Part shown: positions 1 through 64,000 of the stretch, piece by piece
How positions within the stretch are numbered: position 1 is the first letter of the stretch
Layout of the letters: every line of letters starts with the position of its first letter
Source: Bacillota bacterium
GTDB taxonomy: Bacteria > Bacillota > Clostridia > Peptostreptococcales > Anaerovoracaceae
Direction: 5' to 3'
Length of the DNA stretch: 64,000 nucleotides
Assembly: GCA_021769295.1 (NCBI GenBank)
Contig: JAETTD010000001.1
Location: 62,001 to 126,000, forward strand
Made by a program: the position numbers and the translations under genes
The notes under the pieces: model-generated
What the model was told of the DNA's origin: nothing
Seen by the model: only the letters and a program-made list of their open reading frames with translations
Database searches by the model: none

Positions 1-767
1 TCTATTTTATCTATAGCGGCTACCTGCTTCATCGCCGCCTCCACCGTACGGTTAAGATTTGCGTCGTCGCAGTTGGTCATCCTGTTGGCGTCATTTTTAA
101 CTGATTTTTCGACCAGTATGTTCTCTATCATGAGGGAATGGGTATCTGCGCCCATGATTCCGAGGGTATCTCCTATATAATCGGCTTTTTTCATATAAAC
201 CACATAGGATTTCCGCCTTTTAAATTCCTTGGCCTGCAAATCCGTAAAGGAATTTATGAGACGCCTTAAATCTTTTGCAAGGGTCTCGGTTCGGCACACG
301 AATTCGAGATGATAAGATTTCTCGGGGTCGCTCATGGTTCCGGCTCCCAAGAATACGCCTCTCAAATATGCTTTTTTGCAGCATTTACTCTTTACTATGC
401 CGTCATATATGCCGTCGGAGATATAGTTGTTGCCTTCCCTAACGAGAAGTATCCCTGTTTCTCTCAGAATCTGCTCACTGCGGTTTTCTGAATCTATGGT
501 TATATTGTAGGCTCTTTTTTTGCCTACTGAATTGCTCTCGCCCACTTCGAGGGTCGTTTCTATATCGAAATAATCGTGCAGGAGCTTTTTGTAGTGGCGG
601 ATTATAGCCGGATTTTCGGATGTGACTATAATTTTAAACCTGCCTCCTCCTGCAAGGCCTATGCTTCCGGAAACCCGCAGAAACCCTGCTATCTCGGCAA
701 GCTGGCAGCACTTTTTTTCAGGTTCTATTCTTGATAATTCATTTTTAACTTCTGCTGCAAAAGACAT
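1..767 (-). CDS. whiA: DNA-binding protein WhiA (3' end outside window)
   Basis: I translated this by hand because the ORF track has no line for it. It starts at ATG 767 with MSFAAEVKNELSRIEPEKKC and stays open for about 255 codons to the window edge, so the C-terminus is missing. The N-terminal motif, the CCQLAEIAGFLRVSGSI segment and the later KCCKKAYLRGVFLGAGTMSDP segment match the LAGLIDADG-like domain of WhiA. The C-terminal helix-turn-helix would lie outside. A GGAGG lies 10 bp before the ATG. In Firmicutes WhiA is a nucleoid-associated regulator linked to cell division, usually downstream of the rapZ/yvcK pair; those neighbours cannot be checked here. In Actinobacteria it controls sporulation. 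Confidence 0.9.
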   Translation of the reverse strand, partial: MSFAAEVKNELSRIEPEKKCCQLAEIAGFLRVSGSIGLAGGGRFKIIVTSENPAIIRHYKKLLHDYFDIETTLEVGESNSVGKKRAYNITIDSENRSEQILRETGILLVREGNNYISDGIYDGIVKSKCCKKAYLRGVFLGAGTMSDPEKSYHLEFVCRTETLAKDLRRLINSFTDLQAKEFKRRKSYVVYMKKADYIGDTLGIMGADTHSLMIENILVEKSVKNDANRMTNCDDANLNRTVEAAMKQVAAIDKI

Positions 768-976
768 ATCCCTAATTCCTCCGTTAAGAAGATTATACTA
801 TGTTTTTGATTTGTGCGCCACCGAAACCGTATTAAACCGCCTGCTTTTATGCTTTGCGTCACATTCTATAGTGTTTCAATGTTTATTCATATATACATAT
901 AATCCAAAATGTCTGAAAATTGAACATATTAAAGTTTTTGTACTAAGAGATTATCTTAGACTTATCCCGGTATGAA

Positions 977-1197
977 TGCCGTAAATTTTGAAAAAATGCT
1001 CAGATGCGGCATTATGGGGTGCATAATGATGACCAAACTGCCGTATTTTTAGAAAAATTCTTTATATACGGCATTTTTTGGCCTCCAACAGCTAAAAAAA
1101 TGCCGCATTCTTGAAAAAATTTCTCGAATGCGGCATTATCGCTACTCAGTACGCTGTTAAACTGCCGTAAATCATAAAATTTTATTGAATTGCGGCA
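977..1197. repeat. 62-bp palindrome array, TGCCG family, array 1 (4 units)
   Basis: Four units of TGCCGY-N23-RCGGCA start at 977, 1039, 1101 and 1163. Right half-sites start at 1006, 1068, 1130 and 1192. Each step is exactly 62 bp and each core is 35 bp. The 27-bp linkers share no clear sequence apart from A/T-rich edges. The array fills most of the gap between the amidohydrolase 3' end and whiA. Bases 768-976 hold the whiA leader and nothing else I recognise. Confidence 0.9.
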
Positions 1198-1244
1198 TTT
1201 CGGCAATCCGGCCTAAACAATCCGCCTTGCTACACTACACATGA

Positions 1245-2531
1245 CTACGCCTTGCTTGTCTCCTTTATCGTCTCCGACAGCAGTTCCACGGCTGCCTCCA
1301 TGCAGTCTTCATCAAAATCGAATTTGGGATTGTGAAGGGGCTCCGTAATATCGGTGCCTATTCCTATATACACCGCCAGCCCGCCTTGCTCCTGAACACG
1401 GTTCATCATGGCCGCCGCATCATCAGTACCGCCTAAGTTGCCCTCAAAATAAACCTTTTCAAACCAAGGAACTCTTGTAGCCGCCTTTTCCACAAAGGAC
1501 ATCATTTTTTCGTCACTTCTGCCTGCCGGAACTTCTCCGTGGTCCACATATGTGTATGTCAAATCATAGGTCCTTGCCGTTCCGTCAAGGATGTCAAAAA
1601 CACGTTTTCCCATGTACTCGGTCACTTCTCTGTATTCTCCCCTGTACTCAAGCCTTATGGTGCACTCGGGAGCTATGGTGTTGGTGCAGACGCCGCCTTC
1701 TATCTGTCCTACGTTTACCCTGCAAAGGCCCTTTTCGTGGGGCGCTATACAGTGAAGATTCAAAGCTGCGCTGCATGCCGCAAGGAGCGCATTTCTGCCT
1801 TCCTGCGCCGCTCCGCAAGGGTGAGCGGCCCTGCCGTGAAATGTCACATCAAGTTGGCGGCAGCTCATAAAATCCCGAACTCCGCAAGCGAGAGCATGGG
1901 AAGGAAGAGGCTGATTTTCGGCAGAGAGGGCAAGGTGCACGGCCATAAAATAATCCACCTTGTCGAGGTGACCCTTATCTACCATGGAACGGGCGCCAAG
2001 CGTAATTTCCTCGGCAGGCTGAAACAAAAATCTGTATGTTCCGCAATAATCCCCTTCATTTTCTTTTATCTTTTTAGCAAGGGCCAGACCTATGGCAACA
2101 TGAGCATCGTGGCCGCAGGCATGGACGCAGGACTCGTTTACCGAAATATATCCTTCATCGCAAGGTCTGAAGCCTTCTTCCCTTACCTCTTCGTAAGGCA
2201 GGCAATCCATGTCAAACCTGAAAGCATAAGTGGGTCCGGGTTTTCCGGTATCAACTATCCCAACAACTCCGGGATAGCCTTCTGTTGCTCTGACCCATTT
2301 TTCCGACGCTCCTTGGGCAACTGCCCTTTTCATATTGTTTCTTCTTCTTTCTTCAGTAAGCTCTATCGGATATTTGAGCGTCTCAATGTTTACCGCCTCA
2401 GGGCCCGTCAGTATTACGTCTGCGCCTATTCGGCTAAGTATTTCAGCTACTCTTGCGCTGGTTCTTATCTCATTCCAGCCCGTCTCTGCATATTTGTGAA
2501 ATTCTCTCCTGTTCTTTACTATTTCTTTCAT
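1245..2531 (-). CDS. M20 family amidohydrolase (aminobenzoyl-glutamate hydrolase A-like)
   Basis: A 428-aa M20D metallo-aminoacylase/peptidase, predicted cytosolic. It shows FRFDMDCLP (about 105-112), CGHDAH (139-144) with the metal-binding Cys and His, QPAEE (171-175) with the catalytic Glu pair, HGRAAHP in the dimerisation domain, GGTDDA and HNPKFDFDED near the end. It most resembles AbgA-type hydrolases, which cleave N-acyl or p-aminobenzoyl-glutamate amides; the true substrate is unknown. It is the last gene of a minus-strand operon (S9 peptidase, MFS, MocR-like). No good ribosome site lies directly before the ATG. Instead an 8-bp perfect hairpin (2539-2560) contains the only GGAG. Confidence 0.85.
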   Translation of the reverse strand: MKEIVKNRREFHKYAETGWNEIRTSARVAEILSRIGADVILTGPEAVNIETLKYPIELTEERRRNNMKRAVAQGASEKWVRATEGYPGVVGIVDTGKPGPTYAFRFDMDCLPYEEVREEGFRPCDEGYISVNESCVHACGHDAHVAIGLALAKKIKENEGDYCGTYRFLFQPAEEITLGARSMVDKGHLDKVDYFMAVHLALSAENQPLPSHALACGVRDFMSCRQLDVTFHGRAAHPCGAAQEGRNALLAACSAALNLHCIAPHEKGLCRVNVGQIEGGVCTNTIAPECTIRLEYRGEYREVTEYMGKRVFDILDGTARTYDLTYTYVDHGEVPAGRSDEKMMSFVEKAATRVPWFEKVYFEGNLGGTDDAAAMMNRVQEQGGLAVYIGIGTDITEPLHNPKFDFDEDCMEAAVELLSETIKETSKA

Positions 2532-2538
2532 CTATATA

Positions 2539-2560
2539 CGGAGCTTATTTCCAAGCTCCG
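2539..2560 (-). promoter_or_regulatory. Stem-loop over possible ribosome site of the amidohydrolase
   Basis: On the minus strand CGGAGCTT-GGAAAT-AAGCTCCG forms an 8-bp perfect stem with a 6-nt loop. It ends 7 bp before the ATG at 2531 and contains the stop codon of the upstream gene. The only GGAG near the start sits in the stem, so translation may be coupled to, or gated by, ribosomes finishing the upstream gene. This is inference from position. Confidence 0.45.
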
Positions 2561-3999
2561 GGTACCTGCCTTTCAAAATTACTTCTGCTAAGCTCAATGG
2601 CCTCAGCCAAAATTTTTATTCCTCTATCCATATCTTCTTCACTTGCATTGGAAAAACACAGCCTTATATATCCGCTTCCGCTGTACCCGTAAGGAAAAAA
2701 CACGCTCCCAGGCATGTATAACAAGCCTTTTTCCTTAGATATGGCAAACAGTTTTTTCTCGTTCACATCTCTTGGAAGTTTGCACCAAAAGAACAAGCCT
2801 CCCTGAGGCACTTCAAATTCAAGCCCCTTATCCTTTAAAGCTTCAAGCTTATTCGCAAAACAATCACGTTTTTGCCTGTAATATTCTTTAAGGAAACTTA
2901 CCCGCCGCTCAAAATTGCCGTTTTCTATGGCTTCGTTAAGCATGGCGTGTCCGACTTTGTAAACGTTTACCTCGCTGGAAGCTATCAGCCGTCCCATCAT
3001 CTCTATGGTCTCAGAAGGCCCTACAGCAAAAGCGGTGCTTATTCCCGGCAAAAATGTCAGAGAAAAGGTATCGAGATATATTACCAGCTTGTTCTTATCC
3101 ATGGAATAAAGAGTCGGAAACTCGGTCCCCTCGTATCTGAAATCTCTGAGAGAATTATCTTCAATTATAGGGATTCCGAACCTCGCCGATATATCAAGGA
3201 GTCTCAGCCTTTTTTCTACCGGCATGACATAGCCTGTGGGATTGTGAAAATTGGGCATCGTATGGATAAACTTGGGCTCATATATGGCGATAAGCTTTTC
3301 AAGCTCATCAAGGTCCATTCCGTCCCTGTTCATCCTTACACACACCACGTGGATTCCGTGATTTCTGAACACATTTACAGTGTCTGCGATTACCGGTTCT
3401 TCCACTATGACGCTGTCTCCCTCTCTGAGGTACAGCCTTATTATATAATCTATCGCCTGATTTGTCTCGGACACCAGCTGTATGTTTCTTTCATTTACAA
3501 ATATGTCCTGCTTAGCCAAAAGCCTGCATATGTTTCCTTTGAGTTTTGCTGTCTGGCTGCCGTCAAACCTGTAAAAATCCTTATAGCTGTATCTGACGTT
3601 TTCTTCATCGGCAACATTGACGCTTATTCCCGCAAAGGACACGACTCCCGGCTTTTCGGAACGCAGATATAAATCCTGGAACATGTTTTCCTTTTCCGTG
3701 TAATTATATCTTATCATCTTTGCAAGAGGATGAAATGTCCTGACAGGCACCTGCTTGGCAGGTTCCTTCACAAAGTATCCCTTGGGCTTGCTGGACACGA
3801 CTATCAGATTTTCCGACATCAATTCCTGATAAGCCCTGACAACGGTGTTCCTTGACACTCCAAGCTCTGATGCTACAGCCCGCTCGGTGGGCAGCTTAAA
3901 ACCGGAAGGCAGCTCGTCGCCGATTATTTTCTCTTTAATCTCATTTTTTATCTGCAAATATATGGGCGTATCATTGTTCCTGTTTATAACGATTTCCAT
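2545..3999 (-). CDS. MocR/GntR-type regulator with degenerate aminotransferase domain
   Basis: 484 aa. An N-terminal GntR winged helix (about 10-75, with SGFKLPTERAVASELGVSRN) is joined to a fold-type I aminotransferase domain. HNPTG (252-256) of the cofactor site is present. The stretch that should read SFSKxLxPGxRxG is DTFSLTFLPGISTAF, so the Schiff-base lysine is Leu314 (codon CTG). The usual EDDY is EDNS, so the cofactor tyrosine is also gone. It is therefore probably a regulator that no longer uses PLP covalently. Its ATG directly abuts the stop of the MFS gene. MocR proteins commonly control neighbouring transport and catabolic genes. I judge regulation of this operon likely, but no operator was identified. 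Confidence 0.85.
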   Translation of the reverse strand: MEIVINRNNDTPIYLQIKNEIKEKIIGDELPSGFKLPTERAVASELGVSRNTVVRAYQELMSENLIVVSSKPKGYFVKEPAKQVPVRTFHPLAKMIRYNYTEKENMFQDLYLRSEKPGVVSFAGISVNVADEENVRYSYKDFYRFDGSQTAKLKGNICRLLAKQDIFVNERNIQLVSETNQAIDYIIRLYLREGDSVIVEEPVIADTVNVFRNHGIHVVCVRMNRDGMDLDELEKLIAIYEPKFIHTMPNFHNPTGYVMPVEKRLRLLDISARFGIPIIEDNSLRDFRYEGTEFPTLYSMDKNKLVIYLDTFSLTFLPGISTAFAVGPSETIEMMGRLIASSEVNVYKVGHAMLNEAIENGNFERRVSFLKEYYRQKRDCFANKLEALKDKGLEFEVPQGGLFFWCKLPRDVNEKKLFAISKEKGLLYMPGSVFFPYGYSGSGYIRLCFSNASEEDMDRGIKILAEAIELSRSNFERQVPGAWK

Positions 4000-5271
4000 T
4001 TATTCAGCTTCTCCTGCCCCTTTATTTGACTCTTTGCTCTGAGCCTTGCGGTAAGTGGTCGCCAGCAGCAATCCCATTATTATCATAAGCACGGCTCCTC
4101 CTGCCTGCATAATCCAGATATACCTGTATCCGGCGTTTCCGTATGAATCAAGCCATGCTCCGCAAACGTTGTAAAGCCAAATATCGGACGAATATCCGAT
4201 TGCAGAGGCAACGCCCAGCACCGTTCCAACATACTTAAACGGCACTCTCGCCTCAGTTACAGGCGTGTACAGGGCAGTTGAGTTTACATAAGAAAACAGA
4301 AGCAAAATTATGCACACTGCGATGAGCAATGTTACCATGCCCTTTTCCTGCGGTATCATCATCATGACAACAGTCAAAATCAAGGTGCCTATTCCGCCTA
4401 CCATGACCACCTTTGTGGAACTTTTCAACCTGTCTATAAAGAATCCTCCTATAGGTCCCGCTACCAGATTCATTCCGCTCCTCAGCGTGTTGGTAATCAG
4501 CGCAGCCACACCCACGGAAACCGCAAAAGCGTCCGTCATATATGGGTTCAGATACGGTACCGTCGAGCGGATGATAAAATATCCAAGGGTGAAAAGACCC
4601 AAATACCACGTTATCGGCATTTTCAGCACTTTGCCCATGAGCTTGAGGTCAATCTTGTCGTCCGCTGCTTCACGGGCTTTGGCCTTTTCCTTGTCATAAG
4701 GGACAAAGAGCCATGTGAGAATTCCGAATACGATTGAGATTACGCAGTATATCATCATGCCGCCTCTGAATTCGTATTTTGCCAAAGCTGTCTCCATCAT
4801 GCCAAGTATGATATATGTACATGCTATTCCGAAAGCTCCATAGGCGAAGTTGTAAAAGCCGAAAAGTCTTCCCTGTTCATCATCTTCGCCTATGTTTTTG
4901 ATGAGCTTCAGGAAGGCGCTCCAGTGCATACAGGTACTGGTTATTCCAAAGATAAAGTACATTATTTTCAGCACCGTGAAGGAAGATGAAAAAGCCACAA
5001 CCGTTCCGGCAAGCCCCGTCAATATGGCTGACCATACCACCAGCATCTTGGGATTGAACTTGTCTGCTATCCAGCCTCCGATAAAGTATCCTATGACGGC
5101 AGTTATGCCGAAGAAGGTCAGCAGGTCACCTGCCTGACCGTAGGTTATGTTATATGTCTGTATAAAATGATTATAAAAATCGTTGCACGCATAAGGTATA
5201 AAATATACCACCGTCGTACATGTAGCGATGAATATCATCGCATACTTGTAAGCCATGCTGTCTTTTTTCAT
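4000..5271 (-). CDS. MFS transporter
   Basis: 423 aa with about 12 hydrophobic segments and the MFS loop-2/3 signature GGWIADKFNPK near residue 65. The C-terminus is short and charged. The overall look is that of organic-anion or OFA-like carriers of the major facilitator superfamily; the substrate cannot be told. It starts 12 bp after the S9 peptidase stop, with AGGAGA ahead of the ATG, and its stop abuts the MocR-like ATG. Peptidase, carrier, regulator and amidohydrolase therefore form one transcription unit, probably for uptake and breakdown of a peptide or acyl-amino-acid compound (inference). Confidence 0.85.
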   Translation of the reverse strand: MKKDSMAYKYAMIFIATCTTVVYFIPYACNDFYNHFIQTYNITYGQAGDLLTFFGITAVIGYFIGGWIADKFNPKMLVVWSAILTGLAGTVVAFSSSFTVLKIMYFIFGITSTCMHWSAFLKLIKNIGEDDEQGRLFGFYNFAYGAFGIACTYIILGMMETALAKYEFRGGMMIYCVISIVFGILTWLFVPYDKEKAKAREAADDKIDLKLMGKVLKMPITWYLGLFTLGYFIIRSTVPYLNPYMTDAFAVSVGVAALITNTLRSGMNLVAGPIGGFFIDRLKSSTKVVMVGGIGTLILTVVMMMIPQEKGMVTLLIAVCIILLLFSYVNSTALYTPVTEARVPFKYVGTVLGVASAIGYSSDIWLYNVCGAWLDSYGNAGYRYIWIMQAGGAVLMIIMGLLLATTYRKAQSKESNKGAGEAE

Positions 5272-5283
5272 GTCATGTCTCCT

Positions 5284-7290
5284 TTAAAGATATTTCTTAA
5301 ACCATTTGAGCATTTCTGCAATACGGCGCTGCCTGTTGACAGGGGAGCCGCTGCGGCAAAGCTCGTGGGTCTCGCCCTTTACCGCAAAGACTTTGGATGT
5401 TCCGCCAAAATAAGTTATGGCGCTGTGCAGCTGAAGGGCATGGTCATAAGGGCATCTGTAATCGTCCACGCCATGTATGAACAGAACCGGCGTCTTTATA
5501 TTCGGTGCATATTTAAGACCTGAGTGCTCCCACAGATATTCAGGGTTTTCCCAAGGGGTGGTTCCGTAAGTGTCCTTGTTGCATGGGAATCCTATATCCG
5601 ACATGCCGTAGTCGCTGAGCAAGTTGGATACGCATCTGTCGGAAATGGCTGCCTTATATCTGTTGGTATGTCCTATTATCCAGTTTATTATTATTCCTCC
5701 ATAAGAGCCTCCCGTTATGCCTATCCTCTGTTCATCAACCCACGGATTTCGCTCAATGACAGTATCGGTGAATTCCATAAAGTCTCTGTAGTCTACCGTT
5801 CCCCACTTGGTCCTTATGTCAGCAAATTCTCCGCCTTTTCCTTCGGAGCCTCTCGGATTGCAGAAAAATACGCCGTAGCCTTCTGCGCACATAGCAAACA
5901 TCTCATGGGTTGCCACAGGTCCGTATGCCGAGCCCGGGCCTCCGTGTATGAACAGTATTGCAGGGTATTTCTTTTCCTCATCAAAGTCCGTAGGTTTCAT
6001 TACCCAGCCTTCTATTTCGATTCCGTCTGAATTGGTGAAACTGCATTCTTCTATCTCCGGAAAATCGAACTCTTTTTCAAGGCGTGTATTGAAATCGCTT
6101 ATTTGCGTTTCACGTCCCGTCTTTATATCCAATACGTAAAATTCGCCGCCTGACAGTCCTCTCATGGCTGACATGTATATCTTGTCTCCCTCTACAAAAT
6201 AGTCGAGAATCTTTCCTTCATTTTCGGTGAGGGTTTTCATAGTGTCGTCTCCGTATTTGCAGAAAAACAGTTTGGAGCTGCCGCCCTGTGTACAGATGAA
6301 GATTATTCCTTCTTCGGTGGTCGTAATCTTGTTGAGCCAGCCGCTGAGATAAGTCACATCCGTAAGCACGTTATCATAGAAGTGTATATCAGCATTCTTG
6401 TTGTTTCTCGTAAATTCGCCCGTCTCCATATCCAAAACGTCTATATACTCGTTCTGATATTCTCCGTGGAAAGCCCTGTCGTTTCTGCCGAGAAGGATTC
6501 GTCTTGAGTCCACAGGCTGAATTTTGGTGTATATGTAAGAGTTGGAATCGTCTATTGCCGATATTTCCATGGTTCTGTAATCTATCTTATATACCTTGCC
6601 TTCGGTCTTCTGCATGCCGCCCGAATCAACGCCGTAAAAGAGGCCGTATTCGTCTTTGTAGGATTTGATGTCCCAAACGCTCAAATCATCCGACGTAAGC
6701 TGCTTCAACTCGCCGTCGTCGTAAAAGTATACTCTTCCTCTCTCCTTGTTGCTGTAACCCCCGTCATTGGTCCAAAACGGAACTTCATCAGCTACAAAAT
6801 ATTTGCTTTCTCTCTCCGAAATTTTAAGATACTGTTCCCAGTCGCCCCCGGCTTCTTCAAACCATGCGTCTCTCATTGGGTTTTCGCTTGCCAGCATGAG
6901 AAATCTCTTATCATCTATATATTCAAACTTGTATACCCCTTTATTTATCTTAAAGAGCTTGGTGTATTCCTTGGTATTTACGTTAAACTTATAGAAAACC
7001 GCAAGGGGTATACCTTTTTCTTTTGCTTCCTTATCTTCCTCATCCCTTGCCGTTTCTATTATCATGTTTTCTTCATCTATCCAGCAGTGCATTCCCACGG
7101 AATCGTCAAAGGTGAGCTGTTCTTTTATCTCATTTTTTTCCATATCGAACAGATAAAGGTTGGACACATATTTGTCTTCCTCCAACACCGTATCGTACTT
7201 GACAAATGAAAACAATCCTGCGCCGTTTGGTTTCATATCCGTTATATTCACATATTCCTTAAAGAAATCATCGGTTATTTTCTTCTTCAT
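5284..7290 (-). CDS. S9 family serine peptidase (prolyl oligopeptidase/acyl-peptidase type)
   Basis: The ORF track starts at 7449, but ATG 7290 (MKKKITDDFF) has GGGAGG 10 bp upstream and removes 53 residues that fit no domain, giving 668 aa. The N-terminal two thirds is beta-propeller-like. The C-terminal alpha/beta-hydrolase domain carries the oxyanion region LFIHGGPGSAYGP, the nucleophile GGSYGG, the acid in GVDDYRCP and the histidine in GETHELCR. There is no signal peptide, so it is predicted cytosolic and would remove N-terminal residues or acyl-amino acids from short peptides. It is first in the operon, divergent from the yitT-like gene. Confidence 0.9.
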   Translation of the reverse strand: MKKKITDDFFKEYVNITDMKPNGAGLFSFVKYDTVLEEDKYVSNLYLFDMEKNEIKEQLTFDDSVGMHCWIDEENMIIETARDEEDKEAKEKGIPLAVFYKFNVNTKEYTKLFKINKGVYKFEYIDDKRFLMLASENPMRDAWFEEAGGDWEQYLKISERESKYFVADEVPFWTNDGGYSNKERGRVYFYDDGELKQLTSDDLSVWDIKSYKDEYGLFYGVDSGGMQKTEGKVYKIDYRTMEISAIDDSNSYIYTKIQPVDSRRILLGRNDRAFHGEYQNEYIDVLDMETGEFTRNNKNADIHFYDNVLTDVTYLSGWLNKITTTEEGIIFICTQGGSSKLFFCKYGDDTMKTLTENEGKILDYFVEGDKIYMSAMRGLSGGEFYVLDIKTGRETQISDFNTRLEKEFDFPEIEECSFTNSDGIEIEGWVMKPTDFDEEKKYPAILFIHGGPGSAYGPVATHEMFAMCAEGYGVFFCNPRGSEGKGGEFADIRTKWGTVDYRDFMEFTDTVIERNPWVDEQRIGITGGSYGGIIINWIIGHTNRYKAAISDRCVSNLLSDYGMSDIGFPCNKDTYGTTPWENPEYLWEHSGLKYAPNIKTPVLFIHGVDDYRCPYDHALQLHSAITYFGGTSKVFAVKGETHELCRSGSPVNRQRRIAEMLKWFKKYL

Positions 7291-7392
7291 GGTTTGGACC
7301 TCCCGATATTTGATTTTATAAATATATTGTATAACAAAGTCCAAAATATGAAAAGTGCCAATTTGGACTGTTCCAAAAAAAATTTTTGGCTC

Positions 7393-7421
7393 TTTGTAAA
7401 AACCCCCGTTTAATATATACT
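7393..7421 (+). promoter_or_regulatory. Candidate sigma-A promoter of the yitT-like gene
   Basis: TTTGTA and TATACT are separated by 17 bp. The predicted start site near 7428 gives a short leader before the GGAG at 7443. Only the -10 box is close to consensus. Confidence 0.4.
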
Positions 7422-7454
7422 TAATATGTATATTTGACTTTTGGAGCACTCGAC

Positions 7455-8375
7455 ATGAAAGACCTTAAACCGCAGAGGAAATCTCTTTTAAGCAAAACCG
7501 GCATCAGGCGTGAACAGATAATGTACATGCTTATAGCTGACATAAGCTATGCTCTTGCCCTAAACCTTTTTTACGTAGGAAATAACATTGCGGCCGGCGG
7601 ACTTGCAGGTATAGGCACCGTGCTCAATTACTTTTTCAGTCTGCCCATAGGTATGACTGTATTGGTCATGACAATTCCTATCGTAATACTTGGCGCAAGG
7701 ATAAAGGGTAAAGTCTATGTAATAACTTCCCTTGTTGCTACCGTGGTCTATTCTGCCATAGTGGACTTGCTTGCATTCTTGCCTTGCATCACCGACGATA
7801 AGATTGTGGCTGTGGTCTTCGGTGGAATCCTATACGGCTTCGGCTCTTCCATGACTATCAAGGCTCATCTGTCTTCGGGCGGCACCGACTTGATTGCCAA
7901 GCTTTTAATCACCAAGATAAGGAGCGCAAGCCTCGGTACGCTGTACATGTTCATAGACGGCACCATAGTGGTCATAGCTATGGTTTCCTACGGCAACATA
8001 GAGTCGGGCATCTATGCTCTTCTTGCCATTGCTGTATGTTCAATCGTCACCGACAAGATGACCAGCGGCTTTAACAGGGCTCAGATGTTTTACATATTCG
8101 TAAATCAAAACACAGACAGGATAACCGACGCCATATTAAATGATATGCAGCGCGGCGTCACTTCAATAGACGGAACGGGAAAGTATTCCGGCGCTCACAA
8201 GGAAATTCTCCTTGTGGTGGTCAAGCCTCATGAAACTCCAAGACTGAAGGAAATCGTTATGAGCTTTGACCCTTCGGCTTTCATCGTTCTGGTTTCGGCT
8301 AACGAAATAATCGGCTACGGTTTTGAAAGCACCAACCTTACGGAAACGGTCAATGATACGTCAGCTATTGTTTAA
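7455..8375 (+). CDS. YitT family membrane protein (DUF161/DUF2179)
   Basis: The ATG at 7455 is preferred over the TTG at 7434 because GGAG lies 8 bp upstream; this gives 306 aa. About five hydrophobic helices occupy the first 190 residues, with the family segment YVGNNIAAGGLAGIG and the SSGGTDLIAK motif. A cytoplasmic DUF2179 domain follows (about 220-290), ending near the VSANEIIGYGF segment. The family is widespread in Firmicutes with no settled function; some members have been linked to transport or stress. It is followed after 30 bp by an MFS gene on the same strand, probably co-transcribed. Confidence 0.85.
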   Translation: MKDLKPQRKSLLSKTGIRREQIMYMLIADISYALALNLFYVGNNIAAGGLAGIGTVLNYFFSLPIGMTVLVMTIPIVILGARIKGKVYVITSLVATVVYSAIVDLLAFLPCITDDKIVAVVFGGILYGFGSSMTIKAHLSSGGTDLIAKLLITKIRSASLGTLYMFIDGTIVVIAMVSYGNIESGIYALLAIAVCSIVTDKMTSGFNRAQMFYIFVNQNTDRITDAILNDMQRGVTSIDGTGKYSGAHKEILLVVVKPHETPRLKEIVMSFDPSAFIVLVSANEIIGYGFESTNLTETVNDTSAIV

Positions 8376-8405
8376 CAGTTTATATATTTTTAAGGAGAGA
8401 TTGAT

Positions 8406-9689
8406 ATGAAGAAAGGGAAATTGAACTTTAACACGCTTCTTGCGGTTATATCTTTCTCGATTGCAGGCAGTGTAATTTACGAATTGCCGTATATTAAATA
8501 CGTATATTACGATAAATTGCTGCCCGCTTTTGATATGACCAACGCTGAAGCAGGCTTCCTGCTCTCGGCTTATGCTATAGGATGTCTAATCCTGTACATA
8601 CCGGGCGGAATCCTGGCAGATAAGTTTTCTGCCAAAAAAATGTTGGTATTGTCTTTATTCGGCACAGGTATACTTGGCTTTATAATGGCCTTCTCGATGA
8701 ATTACACGACTGCACTTATCGTATTCTTCCTGTTTGCCGTTACCACCAGTTTTGTGTTCTGGACCGCCCTCAACAAAGGTCTGAGGCTATTGGGTGGAAA
8801 AGATAATTCCGGCTCGACTTACGGCTGGTACTATGCCCTTGGTTCGGTTATCAGCTTGGTATGCGGCATCGTCTTCTGGGCTCTTTATTCTTCCAGCGAA
8901 GACAATCACACCGCAATGTTCAGAACCATAATGGCTATGTCTATCGCAGTTATCGTTGCAGGCATATTTGTTCAGATTACCTTCAAGGAAGATAGAACTG
9001 CCATGGGCGAACTTGCTGAGGAAGATAAGTTTAAACTGAGCGATATAGGCAAGGCTATCAGAAACCCTTATCTGTGGTGGGCTTCAATCATAATGTTTTT
9101 GATTTATACCATTTATAGTAACGTAACTTATTTCACACCTTATCTGACATCTCAGGTAGGCATGGACGTATCCGATTCCGCTTTTCTCGGAATCATCAGA
9201 GGATATGTACTTTACTTCCTGTCGCCTCTGGGCGGCTATATTGCCGATAAAATTCTCAAATCCACTTTGAAGCTTTACGGATACGGCTTTATAATCCTCG
9301 GCGTGCTGTTCTTCGGAGCAACTCAGATTCCTGCCGGAGAAGGAAGCGTAGGCATTGCGATAGCAATGTCCCTGCTGGCCTCCGCATTCGCCATGATGCT
9401 CTACGGCGTAATGTGGTCAATCCTCAATGAAATTGACATTCCTGTTTCCTATGCTGCTACTGCAATAGGTCTGGCTTCCATGGTAATTTACCTGCCTGAC
9501 CTGTTCGTTCCTGCAATGATAGGCGGCTGGCTCGACAACTTAGGTGAAGAAGCCGGTTACTTCAGAATGTTCATCTTCTTCGGTCTCTGCTGCGTAGCTG
9601 CTGTAGTCCTTTCGCTGACACTGGCAAAGAAAGTCAAATCAATGAATGCTGCAAAAGCTTCTCAGTCGGACGCACCGGCCGAAAGCTGA
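8406..9689 (+). CDS. MFS transporter
   Basis: 427 aa with about 12 membrane spans and the MFS loop GGILADKFSAKK near residue 65. The second half repeats the pattern (GGYIADKILKS). A good AAGGAGAG site precedes the ATG. It differs clearly in sequence from the MFS carrier of the divergent operon (4000-5271) but has the same architecture; the substrate is unknown. A strong terminator follows at 9778. Confidence 0.85.
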   Translation: MKKGKLNFNTLLAVISFSIAGSVIYELPYIKYVYYDKLLPAFDMTNAEAGFLLSAYAIGCLILYIPGGILADKFSAKKMLVLSLFGTGILGFIMAFSMNYTTALIVFFLFAVTTSFVFWTALNKGLRLLGGKDNSGSTYGWYYALGSVISLVCGIVFWALYSSSEDNHTAMFRTIMAMSIAVIVAGIFVQITFKEDRTAMGELAEEDKFKLSDIGKAIRNPYLWWASIIMFLIYTIYSNVTYFTPYLTSQVGMDVSDSAFLGIIRGYVLYFLSPLGGYIADKILKSTLKLYGYGFIILGVLFFGATQIPAGEGSVGIAIAMSLLASAFAMMLYGVMWSILNEIDIPVSYAATAIGLASMVIYLPDLFVPAMIGGWLDNLGEEAGYFRMFIFFGLCCVAAVVLSLTLAKKVKSMNAAKASQSDAPAES

Positions 9690-9777
9690 TTGTAGGCTGT
9701 TGAAAGCTTGCCGCTTGGAGGCTGATTGGAAGCCGGCTGAAGGCCTTCGCCTTTGGCTCATGGCTTAAATTGTAACC

Positions 9778-9815
9778 AAAGCCCCGTCCTCTTGTGTTGG
9801 AGGACGGGGCTTTTT
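9778..9815 (+). terminator. Rho-independent terminator after MFS gene
   Basis: The stem AAAGCCCCGTCCTC / GAGGACGGGGCTTT has an 8-nt loop and is followed by TTTTT. It lies 88 bp after the stop codon. Confidence 0.9.
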
Positions 9816-9876
9816 GTGTGGCTCAGCAGCGACTTTACGTGCATACAACGAGAGGCCGCCACCTCCCTTTGCAAAC

Positions 9877-10097
9877 TGCCGCAACCGGAGATTTTTTTGA
9901 AGTTTGCGGCAGTTTTACCGTCATTGAAGCTCCTAAAATGCCGTAACTGAGTGAATTTTTGACATTTACGGCATTTTATCTGTCATTATGCCTTATAAAC
10001 TGCCGTAAATAAAAGAAATTTTGTAAATTCCGGCAATTTGGACGCTCTCACCGCAATAAAAATGCCGCATTTAAGGATTTTTTTGACTTTTGCGGCA
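9877..10097. repeat. 62-bp palindrome array, TGCCG family, array 2 (4 units)
   Basis: Left half-sites start at 9877, 9939, 10001 and 10063. Right half-sites start at 9906, 9968, 10030 and 10092. Steps are exactly 62 bp. One right half-site (10030) is CCGGCA, a single mismatch. The array lies between two convergent genes and between their terminators (9778 and 10123), so it would be poorly transcribed from either side. Confidence 0.9.
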
Positions 10098-10122
10098 GTC
10101 AGGCTCCTTGCCCGTTTACAAG

Positions 10123-10159
10123 GAAAACGCCGTGCATGATGCACGGCGTTTTCTTTTTT
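10123..10159. terminator. Bidirectional Rho-independent terminator
   Basis: A near-perfect 14-bp stem, AAAACGCCGTGCAT / ATGCACGGCGTTTT, has T-rich tails on both strands (CTTTTTT on plus, TTTTCC on minus). It serves the minus-strand M14 gene ending at 10185. Confidence 0.85.
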
Positions 10160-10184
10160 ATTAAACCAGCCAATAACCTTACAA

Positions 10185-13100
10185 TTATTCAAATTTTCTG
10201 TTTCTTCTTACAACTACAACTGTGCCTGCTGCTGCTCCGCCAAATACGACAGCCAGCATAATCCACATGAAGATGTTGGAAGTATCACCTGTCTTGTTAA
10301 CGTCTGCAGGAGTTGTTGTTCCCGGTTTTTCAGGATTTTCCGGATCAACTACAGGTGGATTTTCAGGAGCTTCAACGCCTGCGTAAGCAGTATCGCCGAG
10401 AACTCTTGAGAACAGGAAGTTTGCGATGTATTTGAACTCATCCTGTGGGTGTCCTTTGTGGTCTAAGGAGTTAGCAAATGCTACGATATCCTTGCCGTCA
10501 GCTTTGTATTCGAAAGCTACCACGGAAGTGTTATATACGTCGAAAGCAGCCTGGTCATCATCGCTGAAGATACCTACGCATCCAACCATAGGAGTCTTAC
10601 CTGCGTTTTTAACCAGCGGAGTAGCTCCCTCAGGAATAGCTGAGAAGTAAGCAGTACCGTACTGGTAATTCTGGTCGTCTCCGTCCAGAGCATAGTTAGC
10701 ATTGAGAAGGTTAACTGTAGGATATTCTACATTTACCAATGCGTCAGTGCCGTTAGGTGCGCTCTTCTTGGTAACTCCGTCAAGAATTCCGCTCAATCTT
10801 CCGGAACCGCTGCCCCAGATCATCAGAGGAGTTCCTTCGGTAACTGCCTGTTTTGCAGTATTGTCAACACCTGAGAAGCTTGCGCCTACAATGGCATCAG
10901 CCTTGGTTGCCTTGTCTGTCAAAGTGAATCCCATCTGCTTTAATGCATACAGGTCGAAGCAGTAAGCATTTCCGCCAGGAAGTTCAATGTTACCTGCGGT
11001 TGCAGGAGCGCTTGCGCCTATAATATAAGCTTCCGGAGCCTTAGCGATTACGCTGGCAACGATGCCTGCTCCGTATACGCCTTCAGCGCTCAGTATATAC
11101 TTATCTGCAACGGTTAAGAAGTCTTCATATGAGCAGATGAAGTCGCCCATGTGCTCGCCTTCTGTAATCATAGCTACAGTCTTGCCTGCTCTCAGCAAAT
11201 CGTTAACTGCACATGCAGTATCTTCAGAAGCGTTGGAGATGATAACGTCAGCATCTGTAACGCCGGTAAACTGAGTAGCGAAATCTGCCAGATAAGTCAA
11301 TGTTCCGGCATAGTCATAACCGTCCTTGCAAACCTTATCGATTGCTTTGTATGCTTCAGGTTCTGCAACTGTGATTATGTCAAATCCACGAGCATAAGGA
11401 TGCTGTGAGAATGCTTCGGAATACAGTCCCTTCCAAACGGTTACGAATGTTCCAGGTCCGAAGTTTGCATGCAGCAGGGATCTCTTAGCCTGGTACATTG
11501 AAGCGATAACCGTACCTGCCGGATATTCTACTCCGTCATATGTGAATGCCTTGTCGGCAATCTTGTACTTCATACCGTTTCTTGCAATCCATTTAACTGC
11601 TTCTGCAGCGTCCTGAAGGTTCTTCTGATTTTCTTTATCCATAGGGATGATCAGGCATTCAGGATAGAAGTTGCCGTTTTCGCCTTCGCCGTCGTATACA
11701 GGTCTCATGATGTCAGCCTGTGCGCCTTGCTCGTCGTATTGGCTTACATAGTATTTTGCAACCTTATCATTGGAGTTTTCGTTGTTCAGTCCTCTTTTGA
11801 AGAGTTCTGCCTGACTTGTCAACAAGTCAATCTTGTTTTCCTGGATAAATCTTCCCTGACCGAGCAGTCCGTTAGGAATTACCTGTTCTGCAGCGATGTC
11901 ATCGTATGCAGGCATTTCCCATGTGATACCGCAAGTACCGTAGAATACAGGGAACTGTGAACCGAAGTTGGTTGACAGGTCATCCCAAGGTGCTCCCCAC
12001 TGTACGCCTGTACGGGGATTAGGATCAAGTTCGATATAGTCACGGGCAGGGAGTTCATAGCTGTTGAATTTTTCGTTGTTTGCAACAGCTGCAATACCTA
12101 CCGCCTCACCCAGCTTCAGGAATTTTTCACCTATTAAGTCATATTCGATGTTAGGATTGTGCGGTGCGCCGCATGGTTCTATAAGCATACCTTCAACTCT
12201 TCCGTGAATTTCGGTATAAACCATAGGGTTCCACTTAGTCATGAAGGCCATAGCGTTTATGTCTTCATTCATGGTCTGGTTAGCATAGTCTCTGTTAGGG
12301 TCAAAGCCTACGCCTGTAGCTCTGGTCTGCTGCATGTAACCTTCCATATTCATGGTAGGAACGCATACGAAGAATACATCGTCCAACAGCTCGTCGATAG
12401 TAAATTCATCAACGCCGGTATTGTAGTACTTGTCAAAGTCAACTACGGAAGAATATCCGTAAGTTGCGGATCTATCAGAAGTATCTCCGTTTTCGCCTCT
12501 GAGTCTTCCCAGCTCTGTAGCCCATTCGCCGTAAATTTCAGATAAGCCTGTTCCGAAAACGTTCTTCTTTTCGTCTTCCAGTTTAGCTCTGCCGGCATCG
12601 GTGTAGCTTTCGAGAGTTCTCAGTGAAATTTCATCTTCGTTTACCAGATTCTGAATGGTATTCATGATACCGTTTACTGCTGAGTTTTCATTTGTGTGGC
12701 AGTTGCTGACATAGATAGGAACCTTTAAGTTGTCATACTTTCCTGCCTTGATGTCTTTAAGAACCTGTGTAGGGTTTGTTTCGGACAGTTCAGTGTATTC
12801 CAGCCATTCCTGAACAGCCTTCTTGTCGCTTGCAACGATAACATAAGGGGTATCGTACTGGTCTATGGAAGAATGTCCGATAGAGCCAACTTCAACGTAT
12901 CTGTCGCCCTTATAGGATTTCAGAGCTTCGATTTCATCGAACAGCTCATAAGGTGTACGATATGAATCATAAGGAACTACCTTTGCGTGTACGGAACCTG
13001 CAGCCTTGTCATCTACAGTTGCAGAAAGGTTAAAGTATCCGCACTTATCAAGCCATGAACCGCCGTTGGTATGGTTAATGGAGTAAACTTTCTTTACTTC

Positions 13101-13571
13101 AGCGCTTGCAGTTGCATCGCCGGTATAGTAGAATTCGGTGCCCTGTGTCTTAAAAGTAACAACCAGGTCCTTGCCTTCAGCTTTAAGTTCTTCTACTTTA
13201 ATAACTTCTGTTCCTTCTTTGTCCTTCCATTCGGAGATTGCTCCGCCCTTGTTAGGGAAAGGATATAATGCAGGATCAAGATAATGTCTGTTCTCATCTC
13301 TTGTCAGGGAGAAAGAAATCTTGTTGTCTGCTACAGCCTGCTGGAGGTCTGCATCAGCAAGATTCGTCGGAATGGTTACCTTATGGGTAGCCTCTTCTGT
13401 CAACGAATACTGGAAGTCGATATCGTCATATGCAGGATATTTGCCGGCTAATGAGATACCGGGTGTCGTTGTGTCCATGGTCAGCTCTTCTACCGAAGCA
13501 AAAGCTGCCATCGGCATTATCAGCGAAAGGATCAATGCCGTCACAACCAGTTTAACTAATCTTTTTTTCAT
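10185..13571 (-). CDS. Secreted, wall- or membrane-anchored M14 zinc carboxypeptidase
   Basis: 1128 aa. A signal peptide (KKR, hydrophobic core, AFA cleavage near 26) leads into a long N-terminal region and then an M14 peptidase domain. The zinc motif HTNEN (HxxE) and the later TEIHGRVEG histidine are present, with FDPNRDYANQ and the TWEMPAYDD segment bearing a candidate catalytic Glu. A long C-terminal part follows with a glutamine-amidotransferase-like flavour. A Pro/Glu-rich linker, VNKTGDTSN, a hydrophobic span and RRNRKFE end the protein. This is an LPxTG-like tail without the LP, so either a variant sortase signal or a plain membrane anchor. It probably trims peptides outside the cell. 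Its only good upstream promoter has a poly-G spacer (13795-13825). Confidence 0.85.
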   Translation of the reverse strand: MKKRLVKLVVTALILSLIMPMAAFASVEELTMDTTTPGISLAGKYPAYDDIDFQYSLTEEATHKVTIPTNLADADLQQAVADNKISFSLTRDENRHYLDPALYPFPNKGGAISEWKDKEGTEVIKVEELKAEGKDLVVTFKTQGTEFYYTGDATASAEVKKVYSINHTNGGSWLDKCGYFNLSATVDDKAAGSVHAKVVPYDSYRTPYELFDEIEALKSYKGDRYVEVGSIGHSSIDQYDTPYVIVASDKKAVQEWLEYTELSETNPTQVLKDIKAGKYDNLKVPIYVSNCHTNENSAVNGIMNTIQNLVNEDEISLRTLESYTDAGRAKLEDEKKNVFGTGLSEIYGEWATELGRLRGENGDTSDRSATYGYSSVVDFDKYYNTGVDEFTIDELLDDVFFVCVPTMNMEGYMQQTRATGVGFDPNRDYANQTMNEDINAMAFMTKWNPMVYTEIHGRVEGMLIEPCGAPHNPNIEYDLIGEKFLKLGEAVGIAAVANNEKFNSYELPARDYIELDPNPRTGVQWGAPWDDLSTNFGSQFPVFYGTCGITWEMPAYDDIAAEQVIPNGLLGQGRFIQENKIDLLTSQAELFKRGLNNENSNDKVAKYYVSQYDEQGAQADIMRPVYDGEGENGNFYPECLIIPMDKENQKNLQDAAEAVKWIARNGMKYKIADKAFTYDGVEYPAGTVIASMYQAKRSLLHANFGPGTFVTVWKGLYSEAFSQHPYARGFDIITVAEPEAYKAIDKVCKDGYDYAGTLTYLADFATQFTGVTDADVIISNASEDTACAVNDLLRAGKTVAMITEGEHMGDFICSYEDFLTVADKYILSAEGVYGAGIVASVIAKAPEAYIIGASAPATAGNIELPGGNAYCFDLYALKQMGFTLTDKATKADAIVGASFSGVDNTAKQAVTEGTPLMIWGSGSGRLSGILDGVTKKSAPNGTDALVNVEYPTVNLLNANYALDGDDQNYQYGTAYFSAIPEGATPLVKNAGKTPMVGCVGIFSDDDQAAFDVYNTSVVAFEYKADGKDIVAFANSLDHKGHPQDEFKYIANFLFSRVLGDTAYAGVEAPENPPVVDPENPEKPGTTTPADVNKTGDTSNIFMWIMLAVVFGGAAAGTVVVVRRNRKFE

Positions 13572-13794
13572 CTTTTTCTCCTTTTAACTTCTAAAAGAAT
13601 CTCGTTTAGTTAAGCTATAACTGATGGTAATATAAGTTCTGCCATCTTTAATCATTGTGTCAACACCCTTTTAAAACTCTCTCCGTCAGCTTCATGGCTG
13701 GCTCTTTATTCACTGCGGTAAAAATTTCTCAGGATTCTTCTTCTGAGCCGTATCGTTAATGTGAATAAAATGACAAATCATATATTGTATGTCC

Positions 13795-13825
13795 ATAATA
13801 CCCCCCCCCCGCATATTCTTGTCAA
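13795..13825 (-). promoter_or_regulatory. Promoter with poly-G(10) spacer, candidate phase-variable
   Basis: On the minus strand a perfect TTGACA (13820-13825) and TATTAT (13795-13800) are separated by 19 bp, of which 10 are an uninterrupted G run (C run 13801-13810 on plus). Loss of two G would give the optimal 17 bp. The M14 gene starts 224 bp downstream with no other gene between. The rest of gap 13572-13915 holds this leader and the terminator at 13872. Confidence 0.6.
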
Positions 13826-13871
13826 CTATTTATCACCTAAGCAACACAAAGTATACATAATACTTACATAG

Positions 13872-13899
13872 AAAAAAGGAAGCCGAGTGGCTCCCTTTT
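13872..13899 (-). terminator. Terminator after Cys/Met PLP enzyme gene
   Basis: Minus strand: AAAAGGGAGCC-ACTC-GGCTTCCTTTTTT, a stem with a T tail, 17 bp after the stop at 13916. Confidence 0.8.
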
Positions 13900-13915
13900 C
13901 AGCCTGATATATGTT

Positions 13916-15070
13916 CTATATCACTTCAAATGCTTTTTTAAGGTCATCGATTATATCTTCCGCATCTTCAAGCCCTATGCTGAATCTGAAGAATCCTTCT
14001 CTGAAAATTTCAGGATAATGAGGCAGCTTGTCGCTGCTCTTATCAAAGTATATGATTAGGCTCTCCACACTTCCCAAAGACACCGCATGAGTTATAAGTT
14101 TCAGCTCCTTTAAAAATCTCTGATGTGCGGCCTCATCACCCTTTATGTCAAAGGCAATCATTCCGGAATACTGGCCTTTCATCAGCTTTTCGGCTCTTTC
14201 GTGCTGTGGATGATTTTCAAGTCCCGGGTACCATACGAATCTCACCTTTTCGCTGGCATTTAAGAATTCAGCTACCTTCTTTGCGGTTTTGGAATGTTGC
14301 TCCATTCTGATTGGCAGCGTTTTAAGACCTCTTTCAATAAGCCATGCGTTAAACGGGCTTAAGACTCCTCCGTAGTTTACCATTGCCAGCTGTTTTATCT
14401 CTTTTATCAGTTCTTTACTGCCTAAAACACATCCGCCGAGAGAATCGCCGTGACCGTTTATGTACTTTGTCATGCTGTGTATTTCCAAATCGGCGCTGTG
14501 GCTCAATGGGTATATGCAAATCGGGCCTGCAAAAGTTGTGTCAACGCAAAGAATCGCTCCTGCTTCATGAGCCAGTTTTGCTATGGCTTCTATATCGCTG
14601 ATTTCGGTGGTCGGGTTTCCCGGCGTTTCCACATGAATAAGCTTTGTATTAGGTTTAATAGCTTTTTTAACCGCTTCTGTATCTGTCGTATCTACAAAAG
14701 TGGTATCAATTTTGAATTTTTCAGGAATGTACTTTCTCATGAGCAAATTGGTGGCGCTGTAGCAAACTTCTGACACTACAGCGTGGTCTCCCGAATTTAA
14801 GAAAGTCATAAATACGCCTGCAAGAGCAGCAACTCCGCTGGCAAGCACCACGCAGTCCTCAGCACCGGTCAGGTCGCACAGTTTTTTCTGCAAAACATCC
14901 TGATTTACATTCAGGTTTCTCGCATAACTGAAGATTTCCGTTCCGCTCCAGTCAAGAGGCTCATCTGTAGGTATCCTGTAGTTTGTAGTCATGTATATAG
15001 GCTGAATTACGGCTCCATATGCATCTTTTTTTGTATTTCCGCCGTGAACGGCCAAAGTGTTTTTCTTCAT
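13916..15070 (-). CDS. Cys/Met metabolism PLP-dependent enzyme (gamma-lyase type)
   Basis: 384 aa, trans-sulfuration family. It shows TLAVHGG at the N-terminus, the cofactor segment ASGVAALAGV, ETPGNPT, DTTFAGP and SMTKYINGHGD, whose Lys binds PLP. Members of this family are cystathionine gamma-synthase, cystathionine beta- or gamma-lyase, or methionine gamma-lyase. I cannot separate these by eye, although an orphan copy outside a methionine biosynthesis operon fits a degradative lyase. It is a single-gene unit with its own terminator, 171 bp downstream of the stop of the BKACE gene on the same strand and separated from it by a terminator. Confidence 0.85.
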   Translation of the reverse strand: MKKNTLAVHGGNTKKDAYGAVIQPIYMTTNYRIPTDEPLDWSGTEIFSYARNLNVNQDVLQKKLCDLTGAEDCVVLASGVAALAGVFMTFLNSGDHAVVSEVCYSATNLLMRKYIPEKFKIDTTFVDTTDTEAVKKAIKPNTKLIHVETPGNPTTEISDIEAIAKLAHEAGAILCVDTTFAGPICIYPLSHSADLEIHSMTKYINGHGDSLGGCVLGSKELIKEIKQLAMVNYGGVLSPFNAWLIERGLKTLPIRMEQHSKTAKKVAEFLNASEKVRFVWYPGLENHPQHERAEKLMKGQYSGMIAFDIKGDEAAHQRFLKELKLITHAVSLGSVESLIIYFDKSSDKLPHYPEIFREGFFRFSIGLEDAEDIIDDLKKAFEVI

Positions 15071-15194
15071 TTTCTGTCATTCCTCCGTCAGTTCTTTTTT
15101 GTACCAATAACAATTTATTGTAACACTTGTACTATGTATGGTTCAAGTGCATGGCCTGCCTTATTTCATATTCCAAAGCCTTAATAACGCAAAA

Positions 15195-15220
15195 CGGACA
15201 GAACCCGTAAGTTCTGTCCG
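15195..15220 (-). terminator. Terminator after BKACE gene
   Basis: A perfect 10-bp stem, CGGACAGAAC / GTTCTGTCCG, has a 6-nt loop and is followed by TTTT on the minus strand, 21 bp after the stop. Confidence 0.85.
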
Positions 15221-15241
15221 CTATATGTATTTGCTGTTTTC

Positions 15242-16072
15242 CTATTTAAGTGGAGCTAATCCTAAGATTTCTCTTGCTTCTGCAGGAGTTGCAACTTCTC
15301 TTCCGAGGAGTTTTGCCAGTTCTACGACCTTAGCAACCATCTGTCCGTTGGATTCAGCCAAAACGCCTTTTTCCATATACAGATTGTCTTCAAATCCTAC
15401 TCTTACATGTCCTCCCAGACAAATAGTAGCAGCAGCTATATGCCATGCATTCTTTCCAAGACCTGTAGCTGTCCAAGTAGAACCTTCAGGAATGGATTCA
15501 ACCATGTATACCAGGTCTCTGATAGTAGCTGTCATCTGAACGCCGAGAACGAAGTCCCAGTGGATAGGTTTAGTAAGATAACCCTTCTTATAAGCTGTCT
15601 TCATAGCCGTATCAATCATACCCTTATCGAATACTTCGCACTCAGGCTTGATGCCTCTTTCCTGCATTATCTTTGCAAAGTTGATAATTGTGTTATCAGT
15701 ATTTACAAAGATTTCATCTCCTCCGAAGTTGCAGGTACCGCAGTCCAAAGTAGCCATTTCAGGAGTAGGAACTACTTCTGTTGACTGTAATCTCTCTAAG
15801 TCAGTCATTCCTACTGCTCCGCCTGTTGACGGCTGGATGATTGCATCAGGACATTCTTTTCTGATTGCATCGATACATTCCTGGAATCTTCCTTTATCTT
15901 GAGTAGGAGTACCGTCATCCCATCTTACGTGAAGGTGAATCAATGATGCTCCTGCATCATAAGCAGACTTTGCTTCTCTTACAACTTCTTCTACTGTGTA
16001 AGGAACGTTTGGATTCTGTTCTTTGGTTACTTCTGCACCGCAGATACAAGCGCTGATAATTAATTTTTCCAT
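15242..16072 (-). CDS. Beta-keto acid cleavage enzyme (BKACE, 3-keto-5-aminohexanoate cleavage protein-like)
   Basis: 276 aa, DUF849 TIM-barrel family. The N-terminus KLIISACICGAEVTK, the metal-binding HLHVR (about 46-50), QPSTGG, GGHVRVGFEDN (metal ligands and Asp/Asn) and length all fit. Enzymes of this family react a beta-keto acid with acetyl-CoA to give acetoacetate and a CoA thioester. The best known, Kce, acts in lysine fermentation. No other lysine-fermentation gene is adjacent, so the substrate is open. It is monocistronic: a near-consensus sigma-A promoter lies upstream and a terminator downstream. Confidence 0.85.
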   Translation of the reverse strand: MEKLIISACICGAEVTKEQNPNVPYTVEEVVREAKSAYDAGASLIHLHVRWDDGTPTQDKGRFQECIDAIRKECPDAIIQPSTGGAVGMTDLERLQSTEVVPTPEMATLDCGTCNFGGDEIFVNTDNTIINFAKIMQERGIKPECEVFDKGMIDTAMKTAYKKGYLTKPIHWDFVLGVQMTATIRDLVYMVESIPEGSTWTATGLGKNAWHIAAATICLGGHVRVGFEDNLYMEKGVLAESNGQMVAKVVELAKLLGREVATPAEAREILGLAPLK

Positions 16073-16113
16073 TTCTATCTCCTTTATTCACAATGAATTG
16101 ATCAACTTTTGTT

Positions 16114-16142
16114 ATTATAACACTAATATAAAAGATGTTCAA
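16114..16142 (-). promoter_or_regulatory. Sigma-A promoter of BKACE gene
   Basis: TTGAAC (16137-16142) and TATAAT (16114-16119) are separated by 17 bp on the minus strand, about 40 bp before the ATG. A strong, near-consensus promoter. Confidence 0.8.
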
Positions 16143-16286
16143 GTAGCCCGGCATACGGCATAATGTATACTTGATAAATTATTGCATGATTGCTGCCGCC
16201 CGAAAGTCTCTTTGGCCGCCTCAGATAGCGTAACGTCAACGAGCCTTGACAGCATCGCCGGTCGCTGTTCCTATGGACTGCCGGAC

Positions 16287-16507
16287 TGCCGTAAAATCTG
16301 AATATTCTTTTAAATGCGGCATTTCTGCCGGTCAACAGACGGCCGGATTGCCGCAAATTTTTAAAATTCTTCCATTTACGGCATTTTTACCGCCTAATAG
16401 CCATAAAAACTGCCGCAAACCTCATAGAATTCATAAAATGCGGCAGTATTGACCCTTTGAAAGCCTTCAAACTGCCGCAAATGGCATAAAATTTATAAAA
16501 TACGGCA
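16287..16507. repeat. 62-bp palindrome array, TGCCG family, array 3 (4 units)
   Basis: Left half-sites start at 16287, 16349, 16411 and 16473. Right half-sites start at 16316, 16378, 16440 and 16502. All steps are 62 bp. The array begins 28 bp after the dnaJ stop (minus direction), and I see no classical terminator between dnaJ and the BKACE promoter, so it may be transcribed as the 3' end of the heat-shock mRNA. Bases 16143-16286 show nothing else. Confidence 0.9.
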
Positions 16508-16535
16508 GTCTGAACCTCGCGGACCGCCGTACTCG

Positions 16536-17681
16536 TTACTTAAACAGTTCTTTCAATTTCTCTGCAAATCCGCCCTTCTTCTGATAGCAGTCTTCTGTAA
16601 CAACCTTGCCCATTTCGGTGATTGCCTTCTTCTGCTTGTTGTTAAGCTTTGTAGGGACTTCCAGATTCACCTTTACATAAAGATCGCCCTTGGACTCACG
16701 CCTCAGATGCTTGATACCTTTGTCTTTCAGGCGGAACACGGTTCCCGGCTGAGTTCCCGCAGGAATCTTATAGGAAACCTTGCCGTCCAGCGTAGGAACT
16801 ACAAGCTCTGCGCCAAGAGCCGCCTGGTCAAAGCTTATAGGCATTTCAAGATACAAATCGTCGCCCTGGCGTTTAAACAGCTTGTGAGGCTTTACGGATA
16901 TAACTATATACAAATCTCCCGTAGGACCGCCGTTTACGCCCGGCTCGCCCTGTCCTCTGATAGGGATAACGCTTTCGTTGTCAACGCCGGCAGGTATATC
17001 TATAGAAATTTTGACGTTCTTTCTGACTTTGCCGGTTCCCTTGCAGTCAGGGCAAGGCTCTTCTATTATCTTGCCGCTGCCGCCGCACTGGTCGCAGGTG
17101 GTAACGCTCTGGAACTGTCCGAAAGGAGTTCTCTGAGTCTGGCTCACCTGACCGCTGCCGCCGCACTTAGGACATGTTTTCTTTGAAGTCCCCGGTTTTG
17201 TTCCCTCGCCCTTGCAGGTCTTACACTGAACATATTTGCTGATTTCCAGTTCTTTCTTGGTTCCGAAAGCCGCCTCCTCAAAGGTTATGGTTATAGCCTT
17301 CTGGAGGTCTCTGCCTTTCTTTGGCTGGTTGGCTCTCTGCTGCTGTCTGCCTCCGCCGAAGCCGCCTCCGAACATGCCTCCGAACATATCGAAGATATCT
17401 TCAAAGCCGCCGAAACCGCCGCTAAAGCCTCCTCCTCCAAAACCGGCATTAGGGTCTACGCCCGCATGACCAAATCTATCGTACTTGCTCTTCTTGTCGG
17501 GGTCTGAAAGAACGCTGTAAGCCTCATTCACTTCTTTAAATTTTTCTTCTGCGGTCTTGTCTCCGGGATTCCTGTCGGGATGATATTTCATAGCCATTTT
17601 TCTGAAAGCTTTTTTAATCTCATCCTCACTTGCACCCTTTTTCAAGCCAAGCACTTCATAATAATCACGTTTTTCTGCCAT
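16536..17681 (-). CDS. dnaJ: Chaperone protein DnaJ
   Basis: 381 aa, the full type I architecture. A J domain with [10 protein letters not shown] (HPD) is followed by a Gly/Phe-rich linker (about 75-115), four zinc-finger repeats ([32 protein letters not shown]) and the C-terminal substrate-binding domain. It is the co-chaperone that delivers unfolded clients to DnaK and stimulates its ATPase. Last gene of the hrcA-grpE-dnaK-dnaJ operon, 97 bp after dnaK with a hairpin between them. The TGCCG repeat array starts just after its stop. Confidence 0.97.
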
Positions 17682-17714
17682 TTTTAAACCTCTGAACTAT
17701 AATTTATACGCCGC

Positions 17715-17752
17715 AAAATCGCCGGCGGCGGATTTGCGCCACAGGCGATTTT
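17715..17752 (-). terminator. Hairpin between dnaK and dnaJ (attenuator or processing site)
   Basis: AAAATCGCC and GGCGATTTT pair around a GC-rich 20-nt interior on the minus strand. The T tail is short (TTTT), so it may only reduce, or process, read-through from dnaK into dnaJ. Confidence 0.4.
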
Positions 17753-17778
17753 AACGAATATATGATAACACCGATATT

Positions 17779-19662
<1,884 letters not shown>

Positions 19663-20271
19663 CTAATTGGCGACCTTTACCATTGAAGGTCTGATTACTC
19701 TATTGTTTAAAATGTACCCCTTTTGGAGAACTTCCGTTACCTTTCCGCTTTCGTACTCGGTCGAATCCTCCATCATTACAGCGTTATGGAAGTTAGGGTC
19801 AAAATCTTCTCCAAGCGCTGCGATTTCACTTGCTCCTGCTTTTTCAAGCACCCCAAGGAGCTGTTTTAAAATCATTTCCATGCCCTGATAGAAGCTGTCG
19901 CCGTCGTTTCCGGCAGCCAAAGCTCTCTCAAAGTTATCTATCACATTAAGCAGTTCGCTGATGATTTTTTCATTGGCAAATGCATAAATGTCACTTTTTT
20001 CTTTCTCTGTCCTGCGTTTGAAGTTCTGGAAGTCCGCCATAAGCCTCATGTATCTGATGTTCAGGGCTTCTTCCTCAGGGTCTTTTGCCTTGGGCTCTTC
20101 TGTGTTTGGCTCCTCTGCGGCCTCTTCTCCCTGAGTTTCCTGAGCCTCTTCCTTAGCTTCTTCTTTGGCTTTCTCCCCGGTCTCTTCGCAGCCGCAGGTC
20201 TCTTCCTGACAGTCTTTTTCTGCTGTTTCTTCTTCAATAACGTCTTCTGTTTTCTTGTTCTCGTCACTCAT
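19663..20271 (-). CDS. grpE: Nucleotide exchange factor GrpE
   Basis: The track starts at 20295, but ATG 20271 (MSDENKKTED) has GGAGG 11 bp upstream and an ATGAGTGA overlap with the hrcA stop, giving 202 aa. A long acidic, Glu-rich N-terminus (about 1-60) precedes the coiled coil and the four-helix/beta-wing domain, with RYMRLMADFQNFKRRTEKEK and the C-terminal VLQKGYILNNRVIRPSMV signature. It releases ADP from DnaK. Confidence 0.96.
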   Translation of the reverse strand: MSDENKKTEDVIEEETAEKDCQEETCGCEETGEKAKEEAKEEAQETQGEEAAEEPNTEEPKAKDPEEEALNIRYMRLMADFQNFKRRTEKEKSDIYAFANEKIISELLNVIDNFERALAAGNDGDSFYQGMEMILKQLLGVLEKAGASEIAALGEDFDPNFHNAVMMEDSTEYESGKVTEVLQKGYILNNRVIRPSMVKVAN

Positions 20272-21313
20272 CTTCCTCATTACCTCCGCTTTCAAGTTTG
20301 AATGTGTTGCTCAAATTATCGGTCAGATACTCGACAATCGAAGTGACTTCGCTGTACTTCATCCTCGTCGGCCCGATTACACCGATTTTTCCCACCAGCT
20401 TGCCGTCCACATGATAGCTTGCCGTTATCAAAGCACAATCATTCATGATGTCGTCTGCGTTTTCTTCACCGATGGTGACGATTACGCCGTCTTCTCTTTC
20501 TATAAGTTTCTTTGTGAAATCCTCTTTCTGGCTGAGCATTTCTATAAAGCTCTTGGCTTTCTGCAAATCGTTGTATTCAGGAATGTCGAAGATATTGGTC
20601 AGACCTTCCATGTAAAGATTTACGTTGAGCATATCTTCAAGAGTTTTCATAAAGTTTGGCATTACATCCTTTGCCAGACCGCTCATAGCCGCAATATCGG
20701 TTTCAAAATTTTCTATTATATTATTGGTTAAAACTTCGCTTATGCTCTTGCCTTTGTAATTGTAAGTCATGGTTTTGGCAAGAAGCTGAAGATTTTCTTC
20801 TGTATAAGGAACTTTTATGTTCAGCGCCGTATTGGAAATCTTGCCGCTTTCTGAAACTATCATCATCACCACGGTATGCTCGTCAACGGGCAGAAGATTT
20901 ATAAACTTGAGTGCATCTTCATCCTGCGTCGGAGTCAAAGCGAACGAAGTGAGGTTTGTAATCTCTGAAAGGACGGTAGCCGCATGTTCAATGGTCTTTT
21001 CAAACTCGTTGACATTGGATTTGAGTCTTTCGGCTATTATGTTCTTTTCTTCCCTGCTCAGTTCTTTCTTTTCCATAAGGGCGTTGACATAGAGCCTGTA
21101 TGCAGAATCTGAAGGTACTCTGCCTGCTGACGTGTGAGGGTGGGTCAGATATCCCATTTCTTCAAGGTCTGCCATTTCGTTCCTTATGGTCGCAGGGCTT
21201 ATGCCCAAATCATATTTTTTAGAAAGTGTTCTGGAGCCAACCGGTTCAGCGGTCTTAACGTAATCGCTGATTATAGCCTGTAAAATTTTAAGTTTACGTT
21301 CTGTAAGTTCCAT
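20264..21313 (-). CDS. hrcA: Heat-inducible transcription repressor HrcA
   Basis: 349 aa. A winged helix at the N-terminus (ERKLKILQAIISDYVKTAEPVGSRTLSK, then ATIRNEMADLEEMGYL) precedes the GAF-like inserted-dimerisation domain typical of HrcA. It represses its own operon by binding CIRCE and needs GroE for activity in known systems. First gene of the operon; the CIRCE element sits 15 bp upstream of its ATG and the promoter 54-82 bp upstream. Confidence 0.96.
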   Translation of the reverse strand: MELTERKLKILQAIISDYVKTAEPVGSRTLSKKYDLGISPATIRNEMADLEEMGYLTHPHTSAGRVPSDSAYRLYVNALMEKKELSREEKNIIAERLKSNVNEFEKTIEHAATVLSEITNLTSFALTPTQDEDALKFINLLPVDEHTVVMMIVSESGKISNTALNIKVPYTEENLQLLAKTMTYNYKGKSISEVLTNNIIENFETDIAAMSGLAKDVMPNFMKTLEDMLNVNLYMEGLTNIFDIPEYNDLQKAKSFIEMLSQKEDFTKKLIEREDGVIVTIGEENADDIMNDCALITASYHVDGKLVGKIGVIGPTRMKYSEVTSIVEYLTDNLSNTFKLESGGNEEDE

Positions 21314-21328
21314 CGCTTTTCTCCTTTG

Positions 21329-21355
21329 TTAGCACTCACCAATTTGGAGTGCTAA
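21329..21355 (-). promoter_or_regulatory. CIRCE operator
   Basis: TTAGCACTC-N9-GAGTGCTAA, a perfect match to the HrcA-binding consensus, between the promoter and the hrcA start. Confidence 0.98.
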
Positions 21356-21366
21356 TCACTACTTAT

Positions 21367-21395
21367 AAGATACTACTCACCGCACCGATTGTCAA
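21367..21395 (-). promoter_or_regulatory. Sigma-A promoter of the hrcA-dnaJ operon
   Basis: Perfect TTGACA (21390-21395), 17-bp spacer, TATCTT (21367-21372) on the minus strand, just upstream of CIRCE. Confidence 0.75.
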
Positions 21396-21413
21396 CAATA
21401 TTTGCGAAGTTTT

Positions 21414-22145
21414 TTATGTATTTTTTGTGAAAATTATCCTTTTATTTATGAGCAGCCTGATTGCTATTGCTGCAAATATCAACGAGATCCACTGGGAGAC
21501 GGAAAGGAATCCTATAAAGCCTCTTTCCGGGTCTCCTCTGAAAAATTCCAGCACAAATCTCATGCCTCCGTACAGCAGCAAGTACAACGGAAATGTCTTT
21601 GAAAAACCGGAGCGTTTATTTTGGATATACATTATAAGCGCAAAAATCATCAGATTTCCCGAAGCTTCCACCAGTTGGAGCGGAAACCCTCCTATACCTC
21701 CGCAGCAGCCTGCCGTATAACAGCCGAGCCTGCCGAAAAAGTGAAACAGAGGGACAGCCGGCGCTGCAAGTTCCATGGTCTTCCCGAAAGGCAGCTTAAA
21801 CTGCCTGCAATAAATGTAAAATGCGGCGATAACGCCTATGAGTCCTCCGTAAAACACGAAGCCCTGCCCCATTATTTTTTCCAGGAAACCGCTGTTCCAC
21901 TCTATCCGGTGCCAATACTCGATGAACTGAGGAATCATGCATAAGAGAGCCATGAGCTTTGAGCCTGCTATGATTCCTATTATGGAATATGCCCCAAGAT
22001 TGATAATGTCGTCTTGCTCTATTCCGTATTTCTTTCTCCTTTTAAGACACAAAAATAAGGCTGCCATAAATCCTATGGAGCCTATAATAGAATAGAACGA
22101 AATTGCCTTTCCGAAAATCAGAATGTAATCGATTCCTATAGTCAT
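21414..22145 (-). CDS. lgt: Prolipoprotein diacylglyceryl transferase family protein
   Basis: 243 aa, about seven membrane spans. The Lgt signature region is recognisable as HFFGRLGCYTAGCCGG, with GFVFYGGLIG, the essential-arginine segment RFVLEFFRGDPERG and SVSQWIS. Lgt transfers diacylglycerol from phosphatidylglycerol to the lipobox Cys of prolipoproteins. The signature has GCYTAGCC where classical Lgt has GNFINxE, a variant I associate with some clostridial Lgt paralogs, so it may be a second copy. It starts 1 bp after the stop of the DUF4190 gene. Confidence 0.75.
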   Translation of the reverse strand: MTIGIDYILIFGKAISFYSIIGSIGFMAALFLCLKRRKKYGIEQDDIINLGAYSIIGIIAGSKLMALLCMIPQFIEYWHRIEWNSGFLEKIMGQGFVFYGGLIGVIAAFYIYCRQFKLPFGKTMELAAPAVPLFHFFGRLGCYTAGCCGGIGGFPLQLVEASGNLMIFALIMYIQNKRSGFSKTFPLYLLLYGGMRFVLEFFRGDPERGFIGFLSVSQWISLIFAAIAIRLLINKRIIFTKNT

Positions 22146-22146
22146 G

Positions 22147-22416
22147 TTACATGCCTGCCGCTATTCCGAAAATAGCGCCTATGGCGCATATTGCGCAGAG
22201 ATACATGGCCCCGCCTAAGGCAACTCCCACTATGGAGCATACCAATCCGGCAGTGGACATTCCGCTTATGCCTTCCTTTTTTCTCGCCTGAACGGCAATT
22301 ACTATGCCTATTATTCCGAGAATTATTCCCGCTATGGTATATACAAAGTCCAATACTATGGCCGCTATGCCCAGCACGAGAGACGCAATGGTCAGAGTCG
22401 TGTTATTTCCTTCCAT
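22147..22416 (-). CDS. Small DUF4190-type membrane protein
   Basis: 89 aa with two long hydrophobic stretches separated by VQARKKEGISGMSTAGLVCS, the pattern of DUF4190 proteins (helix, basic loop with Gly, helix). Function unknown. Start ATG 22416 has GAAAGGAA upstream. Followed directly by lgt. Confidence 0.7.
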   Translation of the reverse strand: MEGNNTTLTIASLVLGIAAIVLDFVYTIAGIILGIIGIVIAVQARKKEGISGMSTAGLVCSIVGVALGGAMYLCAICAIGAIFGIAAGM

Positions 22417-22493
22417 ATCAAATTCCTTTCTTCTTATATTTGCCTACAGTCTATACTATTTCGACAAATTTTTCAACATATATTTACTTTTAT

Positions 22494-25188
<2,695 letters not shown>

Positions 25189-25206
25189 AACAATCTCCGT
25201 TATATG

Positions 25207-27024
25207 CTATTTGTTTTCGTCATATTTGAGAACCGCCGTAAATGCTTCCTGCGGCACTTCAACGGTACCGAACTGGCGCATCCTCTTCTTGCCTTCTTTT
25301 TGCTTTTCAAGAAGCTTTTTCTTTCTTGAAATATCTCCTCCGTAGCATTTTGCTATTACGTCTTTTCTGTAGGCTTTGACGGTTTCACGTGCTATAACCT
25401 TTTGACCTATTGCTGCCTGAATAGGCACTTCAAACTGATGCATAGGTATGATTTCTTTAAGTTTTTCACACACAAATCGTCCCCGCGCATATGCTTTGGA
25501 CTCGTGCACTATCATGGAAAATGCGTCCACAAGGTCCTTGTTGAGCAATATATCCATTTTAACCACGTTTGAACGTTCGTAACGTATAAATTCGTAATCC
25601 AGTGAGCCGTATCCCCTTGTCTTGGATTTGAGCGCATCGAAGAAATCGTATATAACCTCGTTGAGCGGCATTTCATAATGAAGCTGCACCCTCGTCTCGG
25701 TAATATATTCCATATGAATCATCTTTCCTCTGCGTTCCTGACAAAGTTCCATTATGCTTCCCACGTAATCCTTGGGAATCATTATGTCAGCCTTGACCAT
25801 AGGTTCTTCTATATAGCTTATCTCCTGCTGCGGAGGCAGGTTTGTCGGATTCTGTATCATTTCCACGGTGCCGTCGCTCTTCACAACTCTGTAAATTACG
25901 CTCGGGGAAGTGGTTATAACTCCCAGATTGAATTCTCTTTCGAGCCTTTCGACTATGATTTCCATATGCAAAAGGCCTAAAAATCCACACCTGAATCCGA
26001 ATCCCAAGGCCGTAGAAGTCTCGGGTTCAAAATTAAAGGCCGCGTCGTTTACCTGCAGCTTTTCCAGCGCATCCTTGACATTTTCGTATTTTTCGCCTTC
26101 AGCGGGATAAATTCCGCAGTACACCATGGATTGAGCCTTCTTATAGCCGGGCAGCATCTCCTCGGTAGGTGCGGAGTCCAAAGTTATGGTGTCTCCCACA
26201 CGGGCGTCGGAAACCTGCTTGATGCTTCCGCATATGTAGCCTACTTCTCCCGCTTTCAGCACATCTGCGGGCACCGGTCCGGGAGCGCACACGCCTACTT
26301 CGGTTACTTCATACTTTTTGCCGGTGTTCATGAGGCGTATAATATCACCCTTTGATACCCGGCCGTCAAAAATTCTCGTATATATTATTACGCCTTTGTA
26401 ATTGTCGTATTTTGAATCAAATATGAGGGCTTTGAGCTTCCCGTCCGGGTCTCCTGTCGGCGCAGGAATTTTTTTAACTACTTCTTCAAGCAAATCTTCG
26501 ATTCCTATGCCTTCCTTTGCGGACACCAAAGGGGCTTCCGATGCGTCAAGGCCTATCACTTCTTCTATTTCTTCCTTCGTCTCATCGGGTCTTGCTGATG
26601 CAAGGTCTATTTTATTGAGTACAGGCAGAATTTCCAGGTCTTCGTCCAGAGCCAAGTATACGTTGGCAAGGGTCTGCGCTTCTACTCCCTGAGTTGCGTC
26701 CACAACAAGAACGGCGCCCTCACATGCCGCCAAGCTCCTCGATACTTCATAGTTAAAATCCACATGGCCCGGGGTATCTATGAGGTTAAAAGTGTAATCA
26801 TGGCCATCTCTGCTGTGATAGAGCAATCTCGTGGTCTGAAGCTTAATGGTTATGCCTCTTTCTCTCTCCAGCTCCATGTTATCGAGAAATTGCTCTTTCA
26901 TATCCCTCTGGTCTACCAACCCCGTCTTTTCTATTATTCTGTCTGCCAAGGTGGATTTTCCGTGGTCAATATGCGCTATAATGCTGAAATTTCTTATATA
27001 CTGCTGATATTCTTTATTTGACAT
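25207..27024 (-). CDS. lepA: Elongation factor 4 (LepA)
   Basis: 605 aa. G-domain motifs are [13 protein letters not shown] (G1), DTPGHVDF (G3) and [10 protein letters not shown] (G4). EF-G-like domains II, III and V follow, with the LepA-specific C-terminal domain ([21 protein letters not shown], ending [19 protein letters not shown]). It is a ribosome-bound GTPase affecting translation and initiation. Intact and of typical length. Confidence 0.97.
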
Positions 27025-27062
27025 TATTTCCTCACTTAAAACAAACTTTCTAATTCTATATT

Positions 27063-27224
27063 TTAATGTAAATCAAGCATGTTTTCAATGAAAAGTTGTA
27101 ATCTGTTACTGATTGTGTCTTCTTTTTGGTACAAAATGCCGCATTGCCTGTCCACCCTTAGAAGGGAAAGCGTTGTTACGAAGAACAACGCTGCTATTAC
27201 AAAATATATTTTAATATTTTTCAT
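27063..27224 (-). CDS. Small membrane-type ORF between spoIIP and lepA (53 aa)
   Basis: Too short for the track. ATG 27224 opens 2 bp after the spoIIP stop. The product is [20 protein letters not shown] followed by about 33 mainly polar residues ending in LH, an N-terminal membrane or signal helix with a short tail. A weak AAAGG precedes it. A hairpin (AGCGTTGTT/AACAACGCT) lies inside the reading frame and could instead be a weak terminator of spoIIP. Function unknown; coding status unsure. Confidence 0.4.
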
Positions 27225-27226
27225 CT

Positions 27227-28141
27227 TTAGCCTTTCTTTAAAGTTTCTGCCAAAATGTTTCCGAACACCTCCGCAGTATTTCTACAATCTTCTATTTGGT
27301 TCTGGTTATATCCTATTTCGAGCAGCAGGTACTTTGACGATAAATCCTGATTGTATTTATAGCCTCTTTCGAGGACTTTTCCCGTAAATCCGCTGTAATT
27401 TGCGCTTGCCACCGCATTAAGGTCTTTTACAAATGCCAAGTTTGACTGATATGTAGAAGCGGCTGTTCCTATCACATATGAATACTTGGCGCAGGTCTTG
27501 CCGTTTATGGATACCGTTGCCGCAGGGGAATCGGATGATATGGCGTCTCTGTGCAAATCTATCACGCATTTTACCGTCGGGTATTTTTGAAGCAGCTGCC
27601 GTGCTGTTTCATAAGATCTGCTGTATGAACTGTTATAAGAAGGATAATCGTGCAGGGTCGTGTCGTGAACTACAGGTATGCCCTGTTTTTCAAGAGTCGC
27701 CGCCAGAGTGTTTCCCACATCTCTTACGGTGTTGGCTTCCTCTTTGGAATGGAAATTGCTTCCCGACGCCGGCAGATATGACTCCGTCGCATGAGTATGA
27801 AGTATCAGAACAAGAGGCTCATCGCCTGTTACAACCGGTTCGCCGCCCTGCTCGCCGTCATTGGATTCAGCCTTTTCATCCGAAGTCTGTTCTTCGGGTG
27901 ACTGCATGGCTTCATTATCCCTTGAATCGGCCAGTTCAATTCCCATGGAAGGGTAAACCGTGCTTATACACATGACCCCCAAATCCGTTGCCGAAACTTT
28001 CCGTCCTTCTTCTGTCTGATTTTCTTCACCGACTTCTGCGTTGGTGGGCACAGCCGCCTTCTGCACATACATATTATTGTAAAAGAAAACAGTGCTGATG
28101 ACATAAAGCATGACTGCAGCCCTGGCAAAAAATTTTTTCAT
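27227..28141 (-). CDS. spoIIP: Stage II sporulation protein P
   Basis: 304 aa. An N-terminal membrane anchor (about 8-26) precedes a low-complexity acidic linker and the SpoIIP amidase/endopeptidase domain with LILHTHATESY, the CVIDLHRDA motif and LLLEIGYNQNQ (zinc and catalytic residues). SpoIIP removes septal and engulfment peptidoglycan together with SpoIID and SpoIIM. It follows gpr by 29 bp, the conserved gpr-spoIIP-lepA order of spore formers. Confidence 0.93.
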   Translation of the reverse strand: MKKFFARAAVMLYVISTVFFYNNMYVQKAAVPTNAEVGEENQTEEGRKVSATDLGVMCISTVYPSMGIELADSRDNEAMQSPEEQTSDEKAESNDGEQGGEPVVTGDEPLVLILHTHATESYLPASGSNFHSKEEANTVRDVGNTLAATLEKQGIPVVHDTTLHDYPSYNSSYSRSYETARQLLQKYPTVKCVIDLHRDAISSDSPAATVSINGKTCAKYSYVIGTAASTYQSNLAFVKDLNAVASANYSGFTGKVLERGYKYNQDLSSKYLLLEIGYNQNQIEDCRNTAEVFGNILAETLKKG

Positions 28142-28170
28142 TTTCTATATCCTCCGGCATAAATCTCACC

Positions 28171-29052
28171 TTAAGAATATATGCCGGGATGAAGTGTTAT
28201 ATTTATGGCATTTGCGATAATGTCCGAAAAATCTTTTATTATTTCGTCTATATCCGTTGACGTTACAATCATGTCCAGCTCTTTTCGCTCCATATATTTT
28301 TCTGCGGCAGCTTCGTCCCATGAGTCGATATTTTCGGCTGCTTCCATTATCAGAGTTCTTGAGTCTATCACCGTAGGCACACCTACAGACACCACCTTGC
28401 ATCCCAGCGTGGCCTCTGAAATAGGCTTTCGCCTGTTACCCATACCTGCTCCGGGCTCAATTCCCGTATCGCAGAGCTGAATGGTTGTGCTCATTCTTTC
28501 CATATTGCGTGCAGCCAAAGAGTCCACTATAATGACAACGTCGGGCTTTGTTAAGGATACAATCTTTTCTATCAGGTCAGCGGTTTCCATTCCGGTAACT
28601 CCCGTCACGGAAGGGTTAAATCCGCTGACATTGGCCATTTCCCAGTCTCCGTCAGCTCCGAACATATCAAAGAGATGAGCGGTTATCTTAACTTTATCTA
28701 TGGTATGAGGCCCAAGGCTGTCAGGCGTTACTTTTTCGTTGCCAAGTCCCACCACCAAGGCTTTAAGATAATAGTTGAAGGGAATCATCTTTTTAAGTTC
28801 ATGGGCTAAAGCGTGGGCAGCTCTCTCCTTTATATTGTCCTTTTGCTCCAAAATTCCTTCCACTTCTATGGTTATATAGTTCCCCTGGGCTTTGTTAAAT
28901 GCTCTTGCCCCCTCTTCGCTGTTAATTATTATTTCGGTCACGCAAATATCTTCATCTATCTGCTTTTGCTTCTTGATGTATCCCACGGCTCTCTGCCTTG
29001 CCTCATCAAGCAATTCCTGATTTTCTATGGCTAAATCGGTCCTGTACTGCAT
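28171..29052 (-). CDS. gpr: GPR endopeptidase (germination protease)
   Basis: The track starts at 29280, but ATG 29052 (MQYRTDLAIENQEL) has AGGAG 8 bp upstream, and the 76 residues removed are coded by repeat DNA. The product is 293 aa. It shows TDLAIE near the zymogen cleavage region, GLGNEKVTPDSLGPHT, DSLAARN and IEPGAGMGNRRK, all characteristic of the GPR aspartic-type protease that degrades small acid-soluble spore proteins on germination. Supports a spore-forming host. Confidence 0.94.
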   Translation of the reverse strand: MQYRTDLAIENQELLDEARQRAVGYIKKQKQIDEDICVTEIIINSEEGARAFNKAQGNYITIEVEGILEQKDNIKERAAHALAHELKKMIPFNYYLKALVVGLGNEKVTPDSLGPHTIDKVKITAHLFDMFGADGDWEMANVSGFNPSVTGVTGMETADLIEKIVSLTKPDVVIIVDSLAARNMERMSTTIQLCDTGIEPGAGMGNRRKPISEATLGCKVVSVGVPTVIDSRTLIMEAAENIDSWDEAAAEKYMERKELDMIVTSTDIDEIIKDFSDIIANAINITLHPGIYS

Positions 29053-29198
29053 TATCTTTGCTCCTGTCAAAAATGTTCTTAGCAATGTAAGTTTCTTCAA
29101 TATGTAAGTTTCCCCAAATTGGCTTTTTATTATGCGTACGGCCGGCCGTGTCTCGCTGATAAATTCAAATCGGACAAAGGGCGTTAACACCCTCGGCT

Positions 29199-29386
29199 GC
29201 ACGTTTTTGTGATTTTGTGCAATAATGTTAGCAAAAATGCAAAACGTCGCAGCAGAGCTACAACGTTTCTGTAGTTTCACGCAATTATGTTAAGGTTTTC
29301 TGAAATCGTGTTGCCGGAGCTACAACATTCCTGCAATTTCATGCAATTATGTTATGGATTTTGCAGATTGTGGTTATCCGGTCGAA
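29199..29386. repeat. 62-bp repeat array, ATGTT family, left copy (3 cores)
   Basis: ATGTT boxes at 29225, 29287 and 29349 are exactly 62 bp apart. Each ends an imperfect palindrome of the form AACRTTnCTGC-N8-GCAATTATGTT. The second full unit is nearly identical to units of the right copy. The last 44 bp (TGCAATTATGTTATGGATTT onward to CCGGTCGA) recurs exactly at 40255. Confidence 0.85.
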
Positions 29387-29448
29387 GTCAGCTTCTATTA
29401 GAGAACACAACAGATAATCCCTTTACAAATAACTGAATATAGTTCTTT

Positions 29449-29506
29449 GAAGCACCTGCTACTGACCGAGAGAAAAATCGGTTAAACGGCGGGTGCTTTT
29501 ACTTTT
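29449..29506 (+). terminator. Terminator-like hairpin at left end of element
   Basis: AAGCACC...GGTGCTTTT pairs around an inner ACCG/CGGT stem, followed by a T-rich stretch. It may insulate the element from outside transcription. Confidence 0.45.
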
Positions 29507-29556
29507 TCAAAAAATCAGAATACGAGGTCTAAATTACACTTCCCTTACGGGCTATT

Positions 29557-29588
29557 GGGTGAGAGGTCAAATCCTTTCGCCCTTTTTT
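29557..29588 (+). terminator. Terminator, degenerate copy of the one at 39340
   Basis: GGGTGAGAGG / CCTTTCGCCC followed by TTTTTT. The surrounding 50 bp (GGGCTATTGGGTGAGAGGTCAA) repeats the sequence after the sigma-like gene at 39340. Bases 29589-29800 hold no gene I can support. Confidence 0.6.
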
Positions 29589-29805
29589 GTTGCGCTTCTT
29601 GAAAATTGAATAGCAGCCGCCAGAGGGATACCTGCCGCAGCGGACAGCAGAGCGATGATATGAGCCTGCCCGCTGCTTAATCCGTGCATAGCACCGGCAG
29701 AGAAAACGCCGCTTAAAGGAAGCGTGGAACTGTATGGGAGGGCTGTGCTTACATATCCCTGATTCACTTGACAGGGATAAATCTATTTTCAAGGAGGAAA
29801 CGCCT

Positions 29806-29889
29806 ATGTGCAACAACAGGAAACCAAAGCGGAAGGAGGGATTGTATGCAGAAGTTGCAAACGGTCAACGCCGACACGCTCCTTTATGA
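29806..29889 (+). CDS. Possible 27-aa leader ORF of the RepA-like gene
   Basis: ATG 29806 follows CAAGGAGG with good spacing and reads MCNNRKPKRKEGLYAEVANG to a stop at 29889, overlapping the RepA-like start at 29846 in another frame. It could be a translational leader or chance. Low confidence. Confidence 0.25.
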   Translation: MCNNRKPKRKEGLYAEVANGQRRHAPL

Positions 29890-30898
29890 GCCGCTTGAGA
29901 AGCCGTCCTTTGTGGTGGACGGTCTGATACCCACAGGCTTGACCCTGTTATGCGGCTCGCAGAAAATCGGCAAGAGCTGGCTCATGCTCAAGCTCTGCCT
30001 ATGCGTGTCACAGGGCTTGCCCCTATGGGATATGCCGACATTAGAGAGCGATGTGCTGTACCTCTGCCTTGAGGACACCTTCTGCCGCATACAGGACAGG
30101 CTCTTTAAGCTGACAGACGAGGCAAGCGGGCGGCTTCATTTTGCCGTGGCAAGCTGCAAGCTGCCAGACGGTCTTATCGTGCAGCTTGAGGACTATCTGA
30201 AGGAGTACCCAGACAGCAGGCTCATTGTCATTGACACCTTGCAGAAGGTACGCACCGCTTCTAAGGACAACGCCTACGCCAACGATTATGGGGACATCTC
30301 CCTTATCAAAGACTTTGCTGACAGGCATTCCCTGTCGGTAGTGGTCGTACACCATATCCGCAAGCAGAATGACAGTGATGTGTTCAACAAAGTATCTGGA
30401 ACGACAGGCTTGACGGGAAGTGCGGACGCTACCTTTGTACTGGAAAAAGAAAGCAGGGCTTCCGATACCGCAAGGCTCTATGTGACGGGCAGGGACACGC
30501 CCTATCAGGAGTTTACGCTCCGCTTCCATGATTGCAGTTGGGAGCTTGTGGAGCGCAGGACGCAGGAACAGGCAGCGGCGGCGGAAATCCCGCCCGTCCT
30601 CTTTCGGCTTGTGGAATTTATGCAGGACAAAACCGAGTGGTCGGGTACGGCAACAGAGCTTGCCGCCGCAATGGGGGAAACCAGAGCCGCACCCAACGCC
30701 CTCACCAAGTGGATGAATGAGTACCGCATGGGTTTTCTGGCGGAAAACCATATCCGCTATGATTACCACCGAAAAAACAGCGGCAGGCTGATTCTGCTTG
30801 CAAGGCAGGACAAGGGCGGCGGTGACGATGGTGACGGTAGTGACGGTGTTTTTGGGATACCCCCTGCCGTTGTCACTGTCACCGATAGCGTGTGCTGA
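29846..30898 (+). CDS. RepA-like AAA ATPase/helicase of the element
   Basis: The track starts at 29768, but ATG 29846 (MQKLQTVNAD) has AAGGAGGG and removes 26 non-domain residues, leaving 350 aa. It is an AAA_25/RepA-type hexameric helicase: Walker A region CGSQKIGKSWLMLKL (about 37-50), Walker B VIDTLQKV, then VVHHIRKQ and the GSADATFVLEK sensor. A winged-helix-like C-terminal part follows. Such proteins support replication or mobilization of integrative elements. The last 25 residues (GGGDDGDGSDGVFGIPP) are encoded by one arm of the GACGGTG inverted repeat, so the tail is probably a by-product of that DNA. Confidence 0.75.
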   Translation: MQKLQTVNADTLLYEPLEKPSFVVDGLIPTGLTLLCGSQKIGKSWLMLKLCLCVSQGLPLWDMPTLESDVLYLCLEDTFCRIQDRLFKLTDEASGRLHFAVASCKLPDGLIVQLEDYLKEYPDSRLIVIDTLQKVRTASKDNAYANDYGDISLIKDFADRHSLSVVVVHHIRKQNDSDVFNKVSGTTGLTGSADATFVLEKESRASDTARLYVTGRDTPYQEFTLRFHDCSWELVERRTQEQAAAAEIPPVLFRLVEFMQDKTEWSGTATELAAAMGETRAAPNALTKWMNEYRMGFLAENHIRYDYHRKNSGRLILLARQDKGGGDDGDGSDGVFGIPPAVVTVTDSVC

Positions 30899-31279
30899 AA
30901 CGGCAGTCTTGCCCTGCGGGTGACAGCTATGTGTGTGGTGACGGTGATTTCGGGACGCCCCGCCGCTGCCACCCTTCGGGAGAACACCCCGTAAACGCAA
31001 AATGCAGGCGTGGGGATTACTCGCCCTCTCTCGGCTCGTAAACCCACCCCTGCGTCAGAAAAATCGTGCCGATTTTTCCGACAGCGTTTACAGGGTGTAA
31101 CACACTACACCTTGCAAGCAAGGTCGTGTGCCAGCCGTTCCCTCTGGACTCCCTTATGGCAGGGCTTACGCCCTGCTTTATCCTCCGCCTTGCTTCGGAT
31201 AAAAGGACGGCGGCGTGACGGTGGCGGCTCCCGTGAGGGGGTATCCCAAAACCACCGTCACTACCGTCACCACCGTCAC
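30821..31279. other. Candidate oriT/oriV region with GTGACGGTG iterons in inverted repeats
   Basis: The block GTGACGGTAGTGACGGTG followed by TTTTTGGGATACCCCC (30821-30868) returns in inverted orientation at 31234-31279 (GGGGGTATCCCAAAACCACC and so on). A third, partial direct copy lies at 30933-30970. The gap 30899-31324 is gene-free, GC-rich and directly upstream of the relaxase gene, the usual site of an origin of transfer. The nic site cannot be named. Confidence 0.5.
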
Positions 31280-31324
31280 GCAAGGGAGGAATACCCGCCG
31301 AAAAAAGAAAGGAGAATGTCGCCT

Positions 31325-32290
31325 ATGCCTTATGCAATCCTGCGCTTTAAAAAGCGCAAGGCAGGCTCTGTCGCTTCCTGCGAACGCCACAACGAGCGGA
31401 AGAAAGAAGCCTACAAGAGCAACCCAGATATAGATATGGAACGCTCTAAAAACAATTACCACCTTGTTAATCCACCCCGCTACACCTACAAGAAAGAGAT
31501 TAACCGAAAGGTTGCGGAAGCGGGCTGCAAGGTGCGCCGTGACAGCGTGATGATGGTGGAAACGCTCATCACCGCTTCGCCAGAATTTATGAACAGTTTA
31601 CCACCCGCCGAGCAGAAAGCGTATTTTACAGAGGCTTTAGACTTTATTGCGGAGCGTGTCGGGAAGCAGAATATCCTCTCCGCCGTGGTGCATATGGACG
31701 AGAAAACGCCCCATATGCACCTCTGCTTTGTGCCGATTACGCCAGATAACAAGTTGTCGGCGAAAGCCATTTTAGGCAACCAGAAATCCTTATCCGAGTG
31801 GCAGACCGCCTACCATGAGCGTATATCGGCAAGGTGGAATGAGCTTGAAAGAGGACAGTCCTCTATGATTACAAAGCGGAAGCATATTCCCACTTGGCTC
31901 TTTAAGACGGCTTCCAGACTGGATAAGCAGTATGATGAAATCGTGTCTGCCCTCTCCGATATTAACGCCTTTAACGCAGGGAAAAAGCGTGACAAGGCTC
32001 TGGAACTGATTGCGGCATGGCTGCCCGAAGTGGAGAAATTCTCTAAGGAAATCGGGAAACAGAGCGCCTATATCGAGAGCCTGAAGGCACAAATCGGGCA
32101 GGAAGCCGACTATGCCGAGCGTATGCGTGATGGGAAATATGCGGAGGAACTGAAGGTGCGGGAAGCAAACAAAAAGATATTTGAATTGCAGAGAACCAAC
32201 GAGCAGATGGGACGGCTGCTGAAAAAGATACCGCCCGAAGTGTTGGAGGAAATCCAAAAACCGAACAGAAACCAGACCAGAGAAAGGTAG
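31325..32290 (+). CDS. MobV family relaxase (plasmid recombination/mobilization protein)
   Basis: The track starts at 31010. ATG 31325 (MPYAILRFKKRKAGS) has AAAGGAGA upstream and gives 321 aa. It shows the N-terminal substrate motif SCERHNERKKEAYKSNPDID, motif NPPRYTY and the metal-binding HMDEKTPHMHLCFVPI (HxDExxPHxH) of Mob_Pre proteins. Coiled-coil character (about 240-310) follows. It would nick the element's oriT for mobilization by a helper conjugation system. ParB follows after 7 bp. In Tn4451 the matching role is played by TnpZ; I do not claim orthology. Confidence 0.85.
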   Translation: MPYAILRFKKRKAGSVASCERHNERKKEAYKSNPDIDMERSKNNYHLVNPPRYTYKKEINRKVAEAGCKVRRDSVMMVETLITASPEFMNSLPPAEQKAYFTEALDFIAERVGKQNILSAVVHMDEKTPHMHLCFVPITPDNKLSAKAILGNQKSLSEWQTAYHERISARWNELERGQSSMITKRKHIPTWLFKTASRLDKQYDEIVSALSDINAFNAGKKRDKALELIAAWLPEVEKFSKEIGKQSAYIESLKAQIGQEADYAERMRDGKYAEELKVREANKKIFELQRTNEQMGRLLKKIPPEVLEEIQKPNRNQTRER

Positions 32291-32297
32291 GAATTGA

Positions 32298-33152
32298 ATG
32301 AAGAAACAGGATTTTACCGTGTTGAAGATTAAGGATTTACACCCTTTCCCCGACAACCCGTTCCGTGTCGTGGAGGACGAACTGCTGATGGAAATGTCGG
32401 AAAGCATTAAGGAATTTGGAATTGTCACGCCGATTATCGCCCGCCCGAAGGAGGACGGGGACGGTTACGAGGTCATTGCAGGACAGCGGCGTGTGAGGGC
32501 TTCACAGCTTGCAGGGATAGATACCGTCCCTGCTTTTGTTTTGCCCTTAGACCGTGACAGGGCGATTATTACCCTTGTGGACAGCAACATGCAGCGTGAA
32601 AATATCCTGCCGAGCGAGCGTACCTTTGCCTACAAGATGAAATTAGAAGCGATGAAGCGGCAGGGCTTCCGCACGGATTTAACTTCTGCCCAAGTTGGGG
32701 AGAAGTTGACTTCGGTGGAGCAGCTTGCGAAGCAGAGCGCAAACAGCCGCACCCAGATACAGCGTTTTATCCGACTGACCGAACTGATACCGCCGATTTT
32801 GCAGATGGTGGACGAGGGGAAAATCGCCCTCACGCCTGCGGTGGAGTTATCGTTTTTGAAGAAGGACGAGCAGGAAAACCTGTTCACCACAATGGAGAGC
32901 GAGGAAGCAACGCCCTCTTTATCGCAGGCGCAGCGTATGAAGCAGCTAAGCCAGACGGGGCGGCTTGACATGGATACCATCTTTGCGGTTATGACCGAGG
33001 AAAAGGCAAACCAGAAAGAAACGCTGAAAATCAAGACCGACAAGCTAAGGAAATACTTCCCGAAAGGCACAACGCCGAAGCAGATGGAGGACTTCATTAT
33101 CCGCCTGTTGGAGCGTGAATTGCAGCGGAAACGAAGCCGTGACAGCCGATAA
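32298..33152 (+). CDS. ParB/RepB/Spo0J family partition protein
   Basis: 284 aa. The ParB nuclease-like N-terminus has IKDLHPFPDNPFRV, then EFGIVTPIIARP, the GYEVIAGQRRVRASQLAG box II and DSNMQRENILPSERTFAYKMK. A central helix-turn-helix (LTSVEQLAKQSANSRTQIQRFIRL) and a C-terminal helical part follow. No ParA is present in the element, so a role in control of mobilization or excision is as likely as true partition. Start ATG 32298 has GGTAGGAAT upstream. Confidence 0.88.
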   Translation: MKKQDFTVLKIKDLHPFPDNPFRVVEDELLMEMSESIKEFGIVTPIIARPKEDGDGYEVIAGQRRVRASQLAGIDTVPAFVLPLDRDRAIITLVDSNMQRENILPSERTFAYKMKLEAMKRQGFRTDLTSAQVGEKLTSVEQLAKQSANSRTQIQRFIRLTELIPPILQMVDEGKIALTPAVELSFLKKDEQENLFTTMESEEATPSLSQAQRMKQLSQTGRLDMDTIFAVMTEEKANQKETLKIKTDKLRKYFPKGTTPKQMEDFIIRLLERELQRKRSRDSR

Positions 33153-33197
33153 TGTCCTTTTTTCGGATAGTAAACACAGAAAGTTGAGGTTTAGAAA

Positions 33198-33422
33198 ATG
33201 AAAGATATTCAATATGAGATTGTAAAGGAAATCGCTGTTTTATCCAAAAGCGACAGCGGCTACACGAAGGAAATCAACCTGATTTCTTGGAACGGGAAAG
33301 AGCCGAAGTACGATATACGCAGCTTCTCCCCCGACCGTGAGAAGTGCGGCAAGGGCATTACGCTGACCGAAGCGGAAGCAAAATCGCTTCTGGAAGCATT
33401 AAGAAAACAACTGAATGACTGA
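33198..33422 (+). CDS. YdbC family (PC4-like) protein
   Basis: 74 aa. The sequence EIVKEIAVLSKSDSGYTKEIN then NGKEPKYDIR and FSPDREKCGKGITLTEAE matches the single-domain YdbC/PC4 fold that binds single-stranded DNA as a dimer. It is full length for the family. It is often found in integrative elements near the relaxase or recombinase; its role here is unknown. Confidence 0.75.
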   Translation: MKDIQYEIVKEIAVLSKSDSGYTKEINLISWNGKEPKYDIRSFSPDREKCGKGITLTEAEAKSLLEALRKQLND

Positions 33423-33488
33423 TATGATTTGCGGATTAGGGGCGTTTTCGGACGCCCTTTTCCCATTTTGAAGGGAGGGTATCTGCCG

Positions 33489-33680
33489 ATGGCAAGAACG
33501 GCTACACGCCCGAAGATTACCGTGCAGGCGGTCTATTCTGGTGAAAAGGATATGCAGGAGATGTTTGTTTCCCTGCTTGTCAATGCGGTGCGGAAAGGGA
33601 AATCCTCTGTCCGCACCTTTGAGATTGTGAAAGATACAGACTACAATTTACCCATAACCGATGAAAAGGAGGCGAGCTGA
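33489..33680 (+). CDS. Small element protein upstream of the serine recombinase
   Basis: ATG 33489 (MARTATRPKITVQAVYSG) follows GGGAGGG and gives 63 aa; the track's longer form from 33429 adds 20 residues without support. Its stop abuts the recombinase ATG, so the two are translationally coupled. No domain recognised. It sits where small TnpW-like proteins occur in related elements, but similarity is not proven. Confidence 0.65.
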   Translation: MARTATRPKITVQAVYSGEKDMQEMFVSLLVNAVRKGKSSVRTFEIVKDTDYNLPITDEKEAS

Positions 33681-35373
33681 ATGAGCATTTTAAGGACAGC
33701 TCTCTACTGCCGTTTATCCAAAGACGACGATATGGCACAGGGCGACAGCGAGAGCATTAAGACACAGAAAGCAATGCTGACACAGTACGCAAAGGAACAC
33801 GGCTTTATGGTGGTGGAAATCTATGTGGACGATGGTTGGAGCGGCTTAAATTTCGACAGACCAGATTTTAACCGTATGCTCGATGACATCGAAGCGGGCA
33901 GGATTGATGTGGTCATCACAAAGGATTTATCCCGTCTGGGGCGTGACCATCTGAAGGTCGGGCACTTCACGGAGATATATTTCCCGATGAAAAATGTGCG
34001 GTACATCGCCGTCAATGACTGCGTGGACACCGCCAACCGAAACAACGATATAGCGGCTCTGAAAAATGTGATGAACGAATTTTACTCAAGGGACAATTCA
34101 AGGAAAATCCGTTCGTCCATACGGGCAAGGGCAAAGGCGGGGCTTTACCGCTGTTCCTATGCCCCGTTCGGCTATCGGAAAACGCCCGATAACCATAACA
34201 GACTGATAATTGACGAGGAAACAGCCCCGATTGTGAAGCGGATTTTTGCGCTTGCGGGCGCAGGAATGGGGGGCGCACAAAATCGCAAAGCAGCTTCGGG
34301 AGGAACAGGCAGCCGCCCCCTCTTGGTGGCAGCACACCCGTGGGGAGAAGGACTATTCCCAACGCTTTTCCAATCCAGAGAACAAATATGAGTGGTCGCA
34401 TACCGTTATCCGCAATATTATCAAAAACCCCGTCTATCTCGGTCACACTATCATGTGCAAGAAGGAGATTATCTTCAAGGTCGGGAAATACAGGGATATA
34501 CCAGAGGAAGAACAGATACGGGTGGACAACACCCACGAGCCGCTTGTCACGCAGGAGGATTTTGACAATGCAAACGCTAAGATTTTAAGCCGCAGGCGGG
34601 ATACAACCGATAATTTTGTATCGCCCTTTTCAGGGCTTGTGAAGTGCGGCACTTGCGGGAAAGCGTTGGGCTTGCGGTATTGGGGGAAAGACAGACATCA
34701 CATTTTTGTCTGTACCACTTATGCCCGCAATACAAAATCCTGTACCGACCACCGCATTTTCTACGATGATTTATACAATGCGGTGCTTGCCGATATTCAG
34801 TACCATGCCCGAATTGCCTATGAGGACAGGGAGAAGGCGGTGGCTCTGGCGGTCAGAATGAATGAGAAAGCGGACGGAAGCCGTGGGAAATCCAACGAAG
34901 CGAAGCTGAAACAGGCGAGGAAACGCTACGATGAAGTGACAAGGCTGTTTGACAGGCTCTATGAGGATTCCCTTTCGGGGCGTATCTCCAATGACAACTT
35001 CTCCCGCCTGATAGACAAATACCAGACGGAGCAGGAGCAGCTTTTGGGGCAGATACAGGCGATAGAGAACGCCTTGCAGGAGGTAAGGGACAACCAGCAG
35101 AACGCCGTGAAATGGGCGGACTTGATGGCACAGTATGTGGGAATACAGGAACTGACCGCCGAAAACCTCAACCTTCTCATTGAGCGGATTGAAGTGTTTG
35201 ACCGAACGGAAACAGACGGGGAAACCGAGCAGGTAATCCGTATCTGTTACCGCTTCGGCGGTTACATAGGGGAACACCGCTTTAAGGCAAAGGTTTTAAG
35301 GAATACGGGCGGTTGGGAGCAACGCCGCAAAAAAGAAAGGAAAGACAATGGAAAAGTATCATTTGTATCTTGA
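33681..35373 (+). pseudogene. Large serine recombinase (TnpX-like), frameshifted
   Basis: Two overlapping frames together make one TnpX-type site-specific recombinase of about 563 aa. The first (33681-34391) has the resolvase catalytic domain: TALYCRLSKDD with the nucleophile Ser13, ESIKTQKAMLTQYA, VDDGWSGLNFDRP and KDLSRLGRDHLKVG. It loses frame after FALAGAGMG. The second continues from about 34262 with AHKIAKQLREE, the recombinase domain, the zinc-ribbon CGTCGKALGLRYWG and a coiled coil. The join is a run of six G (ATGGGGGGCGCAC); five G restores one protein. As read, the catalytic domain is cut off from the DNA-binding part, so the element would be locked in place unless slippage or a sequencing error explains it. 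Confidence 0.85.
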
Positions 35374-35518
35374 CGAAGCGGAACGGCGGCTGATCATCCT
35401 CTGCCTAAATGAGCTTAGAAACAGGCTCATAGCCGAGGGCAGATATACCGACTGCGTAGACGAACTGCTGATAAAGGCGGCAGGGGCAAAGAAAGTGAAA
35501 TTAAAAATACGGAGGTAA
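35348..35518 (+). CDS. Small element protein (56 aa)
   Basis: Not in the track. ATG 35348 follows AAAGAAAGGAAAG and overlaps the recombinase end by 26 bp. The product MEKYHLYLDEAERRLIILCL continues to KKVKLKIRR. Its stop is 6 bp before tnpV and contains that gene's GGAGG. Small proteins of this kind accompany TnpV in related elements. Function unknown. Confidence 0.7.
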   Translation: MEKYHLYLDEAERRLIILCLNELRNRLIAEGRYTDCVDELLIKAAGAKKVKLKIRR

Positions 35519-35524
35519 CGGACA

Positions 35525-35899
35525 ATGGCAAAATCAATCTTTGAGGAAATGGGCGGCAGATACGAAAGACAGGGCGATTACATTCTCCCCTGCCTTACCG
35601 TACCGCCCGAAGAAGAAAAGCCAATAGGCGTTTTCGGACAGCGGCACTTGCGGTATCTGCGGGAGTACCGCAAAGTTACATACACCAATCTTCTAACAAG
35701 CGGCAGGCTCAACACCTACCTTGCCGACATCGATAAACAGGCACAGGAACGCTTTGAAAGGCTCATAGAGGGCATGAAGCAGGCACAGGGTATCACGGAA
35801 CAGCTAAAGGCAGAAAACGCGTTAGAATGGACAGGAAGAATGAATAACATAAGGGCTTGTGCGATGGAGATTGTGAATGAAGAAATCATTTTCGCATAG
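35525..35899 (+). CDS. tnpV: Transposon-encoded protein TnpV
   Basis: 124 aa. MAKSIFEEMGGRYERQGDYI, then PIGVFGQRHLRYLREY, LLTSGRLNTYLADIDKQAQ and the C-terminal RMNNIRACAMEIVNEEIIF are characteristic of TnpV from Tn4451/Tn4453-type elements. The protein is mainly helical and of unknown biochemical role; in Tn4451 it lies just downstream of tnpX, as here. This gene is the main reason for the Tn4451-like label. Confidence 0.85.
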   Translation: MAKSIFEEMGGRYERQGDYILPCLTVPPEEEKPIGVFGQRHLRYLREYRKVTYTNLLTSGRLNTYLADIDKQAQERFERLIEGMKQAQGITEQLKAENALEWTGRMNNIRACAMEIVNEEIIFA

Positions 35900-35904
35900 C
35901 AGAC

Positions 35905-35935
35905 AAGCGGCAGGGAGAAATCTCTGCCGCTTTTG
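35905..35935 (+). terminator. Terminator after tnpV
   Basis: AAGCGGCAGGGAGA / TCTCTGCCGCTTTT, a strong stem ending in TTTT, 6 bp after the tnpV stop. It separates the mobilization genes from the cargo. Confidence 0.8.
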
Positions 35936-35965
35936 GGAAATGTTAGAAAAGATAACGGAATGGTC

Positions 35966-35994
35966 TTCTCAAAAACGGTCAATGGATTTATAAT
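35966..35994 (+). promoter_or_regulatory. Promoter of the TetR cargo operon
   Basis: TTCTCA and a perfect TATAAT (35989-35994) are separated by 17 bp. The operator palindrome lies 9 bp further on. Confidence 0.55.
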
Positions 35995-36003
35995 ATCTCT
36001 GTA

Positions 36004-36020
36004 TTAACCGATACGGTTAA
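36004..36020 (+). promoter_or_regulatory. Operator palindrome of the TetR regulator
   Basis: TTAACCG-ATA-CGGTTAA, a perfect 7-3-7 inverted repeat between the -10 box and the ribosome site of the TetR gene. This is the expected place for autoregulation. Confidence 0.7.
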
Positions 36021-36033
36021 CGAGGAGGACGCT

Positions 36034-36648
36034 ATGAATGATAAGTTTTTCAATCTACCGTTAGAGAAGCAACAGCGGATTATCAACGCTGCATATAAAG
36101 TGTTTTCACAGAGCAGCTACAAGAAAGCACCTATGTCAGAGATTGCCGATGAGAGCGGCATATCCAAAGCGTTGCTGTTCCATTACTTTACAAATAAAAA
36201 AGAGCTGTATTTGTATCTATGGATAAATGCTATAGAAATGACAAGAAAGGCAGTCCGAGAGTATAAGACCTTGGAAACAAATGATTTTTTTGAAATGCTG
36301 AAAAGAAGCCTGCTTTCAAAATGCTCCCTTATGCGGGATTATCCGCATATGTACGCCTTTTCATTGCGGGCGTATTATGAAACAGCTTCCGAAATCAAAA
36401 GTGCCATTCAAGAGAATTTTTCTGATGTCAGTAAGACAAGTGAAATGATTGTATTTGAAAAAATGGATACATCAAGACTTCGGAAAGATATTGACCTTAA
36501 AACAATGTATGATGAGATTTTCTATGCTATTGACGGATATATGCTAAAAAAATACCGTTCTAATCGTATCATTCCAGATGAAATCGAACTGGAGATTATT
36601 TCCTTAATTGACTTTTGGAAGAAGGTTTACACACAGAAGGAGGCGTGA
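36034..36648 (+). CDS. TetR/AcrR family transcriptional regulator
   Basis: 204 aa. The N-terminal helix-turn-helix reads QQRIINAAYKVFSQSSYKKAPMSEIADESGISKALLFHYFTNKKELYLYLW (quoted in part: IADESGISKALLFHYFTNK), typical of TetR. The ligand-binding C-terminal domain is family-variable. It starts after CGAGGAGG, follows a perfect operator palindrome, and is 4 bp ahead of the first alpha/beta hydrolase. It probably represses itself and the two hydrolases until a small molecule binds. Confidence 0.88.
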   Translation: MNDKFFNLPLEKQQRIINAAYKVFSQSSYKKAPMSEIADESGISKALLFHYFTNKKELYLYLWINAIEMTRKAVREYKTLETNDFFEMLKRSLLSKCSLMRDYPHMYAFSLRAYYETASEIKSAIQENFSDVSKTSEMIVFEKMDTSRLRKDIDLKTMYDEIFYAIDGYMLKKYRSNRIIPDEIELEIISLIDFWKKVYTQKEA

Positions 36649-36652
36649 AAAA

Positions 36653-37465
36653 ATGCAGCATAAGACGATTGCGGCACAAGGCGGAATTGTACATTATTGG
36701 ATTGACAGAAAAGAAAACACCGCTGACTGTATTGTTTTCACACATGGCGTAACGGCAGACCATACAATGTTTGAAAAGCAGGTATCCTATTTTTCTGATA
36801 ACTACACAATAATTCTTTGGGATGTTCCCATGCACGGTCTGTCAAGACCTTATCATGGATTTTCTTATCATGATACGGCTGAAATATTACATAGCATTTT
36901 GCAAAAAGAAAATATTAAAAAAGTATTTTTGATTGGAATGTCGATGGGAGGTTATCCAAGCCAACATTTTGCGAGTATTTATCCCGATATGGTAAAAGGA
37001 TTTATAGCTTTGGACACAACGCCGTTAGGCTGCGGCTATTACTCAAAATCAGACTTATGGTGGCTCAGGCAGGTTGCTCCAATGGCAAAATGTTTTCCCA
37101 CAAATATTCTAAGGATAAGTATGGCTCGGTCAGTGTCAAAGCGTAAATACTCGTATCAAAAGATGATGGCTATGCTAAAATCAGTTTCAAAGGCAGAAAT
37201 CATTGAGCAAATGCGAGTGGCATATGAGTATTTCCCAATGGAAAACAAAGATGTTGATTTTCGGTTTCCTGTGTTGATACTTGTAGGTGAAAAGGATAGT
37301 ACAGGTAAGGTGAAATCGTATTGCAGGGAATGGGCAAAGCAAACTGGGTATCCCCTCCACTTCATAAAAGGAGCAAAGCATTTTTCAAATGGGGATAATC
37401 CAGAGCAGGTAAACAAAGAAATAGAGGATTTTATCCACACGGTTGTTCAGCAAGAAAGGAAATGA
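36653..37465 (+). CDS. Alpha/beta hydrolase (cargo 1)
   Basis: ATG 36653 (MQHKTIAAQGGIVHYW) follows AGGAGG; the track's start at 36608 overlaps the TetR gene. 270 aa. Nucleophile elbow GMSMGG, oxyanion segment FTHGVTADHTMF, acid in VGEKDST and histidine in GAKHFSNG. It is probably an esterase, lactonase or acyl hydrolase; substrate unknown. The gene overlaps the next hydrolase by a few bases. Its A+T content is clearly higher than that of the mobilization genes. Confidence 0.85.
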   Translation: MQHKTIAAQGGIVHYWIDRKENTADCIVFTHGVTADHTMFEKQVSYFSDNYTIILWDVPMHGLSRPYHGFSYHDTAEILHSILQKENIKKVFLIGMSMGGYPSQHFASIYPDMVKGFIALDTTPLGCGYYSKSDLWWLRQVAPMAKCFPTNILRISMARSVSKRKYSYQKMMAMLKSVSKAEIIEQMRVAYEYFPMENKDVDFRFPVLILVGEKDSTGKVKSYCREWAKQTGYPLHFIKGAKHFSNGDNPEQVNKEIEDFIHTVVQQERK

Positions 37466-37467
37466 CT

Positions 37468-38217
37468 ATGCTATATTTTGATGAATATGGAAACAAAGAT
37501 AATCCAACTATCCTATTGTTGCATGTTGCAGGTGCGCTTGACACATTTTGCAATCAATACTGCTTTTCCGAGCAATACCATTTAATCGTACCCCATTTGT
37601 ACGGAGCAGGAAAATCAGCAGATAAAGTTTACGACCCCGATAGGATGAAGCGGGAACTTTGGGAACTGATTGACAGCTTGCACAAGGAGAAAATCGGCGT
37701 AATCGGACATTCCCTCGGCGGGCAGCTTGCAATCATGCTTGTTTGTGAGCGACCAAGCCAATTTCGTTTTACAGTCTTTTTAAGTGCATGGGTAAATCCA
37801 AATCCAAAAACTGTTAAAATGTATTGCTCACTTGCGGGAATGGCAGCGAAAATGCTCCACATAAAATGGCTTGTCTGTTTTCAAGGGAAGTATTGGAACT
37901 ATACCAAAAAGCAGGCGGAGTATATGGCAGATTATTCAAGGCTTATTACTCCGCAGATTTACAGGTCATTTTTTGCAAACACATTAGATTTACGGAATGT
38001 CCCTATATATTTTTCTGTCAAAGTCCCGATGTTGGCAATATGTGGCAGCGGCGAAGTAAAGGATATGAAGCTATCTCTTGATATGCTCGGTAAAAATTCC
38101 TGTTGCAAAACGATGATACTTCCAAGAGCAGGTCATGATTTCCCTATGAGGAATAGAGGTCAGCTTAGTACGGTGCTAAATGATTTCTTCTTAGGTAAGG
38201 TAAAAGAGAATGAATAA
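37468..38217 (+). CDS. Alpha/beta hydrolase (cargo 2)
   Basis: The second ATG (37468, MLYFDEYGNKDNPTILLLH) is preferred over 37462 because AAAGG then has 8-bp spacing; 249 aa. Nucleophile GHSLGG (about 78-83), acid and histidine in the C-terminal part (PRAGHDFPM). It is a distant relative of cargo 1, so the pair may act on the same compound. The KTR gene starts inside its last codons. Confidence 0.82.
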   Translation: MLYFDEYGNKDNPTILLLHVAGALDTFCNQYCFSEQYHLIVPHLYGAGKSADKVYDPDRMKRELWELIDSLHKEKIGVIGHSLGGQLAIMLVCERPSQFRFTVFLSAWVNPNPKTVKMYCSLAGMAAKMLHIKWLVCFQGKYWNYTKKQAEYMADYSRLITPQIYRSFFANTLDLRNVPIYFSVKVPMLAICGSGEVKDMKLSLDMLGKNSCCKTMILPRAGHDFPMRNRGQLSTVLNDFFLGKVKENE

Positions 38218-38398
38218 AACAGAGTGGATACGCTGCCCTATCTGCGGAAACAAAACCCGTAACAGAATTAGAGAAGATACTGTTTTGAAAAACTTTCCCC
38301 TCTACTGCCCGAAGTGCAAGCAGGAAAATTTGATTGAAGCAAAAGATTTACAAGTAAAAGTCATCAAAGAGCCAGACGCACAGACGCAGAGCCGATGA
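38210..38398 (+). CDS. Cysteine-rich KTR domain protein
   Basis: 62 aa. CPICGNKTRNRIRED and YCPKCKQENLIEA form two CxxC pairs, the zinc-binding pattern of cysteine-rich KTR proteins, which are common small passengers of mobile elements in gut Firmicutes. Function unknown. Overlaps the upstream hydrolase by 8 bp. Confidence 0.8.
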   Translation: MNKTEWIRCPICGNKTRNRIREDTVLKNFPLYCPKCKQENLIEAKDLQVKVIKEPDAQTQSR

Positions 38399-38534
38399 AC
38401 TTGTGAGAAATCACAGTTTGTCGGCTCTGCTCTTTATACCCATAGGCAGGACAAGCCCACCGAATAAAAAAACGGAGTTTTGGTGGGCTATATTGTCACG
38501 CCCGAATAAGCGGCAGACACACCTCTCCAGACCC

Positions 38535-38562
38535 CGTTTTGAGTTTGGAGGGGTGTTTTTAT
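38535..38562 (+). terminator. Terminator after cargo genes
   Basis: A CCTCTCCA / TGGAGGGG stem in an ACACC...GGTGT context, followed by TTTTT. Another weaker hairpin (AGCCCACC / GGTGGGCT) lies just upstream near 38455-38490. Confidence 0.6.
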
Positions 38563-38730
38563 GTGTTGGTCTGAAATGACCGCATCGCTGCTCATACGAA
38601 GCAGCAGCTTTCTACATAACCTCATGGCTTAGTGAGGACAATCAATTAAAAAAATTATGGCTTCTGCGTGGGGGCTTTCTACCCCAAATGTAGAAGTCAA
38701 ATCTCTACATAAAAGAAGTATTATTGCTAT

Positions 38731-38768
38731 GAACCGCAAAGGTATGACAACCTCTGCGGTTTTTCTTT
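38731..38768 (+). terminator. Hairpin with T tail in leader of sigma-like gene
   Basis: ACCGCAAAGGT / ACCTCTGCGGT followed by TTTTTCTTTT. It lies 110 bp upstream of the sigma-like gene, in gap 38399-38880, with further small stems (GCTGCT/AGCAGC, CCTCAT/GTGAGG). Together they look like a structured, possibly attenuated, leader. No ORF is supported in this gap. Confidence 0.6.
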
Positions 38769-38880
38769 TGTCGTTTTTTATCAGAACACGCCGCAGGGCT
38801 GTTTCTGATGTGCGCTGCCGTTCTCCGCCTTTCAATCTGGATTTCAACGATTTTCAAAATTCAGATTGGAGGAAATTAAA

Positions 38881-39309
38881 ATGGCATATAACCACGGACG
38901 GGAAGAACGCAAATGGCGTATCTGGAAAGAAGCCGAGGAAGCAGTTTTACGCAAGTGCGGCGTTGACGAAAACACCATTGAGAAAATCCGTACTTATGAC
39001 CGAGCAGAGTTTAATTCCAACAGGCGGTTTTACCGTTGGACAAGTGATTTCGGCGAATACCTTGAGGGGATGGCGGAGGTCGAGCCATTTGTAGATGTAA
39101 AGACCGTTGCGGATTTACTGGACGAGATTGAAAACGAAAATCTGCATCGGGCATTACTTATGGTGGACAAGCGTACCCTTCAAATCGTCCTGCTGAAAAT
39201 GCAGGGCTATTCCATAAAGGAGATTGCCCCCATCGTCCATTTGACAACAGGGGCGATTTACGCAAGGTTAGAACACCTTCGGAAAAAGCTGCGGCAATTC
39301 AAGAAGTAA
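38881..39309 (+). CDS. Sigma-70 region 4-type element regulator
   Basis: ATG 38881 (MAYNHGREERKWRIWK) follows GGAGGAAAT; 142 aa. The C-terminal 50 residues (MVDKRTLQIVLLKMQGYSIKEIAPIVHLTTGAIYARLEHLRKKL region) form a helix-turn-helix like sigma region 4. Such small proteins in Tn916-like and related elements act as regulators of transfer or excision genes. Followed by a terminator. Confidence 0.7.
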   Translation: MAYNHGREERKWRIWKEAEEAVLRKCGVDENTIEKIRTYDRAEFNSNRRFYRWTSDFGEYLEGMAEVEPFVDVKTVADLLDEIENENLHRALLMVDKRTLQIVLLKMQGYSIKEIAPIVHLTTGAIYARLEHLRKKLRQFKK

Positions 39310-39339
39310 ATCTAAAACCACACTTTCCTATGGGCTATT

Positions 39340-39373
39340 GGGTGAGAGGTCAAAAACCTCTCGCCCAATTTTT
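39340..39373 (+). terminator. Terminator after first sigma-like gene
   Basis: GGGTGAGAGGT / ACCTCTCGCCC, then AATTTTT. A degenerate copy with the same flanks is present at 29557. Confidence 0.75.
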
Positions 39374-39392
39374 ATAGCAGGAGGAAAGACAG

Positions 39393-39866
39393 TTGACTTT
39401 CTTAGACAAAGCCTACACGCTCCGAGAGGAAAGCGTTCAAAGCATTACCCATTATTACATCAGCTTTACGGACAGCACAGGAGAATTTCAGGATTTAGAA
39501 GTATCGGAAACATTGTATATTGAGTTTCGACAGTTGGAACGGAAAAACCGCAACTTACAGCAATCCGACCAAAGGCATAAAGAGCATAACGAGGTCTATG
39601 AGGAAACGCTGAACAGGCGGGCGGTATTCAAGCCGAAAGGCGTTGAAGAACTTATCATGGAAGCGGAACTCTCCGAGCTATTGCATAAGACGATAGACAG
39701 CCTGCCAGAAATCCAACGGCGGCGTTTCCTGCTCTATTATGAGTACGATTATAACTATCACCAAATCGGGGCAATGGAACATTGTACTGCTTCTTCGGTG
39801 GGTAAATCTATTTCTATAGCAAAAGAAAAGGTCAAGGCGCAGATGAAGAAATATCTCTGCGCTTGA
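39393..39866 (+). CDS. RNA polymerase sigma-70-like element protein
   Basis: TTG start at 39393 with AGGAGGAAAGACAG upstream; 157 aa. The C-terminal part LPEIQRRRFLLYYEYDYNYHQIGAMEHCTASSVGKSI is a sigma region 4 helix-turn-helix. The N-terminal half lacks a clear region 2, so it is a regulator of sigma ancestry rather than a complete sigma factor. Last gene of the element, followed by a terminator and the terminal inverted repeat. Confidence 0.72.
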   Translation: MTFLDKAYTLREESVQSITHYYISFTDSTGEFQDLEVSETLYIEFRQLERKNRNLQQSDQRHKEHNEVYEETLNRRAVFKPKGVEELIMEAELSELLHKTIDSLPEIQRRRFLLYYEYDYNYHQIGAMEHCTASSVGKSISIAKEKVKAQMKKYLCA

Positions 39867-39885
39867 CCGCTAATGAATATTGCCC

Positions 39886-39918
39886 TTGTATCTTCGGGTA
39901 TGAGGGCGTTTTTCTTAT
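39886..39918 (+). terminator. Terminator at right end of element
   Basis: GCCCTTGTATC-TTCG-GGTATGAGGGC followed by GTTTTTC. Confidence 0.75.
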
Positions 39919-39972
39919 ATGTTCTCTAATGGAATTTCACAGAGGGCAAATCACCTGAGGAGAGGTTGTGCG

Positions 39973-40091
39973 GTATACATATTTTAGGTTTTTGTATACT
40001 TTGTATACGGTTTTGGCTCATATGTATACCCGAGGTATACCTTTTCCGAATTTTCGTATACTTTGTATACCGGTTTGCCGGTTTTTGTATA
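39973..40091. repeat. 62-bp repeat array, GTATAC family (2 units, 8 boxes)
   Basis: GTATAC occurs at 39973, 39994, 40003, 40024, 40035, 40056, 40065 and 40086. Box spacing is 21, 9, 21, 11, 21, 9, 21, so the pattern repeats after exactly 62 bp. Each 21-bp pair makes a 27-bp palindrome, GTATAC-N15-GTATAC. The inner 15 bases are not conserved. Confidence 0.9.
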
Positions 40092-40112
40092 CCGCCGGCA
40101 GCTCCCCAGCAA

Positions 40113-40300
40113 CACGTTTTTATGGTTTCACGCAATAACGTTAAGGTTTTCCGAAATCGTGTTGCCGGAGCTACAACATTCCTGCAATTTCACGCAATTA
40201 TGTTAAGGTTTTCCGAAACGGTGGTGCCGACGCTACAATGCTTCTGTGAATTCATGCAATTATGTTATGGATTTTGCAGATTGTGGTTATCCGGTCGAGG
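40113..40300. repeat. 62-bp repeat array, ATGTT family, right copy (3 cores)
   Basis: Boxes at 40138 (ACGTT), 40200 and 40262 are 62 bp apart. The array is a direct repeat of the left copy (29199-29386) and includes the identical 44-bp end up to CCGGTCGA. A GC-rich, CGAG/CGGCC-rich stretch follows (40300-40410). Gap 39867-40568 therefore holds the element end, two arrays, this GC island and the nhaC terminator. Confidence 0.85.
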
Positions 40301-40430
40301 GTCGAGCAACTCGGGGTCAAACCGGCCGAGGTCAACTTCCAAGCCAATCGCCGATCGAGCCAGCCGAGCCGGCCCTGCGGCCGGCCCGGTGCAGCGGCTC
40401 GCCAGGGCATACGCAGCCCATAAATCAAAA

Positions 40431-40472
40431 AGAGCGCCCTGAAGCGCTCATTTGCAGCTTCAAGGCACTCTT
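40431..40472 (-). terminator. Terminator after nhaC
   Basis: On the minus strand AGAGTGCCTTGAAGC / GCTTCAGGGCGCTCT with an 11-nt loop, then TTTTTG. It lies about 97 bp after the nhaC stop. Confidence 0.7.
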
Positions 40473-40568
40473 ATATAAACTTTTAAATAACAGCCGAGGC
40501 GCCGATATTATTATTTATAAAACAACTGTCTTTTCTGTAACCTCGCCAAAATACCCTCTTTTTAAAGG

Positions 40569-42188
40569 TTAAACCGCTTCATGCGACTTGGTTACCTTTT
40601 TCATAACTACGAGAGCAACAACAATGCATGCAAGCGTTACAGGCAGTGCAACCGCAGGAGCTATAAAGCCGGCGGCAAGGAATCCTATCAGCGATGAGGC
40701 TCCTACCGTTATAGCATAAGGCAGCTGAGTCTTTACATGCTGCAAGTGGTCGCAGCACGCACTTGTCGAAGACTGAATGGTAGTATCCGAAATAGGTGAG
40801 CAGTGGTCTCCGAACAAGCCTCCGCTTACTACTGCTCCGATTGCAAGAGGAATGGATAATCCCATAGCGTGGGCCATAGGAACCGCAATCGGCATACCGA
40901 GCGCCCATACGCCCCAGCTTGAACCTGTTGCGAAAGATACCACAACGCCTATGATGAACATGATTGCCGGTATCAGGCTCGGAGTTATGGAATCCTGAAC
41001 CACTCCGGTCAGGTAAACACCTATGTTCATGGACTTGGTCAAAGTACTTATGCTCCATGCGCATACCAGTATCATGATTACCTGCATCATGCTTGCGGCA
41101 CCCTTTGTCCATCTGTCAATGGCCTGATGCAAATTCAGGAGTTTTGTCTTTATTCCGACTATTCCCGCTGCTATTGAGCCTGTCAGGAAGCACATTGCTA
41201 TGGACATCTGAATGTTGGCATTGCCGAACACTCCGGATATTCCGTTTTCCCAGATTCTTCCTGTGTAGAACACACATGCAAATATGGTAACTATAAGAGT
41301 TCCCATAGGAATCAGGAAGTTCTTTAAAGTAAGATTGTATTCGTCAGGAACTTCGCCTTCAGGCGGCTCTGCGATTAAGTTGTCATTTTCCCCGTAAGTC
41401 ATTCCCGTTTCTCTCGCTCTCTTTTCAGCGGCATACATAGGACCTACGTCCAAGCCGAACAGGATTACAAGAAGAACGGTTATTACCGAGAATACTCCGT
41501 ACAAGTTAAACTGGAACATTCCGAAGTACAAATCATAAGCTCCTACTCCCGTAAGTCCCAGGGCAGCTATTTCAGCGGCCAACAGACCTACCAGATATAC
41601 TCCGTTATCACTTATAGGCGACATGGAAACCAGAGGTGCACCCATGGCGTCAGTGATGTATGCAAGCTTAACTCTGGAAATCTTCATCTTGTCGGTAACA
41701 GGTCTCATTATAACGCCTACCAGCAGGCAGCCCTGATTGAAGATGAATACAAACGGTGCAAACCATGCCAAAAGCTGACCCTTTTTCTGACTGTTGGCAA
41801 CTTTCTGCGCCCACCTTCCGAAGGCTTCCGCACCTCCGCAGGCGCTGAGCATGTACATAAATCCTCCTATAAGCGCCATGATGACCAGCATACCTGCATT
41901 CCAGCTATCTGCAACAGAAGGAATTATGTAACCTGTAAAACTTCCTATAAGTCCGTCTATCGGATTCCATCCGTTGATTATTGTTGCTCCAAGCCAAATA
42001 CCGATAAACATAGATATTATGGTTTGCTTGGTAACAAAAGCAAGGACGATTGTTACAAGAGGAGGAATCAGGCAAAGAGCGCCGTAATTCACAACCTCTT
42101 CTCCCTCTTCGGCAGCAAATGCGATTACTGTAAATGCACAAACGATTATGCAGACAGCAATCAATATTCTTTTCATATTCTTTTTCAT
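40569..42188 (-). CDS. NhaC family Na+/H+ antiporter
   Basis: 539 aa with about 13 membrane spans. It carries the family signature FGDHCSPISDTTI and the SWGVWALGMPIAVPMAHAMG segment, plus the N-terminal IFNQGCLLVGVIMRPVTDKM region. NhaC-type proteins exchange Na+ for H+ or, in some members, substrate anions such as malate and lactate. It is last in a minus-strand set after an LctP-type carrier and an amidohydrolase; the gene order suggests a role in the same pathway rather than general pH control (inference). Confidence 0.88.
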   Translation of the reverse strand: MKKNMKRILIAVCIIVCAFTVIAFAAEEGEEVVNYGALCLIPPLVTIVLAFVTKQTIISMFIGIWLGATIINGWNPIDGLIGSFTGYIIPSVADSWNAGMLVIMALIGGFMYMLSACGGAEAFGRWAQKVANSQKKGQLLAWFAPFVFIFNQGCLLVGVIMRPVTDKMKISRVKLAYITDAMGAPLVSMSPISDNGVYLVGLLAAEIAALGLTGVGAYDLYFGMFQFNLYGVFSVITVLLVILFGLDVGPMYAAEKRARETGMTYGENDNLIAEPPEGEVPDEYNLTLKNFLIPMGTLIVTIFACVFYTGRIWENGISGVFGNANIQMSIAMCFLTGSIAAGIVGIKTKLLNLHQAIDRWTKGAASMMQVIMILVCAWSISTLTKSMNIGVYLTGVVQDSITPSLIPAIMFIIGVVVSFATGSSWGVWALGMPIAVPMAHAMGLSIPLAIGAVVSGGLFGDHCSPISDTTIQSSTSACCDHLQHVKTQLPYAITVGASSLIGFLAAGFIAPAVALPVTLACIVVALVVMKKVTKSHEAV

Positions 42189-42267
42189 ATTAACTGCTCC
42201 TTTTTCTTTTGTAATAATACCTCTGCCTCTTAATATTTTTTAATGCAAGTTACATGTGATTACGCTT

Positions 42268-43860
42268 TTAGATTGCGTAAACCTGTTCCCCGCCTAAAAA
42301 AGTCTTTTCTACTTTTGTGTCAAGAATTTTTACGTCATCATCGAAAATATCCTGTGACAATACCACAAAGTCTGCCAGGTATCCCTCAGTTAGCTTTCCT
42401 TTATATTCTTCTTCAAAGGAAGTATATGCGGAACCTGTCGTATACAGTGCCACAGCCTCCTGAACCGTCAATCTCTGGTCAGGCATCCAGCCCTCTTTCG
42501 GCTCACCGTCAAGGTTCTGAGAAGTAACGGCGCAGTGAATTGCCAACATAGGGTCGAAGGACTCTACCGGAGCATCGGAGCTTCCGGAAACTCTTATTCC
42601 TTTATCAAGCATGGTCTTCCAGTTATATGAAGTGCTCAGTCTTTCCTTTCCGAGAAGTTCTTCGGCAATCTCCATATCCGCACGAATGAACAGCGGCTGA
42701 ATATCTGCCAATACATTATTCTTTGCAAATCTGTCCAAAATATCTTCGCTTGTAATCTGGCAATGTATGATTCTGAACCTCGGGTCTGCCTTAGGGAATT
42801 TCTCGCCTATCTTTTCATAGCAGTTCAATATTATGTCCATGGTTCTGTCGCCTATGGCATGCATAGCCAGCTGCAAGCCGCCTTTGTGAGCTTTTTCGAG
42901 AAGATTGTAAAATTCCTCTTCATCATATACGAAGATTCCTCTGTTTTCGCTGTCTCCTTCATAAGGCTCTATCAACGCTGCGGTCTTTCCTCCTAATGAG
43001 CCGTCAGGAAGAAGCTTAAATGCTCCTATCTTAAAGAAATCGCTTCCGCATCCGGTTATTTCTCCAGAAGTTAGATAATCGCTCAGTTCTTTATCATTTA
43101 TAAGTCTGAGCTGCTGGATGAATCTCACCTTCAGCTTTCCTTCGCTGTCCAGCTCTTTGTAAGCTTCCAGTATATCCTCTATAGTTGCATCCCAAAGTTT
43201 AAAATCATCTGTCTGAACCGTGGTAAGACCTACTTTAAGCAAGTCTTCCTGATAGTCGAGAATGAATTTTTTGAGTTCATCTTTGGTATACTTGGTGAGA
43301 ATGTCATATATCAGAAATCTTGCTCTTTCGTGGAGCATTCCGGTCGGTACGCCTTCTTCATCAACAACGATAAGTCCGTCGTCCATTACAGGAGGATTCT
43401 CAAATATTCCGGCTTCTTTCAGTGCCAGAGTATTGGCAACCGCCACGCTGCAGCATGCTCTCGTGAAAATTGCAGGGTTGTCCGGACAGAATTTATCCAA
43501 GTCCTGCCTTGTAGGCAAGGTGTGGTTGTCAAAATTGTTCTCGTTCCAGCCTCCGCCCTGAATCCACTGGCCTTTTTTTACATGCTTCTCAGCCATGTAT
43601 TCCTCTGTCAGCTTCTTCATGTCCTCCAGCGATTTGGCCTCAAAGAAATTTATCTTTTCTTTATCCGTCGCATAACAGAGGAAATGCTGGTGGCTGTCGT
43701 GAAAAGCGGGCACAACGGTTTTTCCTTCTAAGTCAACCACCCGGCAATCGTCTTTGCAACATTGGCCATTGACTATTTTTCCGTTTTCCACTACAATTGA
43801 ATCCACTACTTCAGCGCCGTTCATTGTGTGAATTTTGCCGTTTTTAAAAATTGTTTTCAT
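42268..43860 (-). CDS. YtcJ-type amidohydrolase
   Basis: 530 aa. VVPAFHDSHQHF (metal-binding HxH near 60), the IQGGGWNENNF segment, HAIGDRTMD, RIIHCQ and SGSSDAPVESFDPMLAI (metal Asp) identify the YtcJ/amidohydrolase_3 branch of the amidohydrolase superfamily. Members hydrolyse formamides, N-acyl compounds or nitriles; the substrate here is unknown. It lies 18 bp after the LctP gene and 79 bp before nhaC, same strand. Confidence 0.87.
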   Translation of the reverse strand: MKTIFKNGKIHTMNGAEVVDSIVVENGKIVNGQCCKDDCRVVDLEGKTVVPAFHDSHQHFLCYATDKEKINFFEAKSLEDMKKLTEEYMAEKHVKKGQWIQGGGWNENNFDNHTLPTRQDLDKFCPDNPAIFTRACCSVAVANTLALKEAGIFENPPVMDDGLIVVDEEGVPTGMLHERARFLIYDILTKYTKDELKKFILDYQEDLLKVGLTTVQTDDFKLWDATIEDILEAYKELDSEGKLKVRFIQQLRLINDKELSDYLTSGEITGCGSDFFKIGAFKLLPDGSLGGKTAALIEPYEGDSENRGIFVYDEEEFYNLLEKAHKGGLQLAMHAIGDRTMDIILNCYEKIGEKFPKADPRFRIIHCQITSEDILDRFAKNNVLADIQPLFIRADMEIAEELLGKERLSTSYNWKTMLDKGIRVSGSSDAPVESFDPMLAIHCAVTSQNLDGEPKEGWMPDQRLTVQEAVALYTTGSAYTSFEEEYKGKLTEGYLADFVVLSQDIFDDDVKILDTKVEKTFLGGEQVYAI

Positions 43861-43878
43861 CGTTAAAGATGCTCCTTT

Positions 43879-45480
43879 CTATATAATCAATCTGCAGATT
43901 ATTCCGATAACAAGCGTCAGCACCGCTGCAACAGGCAGCAATATTTTAAGTATTGCACCCTCTTCGCCCGGTGATTCGGCTGACGTGGTTCCGAGGACAA
44001 TTTTGCTCGGAGAAATTATGCTTCCGACAGCGGCCCCCGAAGTCTGGGAAGCCAGCAAAGCGCTGCTTTTTACTCCCAAATTTGACGCCGCATTTACTTG
44101 TACATCCGTAAACAAGATGTTCGATGACATATTGCTTCCCGTGATAAAAGAGCCGATGAGCCCTATAAATCCCGAAAAGATTGCATACTTGCTTCCCAGA
44201 GCCATGGTTATGCCCTGCGCTATCAGCAAAGTCTGCCCTGTTCCGCTCATAAGTTTTGAAATAATCAGCAGCAGAGCTATCGAACATGCGGACGGCTTGG
44301 TCTTTTCAAGGGTTCTCTTTAAAATTCTTTTCACCGCTCCGCTTTTAAAAAGCTTATTCTTTTTAAGGATAAAATAGCTGATTATACATGTAACCAAAAG
44401 CACCGTTCCGGAATCCGTGAAAGGATAAAATGGCGAATATTTATCTACGGCGCCGTTGACATACCCCTGACCCGTTTGAGTCTGCGGGAAAGCAAAGCCT
44501 ATGCTCCATTGACCTAAGAAGCTGTTTATCGGTTCTACCGCCAAAAGCAGCACAGTTACGATGATAAGAACGATATACGGCGAAAATGCTACGATGCTTT
44601 TTATGTTGCTTTCGCCTGATGCCACTGCTGTCGCCTCCGGCTGCCTTCTCATGATACTGCTCTGTACTGATTTTGCTTCCGCCTTATACATCTTCAGTTT
44701 GGATAGAGCAAAGACGAAAACCATGGCAAGAGTCGACGGTATAAAAGCTGCAATGGATTGATTGAACTGAGAGACTATCAGTTCGCCTCCCCCATGTATA
44801 AATGAAATTACGAGGACAAACACTAAACCTTGCCTGATGCCCTCTGCTCTGCCATACAGCCAGCATATCAGGAGCCCTACTGTTGCATTTAATATCCAAA
44901 GAAAAGCAGAAGCATACAATGCGGTCGTCGTAACGTCACTGCCGCTTATTCCTGATATGTCAACCAGCACGTCCCAAGCTACGGCCAGAGTTCCGAAGGT
45001 GTTTCCCCAGGATTGACCGAGAAGAGCGATTACCACCGCAGGTATGGGTTTGACTCCGATTCCCATGAGTATGGGAACACATATGGCAACGGGAACGCCA
45101 AAGCCTGTAATACCTTGTAAAAATCCTGCAAATACCCACCCTATGGTAAGTATTTTAAAAAGTTCGTTGGGGCTTATCTTTTCTATTCCGGCATTGATTG
45201 CCCCTATGCATCCCGCCTCCGCTATCACTTCGTACAGCAATATGGCAGGAAATATGATAAAAAGTATGGCCGCAGTATTCCAAAGTCCTTTAAGCGCCTC
45301 AAACATCATCAGTTTGGCGCCCGCTTTGAAAAAGATTGACGAAGTAACGGCCGTAATCAGCAGAGTCAGTGCTGCCGCCTTCGTAGTCGTCCAATGAAAT
45401 GCGGTTAAAAGTACTATTAAAAGGATTATCGGAATAATTCCGATGAACCAATCTAAATAAAACATCGGTATATATTTCAT
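43879..45480 (-). CDS. LctP-family lactate permease-type carrier
   Basis: 533 aa, about 13 spans. GITGFGVPVAICVPILMGIG and the QSWGNTFGTLAVAWD segment match L-lactate permeases, as does GSFITGSNMSSNILF and AAVGSIISPSKIVLG. It would import lactate, glycolate or another hydroxy-acid. First gene of the minus-strand set. A PucR-type regulator is divergent with a 171-bp gap. Confidence 0.88.
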   Translation of the reverse strand: MKYIPMFYLDWFIGIIPIILLIVLLTAFHWTTTKAAALTLLITAVTSSIFFKAGAKLMMFEALKGLWNTAAILFIIFPAILLYEVIAEAGCIGAINAGIEKISPNELFKILTIGWVFAGFLQGITGFGVPVAICVPILMGIGVKPIPAVVIALLGQSWGNTFGTLAVAWDVLVDISGISGSDVTTTALYASAFLWILNATVGLLICWLYGRAEGIRQGLVFVLVISFIHGGGELIVSQFNQSIAAFIPSTLAMVFVFALSKLKMYKAEAKSVQSSIMRRQPEATAVASGESNIKSIVAFSPYIVLIIVTVLLLAVEPINSFLGQWSIGFAFPQTQTGQGYVNGAVDKYSPFYPFTDSGTVLLVTCIISYFILKKNKLFKSGAVKRILKRTLEKTKPSACSIALLLIISKLMSGTGQTLLIAQGITMALGSKYAIFSGFIGLIGSFITGSNMSSNILFTDVQVNAASNLGVKSSALLASQTSGAAVGSIISPSKIVLGTTSAESPGEEGAILKILLPVAAVLTLVIGIICRLII

Positions 45481-45586
45481 CTCCTTATTTTCGTTGACAT
45501 AATATTAACAGAATGTTTTTTTACTGCTATGAACATTTGGCATAAATATGAGCGCTTCGTTTTGTGCACTCGCCCAAATACTTTTT

Positions 45587-45616
45587 TTGCGTTAAACCTT
45601 ATTATATTGATAATAA
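45587..45616 (+). promoter_or_regulatory. Candidate promoter of pucR-like gene
   Basis: TTGCGT and TAATAA with an 18-bp spacer, 35 bp before the ATG. Weak match. Confidence 0.35.
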
Positions 45617-45651
45617 AATGCAGCTTTTTTGCGAAAGGAGGAAACCGCAAT

Positions 45652-47295
45652 ATGACTTTATCAGAATTACTCAGTATAGATAAATTGAAATCAATAGAAG
45701 TAGTTGCCGGATTTGAAGGCGTGAATCGGGAAGCCACGGGCGCCGTCATGCTTGATAATCCCGAAATGGTTAATTGGATGCGAGAAGGAGAAATCCTGCT
45801 TACGACGGGATACGTTCTAAAAGACAATCCCCGCAAGCAAATCGAAATATTAGATGAACTCATCAAAAACAAAGCCGGAGGTCTGGCAATCAAAGTCAGA
45901 CGGTATTTTGATGAAATCCCTGCTGAAATGATTGAAAAAGCCAACAGCAGCGGCTTCCCGATTTTACAGCTTCCTTATTACATGTCTCTGTCTGAAATCA
46001 GCGAAATAATAAACAAACATATTTACCTTGCTCAGCAGGGGATCACCTTTCAGAACACAATTTCTCAGTCGCTGTTTGACTTAATTCAGAGAAACGGCAA
46101 CATAAAATCCATCATCGACCAAAGCGAACAGTTTATTAAATGTGGCTTGGCTTTCCTCGACTTGCGGATGAAAATAAAGTACAAATCCATAAGTTTTGAC
46201 CGATATACCTCCGACAGGTTCAGCGACAAAGACGCCATTTTCCCTGATGAAAAAGCGCAGAATTATATAAAGCTTATCAATCGTCAAGGCACCATAACCG
46301 TAAGTGACACAAACCTTTTAGGCGCTGAAGGAGATGCCCTAATCTACCCTATAAAATCAGCGGGAGAACTGCTTGGGTACCTTCTTTGTGTGCTTCCTCA
46401 GGATTCTCACAATTCGGGCGAAACAGAGCTCATCTGCCAGAAAACATGCCTTGCAATCTCACTGACCATTTTGCGTGAAAAAACTTTCATTTCTTTTAAA
46501 AACAGAGAGACGGAAAAATTTCTCGATTCTCTCGTAACGGAAGGTGAACTGACCTACAGTGAGATAGTCAAATCAGCCAATTATTGCAATATGGCCTTAG
46601 ATGCGCCTTATATATGCTGCGTAATATCCTTTTTCAGCCAACATGACCTTAACGAAACCAGCGACTGGGTAGGTATAAAATCTCTCAGCCGCAGAAAACT
46701 TACGGCATCATGGGAAAGTCTTTCTGAAAACCCCTGCAAGATTCTCGTCAAGCATAACAACATAGTTCTGATTCTCTCTCAGGACAGACATCTGTTTCCT
46801 CATGAGCAGGTTGCCATGGTCACCGAATATTGCACTGAAATCAAATCCAATCTGATAGACCCATACTGCCAAGACCCCGTATTCTTCGGCATAGGAGAAC
46901 CGGTAGAGTCCCTGGCGCAAGTTTACAGAAGCTACTCTCAGGCTCTTCGTTCTGTCGACCTCATGTCCAAGAAAAAAGAGGAATTTATAGGATGCTACCG
47001 CAGATATATATTATATGAACTTATATATGACTCTCCTTCGGCCAAGCTCGCCCTTGTAGAGCGGCTAAAACCTCTTATAGACTACGACTCTGCCCACAAC
47101 ACAAACTTAATCGAAACCTTGGACGTGTACTTCAAGAATTGCCAGAATTCGGTCAATACTTCAAAGGATTTATTCATACACAGGAACACCTTGCTTTACC
47201 GGCTGGAAAGGATTTCGGAGGTTCTGAACCTAAATTTTGACGACAGTGAGCAGATTTTAATCATGCAGCTGGCATTAAAGGCTTTAATAATGTAA
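45652..47295 (+). CDS. PucR family transcriptional regulator
   Basis: The track starts at 45529, but ATG 45652 (MTLSELLSIDKLKSIEVVAG) follows AAAGGAGG; 547 aa. The N-terminal PucR domain (about 1-125) has MLDNPEMVNWMREGEILLTTG, a central GGDEF-like/CdaR region follows, and the C-terminal HTH_30 reads NTSKDLFIHRNTLLYRLERI. These proteins activate nearby catabolic operons in response to a metabolite. The divergent position makes the LctP-amidohydrolase-NhaC set the likely target. Confidence 0.9.
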   Translation: MTLSELLSIDKLKSIEVVAGFEGVNREATGAVMLDNPEMVNWMREGEILLTTGYVLKDNPRKQIEILDELIKNKAGGLAIKVRRYFDEIPAEMIEKANSSGFPILQLPYYMSLSEISEIINKHIYLAQQGITFQNTISQSLFDLIQRNGNIKSIIDQSEQFIKCGLAFLDLRMKIKYKSISFDRYTSDRFSDKDAIFPDEKAQNYIKLINRQGTITVSDTNLLGAEGDALIYPIKSAGELLGYLLCVLPQDSHNSGETELICQKTCLAISLTILREKTFISFKNRETEKFLDSLVTEGELTYSEIVKSANYCNMALDAPYICCVISFFSQHDLNETSDWVGIKSLSRRKLTASWESLSENPCKILVKHNNIVLILSQDRHLFPHEQVAMVTEYCTEIKSNLIDPYCQDPVFFGIGEPVESLAQVYRSYSQALRSVDLMSKKKEEFIGCYRRYILYELIYDSPSAKLALVERLKPLIDYDSAHNTNLIETLDVYFKNCQNSVNTSKDLFIHRNTLLYRLERISEVLNLNFDDSEQILIMQLALKALIM

Positions 47296-47310
47296 AAATC
47301 GAAAATATCC

Positions 47311-47339
47311 TTGCATTTTCAAGCGTATTCGTATATAAT
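47311..47339 (+). promoter_or_regulatory. Sigma-A promoter of rpsT
   Basis: TTGCAT, 17-bp spacer, perfect TATAAT (47334-47339), 50 bp before the ATG. Confidence 0.8.
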
Positions 47340-47388
47340 GCAAGTTGCGAATTTATAGCTAAAATTAAGAAAAGTGGGGTAAAAATTT

Positions 47389-47661
47389 ATGGCAAACATC
47401 AAATCCGCAAAGAAAAGAATCAGAGTTATCGACAAGAAAACCGCAAGAAACAGAAGAATTAAGAATCATCTTAAAGCTGTTTTAAAGAACTTTGACAAAG
47501 CTATGGAAGAAGGCAACTTAGAAGTAGCTCAGGAAAAGTTAAGACTTGCGGAAAAGAAACTTATGCAGGCAGCAGCAAAGAATACTATTTCAAAGAATGC
47601 AGCTTCAAGAAAAGTTTCAAGATTAACCAAAAGATTCAACGCTGCCAAAGCAGCAAAATAA
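47389..47661 (+). CDS. rpsT: 30S ribosomal protein S20
   Basis: 90 aa, highly basic. ANIKSAKKRIRVIDKKTARN and the C-terminal KNTISKNAASRKVSRLTKRF match bacterial S20, which binds the 5' domain of 16S rRNA. Monocistronic with a strong promoter and terminator. In many Firmicutes rpsT lies beside gpr; here it is 18 kb away. Confidence 0.96.
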   Translation: MANIKSAKKRIRVIDKKTARNRRIKNHLKAVLKNFDKAMEEGNLEVAQEKLRLAEKKLMQAAAKNTISKNAASRKVSRLTKRFNAAKAAK

Positions 47662-47714
47662 GTCTCACCCGTCCCCACCCGTGCATAAGTTAAATGCACA
47701 GTATGAGCAATACG

Positions 47715-47750
47715 AAAACCATGGATGTGTCTCCCATGGTTTTTTCTTTT
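47715..47750 (+). terminator. Terminator after rpsT
   Basis: AAAACCATGG / CCATGGTTTT with a 9-nt loop and a TTTTTTCTTTT tail. Confidence 0.9.
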
Positions 47751-47851
47751 AAACCTTTGATTTTAAAGGGGTTTTTCCCTTGCTTATCGCTCATTGCGGT
47801 GTTAAAATATGAATATATTTATATCTTAACAATCGACGGAGAGGAAGAGAA

Positions 47852-49615
47852 ATGATCGAGATTAAGAATACCCGGGTATTAAATTGGGTAAACGAATGTG
47901 CAGAGCTGACAAATCCAAAGGAGATAGTATGGATTGACGGCTCAGAAGAACAACTTGAAGCAATACGTCAGGAAGCATGCGACACAGGCGAAATGATACG
48001 CCTCAATGAAGAAAAACTGCCGGGATGTTACTATTACAGAACAGACCCCAAAGACGTGGCAAGAGACGAAAAAAGAACGGTAATCTGCACCACTTATCAG
48101 AAGGATGCAGGTCCTACCAACAACTGGGTTCAAAAAGACGAAATGTATGCAAAAATGCGTCCTCTTTTCAAGGATTCCATGAAAGGCCGTACCATGTATG
48201 CAATACCTTTTTCCATGGGAGTTCCCGGTACTGAATTTTCAAAGATAGGAATCGAACTCACCGATTCAATTTACGTTGTGCTTTCCATGCATATAATGAC
48301 TCATGTAGGAGACATAGTGATAGAACAGCTCAACAAGGGAGCTGATTTTGTAAAATGTCTGCATTCCAAAGCAGAAGTCAACGCAGAGAAAAAATATATA
48401 GCTCACTTCCCTGAAGACAACACCATCTGGAGCATCAACTCCGCATACGGCGGCAACGTTCTTCTCGGAAAGAAGTGCCTTGCGCTGCGTATCGGTTCAT
48501 GGCTCGGAAAGCAGGAAGGCTGGATGGCTGAACACATGCTCATCCTGTGCATAGAAAATCCTCAAGGCGAAAAGAAATACATATGCGCCGCTTTTCCAAG
48601 CGCCTGCGGCAAGACAAACCTTGCCATGCTGATTCCGCCTGAACATTTGAAGAAGAAGGGTTACAAAGCTTACACCATAGGTGACGATATTGCTTGGCTC
48701 CGTATAGGTGATGACGGCAGACTTTATGCCGTAAATCCTGAAAACGGATTCTTCGGAGTTGCTCCGGGCACCAACAGCAAGTCCAACAATAACGCTCTTA
48801 TGACAACCAAGAAAAATACAATTTACACTAACGTGTGCAGAAATCTGGACGACAATACGGTATGGTGGGAAGGTCTCGACCAGCCTGCTCCTACCAACGG
48901 CGAAGACTGGCAGGGCCGCCCTTGGAATGCAGAGACAGCAACGGAAAAAGGTGCTCATCCCAACTCAAGGTTTACAGCACCTGCAGAGAACTGTCCTTCC
49001 ATTGCTCCTGAATTCTTCACAGGCGAAGGCGTTCCTATCAGCGCAATAATCTTCGGCGGACGCCGCGCAAAAGCAGAACCGCTGATTTGTCAGTCCTTTG
49101 ACTGGAACCATGGCGTATTTATGGGTTCCAAAATGTCTTCGGAAACTACCGCTGCTGCCAACGGCGCTGTCGGCGTTGTAAGACATGACCCTATGGCAAT
49201 GCTTCCTTTCTGCGGATACCATATGGGCGACTATTTCCAGCACTGGATTGATATGGGCAAAAAAATGACCAATCCGCCTAAGATCTTCAATGTAAACTGG
49301 TTCCGCAAGGATGATGAAGGCAAGTTCATATGGCCGGGATTCGGAGATAACCTCCGCGCTCTCTTATGGGCTCTCGAGCGTTGTGAAGATAATGCGGACG
49401 CAAGTGAGACTCCTATCGGATATGTCCCTACCGCCGAATCGCTGGATACAGAAGGTATAGATATTACTGACGAGCAGCTTTCCGAAATTCTCACTATTGA
49501 TAAGGATGTATGGAAAGGCGAACTTGAGGGTATTAAAGAATGGTATGCCAAGTTTGACCATATGCCTGAAGAGCTTACGTCAGCGCTCCAAAAACTTGAG
49601 GAAGACTTGAAATAG
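47852..49615 (+). CDS. pckG: Phosphoenolpyruvate carboxykinase (GTP)
   Basis: 587 aa. Its GTP-type features are FPSACGKTNLAML (P-loop/kinase-1a), the GDDIAWLR metal site, NPENGFFGVAPGT, the FGGRRAKAEPL region and the NWFRKDDEGKFIWPGFGDN end. It interconverts oxaloacetate and PEP with GTP/GDP; in fermenters it often runs in the carboxylating direction. Start ATG 47852 has GGAGAGGAAG upstream. Single gene with its own terminator. Confidence 0.95.
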   Translation: MIEIKNTRVLNWVNECAELTNPKEIVWIDGSEEQLEAIRQEACDTGEMIRLNEEKLPGCYYYRTDPKDVARDEKRTVICTTYQKDAGPTNNWVQKDEMYAKMRPLFKDSMKGRTMYAIPFSMGVPGTEFSKIGIELTDSIYVVLSMHIMTHVGDIVIEQLNKGADFVKCLHSKAEVNAEKKYIAHFPEDNTIWSINSAYGGNVLLGKKCLALRIGSWLGKQEGWMAEHMLILCIENPQGEKKYICAAFPSACGKTNLAMLIPPEHLKKKGYKAYTIGDDIAWLRIGDDGRLYAVNPENGFFGVAPGTNSKSNNNALMTTKKNTIYTNVCRNLDDNTVWWEGLDQPAPTNGEDWQGRPWNAETATEKGAHPNSRFTAPAENCPSIAPEFFTGEGVPISAIIFGGRRAKAEPLICQSFDWNHGVFMGSKMSSETTAAANGAVGVVRHDPMAMLPFCGYHMGDYFQHWIDMGKKMTNPPKIFNVNWFRKDDEGKFIWPGFGDNLRALLWALERCEDNADASETPIGYVPTAESLDTEGIDITDEQLSEILTIDKDVWKGELEGIKEWYAKFDHMPEELTSALQKLEEDLK

Positions 49616-49627
49616 AAAAGTTGTACG

Positions 49628-49655
49628 CCGGCAGGTGAACCCTGCCGGTGGTTTT
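49628..49655 (+). terminator. Terminator after pckG
   Basis: CCGGCAGG-TGAAC-CCTGCCGG, then TGGTTTTATTT, 13 bp after the stop. Confidence 0.8.
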
Positions 49656-49700
49656 ATTTGCCTTTCGAGGGGCGTGACCGGAAACAAACTGCCGCCCTGC

Positions 49701-49921
49701 TGCCGCAAATCTTTGATTTTGTTTTAAATGCGGCATTTTGCGAGCTATTCTGAGGGTCGGACTGCCGCAAATTCCGAAATTTATTTTGATTGCGGCATTT
49801 TTAGGGTGTCCGGACGGGCAAAACTGCCGTAAACACAAAAAAATTCTTTAAATGCGGCATTTTCGCCGGTCGATAAAGGGCAAAACTGCTGTAAATGCCC
49901 CAATTTAATATGATTGCGGCA
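49701..49921. repeat. 62-bp palindrome array, TGCCG family, array 4 (4 units)
   Basis: Left half-sites start at 49701, 49763, 49825 and 49887 (the last is TGCTGT). Right half-sites start at 49730, 49792, 49854 and 49916. All steps are exactly 62 bp. It lies between the pckG terminator and the 3' end of the convergent unknown gene at 50000. Nothing else is seen in gap 49616-49999. Confidence 0.9.
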
Positions 49922-49999
49922 TTCTGCCTCTACAGCGCCGCAACGCCGAACTACTTGCAGCTGTCTACGTTATTTTCTTTTAAATATTTCCGCAGCGGC

Positions 50000-50818
50000 T
50001 CATACTTGCTCATTCTCAAACACCTCCAAATCGGCAGCAGCCAATATGTTTTCATCGCAGCTTTCAAGAACATCATCGCTCCTTGCCATTACATAAAAGA
50101 AAATGCTGCATTCTGCTTCTTCAAAATACCTGGCGTAGATTCTTCCCCTCATTTGCACAGGCGCAAAATTTTCCTCTGTATCGTAATTAGGCGAACCGTA
50201 TTGAATATAGTTTCTCAGTTTTTCACATCTCTCATGAAGAACCCCGTTTACAGTCATCTCCGCATCAAGGCAGACCCAGTCGTCATAACCTGCAAGGCTG
50301 ACTCCCTTGGTAACGCCGTCAACCTCCCAAGAAAACACCTCATCCTTCTTCGGCATTCCCAAATCGCCTAACACCAATCTGGTAAAATCGTACCTCGGAA
50401 CCCGGGAAATCTTATCCAAATCAACATTTCCCTTTTCATCTATGCCGTATCTTTCGTTCACCGCATATGCGCCGTAAAAAGAATTGTAATATTCGCAAGT
50501 ATCATCGTATATCCGGCTGCATCCTCTCTTTACATCAAATTCCGGGAAATTATATAAAATGGTCAGGCGTATGTCCTTGTCTCCCGTAAATGCCCTGAAT
50601 CCTTCGTCTGCATTAAATGTCATAACAAACGGGTACCAGCCCTCATCCGTTCCCAGCTCGATTCCTATTCCCTTTTCCGCCAAAAGGCTTTCTCTTTCAT
50701 TCGTGAAGCTGTATATCTTCATCACTGCCAGGCTCTTGGCATATGCGGCAAGCGGCGATGTCAGAAACAGCGCAAGAATCAATGTAAGAAGCCCGATTGC
50801 AATCCACTTCTTTTTCAT
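50000..50818 (-). CDS. Secreted protein of unknown function
   Basis: 272 aa. A clear signal peptide (KKKW, hydrophobic 8-22, cleavage near AYA-KS) precedes a soluble, acidic domain with several Tyr/Asp-rich stretches (YDDTCEYYNSFYGAY, RIYARYFEEAE). One Cys lies in the RGCSRIYDDTCEYY pair, and others occur at WVCLD, HERCEK, ECSIFF and SCDEN. I do not recognise a family. It is divergent from the LOG gene and convergent with pckG across repeat array 4. Confidence 0.75.
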   Translation of the reverse strand: MKKKWIAIGLLTLILALFLTSPLAAYAKSLAVMKIYSFTNERESLLAEKGIGIELGTDEGWYPFVMTFNADEGFRAFTGDKDIRLTILYNFPEFDVKRGCSRIYDDTCEYYNSFYGAYAVNERYGIDEKGNVDLDKISRVPRYDFTRLVLGDLGMPKKDEVFSWEVDGVTKGVSLAGYDDWVCLDAEMTVNGVLHERCEKLRNYIQYGSPNYDTEENFAPVQMRGRIYARYFEEAECSIFFYVMARSDDVLESCDENILAAADLEVFENEQV

Positions 50819-50885
50819 AACTTTATTTTATCACATTGACAGTTTTAACTCTATACCGATATAATATCATTATCGGAGGGAAGAG

Positions 50886-51458
50886 ATGAATATATGCATT
50901 TACGGTGCCAGCAGCAATGATATTGATAATAAATATATGGAAGCGGTGGAAAAATTGGGCAGAGAAATGGCCGTCCGCAATCACAGCCTTGTCTTCGGAG
51001 GCGGCGCTCAAGGTCTCATGGGAGCTGCGGTAAAAGGGCTTTCCGAGGCCGAAGGATTCAGCCTTGGCGTAGCCCCTATATTTTTTGATAAGCCGGGCAT
51101 ACTATACGATAAATGCTCGGAATTTATATTTACCAAGACCATGAGGGAGCGCAAGCAGATAATGGAAGACCGCTCCGACGCTTTCGTTATGGTGCCGGGA
51201 GGTATAGGAACTTTTGAAGAATTTTTTGAAATCCTTACCCTCAGACAGCTCGGACAACACAACAAACCCATTGCAATCTACAACGTATGCGGCTACTACG
51301 ACGATTTGATTGTTATGATGAAAAGAACGGCAAACGAAGGCTTTATGAAGCCGCAGTCAATGTCCCTTTACGGCATATTCGACCAACCTGAGGCTTTGCT
51401 TAATTACATAGAAACGGAAGGTGACAATTATGATAATAGCTATTGCAGGCAGGCTTGA
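50886..51458 (+). CDS. LOG family protein (nucleoside 5'-monophosphate phosphoribohydrolase)
   Basis: 190 aa, Rossmann fold. NICIYGASSN, FGGGAQGLMGAA and the family signature PGGIGTFEEFFE with the MRERKQIM catalytic Arg are all present. LOG proteins hydrolyse the N-glycosidic bond of purine nucleotides. GGAGGGAAG precedes the ATG. The next gene, a glutamine amidotransferase, begins inside its last codons. Confidence 0.9.
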   Translation: MNICIYGASSNDIDNKYMEAVEKLGREMAVRNHSLVFGGGAQGLMGAAVKGLSEAEGFSLGVAPIFFDKPGILYDKCSEFIFTKTMRERKQIMEDRSDAFVMVPGGIGTFEEFFEILTLRQLGQHNKPIAIYNVCGYYDDLIVMMKRTANEGFMKPQSMSLYGIFDQPEALLNYIETEGDNYDNSYCRQA

Positions 51459-52089
51459 GAACATAGCTTCCGAAAAGCCCTTTGACAATCGATATTATTT
51501 TACCGCATATTTTAAAGAAATGATGGACAGACTTAATGTGCTGCCGCTGCCCATAATGTCGGAGAGAAATCTTGATAAAATTGCAGACATGGCCGACGCA
51601 CTGATACTGCCGGGAAGCTACACCGATATACCTCCTTCATACTACGGCGAAAAGCCCTTGGACGGAAGAAATTACGATGTAGACGAATTTAAGACAGACG
51701 CCGCCGCAATCAGCTTTTTTGTGCAAAAAAACAAGCCCATTCTGGGCATTTGCGGAGGCTTGCAAGCTATAAACGTGCACTTCGGAGGAAGCCTTTACCA
51801 GAGCATAGATAACCATAAGGGAACAGAGCTTACTCATAAAGTAAAAATCAAAAAAGGTTCATTTCTCGATCAGATTTACGGTTCCTCTGAGATTGTTGTC
51901 AATTCACTTCACTGTCAGTCCATCAAAGCCGTCGCGCCCGGCTTTGATGTGACAGCCGAAAGCCCGGACGGTATAATCGAAGCAATCCAAAAAGATAATA
52001 TAATAGGCGTCCAGTGGCATCCGGAAGTTCTCGGCGATTCGGAGTTTTTCAAGTCTTTTATCAAAACTTATATCGGCGGCGCTCTGTAG
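51430..52089 (+). CDS. Class I glutamine amidotransferase, gamma-glutamyl hydrolase-like
   Basis: ATG 51430 (MIIAIAGRLENIASEKPF) is chosen over GTG 51421 because GGAAGG lies 8-10 bp upstream; 219 aa. LGICGGLQAINVHFGG holds the nucleophile Cys, and GVQWHPE the His-Glu pair. The family (peptidase C26, PuuD-like) cleaves gamma-glutamyl amides such as gamma-glutamyl-GABA. It overlaps the LOG gene by 29 bp, so they are coupled. Confidence 0.87.
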   Translation: MIIAIAGRLENIASEKPFDNRYYFTAYFKEMMDRLNVLPLPIMSERNLDKIADMADALILPGSYTDIPPSYYGEKPLDGRNYDVDEFKTDAAAISFFVQKNKPILGICGGLQAINVHFGGSLYQSIDNHKGTELTHKVKIKKGSFLDQIYGSSEIVVNSLHCQSIKAVAPGFDVTAESPDGIIEAIQKDNIIGVQWHPEVLGDSEFFKSFIKTYIGGAL

Positions 52090-52092
52090 CCC

Positions 52093-52800
52093 TTACCTTT
52101 GAAGGTCAATCAAATCGTCTATCACCGTTTTGGCTATCAAGAGTCCTGCCGCCGCAGGAACAAAGCTGATGCTTGCCGGGGTTTTCGCTCCGTCTTGGGT
52201 TGTTTGGGCCGGCCGGATTGGCTCCTCCTCTGAATACACTGCCTTAACATCCTTTATTCCTCTTTTTCGCAGTTCTTTTCTGATTACCTTAGCCAGAGGA
52301 CAAATCTTGGTGTCTTCGATATAGGCCACTTTAAAGGCTGACGAATCCAGCTTGTTGCCTGTTCCCATAGAAGAGATTACGGGAACTCCCGCCGCCTTTG
52401 CCTGCGAGATTATATCAATTTTGGCCGTCACATTGTCAACGGCATCCACAATATAATCACAGGAGGCAAAATCAAAATCGCCGGCCTTTTCAGGCAGGTA
52501 AAAACACTCCCTTGCCACGATTTTTATGCCGGGATTTATATCCTTCAATCTTTTTTCAGTGACCTCTGCTTTTGGCATTCCTATGGTGCTGTGAAGCGCT
52601 ATAAGCTGCCTGTTTATATTGGTAATATCCACAGTGTCCTTATCGACTATCTCCATGGTTCCTATTCCGGCTCTTGCCAAGGCTTCGCAAACATAGCTGC
52701 CCACGCCTCCCAGACCGAAAACCATGACCTTGCTCGAATTAAGCTTTGCCACCGCTTCATCACCTATAAGCATACGGGTTCTCTGAAATATGTCATTCAT
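52093..52800 (-). CDS. tcdA: tRNA threonylcarbamoyladenosine dehydratase TcdA
   Basis: 235 aa, ThiF/E1-like. FGLGGVGSYVCEALARAGIG is the ATP-binding loop, followed by DKDTVDITNINRQ, the catalytic-region AVDNVTAKI and SFVPAAAGLLIA at the end. TcdA cyclises t6A37 to ct6A in tRNA using ATP. Typical length slightly short of E. coli TcdA. It overlaps recX by 8 bp. Confidence 0.9.
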   Translation of the reverse strand: MNDIFQRTRMLIGDEAVAKLNSSKVMVFGLGGVGSYVCEALARAGIGTMEIVDKDTVDITNINRQLIALHSTIGMPKAEVTEKRLKDINPGIKIVARECFYLPEKAGDFDFASCDYIVDAVDNVTAKIDIISQAKAAGVPVISSMGTGNKLDSSAFKVAYIEDTKICPLAKVIRKELRKRGIKDVKAVYSEEEPIRPAQTTQDGAKTPASISFVPAAAGLLIAKTVIDDLIDLQR

Positions 52801-53317
52801 AGTCTTCTTGCTCTCTTTCCTTCATAAGCCGCCCTATAACATAATATACGACGCTGCTTTCATATCCGAGACTTGCCAGGCGTCTGCCTACCTTAGCCAT
52901 AAAATTTTTATCCGCATCTTTGCCTGAAGCCCGCTGAATCCGGAGCATCTTCTTTCCCACATTCAGGGCTCTTTCCTTTTCTGTCAGAATTTCATCCGCT
53001 ATGGATTGATAATCGGGATTTTCATCGGATAAAAATGCATCCAAGGTGTCCCTTATAACGCTGCGCTCCACTTTTTTGCCGGAAAGATCCTGCTCTATTC
53101 TTCTCCGGCCCTTCCCCTTGCGGCAGGCTTCCTTATAATAAATTATGCAATACTGCTCATCGTCTACGTATCTGTATTCCCTCAAAAATTCAATGGCCGC
53201 AGTTATTTCGTCCCGCTCAAATCCCTTGCGGGTCAGGTAATCCGCCACCTGGCCTTCCGTTTTCATTTGAACGGCCACATATTTTAAGGCAGTCGACTTG
53301 CATTTTTCAACACTCAT
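52793..53317 (-). CDS. recX: Regulatory protein RecX
   Basis: ATG 53317 (MSVEKCKSTALKYVAVQMKT) with GGAGAG 6 bp upstream is preferred over 53338; 174 aa. Three-helix RecX repeats are visible (QVADYLTRKGFERDEITAAIEFL, YRYVDDEQYCIIYYKEACRK, GRRRIEQDLSGK). RecX inhibits RecA filament extension. The first 11 bp overlap the MBL gene; recA is not in the window. Confidence 0.88.
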   Translation of the reverse strand: MSVEKCKSTALKYVAVQMKTEGQVADYLTRKGFERDEITAAIEFLREYRYVDDEQYCIIYYKEACRKGKGRRRIEQDLSGKKVERSVIRDTLDAFLSDENPDYQSIADEILTEKERALNVGKKMLRIQRASGKDADKNFMAKVGRRLASLGYESSVVYYVIGRLMKEREQEDYE

Positions 53318-54143
53318 AGGTCTCTCCGGCAGATGCAATTACGCATCCGTCTCCCAGCCTTTCTTTAAACATCAGTATAGCTTCCATACCGGTACAGTGA
53401 ACCGGAAATATCTTCTCAATTCCGAGGTTGCAGATGCTGTCCACCACTTTACGCTTTTCTTCCTTGGAAAGAGGGTACAGATGCATGCCTGCAATCAGAG
53501 CTACGATTTTTTCATCCGGAAACATCTCACTCACCCGGTTTATAACTGCCATCATCCCAACATGACTGCAGCCGGAAAACACGTAAAGTCCTTTCGGCTC
53601 TTTAACCACCAGAAATTGCTCGTGGTCCATAGGGTCTTCAAGAAATTTATCCTCGCGGTTTTTGGCAGGCCTGTAAAATTTATCCGTCATGGGATATTCC
53701 TCGAGAGGCTTTGTGTTTCCCACAATAGTCATCCGGTCATTTATCTTTACCACGTCTTCGGTAAAATTTATTCTCGGCATTATGCTTTCCGTAAACTGCT
53801 CACTCCAGCGTATTCCGCAGTTTTCATCTTCTATGCCGCCTGATTGGTCGATTCCGTAGGCTTCGGAAATGGCTTTTTTATGTATGTATATGGGCGCTTT
53901 GCCGTTTATTCCGCAAAAGGCCTCCATTCCTTCGGTATGGTCGTAATGTCCATGGCTTATGACAACAGCTTCAGCTTCTTTCAAATCCACTCCCAAGTTT
54001 CGAGCGTTCTCGGCAAAAATAGGAGACGCTCCCACGTCGAACAGTACCTTATGTCCACAGCTTTCTATAAAAACCGAAAGCCCCCATTCTGCAGTGCATG
54101 CCGAGTTTTCCGTCTTATTGTCAGATAAAAATGTAATCTTCAT
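53307..54143 (-). CDS. MBL-fold metallohydrolase (dihydropterin ribofuranosylaminobenzene phosphate synthase-like)
   Basis: 278 aa. Metal motif SHGHYDHTEG (HxHxDH), FSGCSHVG, and a terminal IFPVHCTG segment. The N-terminal LSVFIESCGHKVLFDVGAS pattern belongs to the MBL group annotated after an archaeal methanopterin enzyme. In Firmicutes the true substrate is unknown. It overlaps the PPTase gene by 23 bp and recX by 11 bp, a tightly packed operon. Confidence 0.82.
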   Translation of the reverse strand: MKITFLSDNKTENSACTAEWGLSVFIESCGHKVLFDVGASPIFAENARNLGVDLKEAEAVVISHGHYDHTEGMEAFCGINGKAPIYIHKKAISEAYGIDQSGGIEDENCGIRWSEQFTESIMPRINFTEDVVKINDRMTIVGNTKPLEEYPMTDKFYRPAKNREDKFLEDPMDHEQFLVVKEPKGLYVFSGCSHVGMMAVINRVSEMFPDEKIVALIAGMHLYPLSKEEKRKVVDSICNLGIEKIFPVHCTGMEAILMFKERLGDGCVIASAGETYEC

Positions 54144-54735
54144 AATCCCAATCCTTCCTTATTTTTATATTTTTTTCTTCCGCATCGATGCATGCGACGC
54201 ATTTTATGTCCTTCCCCATGTAGATTTCATTAAAACAGACGTCTTTTCCTTCAAGGCCCCTTATCTTTTCCACAGGTTTTCCGTCCTCAGATACCAGCTG
54301 GGGACACTCTCCGAAAAAGCCTTTCCCCGTATACTTGCCATAAGCCTCCTTGCGAACCCATATTTCAAAGAATCCTTCGATTCCTCTGTTTTTAACGTAT
54401 GCAAGTTCTCTTTCCGAAAAAAAACGCCCGGCAATTTTTTCAAAATTGCAAGGCCTTACATACTGCACATCAAGTCCACAGCAAGAAGGTCCCACCAAAC
54501 ACATCCAGGTGTTTTCGCTGTGACTTACGTTAAAGTGTATATCGATTTCTTTAAAATAAGGTTTGCCTGTCGGCGTACGAAGAATAAGAGCCTTTTTAAG
54601 TTCTTCCCGCTCTGCTCCGCTACATGCACCATAATCAAGAGAAGCTCTTCTTATTAAAGCTTCTCCGTTCACCCGGGAGCTGCCCGCACTTATACCGGGA
54701 ATATGACAAACAAAGAGTTCAAAATTATTCTTCAT
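54121..54735 (-). CDS. 4'-phosphopantetheinyl transferase superfamily protein (Sfp-like)
   Basis: ATG 54735 (MKNNFELFVCHIPG) gives 204 aa; the track's form from 54783 overlaps the upstream gene more deeply. Motifs: PYFKEIDIHFNVSHSE, GLDVQ with the Mg-binding Asp, and WVRKEAYGKYTGKG with the catalytic Glu and Lys. It transfers phosphopantetheine from CoA to a carrier protein. No NRPS or PKS gene is in the window, so the partner is unknown. Confidence 0.85.
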   Translation of the reverse strand: MKNNFELFVCHIPGISAGSSRVNGEALIRRASLDYGACSGAEREELKKALILRTPTGKPYFKEIDIHFNVSHSENTWMCLVGPSCCGLDVQYVRPCNFEKIAGRFFSERELAYVKNRGIEGFFEIWVRKEAYGKYTGKGFFGECPQLVSEDGKPVEKIRGLEGKDVCFNEIYMGKDIKCVACIDAEEKNIKIRKDWDYEDYIFI

Positions 54736-55030
54736 TTTTTTCTTGCAGTCTTTCCAGAACACGCTTGTATCCGTCGGCGCCATATACCAAGCACTTGTTT
54801 ATCCTGCTTATTGTGGCAGTTGAAGCCTTTGTTATGGCTTCTATTTCGGTATATGTTTTTTTCTCGGAAAGCAGTTTTGCTACCTGCAAACGCTGCGCTA
54901 TAGCATGAATTTCATTGATAGTGCAAATATCCTCGAAGAATCTGTAGCAGTCCTCTCTGTCCTTCAAAGTCAGTACAGCATCAAACAACTCATCTATATC
55001 GTCTTTTTTAAATTTTGATTCGTATGACAT
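54725..55030 (-). CDS. YerC/YecD family TrpR-related protein
   Basis: ATG 55030 (MSYESKFKKDDIDELFDAVL) has AAGGAG 8 bp upstream; the track's start at 55096 overlaps recJ. 101 aa. AIAQRLQVAKLLSEKKTYTEI followed by SKASTATISRINK-like helix-turn-helix (KASTATISRINKCL) matches the Trp repressor fold of YerC. The regulated genes are unknown. It follows recJ by 31 bp and overlaps the PPTase gene by 11 bp. Confidence 0.88.
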   Translation of the reverse strand: MSYESKFKKDDIDELFDAVLTLKDREDCYRFFEDICTINEIHAIAQRLQVAKLLSEKKTYTEIEAITKASTATISRINKCLVYGADGYKRVLERLQEKNEE

Positions 55031-55061
55031 ATACAAGCACTCCTTTCTATATGAAATTATA

Positions 55062-56732
55062 TCATTGGCTTTCCTCTCCGTCAAATTGTATTTCATCGGT
55101 TATAAACTGTAATCGCTTATTCCCCTGCCAGTATTGACGTTCCAACCTGCCAATGATGTCCGTTTTTTTGGAGCGCATTTCGTCAAAATCATAATCGCCC
55201 GCCCTTCCAAAGAGCACGCACTGAATTCGGCCTCCCGTCGCACTTGCAGCATTAAACCGCACGTGCTGCAACATGTTTCCCATATACCTTTCATCGCTGA
55301 TTTTTACATCACTGCAAAGTATGAGAGGCCTTTGGTTCCTGTTTCCGAAAGGCGCCAGAAGTTCAAACTGCTCCGCAAGGTCAATGGTAAGGTCAGAAGT
55401 TTTCAGGTTTAAGTCCACAAGATGCTTTTTCTTAAAAATATCCGGATTCTTCTTTCGGATTTCTTTCATCTGCGCCAAAAGATTTTCCCTCAGCTGAGGC
55501 AGATTTTCCTTCTTCATGGAAAATCCGCAGGCGCCGGCATGGCCCCCGAATTTTTCAAACAGATGCTCGTTGGACTTCAGGAGTTCATATAGGTTTACGC
55601 CCTCAATACTTCTGCCGGTTCCCTTTAGCTCGCTGCCTTCATCCCCGGTAGGAGTTACTATGACAGCAGGCCTGTAATAGGTTTCCTTTATCTTTCCTGC
55701 CACAATGCCTGCGATGCCTTCGTGGGCGCCGTCTGATTTCAGCAAAATAAAATCATCCGGGCTGTCTTTCTTAATCTCGGATGCACAGACCTCAAAGAGC
55801 TCCGACTGCATTTTTTTGCGTATTATATTCTTTTGAAGTATGTCCTCAACTATCTCCGACATTCTTCTTTCCGAACAGTTTCCCACAAGAAGTTCGACCG
55901 CCTGGGAAGCGTCCTCTATTCTTCCGGAAGCATTCAGATGCGGTACTATCACAAAGCTTATATTTTCGGAAGTTATAAGACCCCGCTTGAGGGACGCTCC
56001 TTCCATAAGCATCCTCAATCCCGGTCTCATACCCAAGTTGATAAGCTTTATTCCGTACTTTGTTATGGTCCTGTTTTCGTCTACCAACGGCATTATGTCG
56101 CCTACCGTTCCTATGGCTGCCAAATCCAGAACTTCCGTCAGAATATTCTTCGGAAGCCCTGTTTTCTGCTGAATCCCCTGAGCAACTTTAAATGCCACGC
56201 CGCAGCCGGAAAGTTCTTTAAAAGGATATTGGGATTCGGGATGCTTAGGGTTAATCAATATGCAGTCTGCCATAACATCGGTAATGTTGTGGTGATCCGT
56301 CACCATGATCTTCATGCCCAGTTCTTTTGCATATTCCACTTCCTCATAGGAAACGCTGCCGCAGTCCACCGTTATGATAAAGTCACATCCCCTTGCGGCG
56401 ATATGCTCTATGGCTTCTTTATTAAGTCCGTAGCCTTCCTCAAACCTGGAAGGTATGTAAAACTCCAGATTCTCCTTGTCGGTCAGGTGACTGAGCACTC
56501 CGAGCATCAGAGCGGTGGAAGTTATTCCGTCTGCGTCGTAATCTCCGTATACACATATGCGGGATTTGTTTTTGATTTCAGACAAAATCAAATCCACTCC
56601 TGCCTCCATATCGTGAAGCAGGAATGGATCGTATGTTCTCTGCGGTTTGTCGGAGAGGAATTCTGCCACATCCTCTTGGGAAGTGATTCCTCTCTGTTTT
56701 AAAAGTTCCGTTATAATAGGGTTTATTTCCAT
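55062..56732 (-). CDS. recJ: Single-stranded-DNA-specific exonuclease RecJ
   Basis: 556 aa. DHH-family motifs are YGDYDADGITSTAL (motif I), the DCGS segment, VTDHHN (motif III), and the DHHA1 region GGHAGACGFSM, with an OB domain near the C-terminus. It degrades single-stranded DNA 5' to 3' in recombination and mismatch repair. Length and motifs are intact. It follows the M23 peptidase gene by 4 bp. Confidence 0.94.
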   Translation of the reverse strand: MEINPIITELLKQRGITSQEDVAEFLSDKPQRTYDPFLLHDMEAGVDLILSEIKNKSRICVYGDYDADGITSTALMLGVLSHLTDKENLEFYIPSRFEEGYGLNKEAIEHIAARGCDFIITVDCGSVSYEEVEYAKELGMKIMVTDHHNITDVMADCILINPKHPESQYPFKELSGCGVAFKVAQGIQQKTGLPKNILTEVLDLAAIGTVGDIMPLVDENRTITKYGIKLINLGMRPGLRMLMEGASLKRGLITSENISFVIVPHLNASGRIEDASQAVELLVGNCSERRMSEIVEDILQKNIIRKKMQSELFEVCASEIKKDSPDDFILLKSDGAHEGIAGIVAGKIKETYYRPAVIVTPTGDEGSELKGTGRSIEGVNLYELLKSNEHLFEKFGGHAGACGFSMKKENLPQLRENLLAQMKEIRKKNPDIFKKKHLVDLNLKTSDLTIDLAEQFELLAPFGNRNQRPLILCSDVKISDERYMGNMLQHVRFNAASATGGRIQCVLFGRAGDYDFDEMRSKKTDIIGRLERQYWQGNKRLQFITDEIQFDGEESQ

Positions 56733-56736
56733 AATT

Positions 56737-57801
56737 TTAACTTACATATCCCAAAGGGTCTACCAACTGTCCGTTATTACGAACCTCAAAATGCAGATGA
56801 GGTCCCGTCGAAACTCCCGTGCTGCCTACAAGGCCTATCACCTGTCCTGCGCTGACCTTGTCGCCCACCGATACACGTCTTGAGCCTCTTGTCATATGAC
56901 CATATAATGTACTGATTCCGCCGCCGTGGTCGATTACTATACATTCTCCGTAGCTGGCATTGCCATAGTTGACGGACAGAATTACCGTTCCCGATGCCGC
57001 TGCCAGCACATTGGTGCCCTGTCCTGCGGCTATATCTATGCCGCTGTGGTATTTCCAAACGTTATAAACCGGATGCATTCTCCAGCCAAAAGGAGATATT
57101 ATGTAGCGGCTTGCAGGCGCAGGCCATACAAAGGCTCCTCCTTCATAACTTGTGTCCGGCTTTGAAAGAGCCGCAATCTTATCGTTTAAAGCCTGCGCTT
57201 CTTCAAGGAGCTGGTCTTCCTGTGCCTCCAGTTCGGATTTTAAGGAATTGAGTTCTTTCAGGTTTGTATCAAGCTCGGCCTTTTTGGTATCAAGCTCCGC
57301 CTTCTCATCTTTAAGTCTTTCCTTTATTTCTTCAAGTTCTTTTTGCTCCTGCTTTAAGGTTTCAAGAACTTCCATATCGTTCTTATAAATCTTCTGAATC
57401 ATTTCCAGATTGGATATGAATTCGGAAATGCTGTTTGAGCCTAAAAGCACGTCGATAAAGCCCACCGAACCGTTTTTATACATTACACGCAGTCTTTCGT
57501 TTAAACCGTCCTCACGGTTTTTCATCTCCTCCTGCTTGTCAGCTATTTCTTTTTCGGTCTGAGCAATCTGTTTGTTTGCGGCAGCCACTTCTGCATTGAG
57601 GCTGTCAACCTTGGGCTGCATCTCGTCTATCTGCTTCTTTACGTCTGCAAGCCTTGAACTTACCTCATTTTTTTCAGCCTGAACGCCGCTAAGCTGGTCC
57701 TTTAAATTATCGCTTTCAGTAGCCGCATATGTAGCGCCTGCCATTACGAATGTAAAAGTCAGCATTGCTATTAAAAAAATACATGTACTCTTTTTTTTCA
57801 T
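56737..57801 (-). CDS. M23 peptidase with coiled coil, FtsEX partner (EnvC/PcsB-like)
   Basis: 354 aa. A signal peptide (about 1-28) precedes a long coiled coil (about 30-215, heptads rich in Lys/Glu/Leu) and a LytM domain. The LytM zinc site is complete: YHSGIDIA, YGHM and PHLHFEV, so it should be an active endopeptidase rather than an inert activator. It lies 16 bp after ftsX. Coupling of FtsEX to such a coiled-coil hydrolase at the septum is well known, and this gene is the likely target. Confidence 0.92.
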   Translation of the reverse strand: MKKKSTCIFLIAMLTFTFVMAGATYAATESDNLKDQLSGVQAEKNEVSSRLADVKKQIDEMQPKVDSLNAEVAAANKQIAQTEKEIADKQEEMKNREDGLNERLRVMYKNGSVGFIDVLLGSNSISEFISNLEMIQKIYKNDMEVLETLKQEQKELEEIKERLKDEKAELDTKKAELDTNLKELNSLKSELEAQEDQLLEEAQALNDKIAALSKPDTSYEGGAFVWPAPASRYIISPFGWRMHPVYNVWKYHSGIDIAAGQGTNVLAAASGTVILSVNYGNASYGECIVIDHGGGISTLYGHMTRGSRRVSVGDKVSAGQVIGLVGSTGVSTGPHLHFEVRNNGQLVDPLGYVS

Positions 57802-57817
57802 CTTTTACCTCCGAAAA

Positions 57818-58708
57818 TCAAGCATCAAGGAATTTTCTCATGGAAATAATGCTGCCCCATGCGCCTATGCTGACTCCGAGAGCCAGGAATATTATCAGCA
57901 TGTTCCATGCCATGTATCCCGTAGGAATAAGCGGGCTTGAAACTATAGCCAGAACCTGAGTTCCGATTCCTCCTACCACTCTGCTATAAAGAAGGGTCAT
58001 CAGCCCTGTGGACACAAGTGCTGCAATTATGCCTATTATTATGCCTTCCGCCATAAAAGGCCCTCTTATAAACCAATTGGTGGCGCCGACATATTTCATT
58101 ATTCTTATTTCGCGCGCACGCGCAAATACGGTAAGCTTGATAGTGTTTGAAACCACAACTACAGATACAACTATCAAAAATCCCATGACAACCAGGGCCC
58201 CTATCTGAAGAAATCTTGTAACCTTGGTCAGCTTTTCAACCGTTTCCCTGTAATACTGGACATCTTCGATTCCCTCAATAGAGCCTGCGTATTCCGAAAC
58301 CATTCCGGCATCGTCTATTGAATCCACGCCTATCAGTATGGAAGCAGGCAGGGGGTTTTCTCCGAGGGAATTAAGCAAATATCCGCTCTCTCCCCACCTT
58401 TCTTTCATAATCTCCAGCGCTTCTTCCTTGCTTCTGTAAGAAACGTCCGAAACGCCTTCGTAGGCTCTGATTTTGTTCATTATCTCTTCGGTCTGTTCCT
58501 GGGTGACTTCGTCTTCAAGATATACTTCCACCTGGTCGTAATCCTGCTTAACCACTTCGGTAAACAGATTTATATTCATCATTATCGAAAAGAATATTCC
58601 CAATATGAAGAGCATGGCCAATATGGAAAATACTGATGCCAAACTCATTCCTCTGTTTCTGAAGATTTGTATGAAACCCTGTTTTATATTATATATTAAA
58701 CTATTCAA
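57818..58708 (-). CDS. ftsX: Cell division protein FtsX
   Basis: 296 aa, four membrane spans. The first is followed by a periplasm-side-type extracellular domain (about 45-170) with EVYLEDEVTQEQTEEIMNKI. FARAREIRIMKYVGATNWFIRGPFMAEG is the signature cytoplasmic loop. With FtsE it converts ATP hydrolysis into activation of an external peptidoglycan hydrolase. Overlaps ftsE by 8 bp. Confidence 0.95.
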   Translation of the reverse strand: MNSLIYNIKQGFIQIFRNRGMSLASVFSILAMLFILGIFFSIMMNINLFTEVVKQDYDQVEVYLEDEVTQEQTEEIMNKIRAYEGVSDVSYRSKEEALEIMKERWGESGYLLNSLGENPLPASILIGVDSIDDAGMVSEYAGSIEGIEDVQYYRETVEKLTKVTRFLQIGALVVMGFLIVVSVVVVSNTIKLTVFARAREIRIMKYVGATNWFIRGPFMAEGIIIGIIAALVSTGLMTLLYSRVVGGIGTQVLAIVSSPLIPTGYMAWNMLIIFLALGVSIGAWGSIISMRKFLDA

Positions 58709-59399
58709 GTTCCGCTACCTCCCCTTTAAAATCGTAAATTCCTTCTCTGTCGCTTACGATTTTTCCTTTTTCTATGGAAATTACTCTCTTTTTCATCCTG
58801 TCCACGATGTCTTTGGCATGAGTAACCATTACTATGGTAGTTCCTCTCATGTTAATCTGCTCGAGTAAATCCATAATCCCGGCTGCAGTATCCGGGTCGA
58901 GGTTTCCCGTAGGCTCATCGGCTATAAGAACTATAGGGTTATTTATAATGGCTCTCGCTATGGCCACCCTCTGCTGTTCGCCTGCCGACAGCTCATCGGG
59001 ATATTTGTGCGCTTTATCGGTTATTCCGACAAGGCTTAAAATCTGCGGCACCTGTTTTCTTATCTGTTTTTTGCTCTTGTGCAACACTTCCATTGCAAAG
59101 GCTATATTTTCAAACACCGTCTTTTTAGGAAGCAATCTGAAATCCTGGAAGACGGTTCCCACCTTTCTTCTGAGCTCGGGAACCTCTCTGTTGCTCATGG
59201 AAGTAACTTCTTTTCCGTCTACAACAATGCTTCCCTCATCTGCATCTATTTCTTTTAATATCAGCTTGATAAAAGTAGATTTTCCTGCGCCGCTGGGGCC
59301 TATCAGAAAGACAAAATCTCCTTTTTCAATGTTTACGCTTACATCATCCAGTCCGACATTTGTACGGTAGGTCTTGGTCACATGCTCAAACTTAATCAT
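58701..59399 (-). CDS. ftsE: Cell division ATP-binding protein FtsE
   Basis: 232 aa ABC ATPase. GPSGAGKST Walker A, the Q loop FQDFRLLPKKTVFENIAFA, LSAGEQQRVAIARA signature, VLIADEPTGNLDP Walker B and VTHAKDIV H loop. First gene of the ftsE-ftsX-M23 unit. Confidence 0.96.
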   Translation of the reverse strand: MIKFEHVTKTYRTNVGLDDVSVNIEKGDFVFLIGPSGAGKSTFIKLILKEIDADEGSIVVDGKEVTSMSNREVPELRRKVGTVFQDFRLLPKKTVFENIAFAMEVLHKSKKQIRKQVPQILSLVGITDKAHKYPDELSAGEQQRVAIARAIINNPIVLIADEPTGNLDPDTAAGIMDLLEQINMRGTTIVMVTHAKDIVDRMKKRVISIEKGKIVSDREGIYDFKGEVAELE

Positions 59400-59520
59400 G
59401 TTTTCCCCCTTCTTGTACCTTTTTCAACAAATATATAATAATTATACTACATTTTGACATCAAATGAAATAGCAAATCATGGCAATAAATGTGTAGTTCC
59501 TGTGATAAATTTTTTGCAAC

Positions 59521-60219
59521 TCAGTACAAAGTCAGAATATATTGGGCCAGTTCTTCCATTACGGCCTTCAATTTAGGCAAGGGTTTCGGCGCCAAAATAT
59601 TGTTTTGAGTTCCCGAATCCATGATAGAAGTGAATAGATTTTGCGCTTTGCGAAAATCTTCCCACGGCTGGGCCGGCACATAAAAGTCTCCCTTTACTTT
59701 AAGAAATTTTTCGGCATCCTTTGCTTCCCTTTGCGTGTCGGTTCTGTTAAACAGCCACAGTGTTTTATCTGCATAATTTTCACGGCATATATCTACAATC
59801 TTTTTTCCTGCAATAACTCTGCAGGGCAACGAATCCACCACGCATATTATCAGGTCTGAATTTCTAAGTTCAGACGGCTTGTCCCAAATGATATACTCCC
59901 CTGCAACCTCTCCGGGAGTTATGATAGCCGTGGAATTTGTAATTCTGACTACCCAGTTGACGTTCCTGTAGAGATTGACCCTGTTGTTTGTCAGCCTTCC
60001 TTCTTCTTTTTCTTTAAAGAAATCCACAAACCGTCTCGGCGATATGTGCTTGTCCAGCGAAAGTTCATAGAAAGGGAGGGAATGTTCCCCGTCATGCCCG
60101 CCTCCTTCAAGATAGGTGATTCCTTCTCTGTACTGCCCTGCCACAAAAGCAAGAGAAGTCGCTATAAAAGTACTGCCCGAGCCGCTGCAGCTCCCCACCA
60201 CGCTTATCGTTTTTTTAAT
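59521..60219 (-). CDS. P-loop ATPase-like protein, probable AUU start
   Basis: The track starts at GTG 60201, but that cuts the first beta strand of the P loop. In-frame ATT 60219 gives KKTISVVGSCSGSGSTFIATSL, a complete MinD/ParA-like or SIMIBI P loop, with AGAGGTG 7 bp upstream. No ATG, GTG or TTG fits better. Length 232 aa. Later motifs (LIICVVDSLPCR, LWLFNRTDT in the NKxD position) support a nucleotide-binding fold. Role unknown. The rare start could also be a sequencing error in an ATG. Confidence 0.6.
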   Translation of the reverse strand: MKKTISVVGSCSGSGSTFIATSLAFVAGQYREGITYLEGGGHDGEHSLPFYELSLDKHISPRRFVDFFKEKEEGRLTNNRVNLYRNVNWVVRITNSTAIITPGEVAGEYIIWDKPSELRNSDLIICVVDSLPCRVIAGKKIVDICRENYADKTLWLFNRTDTQREAKDAEKFLKVKGDFYVPAQPWEDFRKAQNLFTSIMDSGTQNNILAPKPLPKLKAVMEELAQYILTLY

Positions 60220-60336
60220 ATGGCTTCACCTCTTTTTACATTTTCTGTAAATTTTAAAGGATTTGCTTCGGCTTGTCAAGGGTTAAAAAGAAATTATGTG
60301 GTTCCGGATTTTTCTCGTTAAGGCTCCGGCTATGGC

Positions 60337-60819
60337 GTTGGCTTTTTGCAATGCGGCGGCTCAAAAAGCCAACGTTTATTCCAATATATGTAAATTTTCG
60401 TGGTCTTTTGCCGGTTTCGTTGGCTTTTTGAGCTCATTGCCTGATTTTGGCCTACAAAAAACCTAAAAACTGTAGGCCAATTTTGTTCCTCATCGAAAAA
60501 AAGCCAACGCCTGCACATTTCGGCGCAGGGTTGGCAGGTATTATGTAAACCTATGTTGGCTGATTTCTATTTTTTTTAAGATTGTGGCAACATTATTTAC
60601 AATAATTGTAAATTTCTCACCGGGCATTCTTCCACTTTTTCCCATATGTTGTCGCAGGCAGCCGAAATCCGGAAACCTGCCAACAGTTTTTGGGAAAAAC
60701 TGTTGGCAGGTTCTGCTTATTTTAAAAAAGTGACAACATCGACATTTTTCGACACGGAAAATCCATGCGATTCACCGGATTTTGTTGGCAACTTCTGCCT
60801 TATTCGAAATTCTGCCAAC
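60337..60819. repeat. GTTGGC palindrome cluster
   Basis: Seven or more inverted pairs of GTTGGC/GCCAAC-type boxes fill gap 60220-60936. Examples are GTTGGCTTTTT...AAAAAGCCAAC (60337-60373), TTGGCCTACA...TGTAGGCCAA (60447-60480), GCCAAC...GTTGGC (60503-60535) and the perfect AACCTGCCAACAGTTTTT-GGG-AAAAACTGTTGGCAGGTT (60674-60712). Palindrome centres are about 54 bp apart or about twice that, less regular than the 62-bp arrays. No gene seen. Confidence 0.75.
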
Positions 60820-60936
60820 ATTTGATGCGGGATCCGTTTTCATCCACAGGGGTTTACACGGAGTCCGGTTTTCTTCCGCCGGTGTTTTGCTCAGAGCCCG
60901 TTTTTTGCCAGCTTCAACATTGGGCATCGAGCCTTT

Positions 60937-61428
60937 TCACTCAGCATATTTTACAATAAGCTCAATGGTGTCCGGCAGTGATGTCAGGTCTGTGGACGCC
61001 ACCGCATAAGGATATGTAACCACCTGTGATACCGCCACTCCTTCCTGTGGCTCCGTAAAGGTGGCATGAACTTTCATATTGGTTCCGGCCTTGGTCTTTT
61101 CCAGTGTCATCTTATCTATGGCGACTTCATACCCTGCCGTCGGTTTTTCTCCTCTTGTCACTATAACATATACCTTGCCGTCTATAAGACAGCCCAGCGC
61201 CCTCTCAAGTTCCCTGTATTCGGGAATTACGTCCGTTTCTATGGATTTTGGCACTTCATCTGCTGCAAGCTGCTTAAATTCAACCTTTTTGCCTCCGCCC
61301 ACTCCTCCAAGCAGGCCTTGGCCAAAAACAAACCATGCTACCGCCGCCGCTGCCACTACAGCTACCGTTATAATTACGGTCTTTCGCGATGGCTTTTTAA
61401 AAAACTTTTTCTTTGTATCACCGCTCAT
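60937..61428 (-). CDS. Membrane-anchored PrcB C-terminal domain protein
   Basis: 163 aa. A basic N-terminus, one membrane helix (about 17-40) and a short Gly-rich linker precede a domain with KVYVIVTRGEKPTAGYEVAI and VSQVVTYPYAVAS, which matches PrcB_C. In oral spirochaetes PrcB binds the PrtP protease; in Firmicutes the role is unknown. Predicted to face outside the membrane. Downstream of the transketolase genes, upstream of the GTTGGC cluster. Confidence 0.75.
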   Translation of the reverse strand: MSGDTKKKFFKKPSRKTVIITVAVVAAAAVAWFVFGQGLLGGVGGGKKVEFKQLAADEVPKSIETDVIPEYRELERALGCLIDGKVYVIVTRGEKPTAGYEVAIDKMTLEKTKAGTNMKVHATFTEPQEGVAVSQVVTYPYAVASTDLTSLPDTIELIVKYAE

Positions 61429-61498
61429 ATAAAAAACTCCCTTCGCTCATAAACTTTCATAACATCTTATGAAAACGCAGGGAGTCTTATTCTTCTTT

Positions 61499-62428
61499 TT
61501 ATCTTACCAGGCCTTTCACTGCTTTTACTATATCGGCGGCTGTCATACCGTATTTTGCTTTAAGTTCCTCAGGCTTGCCCGATTCTCCGAAAGTATCCTG
61601 TTGTCCCACCATGGCCATTCTTACAGGAGATTTGCGGCTCAAAACTTCCGCAACCGCACTGCCCAGACCGCCTATGACGGAATGTTCCTCCGCCGTAATC
61701 ACGGCGCCTGCCTTGGCTGCTTCAACAAGTATATCTTCATCTATAGGCTTTATGGTGTGCATATCGATGACGCCGACTTCAATTCCGCTTTGTGACAGTT
61801 CGTCTGCCGCTGCCATAGCTTCGCTGACCATGATGCCTGTAGCCACTATTGAAGCGTCATTACCTCGGCGGAGCCAGTTGCCTTTTCCGAGGCGAATTTC
61901 GGCCCCTTCTTTATAAAACGTAGGAACTGCCGCTCTGCCCAGTCTGACATAACATGGTCCTTGCATGTCAATCACTTGTTTCATTAAAGTTCTCGTGGAA
62001 ACATCATCGCAAGGGTTTACGACGGTCATACCCGGAATGGTTCGCATCAGAGCCAAGTCTTCAAAAGTCTGGTGGCTTGCACCGTCTTCGCCCACCGTGA
62101 TTCCCGCATGGGTTGCGCATACCTTTACGTTGGCGTGGGTATATCCTATGGAATTTCTTATTATCTCAAAAGCCCTGCCTGCCGCAAACATGGCGAAAGT
62201 GCTGGCGCATACCGTCTTGCCCGAAAGAGCCAGTCCGCAGGCTGCGGCATAAAGGTTCTGCTCAGCTATTCCCATGTTAAAGAATCTTTCGGGAAAAGTT
62301 TTTGCAAATTCAGCCGTCATGGTGGACTTTGAAAGGTCCGCATCCATTACCACCAAATCGGGATTTTCCTTGCCTATTTCTACGAGGACCTTGCCGTAGG
62401 CTTGTCTTGTTGCTGTCTTATCTGCCAT
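61499..62428 (-). CDS. Transketolase, C-terminal subunit
   Basis: 309 aa, pyrimidine-binding and C-terminal domains of a split transketolase. Visible are RFFNMGIAEQNL (catalytic Glu), ATHAGITVGEDGASHQ, and VIDMHTIKPIDE with GGLGSAVAE. It overlaps the N-terminal subunit gene by 1 bp (stop/start TAATG). Together they act in the non-oxidative pentose phosphate pathway or as a related two-subunit transketolase. Confidence 0.93.
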   Translation of the reverse strand: MADKTATRQAYGKVLVEIGKENPDLVVMDADLSKSTMTAEFAKTFPERFFNMGIAEQNLYAAACGLALSGKTVCASTFAMFAAGRAFEIIRNSIGYTHANVKVCATHAGITVGEDGASHQTFEDLALMRTIPGMTVVNPCDDVSTRTLMKQVIDMQGPCYVRLGRAAVPTFYKEGAEIRLGKGNWLRRGNDASIVATGIMVSEAMAAADELSQSGIEVGVIDMHTIKPIDEDILVEAAKAGAVITAEEHSVIGGLGSAVAEVLSRKSPVRMAMVGQQDTFGESGKPEELKAKYGMTAADIVKAVKGLVR

Positions 62429-63246
62429 TACAGTTCACCTCCCAGTTCTTCGATTGCTTGCTTGGTCTGTTCTTCATCAGGCGCTTTGCCGTGCCAGCCT
62501 GCCTGGTCGGTCATAAAGGAAACGCCTTGTCCCTTATGGGTTTTGGCTATGATAGCGGTAGGCCTGCCTTTGCAAGCTCTCGCCTTATCAAAGGCTTCAA
62601 ATATTTCTTCAAAATTATGTCCGTCTATCACAAGGACATTGAAGCCGAAGGCCTTAAACTTTTCATCTATCGGCTTTACTGTCATAACATCATCGTTGTT
62701 TCCGTCTATCTGAAGGCCGTTCCAGTCCACTATTACGCACAGATTGTCCAGCTTATAATGGGAGGACGCCATGGCTGCTTCCCAGATAAGTCCTTCCTGA
62801 AGTTCCCCGTCGCCGAGCAAAGTGTATATTCTTCCGGCGTCGTTATTCAGTTTATTTGCAAGAGCCATTCCGACGCACACTGCAAACCCTTGGCTGAGGG
62901 AGCCTGTGGACATCTCGATTCCGGGAACTTTATCCCTGTTTGGATGACCTTGAAGGCGGCTTCCAAGCTTCCTCAAAGTGAGCAATTCTTCTTTCGGAAA
63001 ATATCCTTTTTCTGCAAGAGCCGCATACTGGACGGGAGCCGCATGGCCTTTTGACAGTACGAACTTATCTCTGCCTTTCATTTGCGGATTTTTGGGGTCC
63101 ACGTTCATTTCTTTAAAATACAAAGCCGTGACTATGTCCGCAGCGGAAAGCGAGCCGCCCGGATGTCCCGACCCTGCACTATGTATTTCTTTGATAACGT
63201 CCACTCTGATTTGAGAAGCTATCTTCTCATACTCTTTGTAATCCAT
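62428..63246 (-). CDS. Transketolase, N-terminal subunit
   Basis: 272 aa, thiamine-diphosphate-binding subunit. SAGSGHPGGSLSAADIV, FVLSKGHAAPVQYA, GSLSQGFAVCVGMA and the ThDP motif LGDGELQEGLIWEAAMAS with IVDWNGLQIDG are all present. It pairs with the downstream C-terminal subunit. Confidence 0.93.
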   Translation of the reverse strand: MDYKEYEKIASQIRVDVIKEIHSAGSGHPGGSLSAADIVTALYFKEMNVDPKNPQMKGRDKFVLSKGHAAPVQYAALAEKGYFPKEELLTLRKLGSRLQGHPNRDKVPGIEMSTGSLSQGFAVCVGMALANKLNNDAGRIYTLLGDGELQEGLIWEAAMASSHYKLDNLCVIVDWNGLQIDGNNDDVMTVKPIDEKFKAFGFNVLVIDGHNFEEIFEAFDKARACKGRPTAIIAKTHKGQGVSFMTDQAGWHGKAPDEEQTKQAIEELGGEL

Positions 63247-63285
63247 TATGTTCCTCCAGTGTCTTATGTGATATTTATATTGTGA

Positions 63286-63319
63286 AGGGGAGCCTCTTTA
63301 TAATCCAGAGGGCTCCCCT
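63286..63319. other. Hairpin between ndoA and transketolase genes
   Basis: AGGGGAGCC / GGCTCCCCT, a 9-bp perfect stem with a 16-nt loop. It lacks a T tail on either strand, so it is not a typical terminator; an mRNA processing or stabilising role is possible. Confidence 0.35.
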
Positions 63320-63338
63320 CTGATTCGTTACTATTATT

Positions 63339-63701
63339 TTAACGGTTTTCAGGCAAATTGGCAATTCCTAAACTTACACTTAATGCTTTTTCTACGTCAG
63401 GCAGCTGATTTTCGCTGAGGGTGCCTATTCTTTCCTTAAGCCGCTGTTTGTCTATAGTTCTGAGTTGCTCCAAAAGAACCACAGAATCCTTGCTGAGTCC
63501 GCCCTGTGTGGCCTCAAGCTGTACATGGGTAGGAAGCTTTGCCTTCCCGGTCTGTGATGTTACGGCAGCCACGATGATTGTCGGGCTATATTTATTTCCT
63601 ACATCGTTCTGTACGACAAGTACAGGCCTTACTCCCCCTTGTTCTGAGCCTACCACGGGACTTAAATCAGCAAAAAACAAATCCCCTTTTTTTACTATCA
63701 A
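63339..63701 (-). CDS. ndoA: MazF/PemK-type endoribonuclease toxin (NdoA/EndoA)
   Basis: TTG 63701 is preferred: AGGAG lies 8 bp upstream, and the protein then begins (M)IVKKGDLFFADLSPVVGSEQ, the standard EndoA start; 120 aa. GGVRPVLVVQND with the catalytic Arg region, and the TSQTGKAKLPTHV segment follow. It cleaves mRNA at UACAU-type sites in B. subtilis. The usual antitoxin gene is not directly upstream: only 46 bp separate it from nnr. Confidence 0.93.
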   Translation of the reverse strand: MIVKKGDLFFADLSPVVGSEQGGVRPVLVVQNDVGNKYSPTIIVAAVTSQTGKAKLPTHVQLEATQGGLSKDSVVLLEQLRTIDKQRLKERIGTLSENQLPDVEKALSVSLGIANLPENR

Positions 63702-63747
63702 GTCCAACACTCCTTTTAATCTCAAATTTTTCTTTTAGTGTGGATGT

Positions 63748-64000
63748 TCAGCCTGAAATTTTCTGTAATGCTATAGCCGTGTAGTAGGCTATATCTCCGG
63801 CAATGAGGCCGTATTCCCCTAAAGCCTCTGCCGCCAGGTCTCCCGCCATTCCGTGTATAAATACGCCGCAGATTGCAGCTTCTTCTGCCGAAATCCGCTT
63901 TCCGGAAGGTTTCTTCTGCCCCATAAGTCCTGCAATAATGCCTGTAAGCACATCGCCCGAACCTGCTGTTGCCATTCCCGGGTTTCCTGTAGTATTAGTA
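63748..64000 (-). CDS. nnr: NAD(P)H-hydrate dehydratase, C-terminal part (5' end outside window)
   Basis: The frame is open to the window edge; the track line begins at an internal ATG (63975). [20 protein letters not shown] is the carbohydrate-kinase-like ADP-dependent NAD(P)HX dehydratase signature, with [19 protein letters not shown] after it. It repairs hydrated NAD(P)H. In Firmicutes it is usually fused to the epimerase domain, which would lie outside. Confidence 0.88.

Follow-up and report, generated by a model that had tools for sequence, protein, structure and literature searches.

Regularly spaced inverted repeats dispersed at dozens of loci in this genome are best explained as candidate protein-bound scaffolds of curved duplex DNA that were spread by a MITE-like element, are kept by selection and may serve as putative buffers or insulators behind genes (probability about 0.55). 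As read from the sequence, each array is made up of eight TGCCGY half-sites that alternate in orientation and are set at intervals of 30 and 32 bp, or roughly three helical turns, and an alternation of A/T and G/C every 10.33 bp (62/6) runs through units and linkers alike. The arrays were first described in a stretch of 64,000 nucleotides (the window), which lies within contig C31 of an assembly of 2,258,471 bases (2.26 Mb; 61 contigs, 97% complete). The best named match of its phosphoenolpyruvate carboxykinase (PEPCK) is to a Bacillota metagenome-assembled genome from goat rectum (88% identity).

The initial annotation of the window had claimed four arrays of four palindromes each, and all four are present where it placed them, with half-site starts 29 bp and units 62 bp apart. 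Array 1 (977..1197, minus strand) has units at 977, 1039, 1101 and 1163 and contains eight TGCCG half-sites. Array 2 (9877..10097, plus strand; units at 9877, 9939, 10001 and 10063) occupies the gap between a convergent MFS gene and a gene of 1128 aa. Array 3 (16287..16507, minus strand; units at 16287, 16349, 16411 and 16473) lies beyond the 3' end of dnaJ (16536..17681, minus strand), 28 bp past its stop. Array 4 (49701..49921, minus strand; units at 49701, 49763, 49825 and 49887) is found 85 bp past the stop of the PEPCK (GTP) gene (47852..49615, plus strand) and is convergent with an ORF of 272 aa. The strands of the arrays were assigned by linker polarity. The window arrays follow dnaJ, the PEPCK gene and the MFS gene, with the 3' end of an M20 peptidase gene also nearby. 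The ORFs flanking arrays 2 and 4 (10185-13571, 1128 aa; 50000-50818, 272 aa) have no Pfam or NCBIfam matches. The sixteen units originally counted include 14 that carry TGCCGY-N23-RCGGCA exactly (0 expected, 100 shuffles) and two that are slightly degenerate, the third unit of array 2 (10001), which ends in CCGGCA, and the fourth unit of array 4 (49887), which starts with TGCTG.

The exact unit pattern occurs 271 times in the assembly, and once when it is read backwards. Scaled by the number of units per array in a sample, this count gives an estimate of about 84 arrays. The sample, stretches of this genome together with the window (545,536 bases, 545 kb), holds 43 arrays and 168 units. Four units were called in 36 of the 43 arrays, three in 4, five in 2 and two in 1. 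Two of the called three-unit arrays are four-unit arrays, one of them cut by the end of a stretch (C20:129821) and the other split by an insertion sequence (C1:142). The TGCCG/CGGCA words are perfect in 157 of the 168 units. The initial annotation had proposed a genome-wide scan of the spacing, which turned out to be tight rather than scattered: 123 of 125 unit steps are 62 bp and the other two are 63 bp. Its proposals of selection on spacing and of cores lying on one face of the helix over six helical turns are likewise supported, and, as it stated, no named repeat class could be found; Rfam gave no match in the window at gathering score. A half-site variant one base longer, TGACCG, occurs at C5:73035, C5:85338, C1:36603, C17:55083 and C5:131, always within an array, and accompanies both 63-bp steps. 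The arrays are high-copy and extragenic, sitting in gaps between called ORFs, and 4 of 43 overlap an ORF of at least 80 aa. CRISPR arrays were considered and rejected, since only about 10 of the 35 bases of a unit are near-invariant and linkers are common to the copies of recent arrays.

The family appears to be confined to this genome. The 62-bp tandem pattern was found in none of 98 other relatives (5 of the genus, 54 of the family, 39 of the order), and a scan of GTDB contigs, which may have left out near records of the genome itself, returned no stretches. A viral scan gave 65 single pattern matches, of which five were flagged on their A/T content; none was flagged as having more than two units. 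When one array region was searched against plasmids and phages by BLAST, 16 of 17 rows matched the flanking gene and one plasmid row matched 40 bp outside the array; array 3 had no plasmid match. When 297 genomes of the order were searched with a profile, strong matches were restricted to this assembly, while 36 others had one or two weak matches; the unit was absent from the nine weak-match loci inspected. A de novo scan for spaced words in 317,900 bases of four genus mates (G001-G004) revealed no analogous family; a comparable scan gives a loud signal in this assembly. No array was found downstream of the dnaJ orthologues in the same four genomes. A 62-bp four-unit array of this form was not found in the open-licence literature, and the available portion of a survey of REP sequences makes no mention of one (PMC12306157).

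Comparison of the copies points to spread by a mobile element. The 35 clean four-unit arrays comprise 14 in one recent cluster (>70% identity) and 21 old arrays with a mean pairwise identity of 0.62. A search with the whole recent consensus, in which 40 of 123 candidates were scored, showed that the recent subfamily has at least 40 copies at 89-97% identity, 37 of the 40 being exactly 221 bp long and the other three 219, 220 and 223 bp; none of five genus mates matches this consensus. Because the recent copies match over the entire array, the four-unit format is inherited by the copying of whole arrays. The initial interpretation is amended on this point: whole arrays were copied as a MITE-like element and the format was not assembled anew each time. 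The flanks common to recent copies terminate in GGGGCTGTCGCACAGCCGAYTGAAAAGTCGGC and the inverse of this sequence. Allowing at most one mismatch, a stretch of 17 bases from this end was found at 11 sites of the genome and at none in the five genus mates; ten of the 11 sites also hold array units and the 11th lies at a contig start, and an autonomous parent with matching ends was not found among them. Among 34 recent copies, both ends were recognised in 5, the left only in 9, the right only in 5 and neither in 15, and no ends were recognised in the 21 old copies (cut-off of 5 mismatches in 20, passed by 0.2% of random windows). Inverted ends were recognised in the recent subfamily alone, and outer inverted repeats were rejected as a general property of the arrays (mean match of 7.06 for flanks of the same array and 6.98 across arrays). 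The gap that matches array C11:8076 measures about 94 bp in the genus mate G004 as opposed to 376 bp here; it contains a terminator-like stem and no array. The only rve-type transposase gene found is part of a different, IS3-family element. The REP-associated Y1 transposase that had been suggested as a partner (PF01797) is absent, with no match in the assembly (97% complete) and matches in 5 of 14 control genomes.

The different parts of the arrays have diverged to very different extents. Among old arrays, identity is 0.98 in half-sites, 0.58 in the inner 25 bp, 0.50 in linkers, 0.40 in linker cores and 0.25 in flanks. Pairwise differences between recent copies amount to 0.4% for half-sites, 12% for inner parts and 17% for linkers; the corresponding values for old copies are 2.1%, 42% and 50%, and 42 of 81 linker positions in old copies deviate from the recent consensus. 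The claim that linkers are unrelated is thus true between old lineages, whereas linkers are conserved within the recent subfamily and have a phased consensus in old arrays. The TGCCG half-sites are about 98-99% intact beside linkers that are half diverged, even in copies without inverted-repeat ends. Across the 34 recent and 21 old copies compared, the mean number of half-site mismatches per array (40 positions) is 0.20-0.40 in recent copies, irrespective of whether two, one or none of the ends remain, and 0.43 in old copies. Half-sites were the means by which old arrays were detected, and decayed old arrays could therefore be missed; recent copies were found by whole-array similarity and provide a cleaner test, less affected by this ascertainment. 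Known arrays score 64-247 in a position-weight scan, and elsewhere nothing exceeded 20 bits. A BLAST search with all 35 clean arrays as queries found three places outside called arrays: an array cut by an insertion sequence, a trimmed unit and a weak match of 38 bp. By comparison of copies that all come from one genome, the array core was shown to be retained, apparently by purifying selection, after the ends erode.

What is kept in the arrays extends beyond the half-sites to the helical phase. In old arrays the A/T content oscillates mainly with a period of 62/6 = 10.33 bp (power 4.9 vs 0.23 shuffled), with the best period, 10.3 bp, continuous over 221 bp. The median power at 10.33 bp is 4.88 in 38 arrays and 0.20 in 52,316 background windows; none of the latter attains the array median, and 14 are at or above the array minimum of 2.87. 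More than the half-sites is needed to explain this phase, since the power falls to 0.88 once inner parts and linkers are shuffled and the linkers carry the phase by themselves (1.80 vs 0.25 shuffled). Even the variable 19-bp linker core has a power of 0.76 (0.25 shuffled; maximum of 0.46 in 300 shuffles). The predicted curvature is 142 degrees per 125 bp in arrays and 37 in the background median, under a wedge model. In this model the array looks curved throughout, with all half-sites near one face.

A second repeat family of 62 bp, unrelated in sequence, is found in the window at 29215-29367 and 40128-40280 (core TTTCACGCAATTATGTTAAGGTTTTCCGAAA, about three units each). It forms direct repeats flanking a mobile element on both sides. 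This element (29768-35899), which it bounds, encodes AAA_25, Mob_Pre, ParB_N, a serine recombinase (two ORFs) and TnpV in a stretch of raised G+C. Some recent array elements (C5:131787, L291, L292) also have pieces of this core in their left flank. The second family was considered as a sign that 62 bp is a structural ruler, but it lacks the 10.33-bp phase and was not counted as evidence.

The placement of the arrays relative to genes is strongly biased. By simple ORF calling, 22 of 39 arrays lie in convergent gaps and the other 17 in tandem ones, with none between divergent genes; a further 4 of the 43 were excluded for a missing neighbour. All gaps (n=401) include 60 convergent and 57 divergent ones. 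The arrays are enriched in convergent gaps (22/39 vs 38/362 other gaps, p=1.4e-10) and depleted from divergent gaps (0/39, p=0.0018), and their orientation in tandem gaps is mixed (7 with the genes, 10 against). The enrichment behind genes could instead reflect the removal of insertions from promoters.

The arrays are also insertion targets of the IS3-family element. This element, with ends TGTGGWCCCCAT (TAATGTGGWCCCCAT), has eight occurrences at or near contig ends (L172-L180), the assembly being broken at its copies, and its transposase matches NCBIfam IS3 at 303.8 bits (cut-off 160). Host DNA is visible at seven junctions, of which three pairs have a common 4-bp duplication (GTCT, AAAC and TTGA). 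Four insertions can be distinguished, one in unit 2 of a recent array, one in a linker, one just behind a unit and one 15 bp off an array. All four are thus within arrays or at most 15 bp away; the arrays with 40-bp margins make up 1.1% of the genome. Counting junctions (6 of 7 near arrays, p ~1e-11) treats the two sides of one insertion as independent, and the four events were used instead. When the flanks of the TTGA pair are rejoined, they give a 27-bp linker, and for this reason C1:142 and the unit at the start of C28 are taken as one four-unit array. REP sequences are known targets of insertion sequences, with the IS3 family among those that target them (PMC1525189).

Could the arrays act as RNA instead, as tandem hairpins or terminators at the 3' ends of transcripts? 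They have the location for it, and 15 of the 16 window units fold better than shuffles (z < -1.5); good folding is expected of any short inverted repeat. The symmetric positions, however, do not covary. The bases at positions 6/30 of the old units are TA in 36, CA in 26, TG in 8, CG in 7 and others in 7 (n=84), so that 26 of the 84 have C-A at the sixth pair. At nine symmetric positions the paired fraction is close to that expected from independence, and the RNAalifold covariation term is 0.08 (two-unit segments from 12 of the 21 old arrays). The 5' half-site TGCCGYAATT and the reversed 3' half-site TGCCGTAAAT mispair in the consensus at one pair, positions 9 and 27. Moreover, separate terminator-like stem-loops stand by two of the four window arrays: one of 17 pairs beside array 2 (10120..10156, plus strand; shuffles of the region average 0.9 sites) and one of 10 pairs in the gap between the PEPCK gene and array 4 (49626..49650, plus strand; shuffles average 0.8 sites). 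No comparable stem was found beside arrays 1 and 3. Hairpins or terminators were rejected as the main function on the absence of covariation, these separate stems and the lack of an Rfam match, and this role is highly improbable. The RNA hairpin that the initial annotation had offered as an alternative is accordingly disfavoured, with the pairing positions varying independently, and duplex DNA rather than RNA looks to be under selection.

A purely selfish element, in which the half-sites would be transposase-binding repeats kept only for spread and without a host role, would account for the MITE-like ends, the at least 40 recent copies and the array-free gap in a genus mate. It would not lead one to expect that half-sites are kept equally well in the 15 of 34 recent and 21 of 21 old copies without recognisable ends. 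Half-decayed copies were not seen in the position-weight scan or by BLAST, and an autonomous partner was not found, the sole rve-type transposase gene being that of the IS3-family element; this explanation is unlikely. Also unlikely, and slightly more so, is that the arrays are high-affinity sites for DNA gyrase, functionally like BIME-2 or the strong gyrase site of phage Mu, where wrapping by the enzyme would remove positive supercoils behind genes. Phased G/C, curved DNA and a position behind or between convergent genes all suit such sites, and gyrase prefers phased G/C DNA and BIMEs (PMC6379681). The E. coli gyrase motif, however, has a period of 10.75 bp in two 47-bp arms around a 36-bp centre (PMC6379681), whereas the arrays have an unbroken period of 10.33 bp and a near-invariant TGCCG word every 30/32 bp that is absent from the degenerate E. 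coli motif. The genus mates presumably have gyrase and yet are without arrays. Very unlikely, finally, are centromere-like partition sites bound by a ParB- or ParR-type protein. Such sites would agree with the constant period of the tandem units and with the inverted repeat in each unit, and a ParB_N protein is encoded in the mobile element of the window (32298-33152), but about 84 dispersed loci far exceed the need of a partition system and the ParB-like gene lies within an element bounded by a different repeat family. Taken together, the invariant words at set helical positions, the phased curvature of sequence that otherwise varies freely and the retention after the loss of ends are better explained by a nucleoprotein scaffold than by an RNA or a purely selfish repeat.

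The nearest published kinds of repeat are BIMEs, REPINs, REPs targeted by insertion sequences and a MITE with an internal minisatellite. BIME/REP sequences (E. coli BIME-2) resemble the arrays in being high-copy, extragenic and behind genes, in having regularly spaced inverted sites of alternating orientation and in being targets of insertion sequences including the IS3 family; they also bind proteins, a likeness that rests on the candidate binder of the arrays (PMC2817692, PMC1525189). In contrast, the arrays have no base-paired palindrome with compensatory changes, no RAYT gene in the assembly, a nearly invariant unit number and 62-bp period, an unbroken 10.33-bp phase and a range of one species. 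The REPINs of P. fluorescens are likewise doublets in inverted orientation, in which the ends are conserved and the middle varies in sequence at a constant length, but are described as hairpins with compensatory changes and RAYTs (PMC3116915), whereas the arrays come in fours, without covariation and with no RAYT found. In Porphyromonas gingivalis, BrickBuilt is an intergenic MITE limited to its species that has short inverted repeats at its ends and an internal tandem repeat, a minisatellite of 23-nt units without spacers (PMC4596501); the arrays have inverted units of 35 bp joined by linkers of 27 bp, a helical phase and half-sites under selection. Strong gyrase sites and the E. coli gyrase motif share phased G/C over more than 100 bp with the arrays, the motif spanning 130 bp with arms phased at 10.75 bp and a 36-bp centre (PMC6379681); the arrays differ in the period of 10.33 bp, in having no 36-bp centre and in their eight invariant words. 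Plasmid centromeres of the sopC type are likewise built of tandem units that recur at a fixed period and contain an inverted repeat. The arrays are instead dispersed at about 84 loci of one genome.

How might such a scaffold work? A candidate sequence-specific DNA-binding protein would most likely occupy the eight half-sites from one face of the helix, with the pre-curved DNA wrapping around it in a coil of about 220-250 bp. HU is single-copy in the assembly, as in 4 of 5 genus mates, and an archaeal-type histone was not found in the assembly, so there is no obvious wrapping protein; extra copies of HU in this role were rejected, as the assembly has none. The comparison of copies shows that the blocks spread as a MITE-like element of about 0.4 kb with ends GGGGCTGTCGCACAGCCGAYTGAAAAGTCGGC, whose ends then erode while the array core is probably kept by purifying selection. 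The weakest step is the last: judging from their placement behind genes, in many cases convergent ones, the arrays may act as a topological buffer or insulator at points where supercoils driven by transcription meet. A bolder and more tentative proposal, which we consider possible but less probable than not, is a sequence-programmed chromatin element in bacteria, in which about 84 pre-curved sites of 220 bp would undergo nucleosome-like wrapping by the candidate protein and, from a mobile-element origin, would have been selected as supercoil barriers behind genes.

If the scaffold reading is true, the arrays would be a rare natural case of bacterial DNA whose sequence sets both where a protein binds and which helical path joins these sites, present in dozens of copies and selected at gene ends. 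The arrays also provide their own internal control, in that half-sites, phase and linkers differ widely in their rates of change within one element. Two questions would become testable. Which factors bind dispersed intergenic repeats that lie outside the REP/RAYT world? And does DNA wrapping mediate selection on intergenic repeats?

Follow-up and report, generated by a model that had tools for sequence, protein, structure and literature searches.

Intergenic repeat arrays on a common 62-bp step in an Anaerovoracaceae genome, possible platforms for oligomeric DNA-binding proteins

We analyzed a 64,000-nucleotide stretch of contig JAETTD010000001.1 from a Bacillota bacterium of the Anaerovoracaceae (assembly GCA_021769295.1), hereafter the window. 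It contains repeat arrays with three different cores, TGCCG, ATGTT, and GTATAC (Table 1). The left neighbor of the left ATGTT array is a germination protease gene with a start codon read from the sequence at about position 29052, which places the array upstream of this gene and directly before a mobile element. A second copy of the ATGTT array is found on the far side of this element, and its final 46-47 bp match the left copy. The GTATAC array directly adjoins this right copy, with 125.5 bp from the first GTATAC dyad to the first ATGTT dyad.

Table 1. Repeat arrays in the window (positions count from its first nucleotide)
Feature	Position	Strand	Description
TGCCG quartet	977..1197	.	class II, convergent gap
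TGCCG quartet	9877..10097	.	class II, convergent gap
TGCCG quartet	16287..16507	.	class II, tandem gap
Left ATGTT array	29199..29386	+	three 62-bp units, starts 29199, 29261, 29323, plus terminal GGTTATCC segment
GTATAC array	39973..40092	+	two units; sites 39973, 39994, 40003, 40024, 40035, 40056, 40065, 40087
Right ATGTT array	40112..40298	+	three units, starts 40112, 40174, 40236; in step with GTATAC array
TGCCG quartet	49701..49921	.	class II, convergent gap

A first-pass annotation of this DNA had placed ATGTT cores at 29225, 29287, and 29349, exactly 62 bp apart, and we find the same spacing, with the three units spanning 29199-29357. Units 2 and 3 share 79% identity over 56 bp at a spacing of 62. 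The imperfect palindrome AACRTTnCTGC ascribed to these cores holds only approximately, as unit 1 of the left array lacks it. In a consensus of 66 units, the dyad falls within GTGAATTCAC, with AAC(G)(T)TTT to one side and AAT(T/A)ATGTTA to the other; conservation extends over the remainder of the 62 bp. The autocorrelation of the window peaks at lag 62, where 712 positions reach at least 0.5 identity over 124 bp; lag 124 accounts for 155 positions, and the other lags listed for none.

The annotation had further implied an excess of 62-bp autocorrelation beyond the loci it had noted. Such an excess exists in this genome and is absent from its relatives. In 456 kb chosen irrespective of arrays (the window, most of contig 48, and contig 6), the number of arrays above threshold is 26 at lag 62, 21 at lag 124, and no more than three at any other lag. 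By reading, all 26 lag-62 arrays are TGCCG (19) or ATGTT (7) arrays. No lag-62 array was found among five congeners (320 kb in total, an additional stretch being masked) or among nine further members of the family (301 kb). The pattern TGCCGNAA-N54-TGCCGNAA, which describes TGCCG motifs 62 bp apart, has 283 matches in this genome, compared with 33 for a reversed-pattern control. Elsewhere in the order, each of 392 genomes has at most two matches, and 25 of 393 genomes have any. Among the genomes searched, the array system is present in this one only, and the 62-bp finding is real and more general than first stated.

TGCCG motifs in 630 kb lie 62 bp apart in 105 cases, 61 bp in two, and 63 bp in four, the latter two at background level; longer distances are 124 bp (66 cases), 186 bp (30 cases), and 248 bp (three cases, which is background). 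The half-sites are 30 bp apart inside a unit and 32 bp from those of the next unit, and their orientation alternates. After inspection, 839 kb yielded 61 TGCCG arrays, 50 with four units, one with five, six with three, and four with two, some of the short ones ending at contig ends. These came from 62 chains: a two-unit chain (L232:13757) was a chance occurrence and was dropped, and four of the five 5-unit chains consisted of four units and a chance neighbor. We estimate 94 arrays per genome by scaling the pattern count, or 106 from array density. One quartet (L041:142-362) has near-identical halves, with an identity of 0.92 at lag 124; it is a recent 124-bp internal duplication and still has four units.

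The TGCCG quartets fall into two classes. Class I accounts for 17 of the first 32 quartets and consists of dispersed copies with 79-92% identity to one reference, about 350-400 bp long and without coding capacity. Their inverted ends of about 19 bp (four mismatches or fewer) are kept on at least one side in 9 of 17 copies, five of which have one end and four both. Class II comprises the other 15 of the first 32 quartets and 20 in the extended set, and its members have only the half-sites and their register in common. The class II statistics are restricted to quartets in which all three steps are exactly 62 bp and the flanks are complete, and our claim on spacing thus rests on the motif distances in 630 kb.

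We next consider what is conserved in class II arrays besides spacing. At one pair of arm positions in 80 units, the combinations T-A (30), T-G (7), C-A (24), and C-G (7) occur independently (Fisher p 0.77); another five pairs of positions are also near independent expectation. RNA or cruciform pairing is thus not what is conserved at the tested positions. The arm association in class I units (p 5e-4) was set aside, because these units are recent copies and hence not independent. Spacer identity in class II is 0.542 between spacers of the same index, 0.535 between those of different index, and 0.554 within an array, with a column expectation of 0.543. To judge from these sequences, the spacers are saturated or were never shared, and the step is exact throughout; the 62-bp step thus appears to outlive the sequence it spans. 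A/T power at 10.33 bp (62/6) is 4.94 in class II, compared with 0.87 when half-sites are fixed and spacers shuffled, and all 20 arrays exceed 95% of their own null. This phasing covers the entire 221 bp, and it is the pattern expected for DNA on a protein surface. Placement was assessed in 615 kb not selected for arrays, with open reading frames called at 90 or more amino acids. Here, a TGCCG array is present in 12 of 50 convergent gaps, compared with 12 of 265 gaps that are tandem or divergent (Fisher p 4.6e-5). Of 39 arrays compared with called reading frames, 34 are free of overlap, and the remaining overlaps are partial or spurious.

In our first sample, 18 ATGTT arrays have at least three units: 14 have three, two have four, one has seven, and one has nine. 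On the stronger strand, 45 of 48 steps measure 62 bp, two 63 bp, and one 61 bp. Unlike TGCCG arrays, ATGTT arrays (single units included) are located in 11 tandem, three divergent, and two convergent gaps. The 10.33-bp A/T phasing is absent from them (0.48, versus 0.32 in flanks). Given this absence and the conservation of the whole 62-bp unit, simple tandem copying could suffice to explain ATGTT arrays on their own. The two longest ones (L124:160-690, nine units; L137:1652-2060, seven units) are found near contig starts, where the assembly may have been interrupted by the repeats.

The GTATAC unit has sites at 0, 21, 30, and 51. Clusters of at least three such sites occur ten times, and nine of the ten adjoin either an ATGTT array or an ATGTT unit, one array in L135 accounting for two of the nine; the tenth (L125) is apparently a chance occurrence. 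The distances between GTATAC and ATGTT dyads are 63, 63.5, 64, 64, 64.5, and 64.5 bp, with exceptions at 52 and 74 bp, which deviate by roughly one turn of the helix in either direction. Five of these loci were found again under stricter scan criteria. GTATAC units and usually three ATGTT units thus form a composite, in which the 62-bp step continues through both cores. One step through two unrelated cores is not explained by tandem copying of a single unit. The first-pass annotation had counted three unrelated cores on one period. The period is indeed common, but GTATAC adjoining ATGTT as one composite leaves two independent array types rather than three. The common spacing mechanism it had postulated is well supported by TGCCG arrays (exact step, spacers without homology, helical A/T phasing) and by the GTATAC-ATGTT junction; ATGTT arrays alone lend it none, and no ruler protein was found.

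Searches outside the genome returned nothing that resembles these arrays. The right ATGTT array has no match at E 1e-3 in 40 relatives; a plasmid collection contains no match for the ATGTT array or for a class I TGCCG array, and a phage collection none for the latter, the only query used there. The ATGTT 62-bp pattern occurs in 50 stretches of genome_contigs and 11 of viral_contigs, and the TGCCG 62-bp pattern in two stretches of viral_contigs. Among the pattern loci from these two collections, seven (L140, L144, L153, L156, L165, L177, and L186) have lag-62 stretches above threshold and none resembles the arrays described here. As the search pattern itself selects for lag 62, these loci are no evidence for the same system. 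Unrelated 62-bp tandem arrays are found in Alkalicoccobacillus porphyridii and Solitalea longa (L165:624-1451, L186:4200-6564). A literature search on 62-bp, palindromic, tandem, and regularly spaced intergenic repeats, covering mostly papers available without subscription, returned no description of such arrays.

We then searched for a protein that binds or mobilizes the arrays. Lrp-family regulators bind aligned sites with center-to-center distances of two or three helical turns and can wrap DNA as oligomers (PMC2995911). For RemA, octameric rings have been proposed to wrap DNA (PMC8481266). With these geometries known, a platform with a three-turn geometry appears realistic. On present evidence neither protein is the binder. 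A RemA gene (PF04025) has no match in this genome and was found in 2 of 13 genomes searched. The genome contains a single Lrp/AsnC-family gene, with orthologs in two of five congeners; these two have no TGCCG pattern, and Lrp was thus rejected as an array-specific binder. Lrp/AsnC sites also differ in being few and located at regulated promoters, whereas here about a hundred arrays lie mostly away from promoters. No common gene family was found beside ATGTT or TGCCG arrays, where a few unrelated pairs of loci share domains (ABC transporters, HTH), and Pfam searches on 10 of 47 array-facing genes returned LytTR, HTH_3, and other ordinary domains, with no family in common. A Y1/IS200/RAYT transposase (PF01797) has no match in the whole genome; as a control, the family was found in 5 of 14 genomes. 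Neither a binding protein nor any other mobilizer emerged from these searches.

We favor, at about an even chance, the reading in which the arrays serve as platforms for oligomeric proteins that bind DNA sequence-specifically. An oligomer would contact the DNA every three helical turns, or about 31 bp, in alternating orientation, which would give a 62-bp repeat of six turns. The TGCCG platform would have a set size of four units, that is eight half-sites, on DNA helically phased as for wrapping, and would be placed mostly in 3'-3' gene gaps. The GTATAC-ATGTT composite may represent another platform, in which two different cores follow this same step, and paralogs with one geometry would account for the difference in cores. 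The bound proteins would then be related oligomers, and the spacing would be under purifying selection. Wrapping is supported for TGCCG arrays only, as ATGTT arrays lack the 10.33-bp phasing. As a tentative and rather doubtful extension, the arrays could belong to a chromatin-like system private to one species. At least two proteins with different DNA specificities and one oligomer geometry would form nucleosome-like particles of set size at more than 100 intergenic places on a six-turn ruler, occupying about 248 bp at TGCCG quartets and about 310 bp at GTATAC-ATGTT composites. A fixed particle size fails for ATGTT arrays, as arrays of four, seven, and nine units exist.

The hundred or so arrays look like private landing platforms for DNA-wrapping proteins or like an undescribed mobile repeat, and the latter is the alternative that we consider unlikely rather than remote. 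The arrays would then be noncoding selfish elements, comparable to REP/REPIN sequences without a RAYT, with a mobilizer that needs palindromes at a set distance and cores that differ by subfamily. The dispersed class I copies with their partly kept inverted ends would fit this reading, as would the absence of the system from congeners and an intergenic placement that prefers convergent gaps, where insertions harm least. On the platform reading as well, class I appears to be a TGCCG subfamily that has, in addition, dispersed in the manner of a small MITE, with partly kept inverted ends and no coding capacity; it differs from MITEs in that its conserved core is the internal quartet and its ends are often missing, and neither a parent element with a transposase (630 kb sampled) nor target duplications (flanks inspected by eye) were found. 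Class II arrays, however, keep half-sites and spacing without residual whole-array homology, unlike recent mobile copies. REP and BIME sequences, as described in PMC2817692, are likewise intergenic, abundant, and regularly spaced palindromic units in alternating orientation. The arrays described here differ from them in the lack of a detected Y1/RAYT gene and of arm covariation, in an exact six-turn step with mostly exactly four units, in the use of one step by at least two unrelated element types, and in A/T phasing over 221 bp. A further criterion for REP and BIME sequences is binding of gyrase, Pol I, or IHF. A CRISPR array was rejected, as the repeats are imperfect and class I arrays have spacers in common.

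BIME-2 elements are bound and cleaved by gyrase, and gyrase sites in Escherichia coli have a periodic GC pattern, according to PMC6379681. It is thus conceivable, although distinctly unlikely, that our arrays are BIME-like topological elements, with helically phased DNA that draws gyrase, or a different topoisomerase, to the space between converging genes, a place where positive supercoils accumulate. Their enrichment in convergent gaps and the 10.33-bp A/T phasing agree with this, and helical A/T and G/C periodicity is likewise a feature of the gyrase motif on wrapped DNA. But the gyrase pattern given there has a 10.75-bp period and consists of two arms with a central gap between them, whereas A/T power in class II arrays is 0.14 at that period and the phasing is continuous; gyrase also leaves the invariant TGCCG half-sites and the ATGTT and GTATAC cores unexplained. 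Tandem duplication with gene conversion could have set the period, the shared 62 bp being a coincidence or the trace of one lost ancestor. The conservation of ATGTT units over their full length, the variable unit number of these arrays, and the internal duplication in L041 speak for such a process; yet it predicts neither saturated class II spacers without loss of register, nor a four-unit limit, nor helical phasing, nor one step across GTATAC and ATGTT, and this already weakened explanation appears improbable. That the units are RNA hairpins (terminators or small RNAs) or folded single-strand recombination sites of the attC type is suggested by inverted arms 30 bp apart and by the many arrays close to gene ends. 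We consider it very improbable, given the six arm position pairs without covariation in 80 class II units and the absence of an Rfam match at gathering score within the window. If the platforms are indeed bound by protein, they would be an example of bacterial DNA whose regular wrapping is encoded in its sequence, with particles of defined size and a single ruler for different recognition sequences. If the arrays are selfish, they would be a RAYT-less class of palindromic repeats whose spacing is maintained at an integral number of helical turns. With either reading, the origin and register-keeping of a new genome-wide repeat system in one species become testable.

The mobile element between the two ATGTT copies (29386-39945) has ends that read TTCTATTAGAGAAC and GTTCTCTAATGGAA, the left end following directly, by reading, on the left array. 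It contains genes for Mob_Pre, ParB-like, serine recombinase, TetR, and alpha/beta hydrolase proteins. The large serine recombinase (33681-35373) is distributed over two overlapping frames, one with the resolvase N-terminal domain and the other with the Recombinase and zinc-ribbon domains, and looks frameshifted. The element also contains an imperfect inverted repeat (30822-31279) built of GTGACGGT-like units, with 44-nt arms that are 95% complementary and 370 nt between them.
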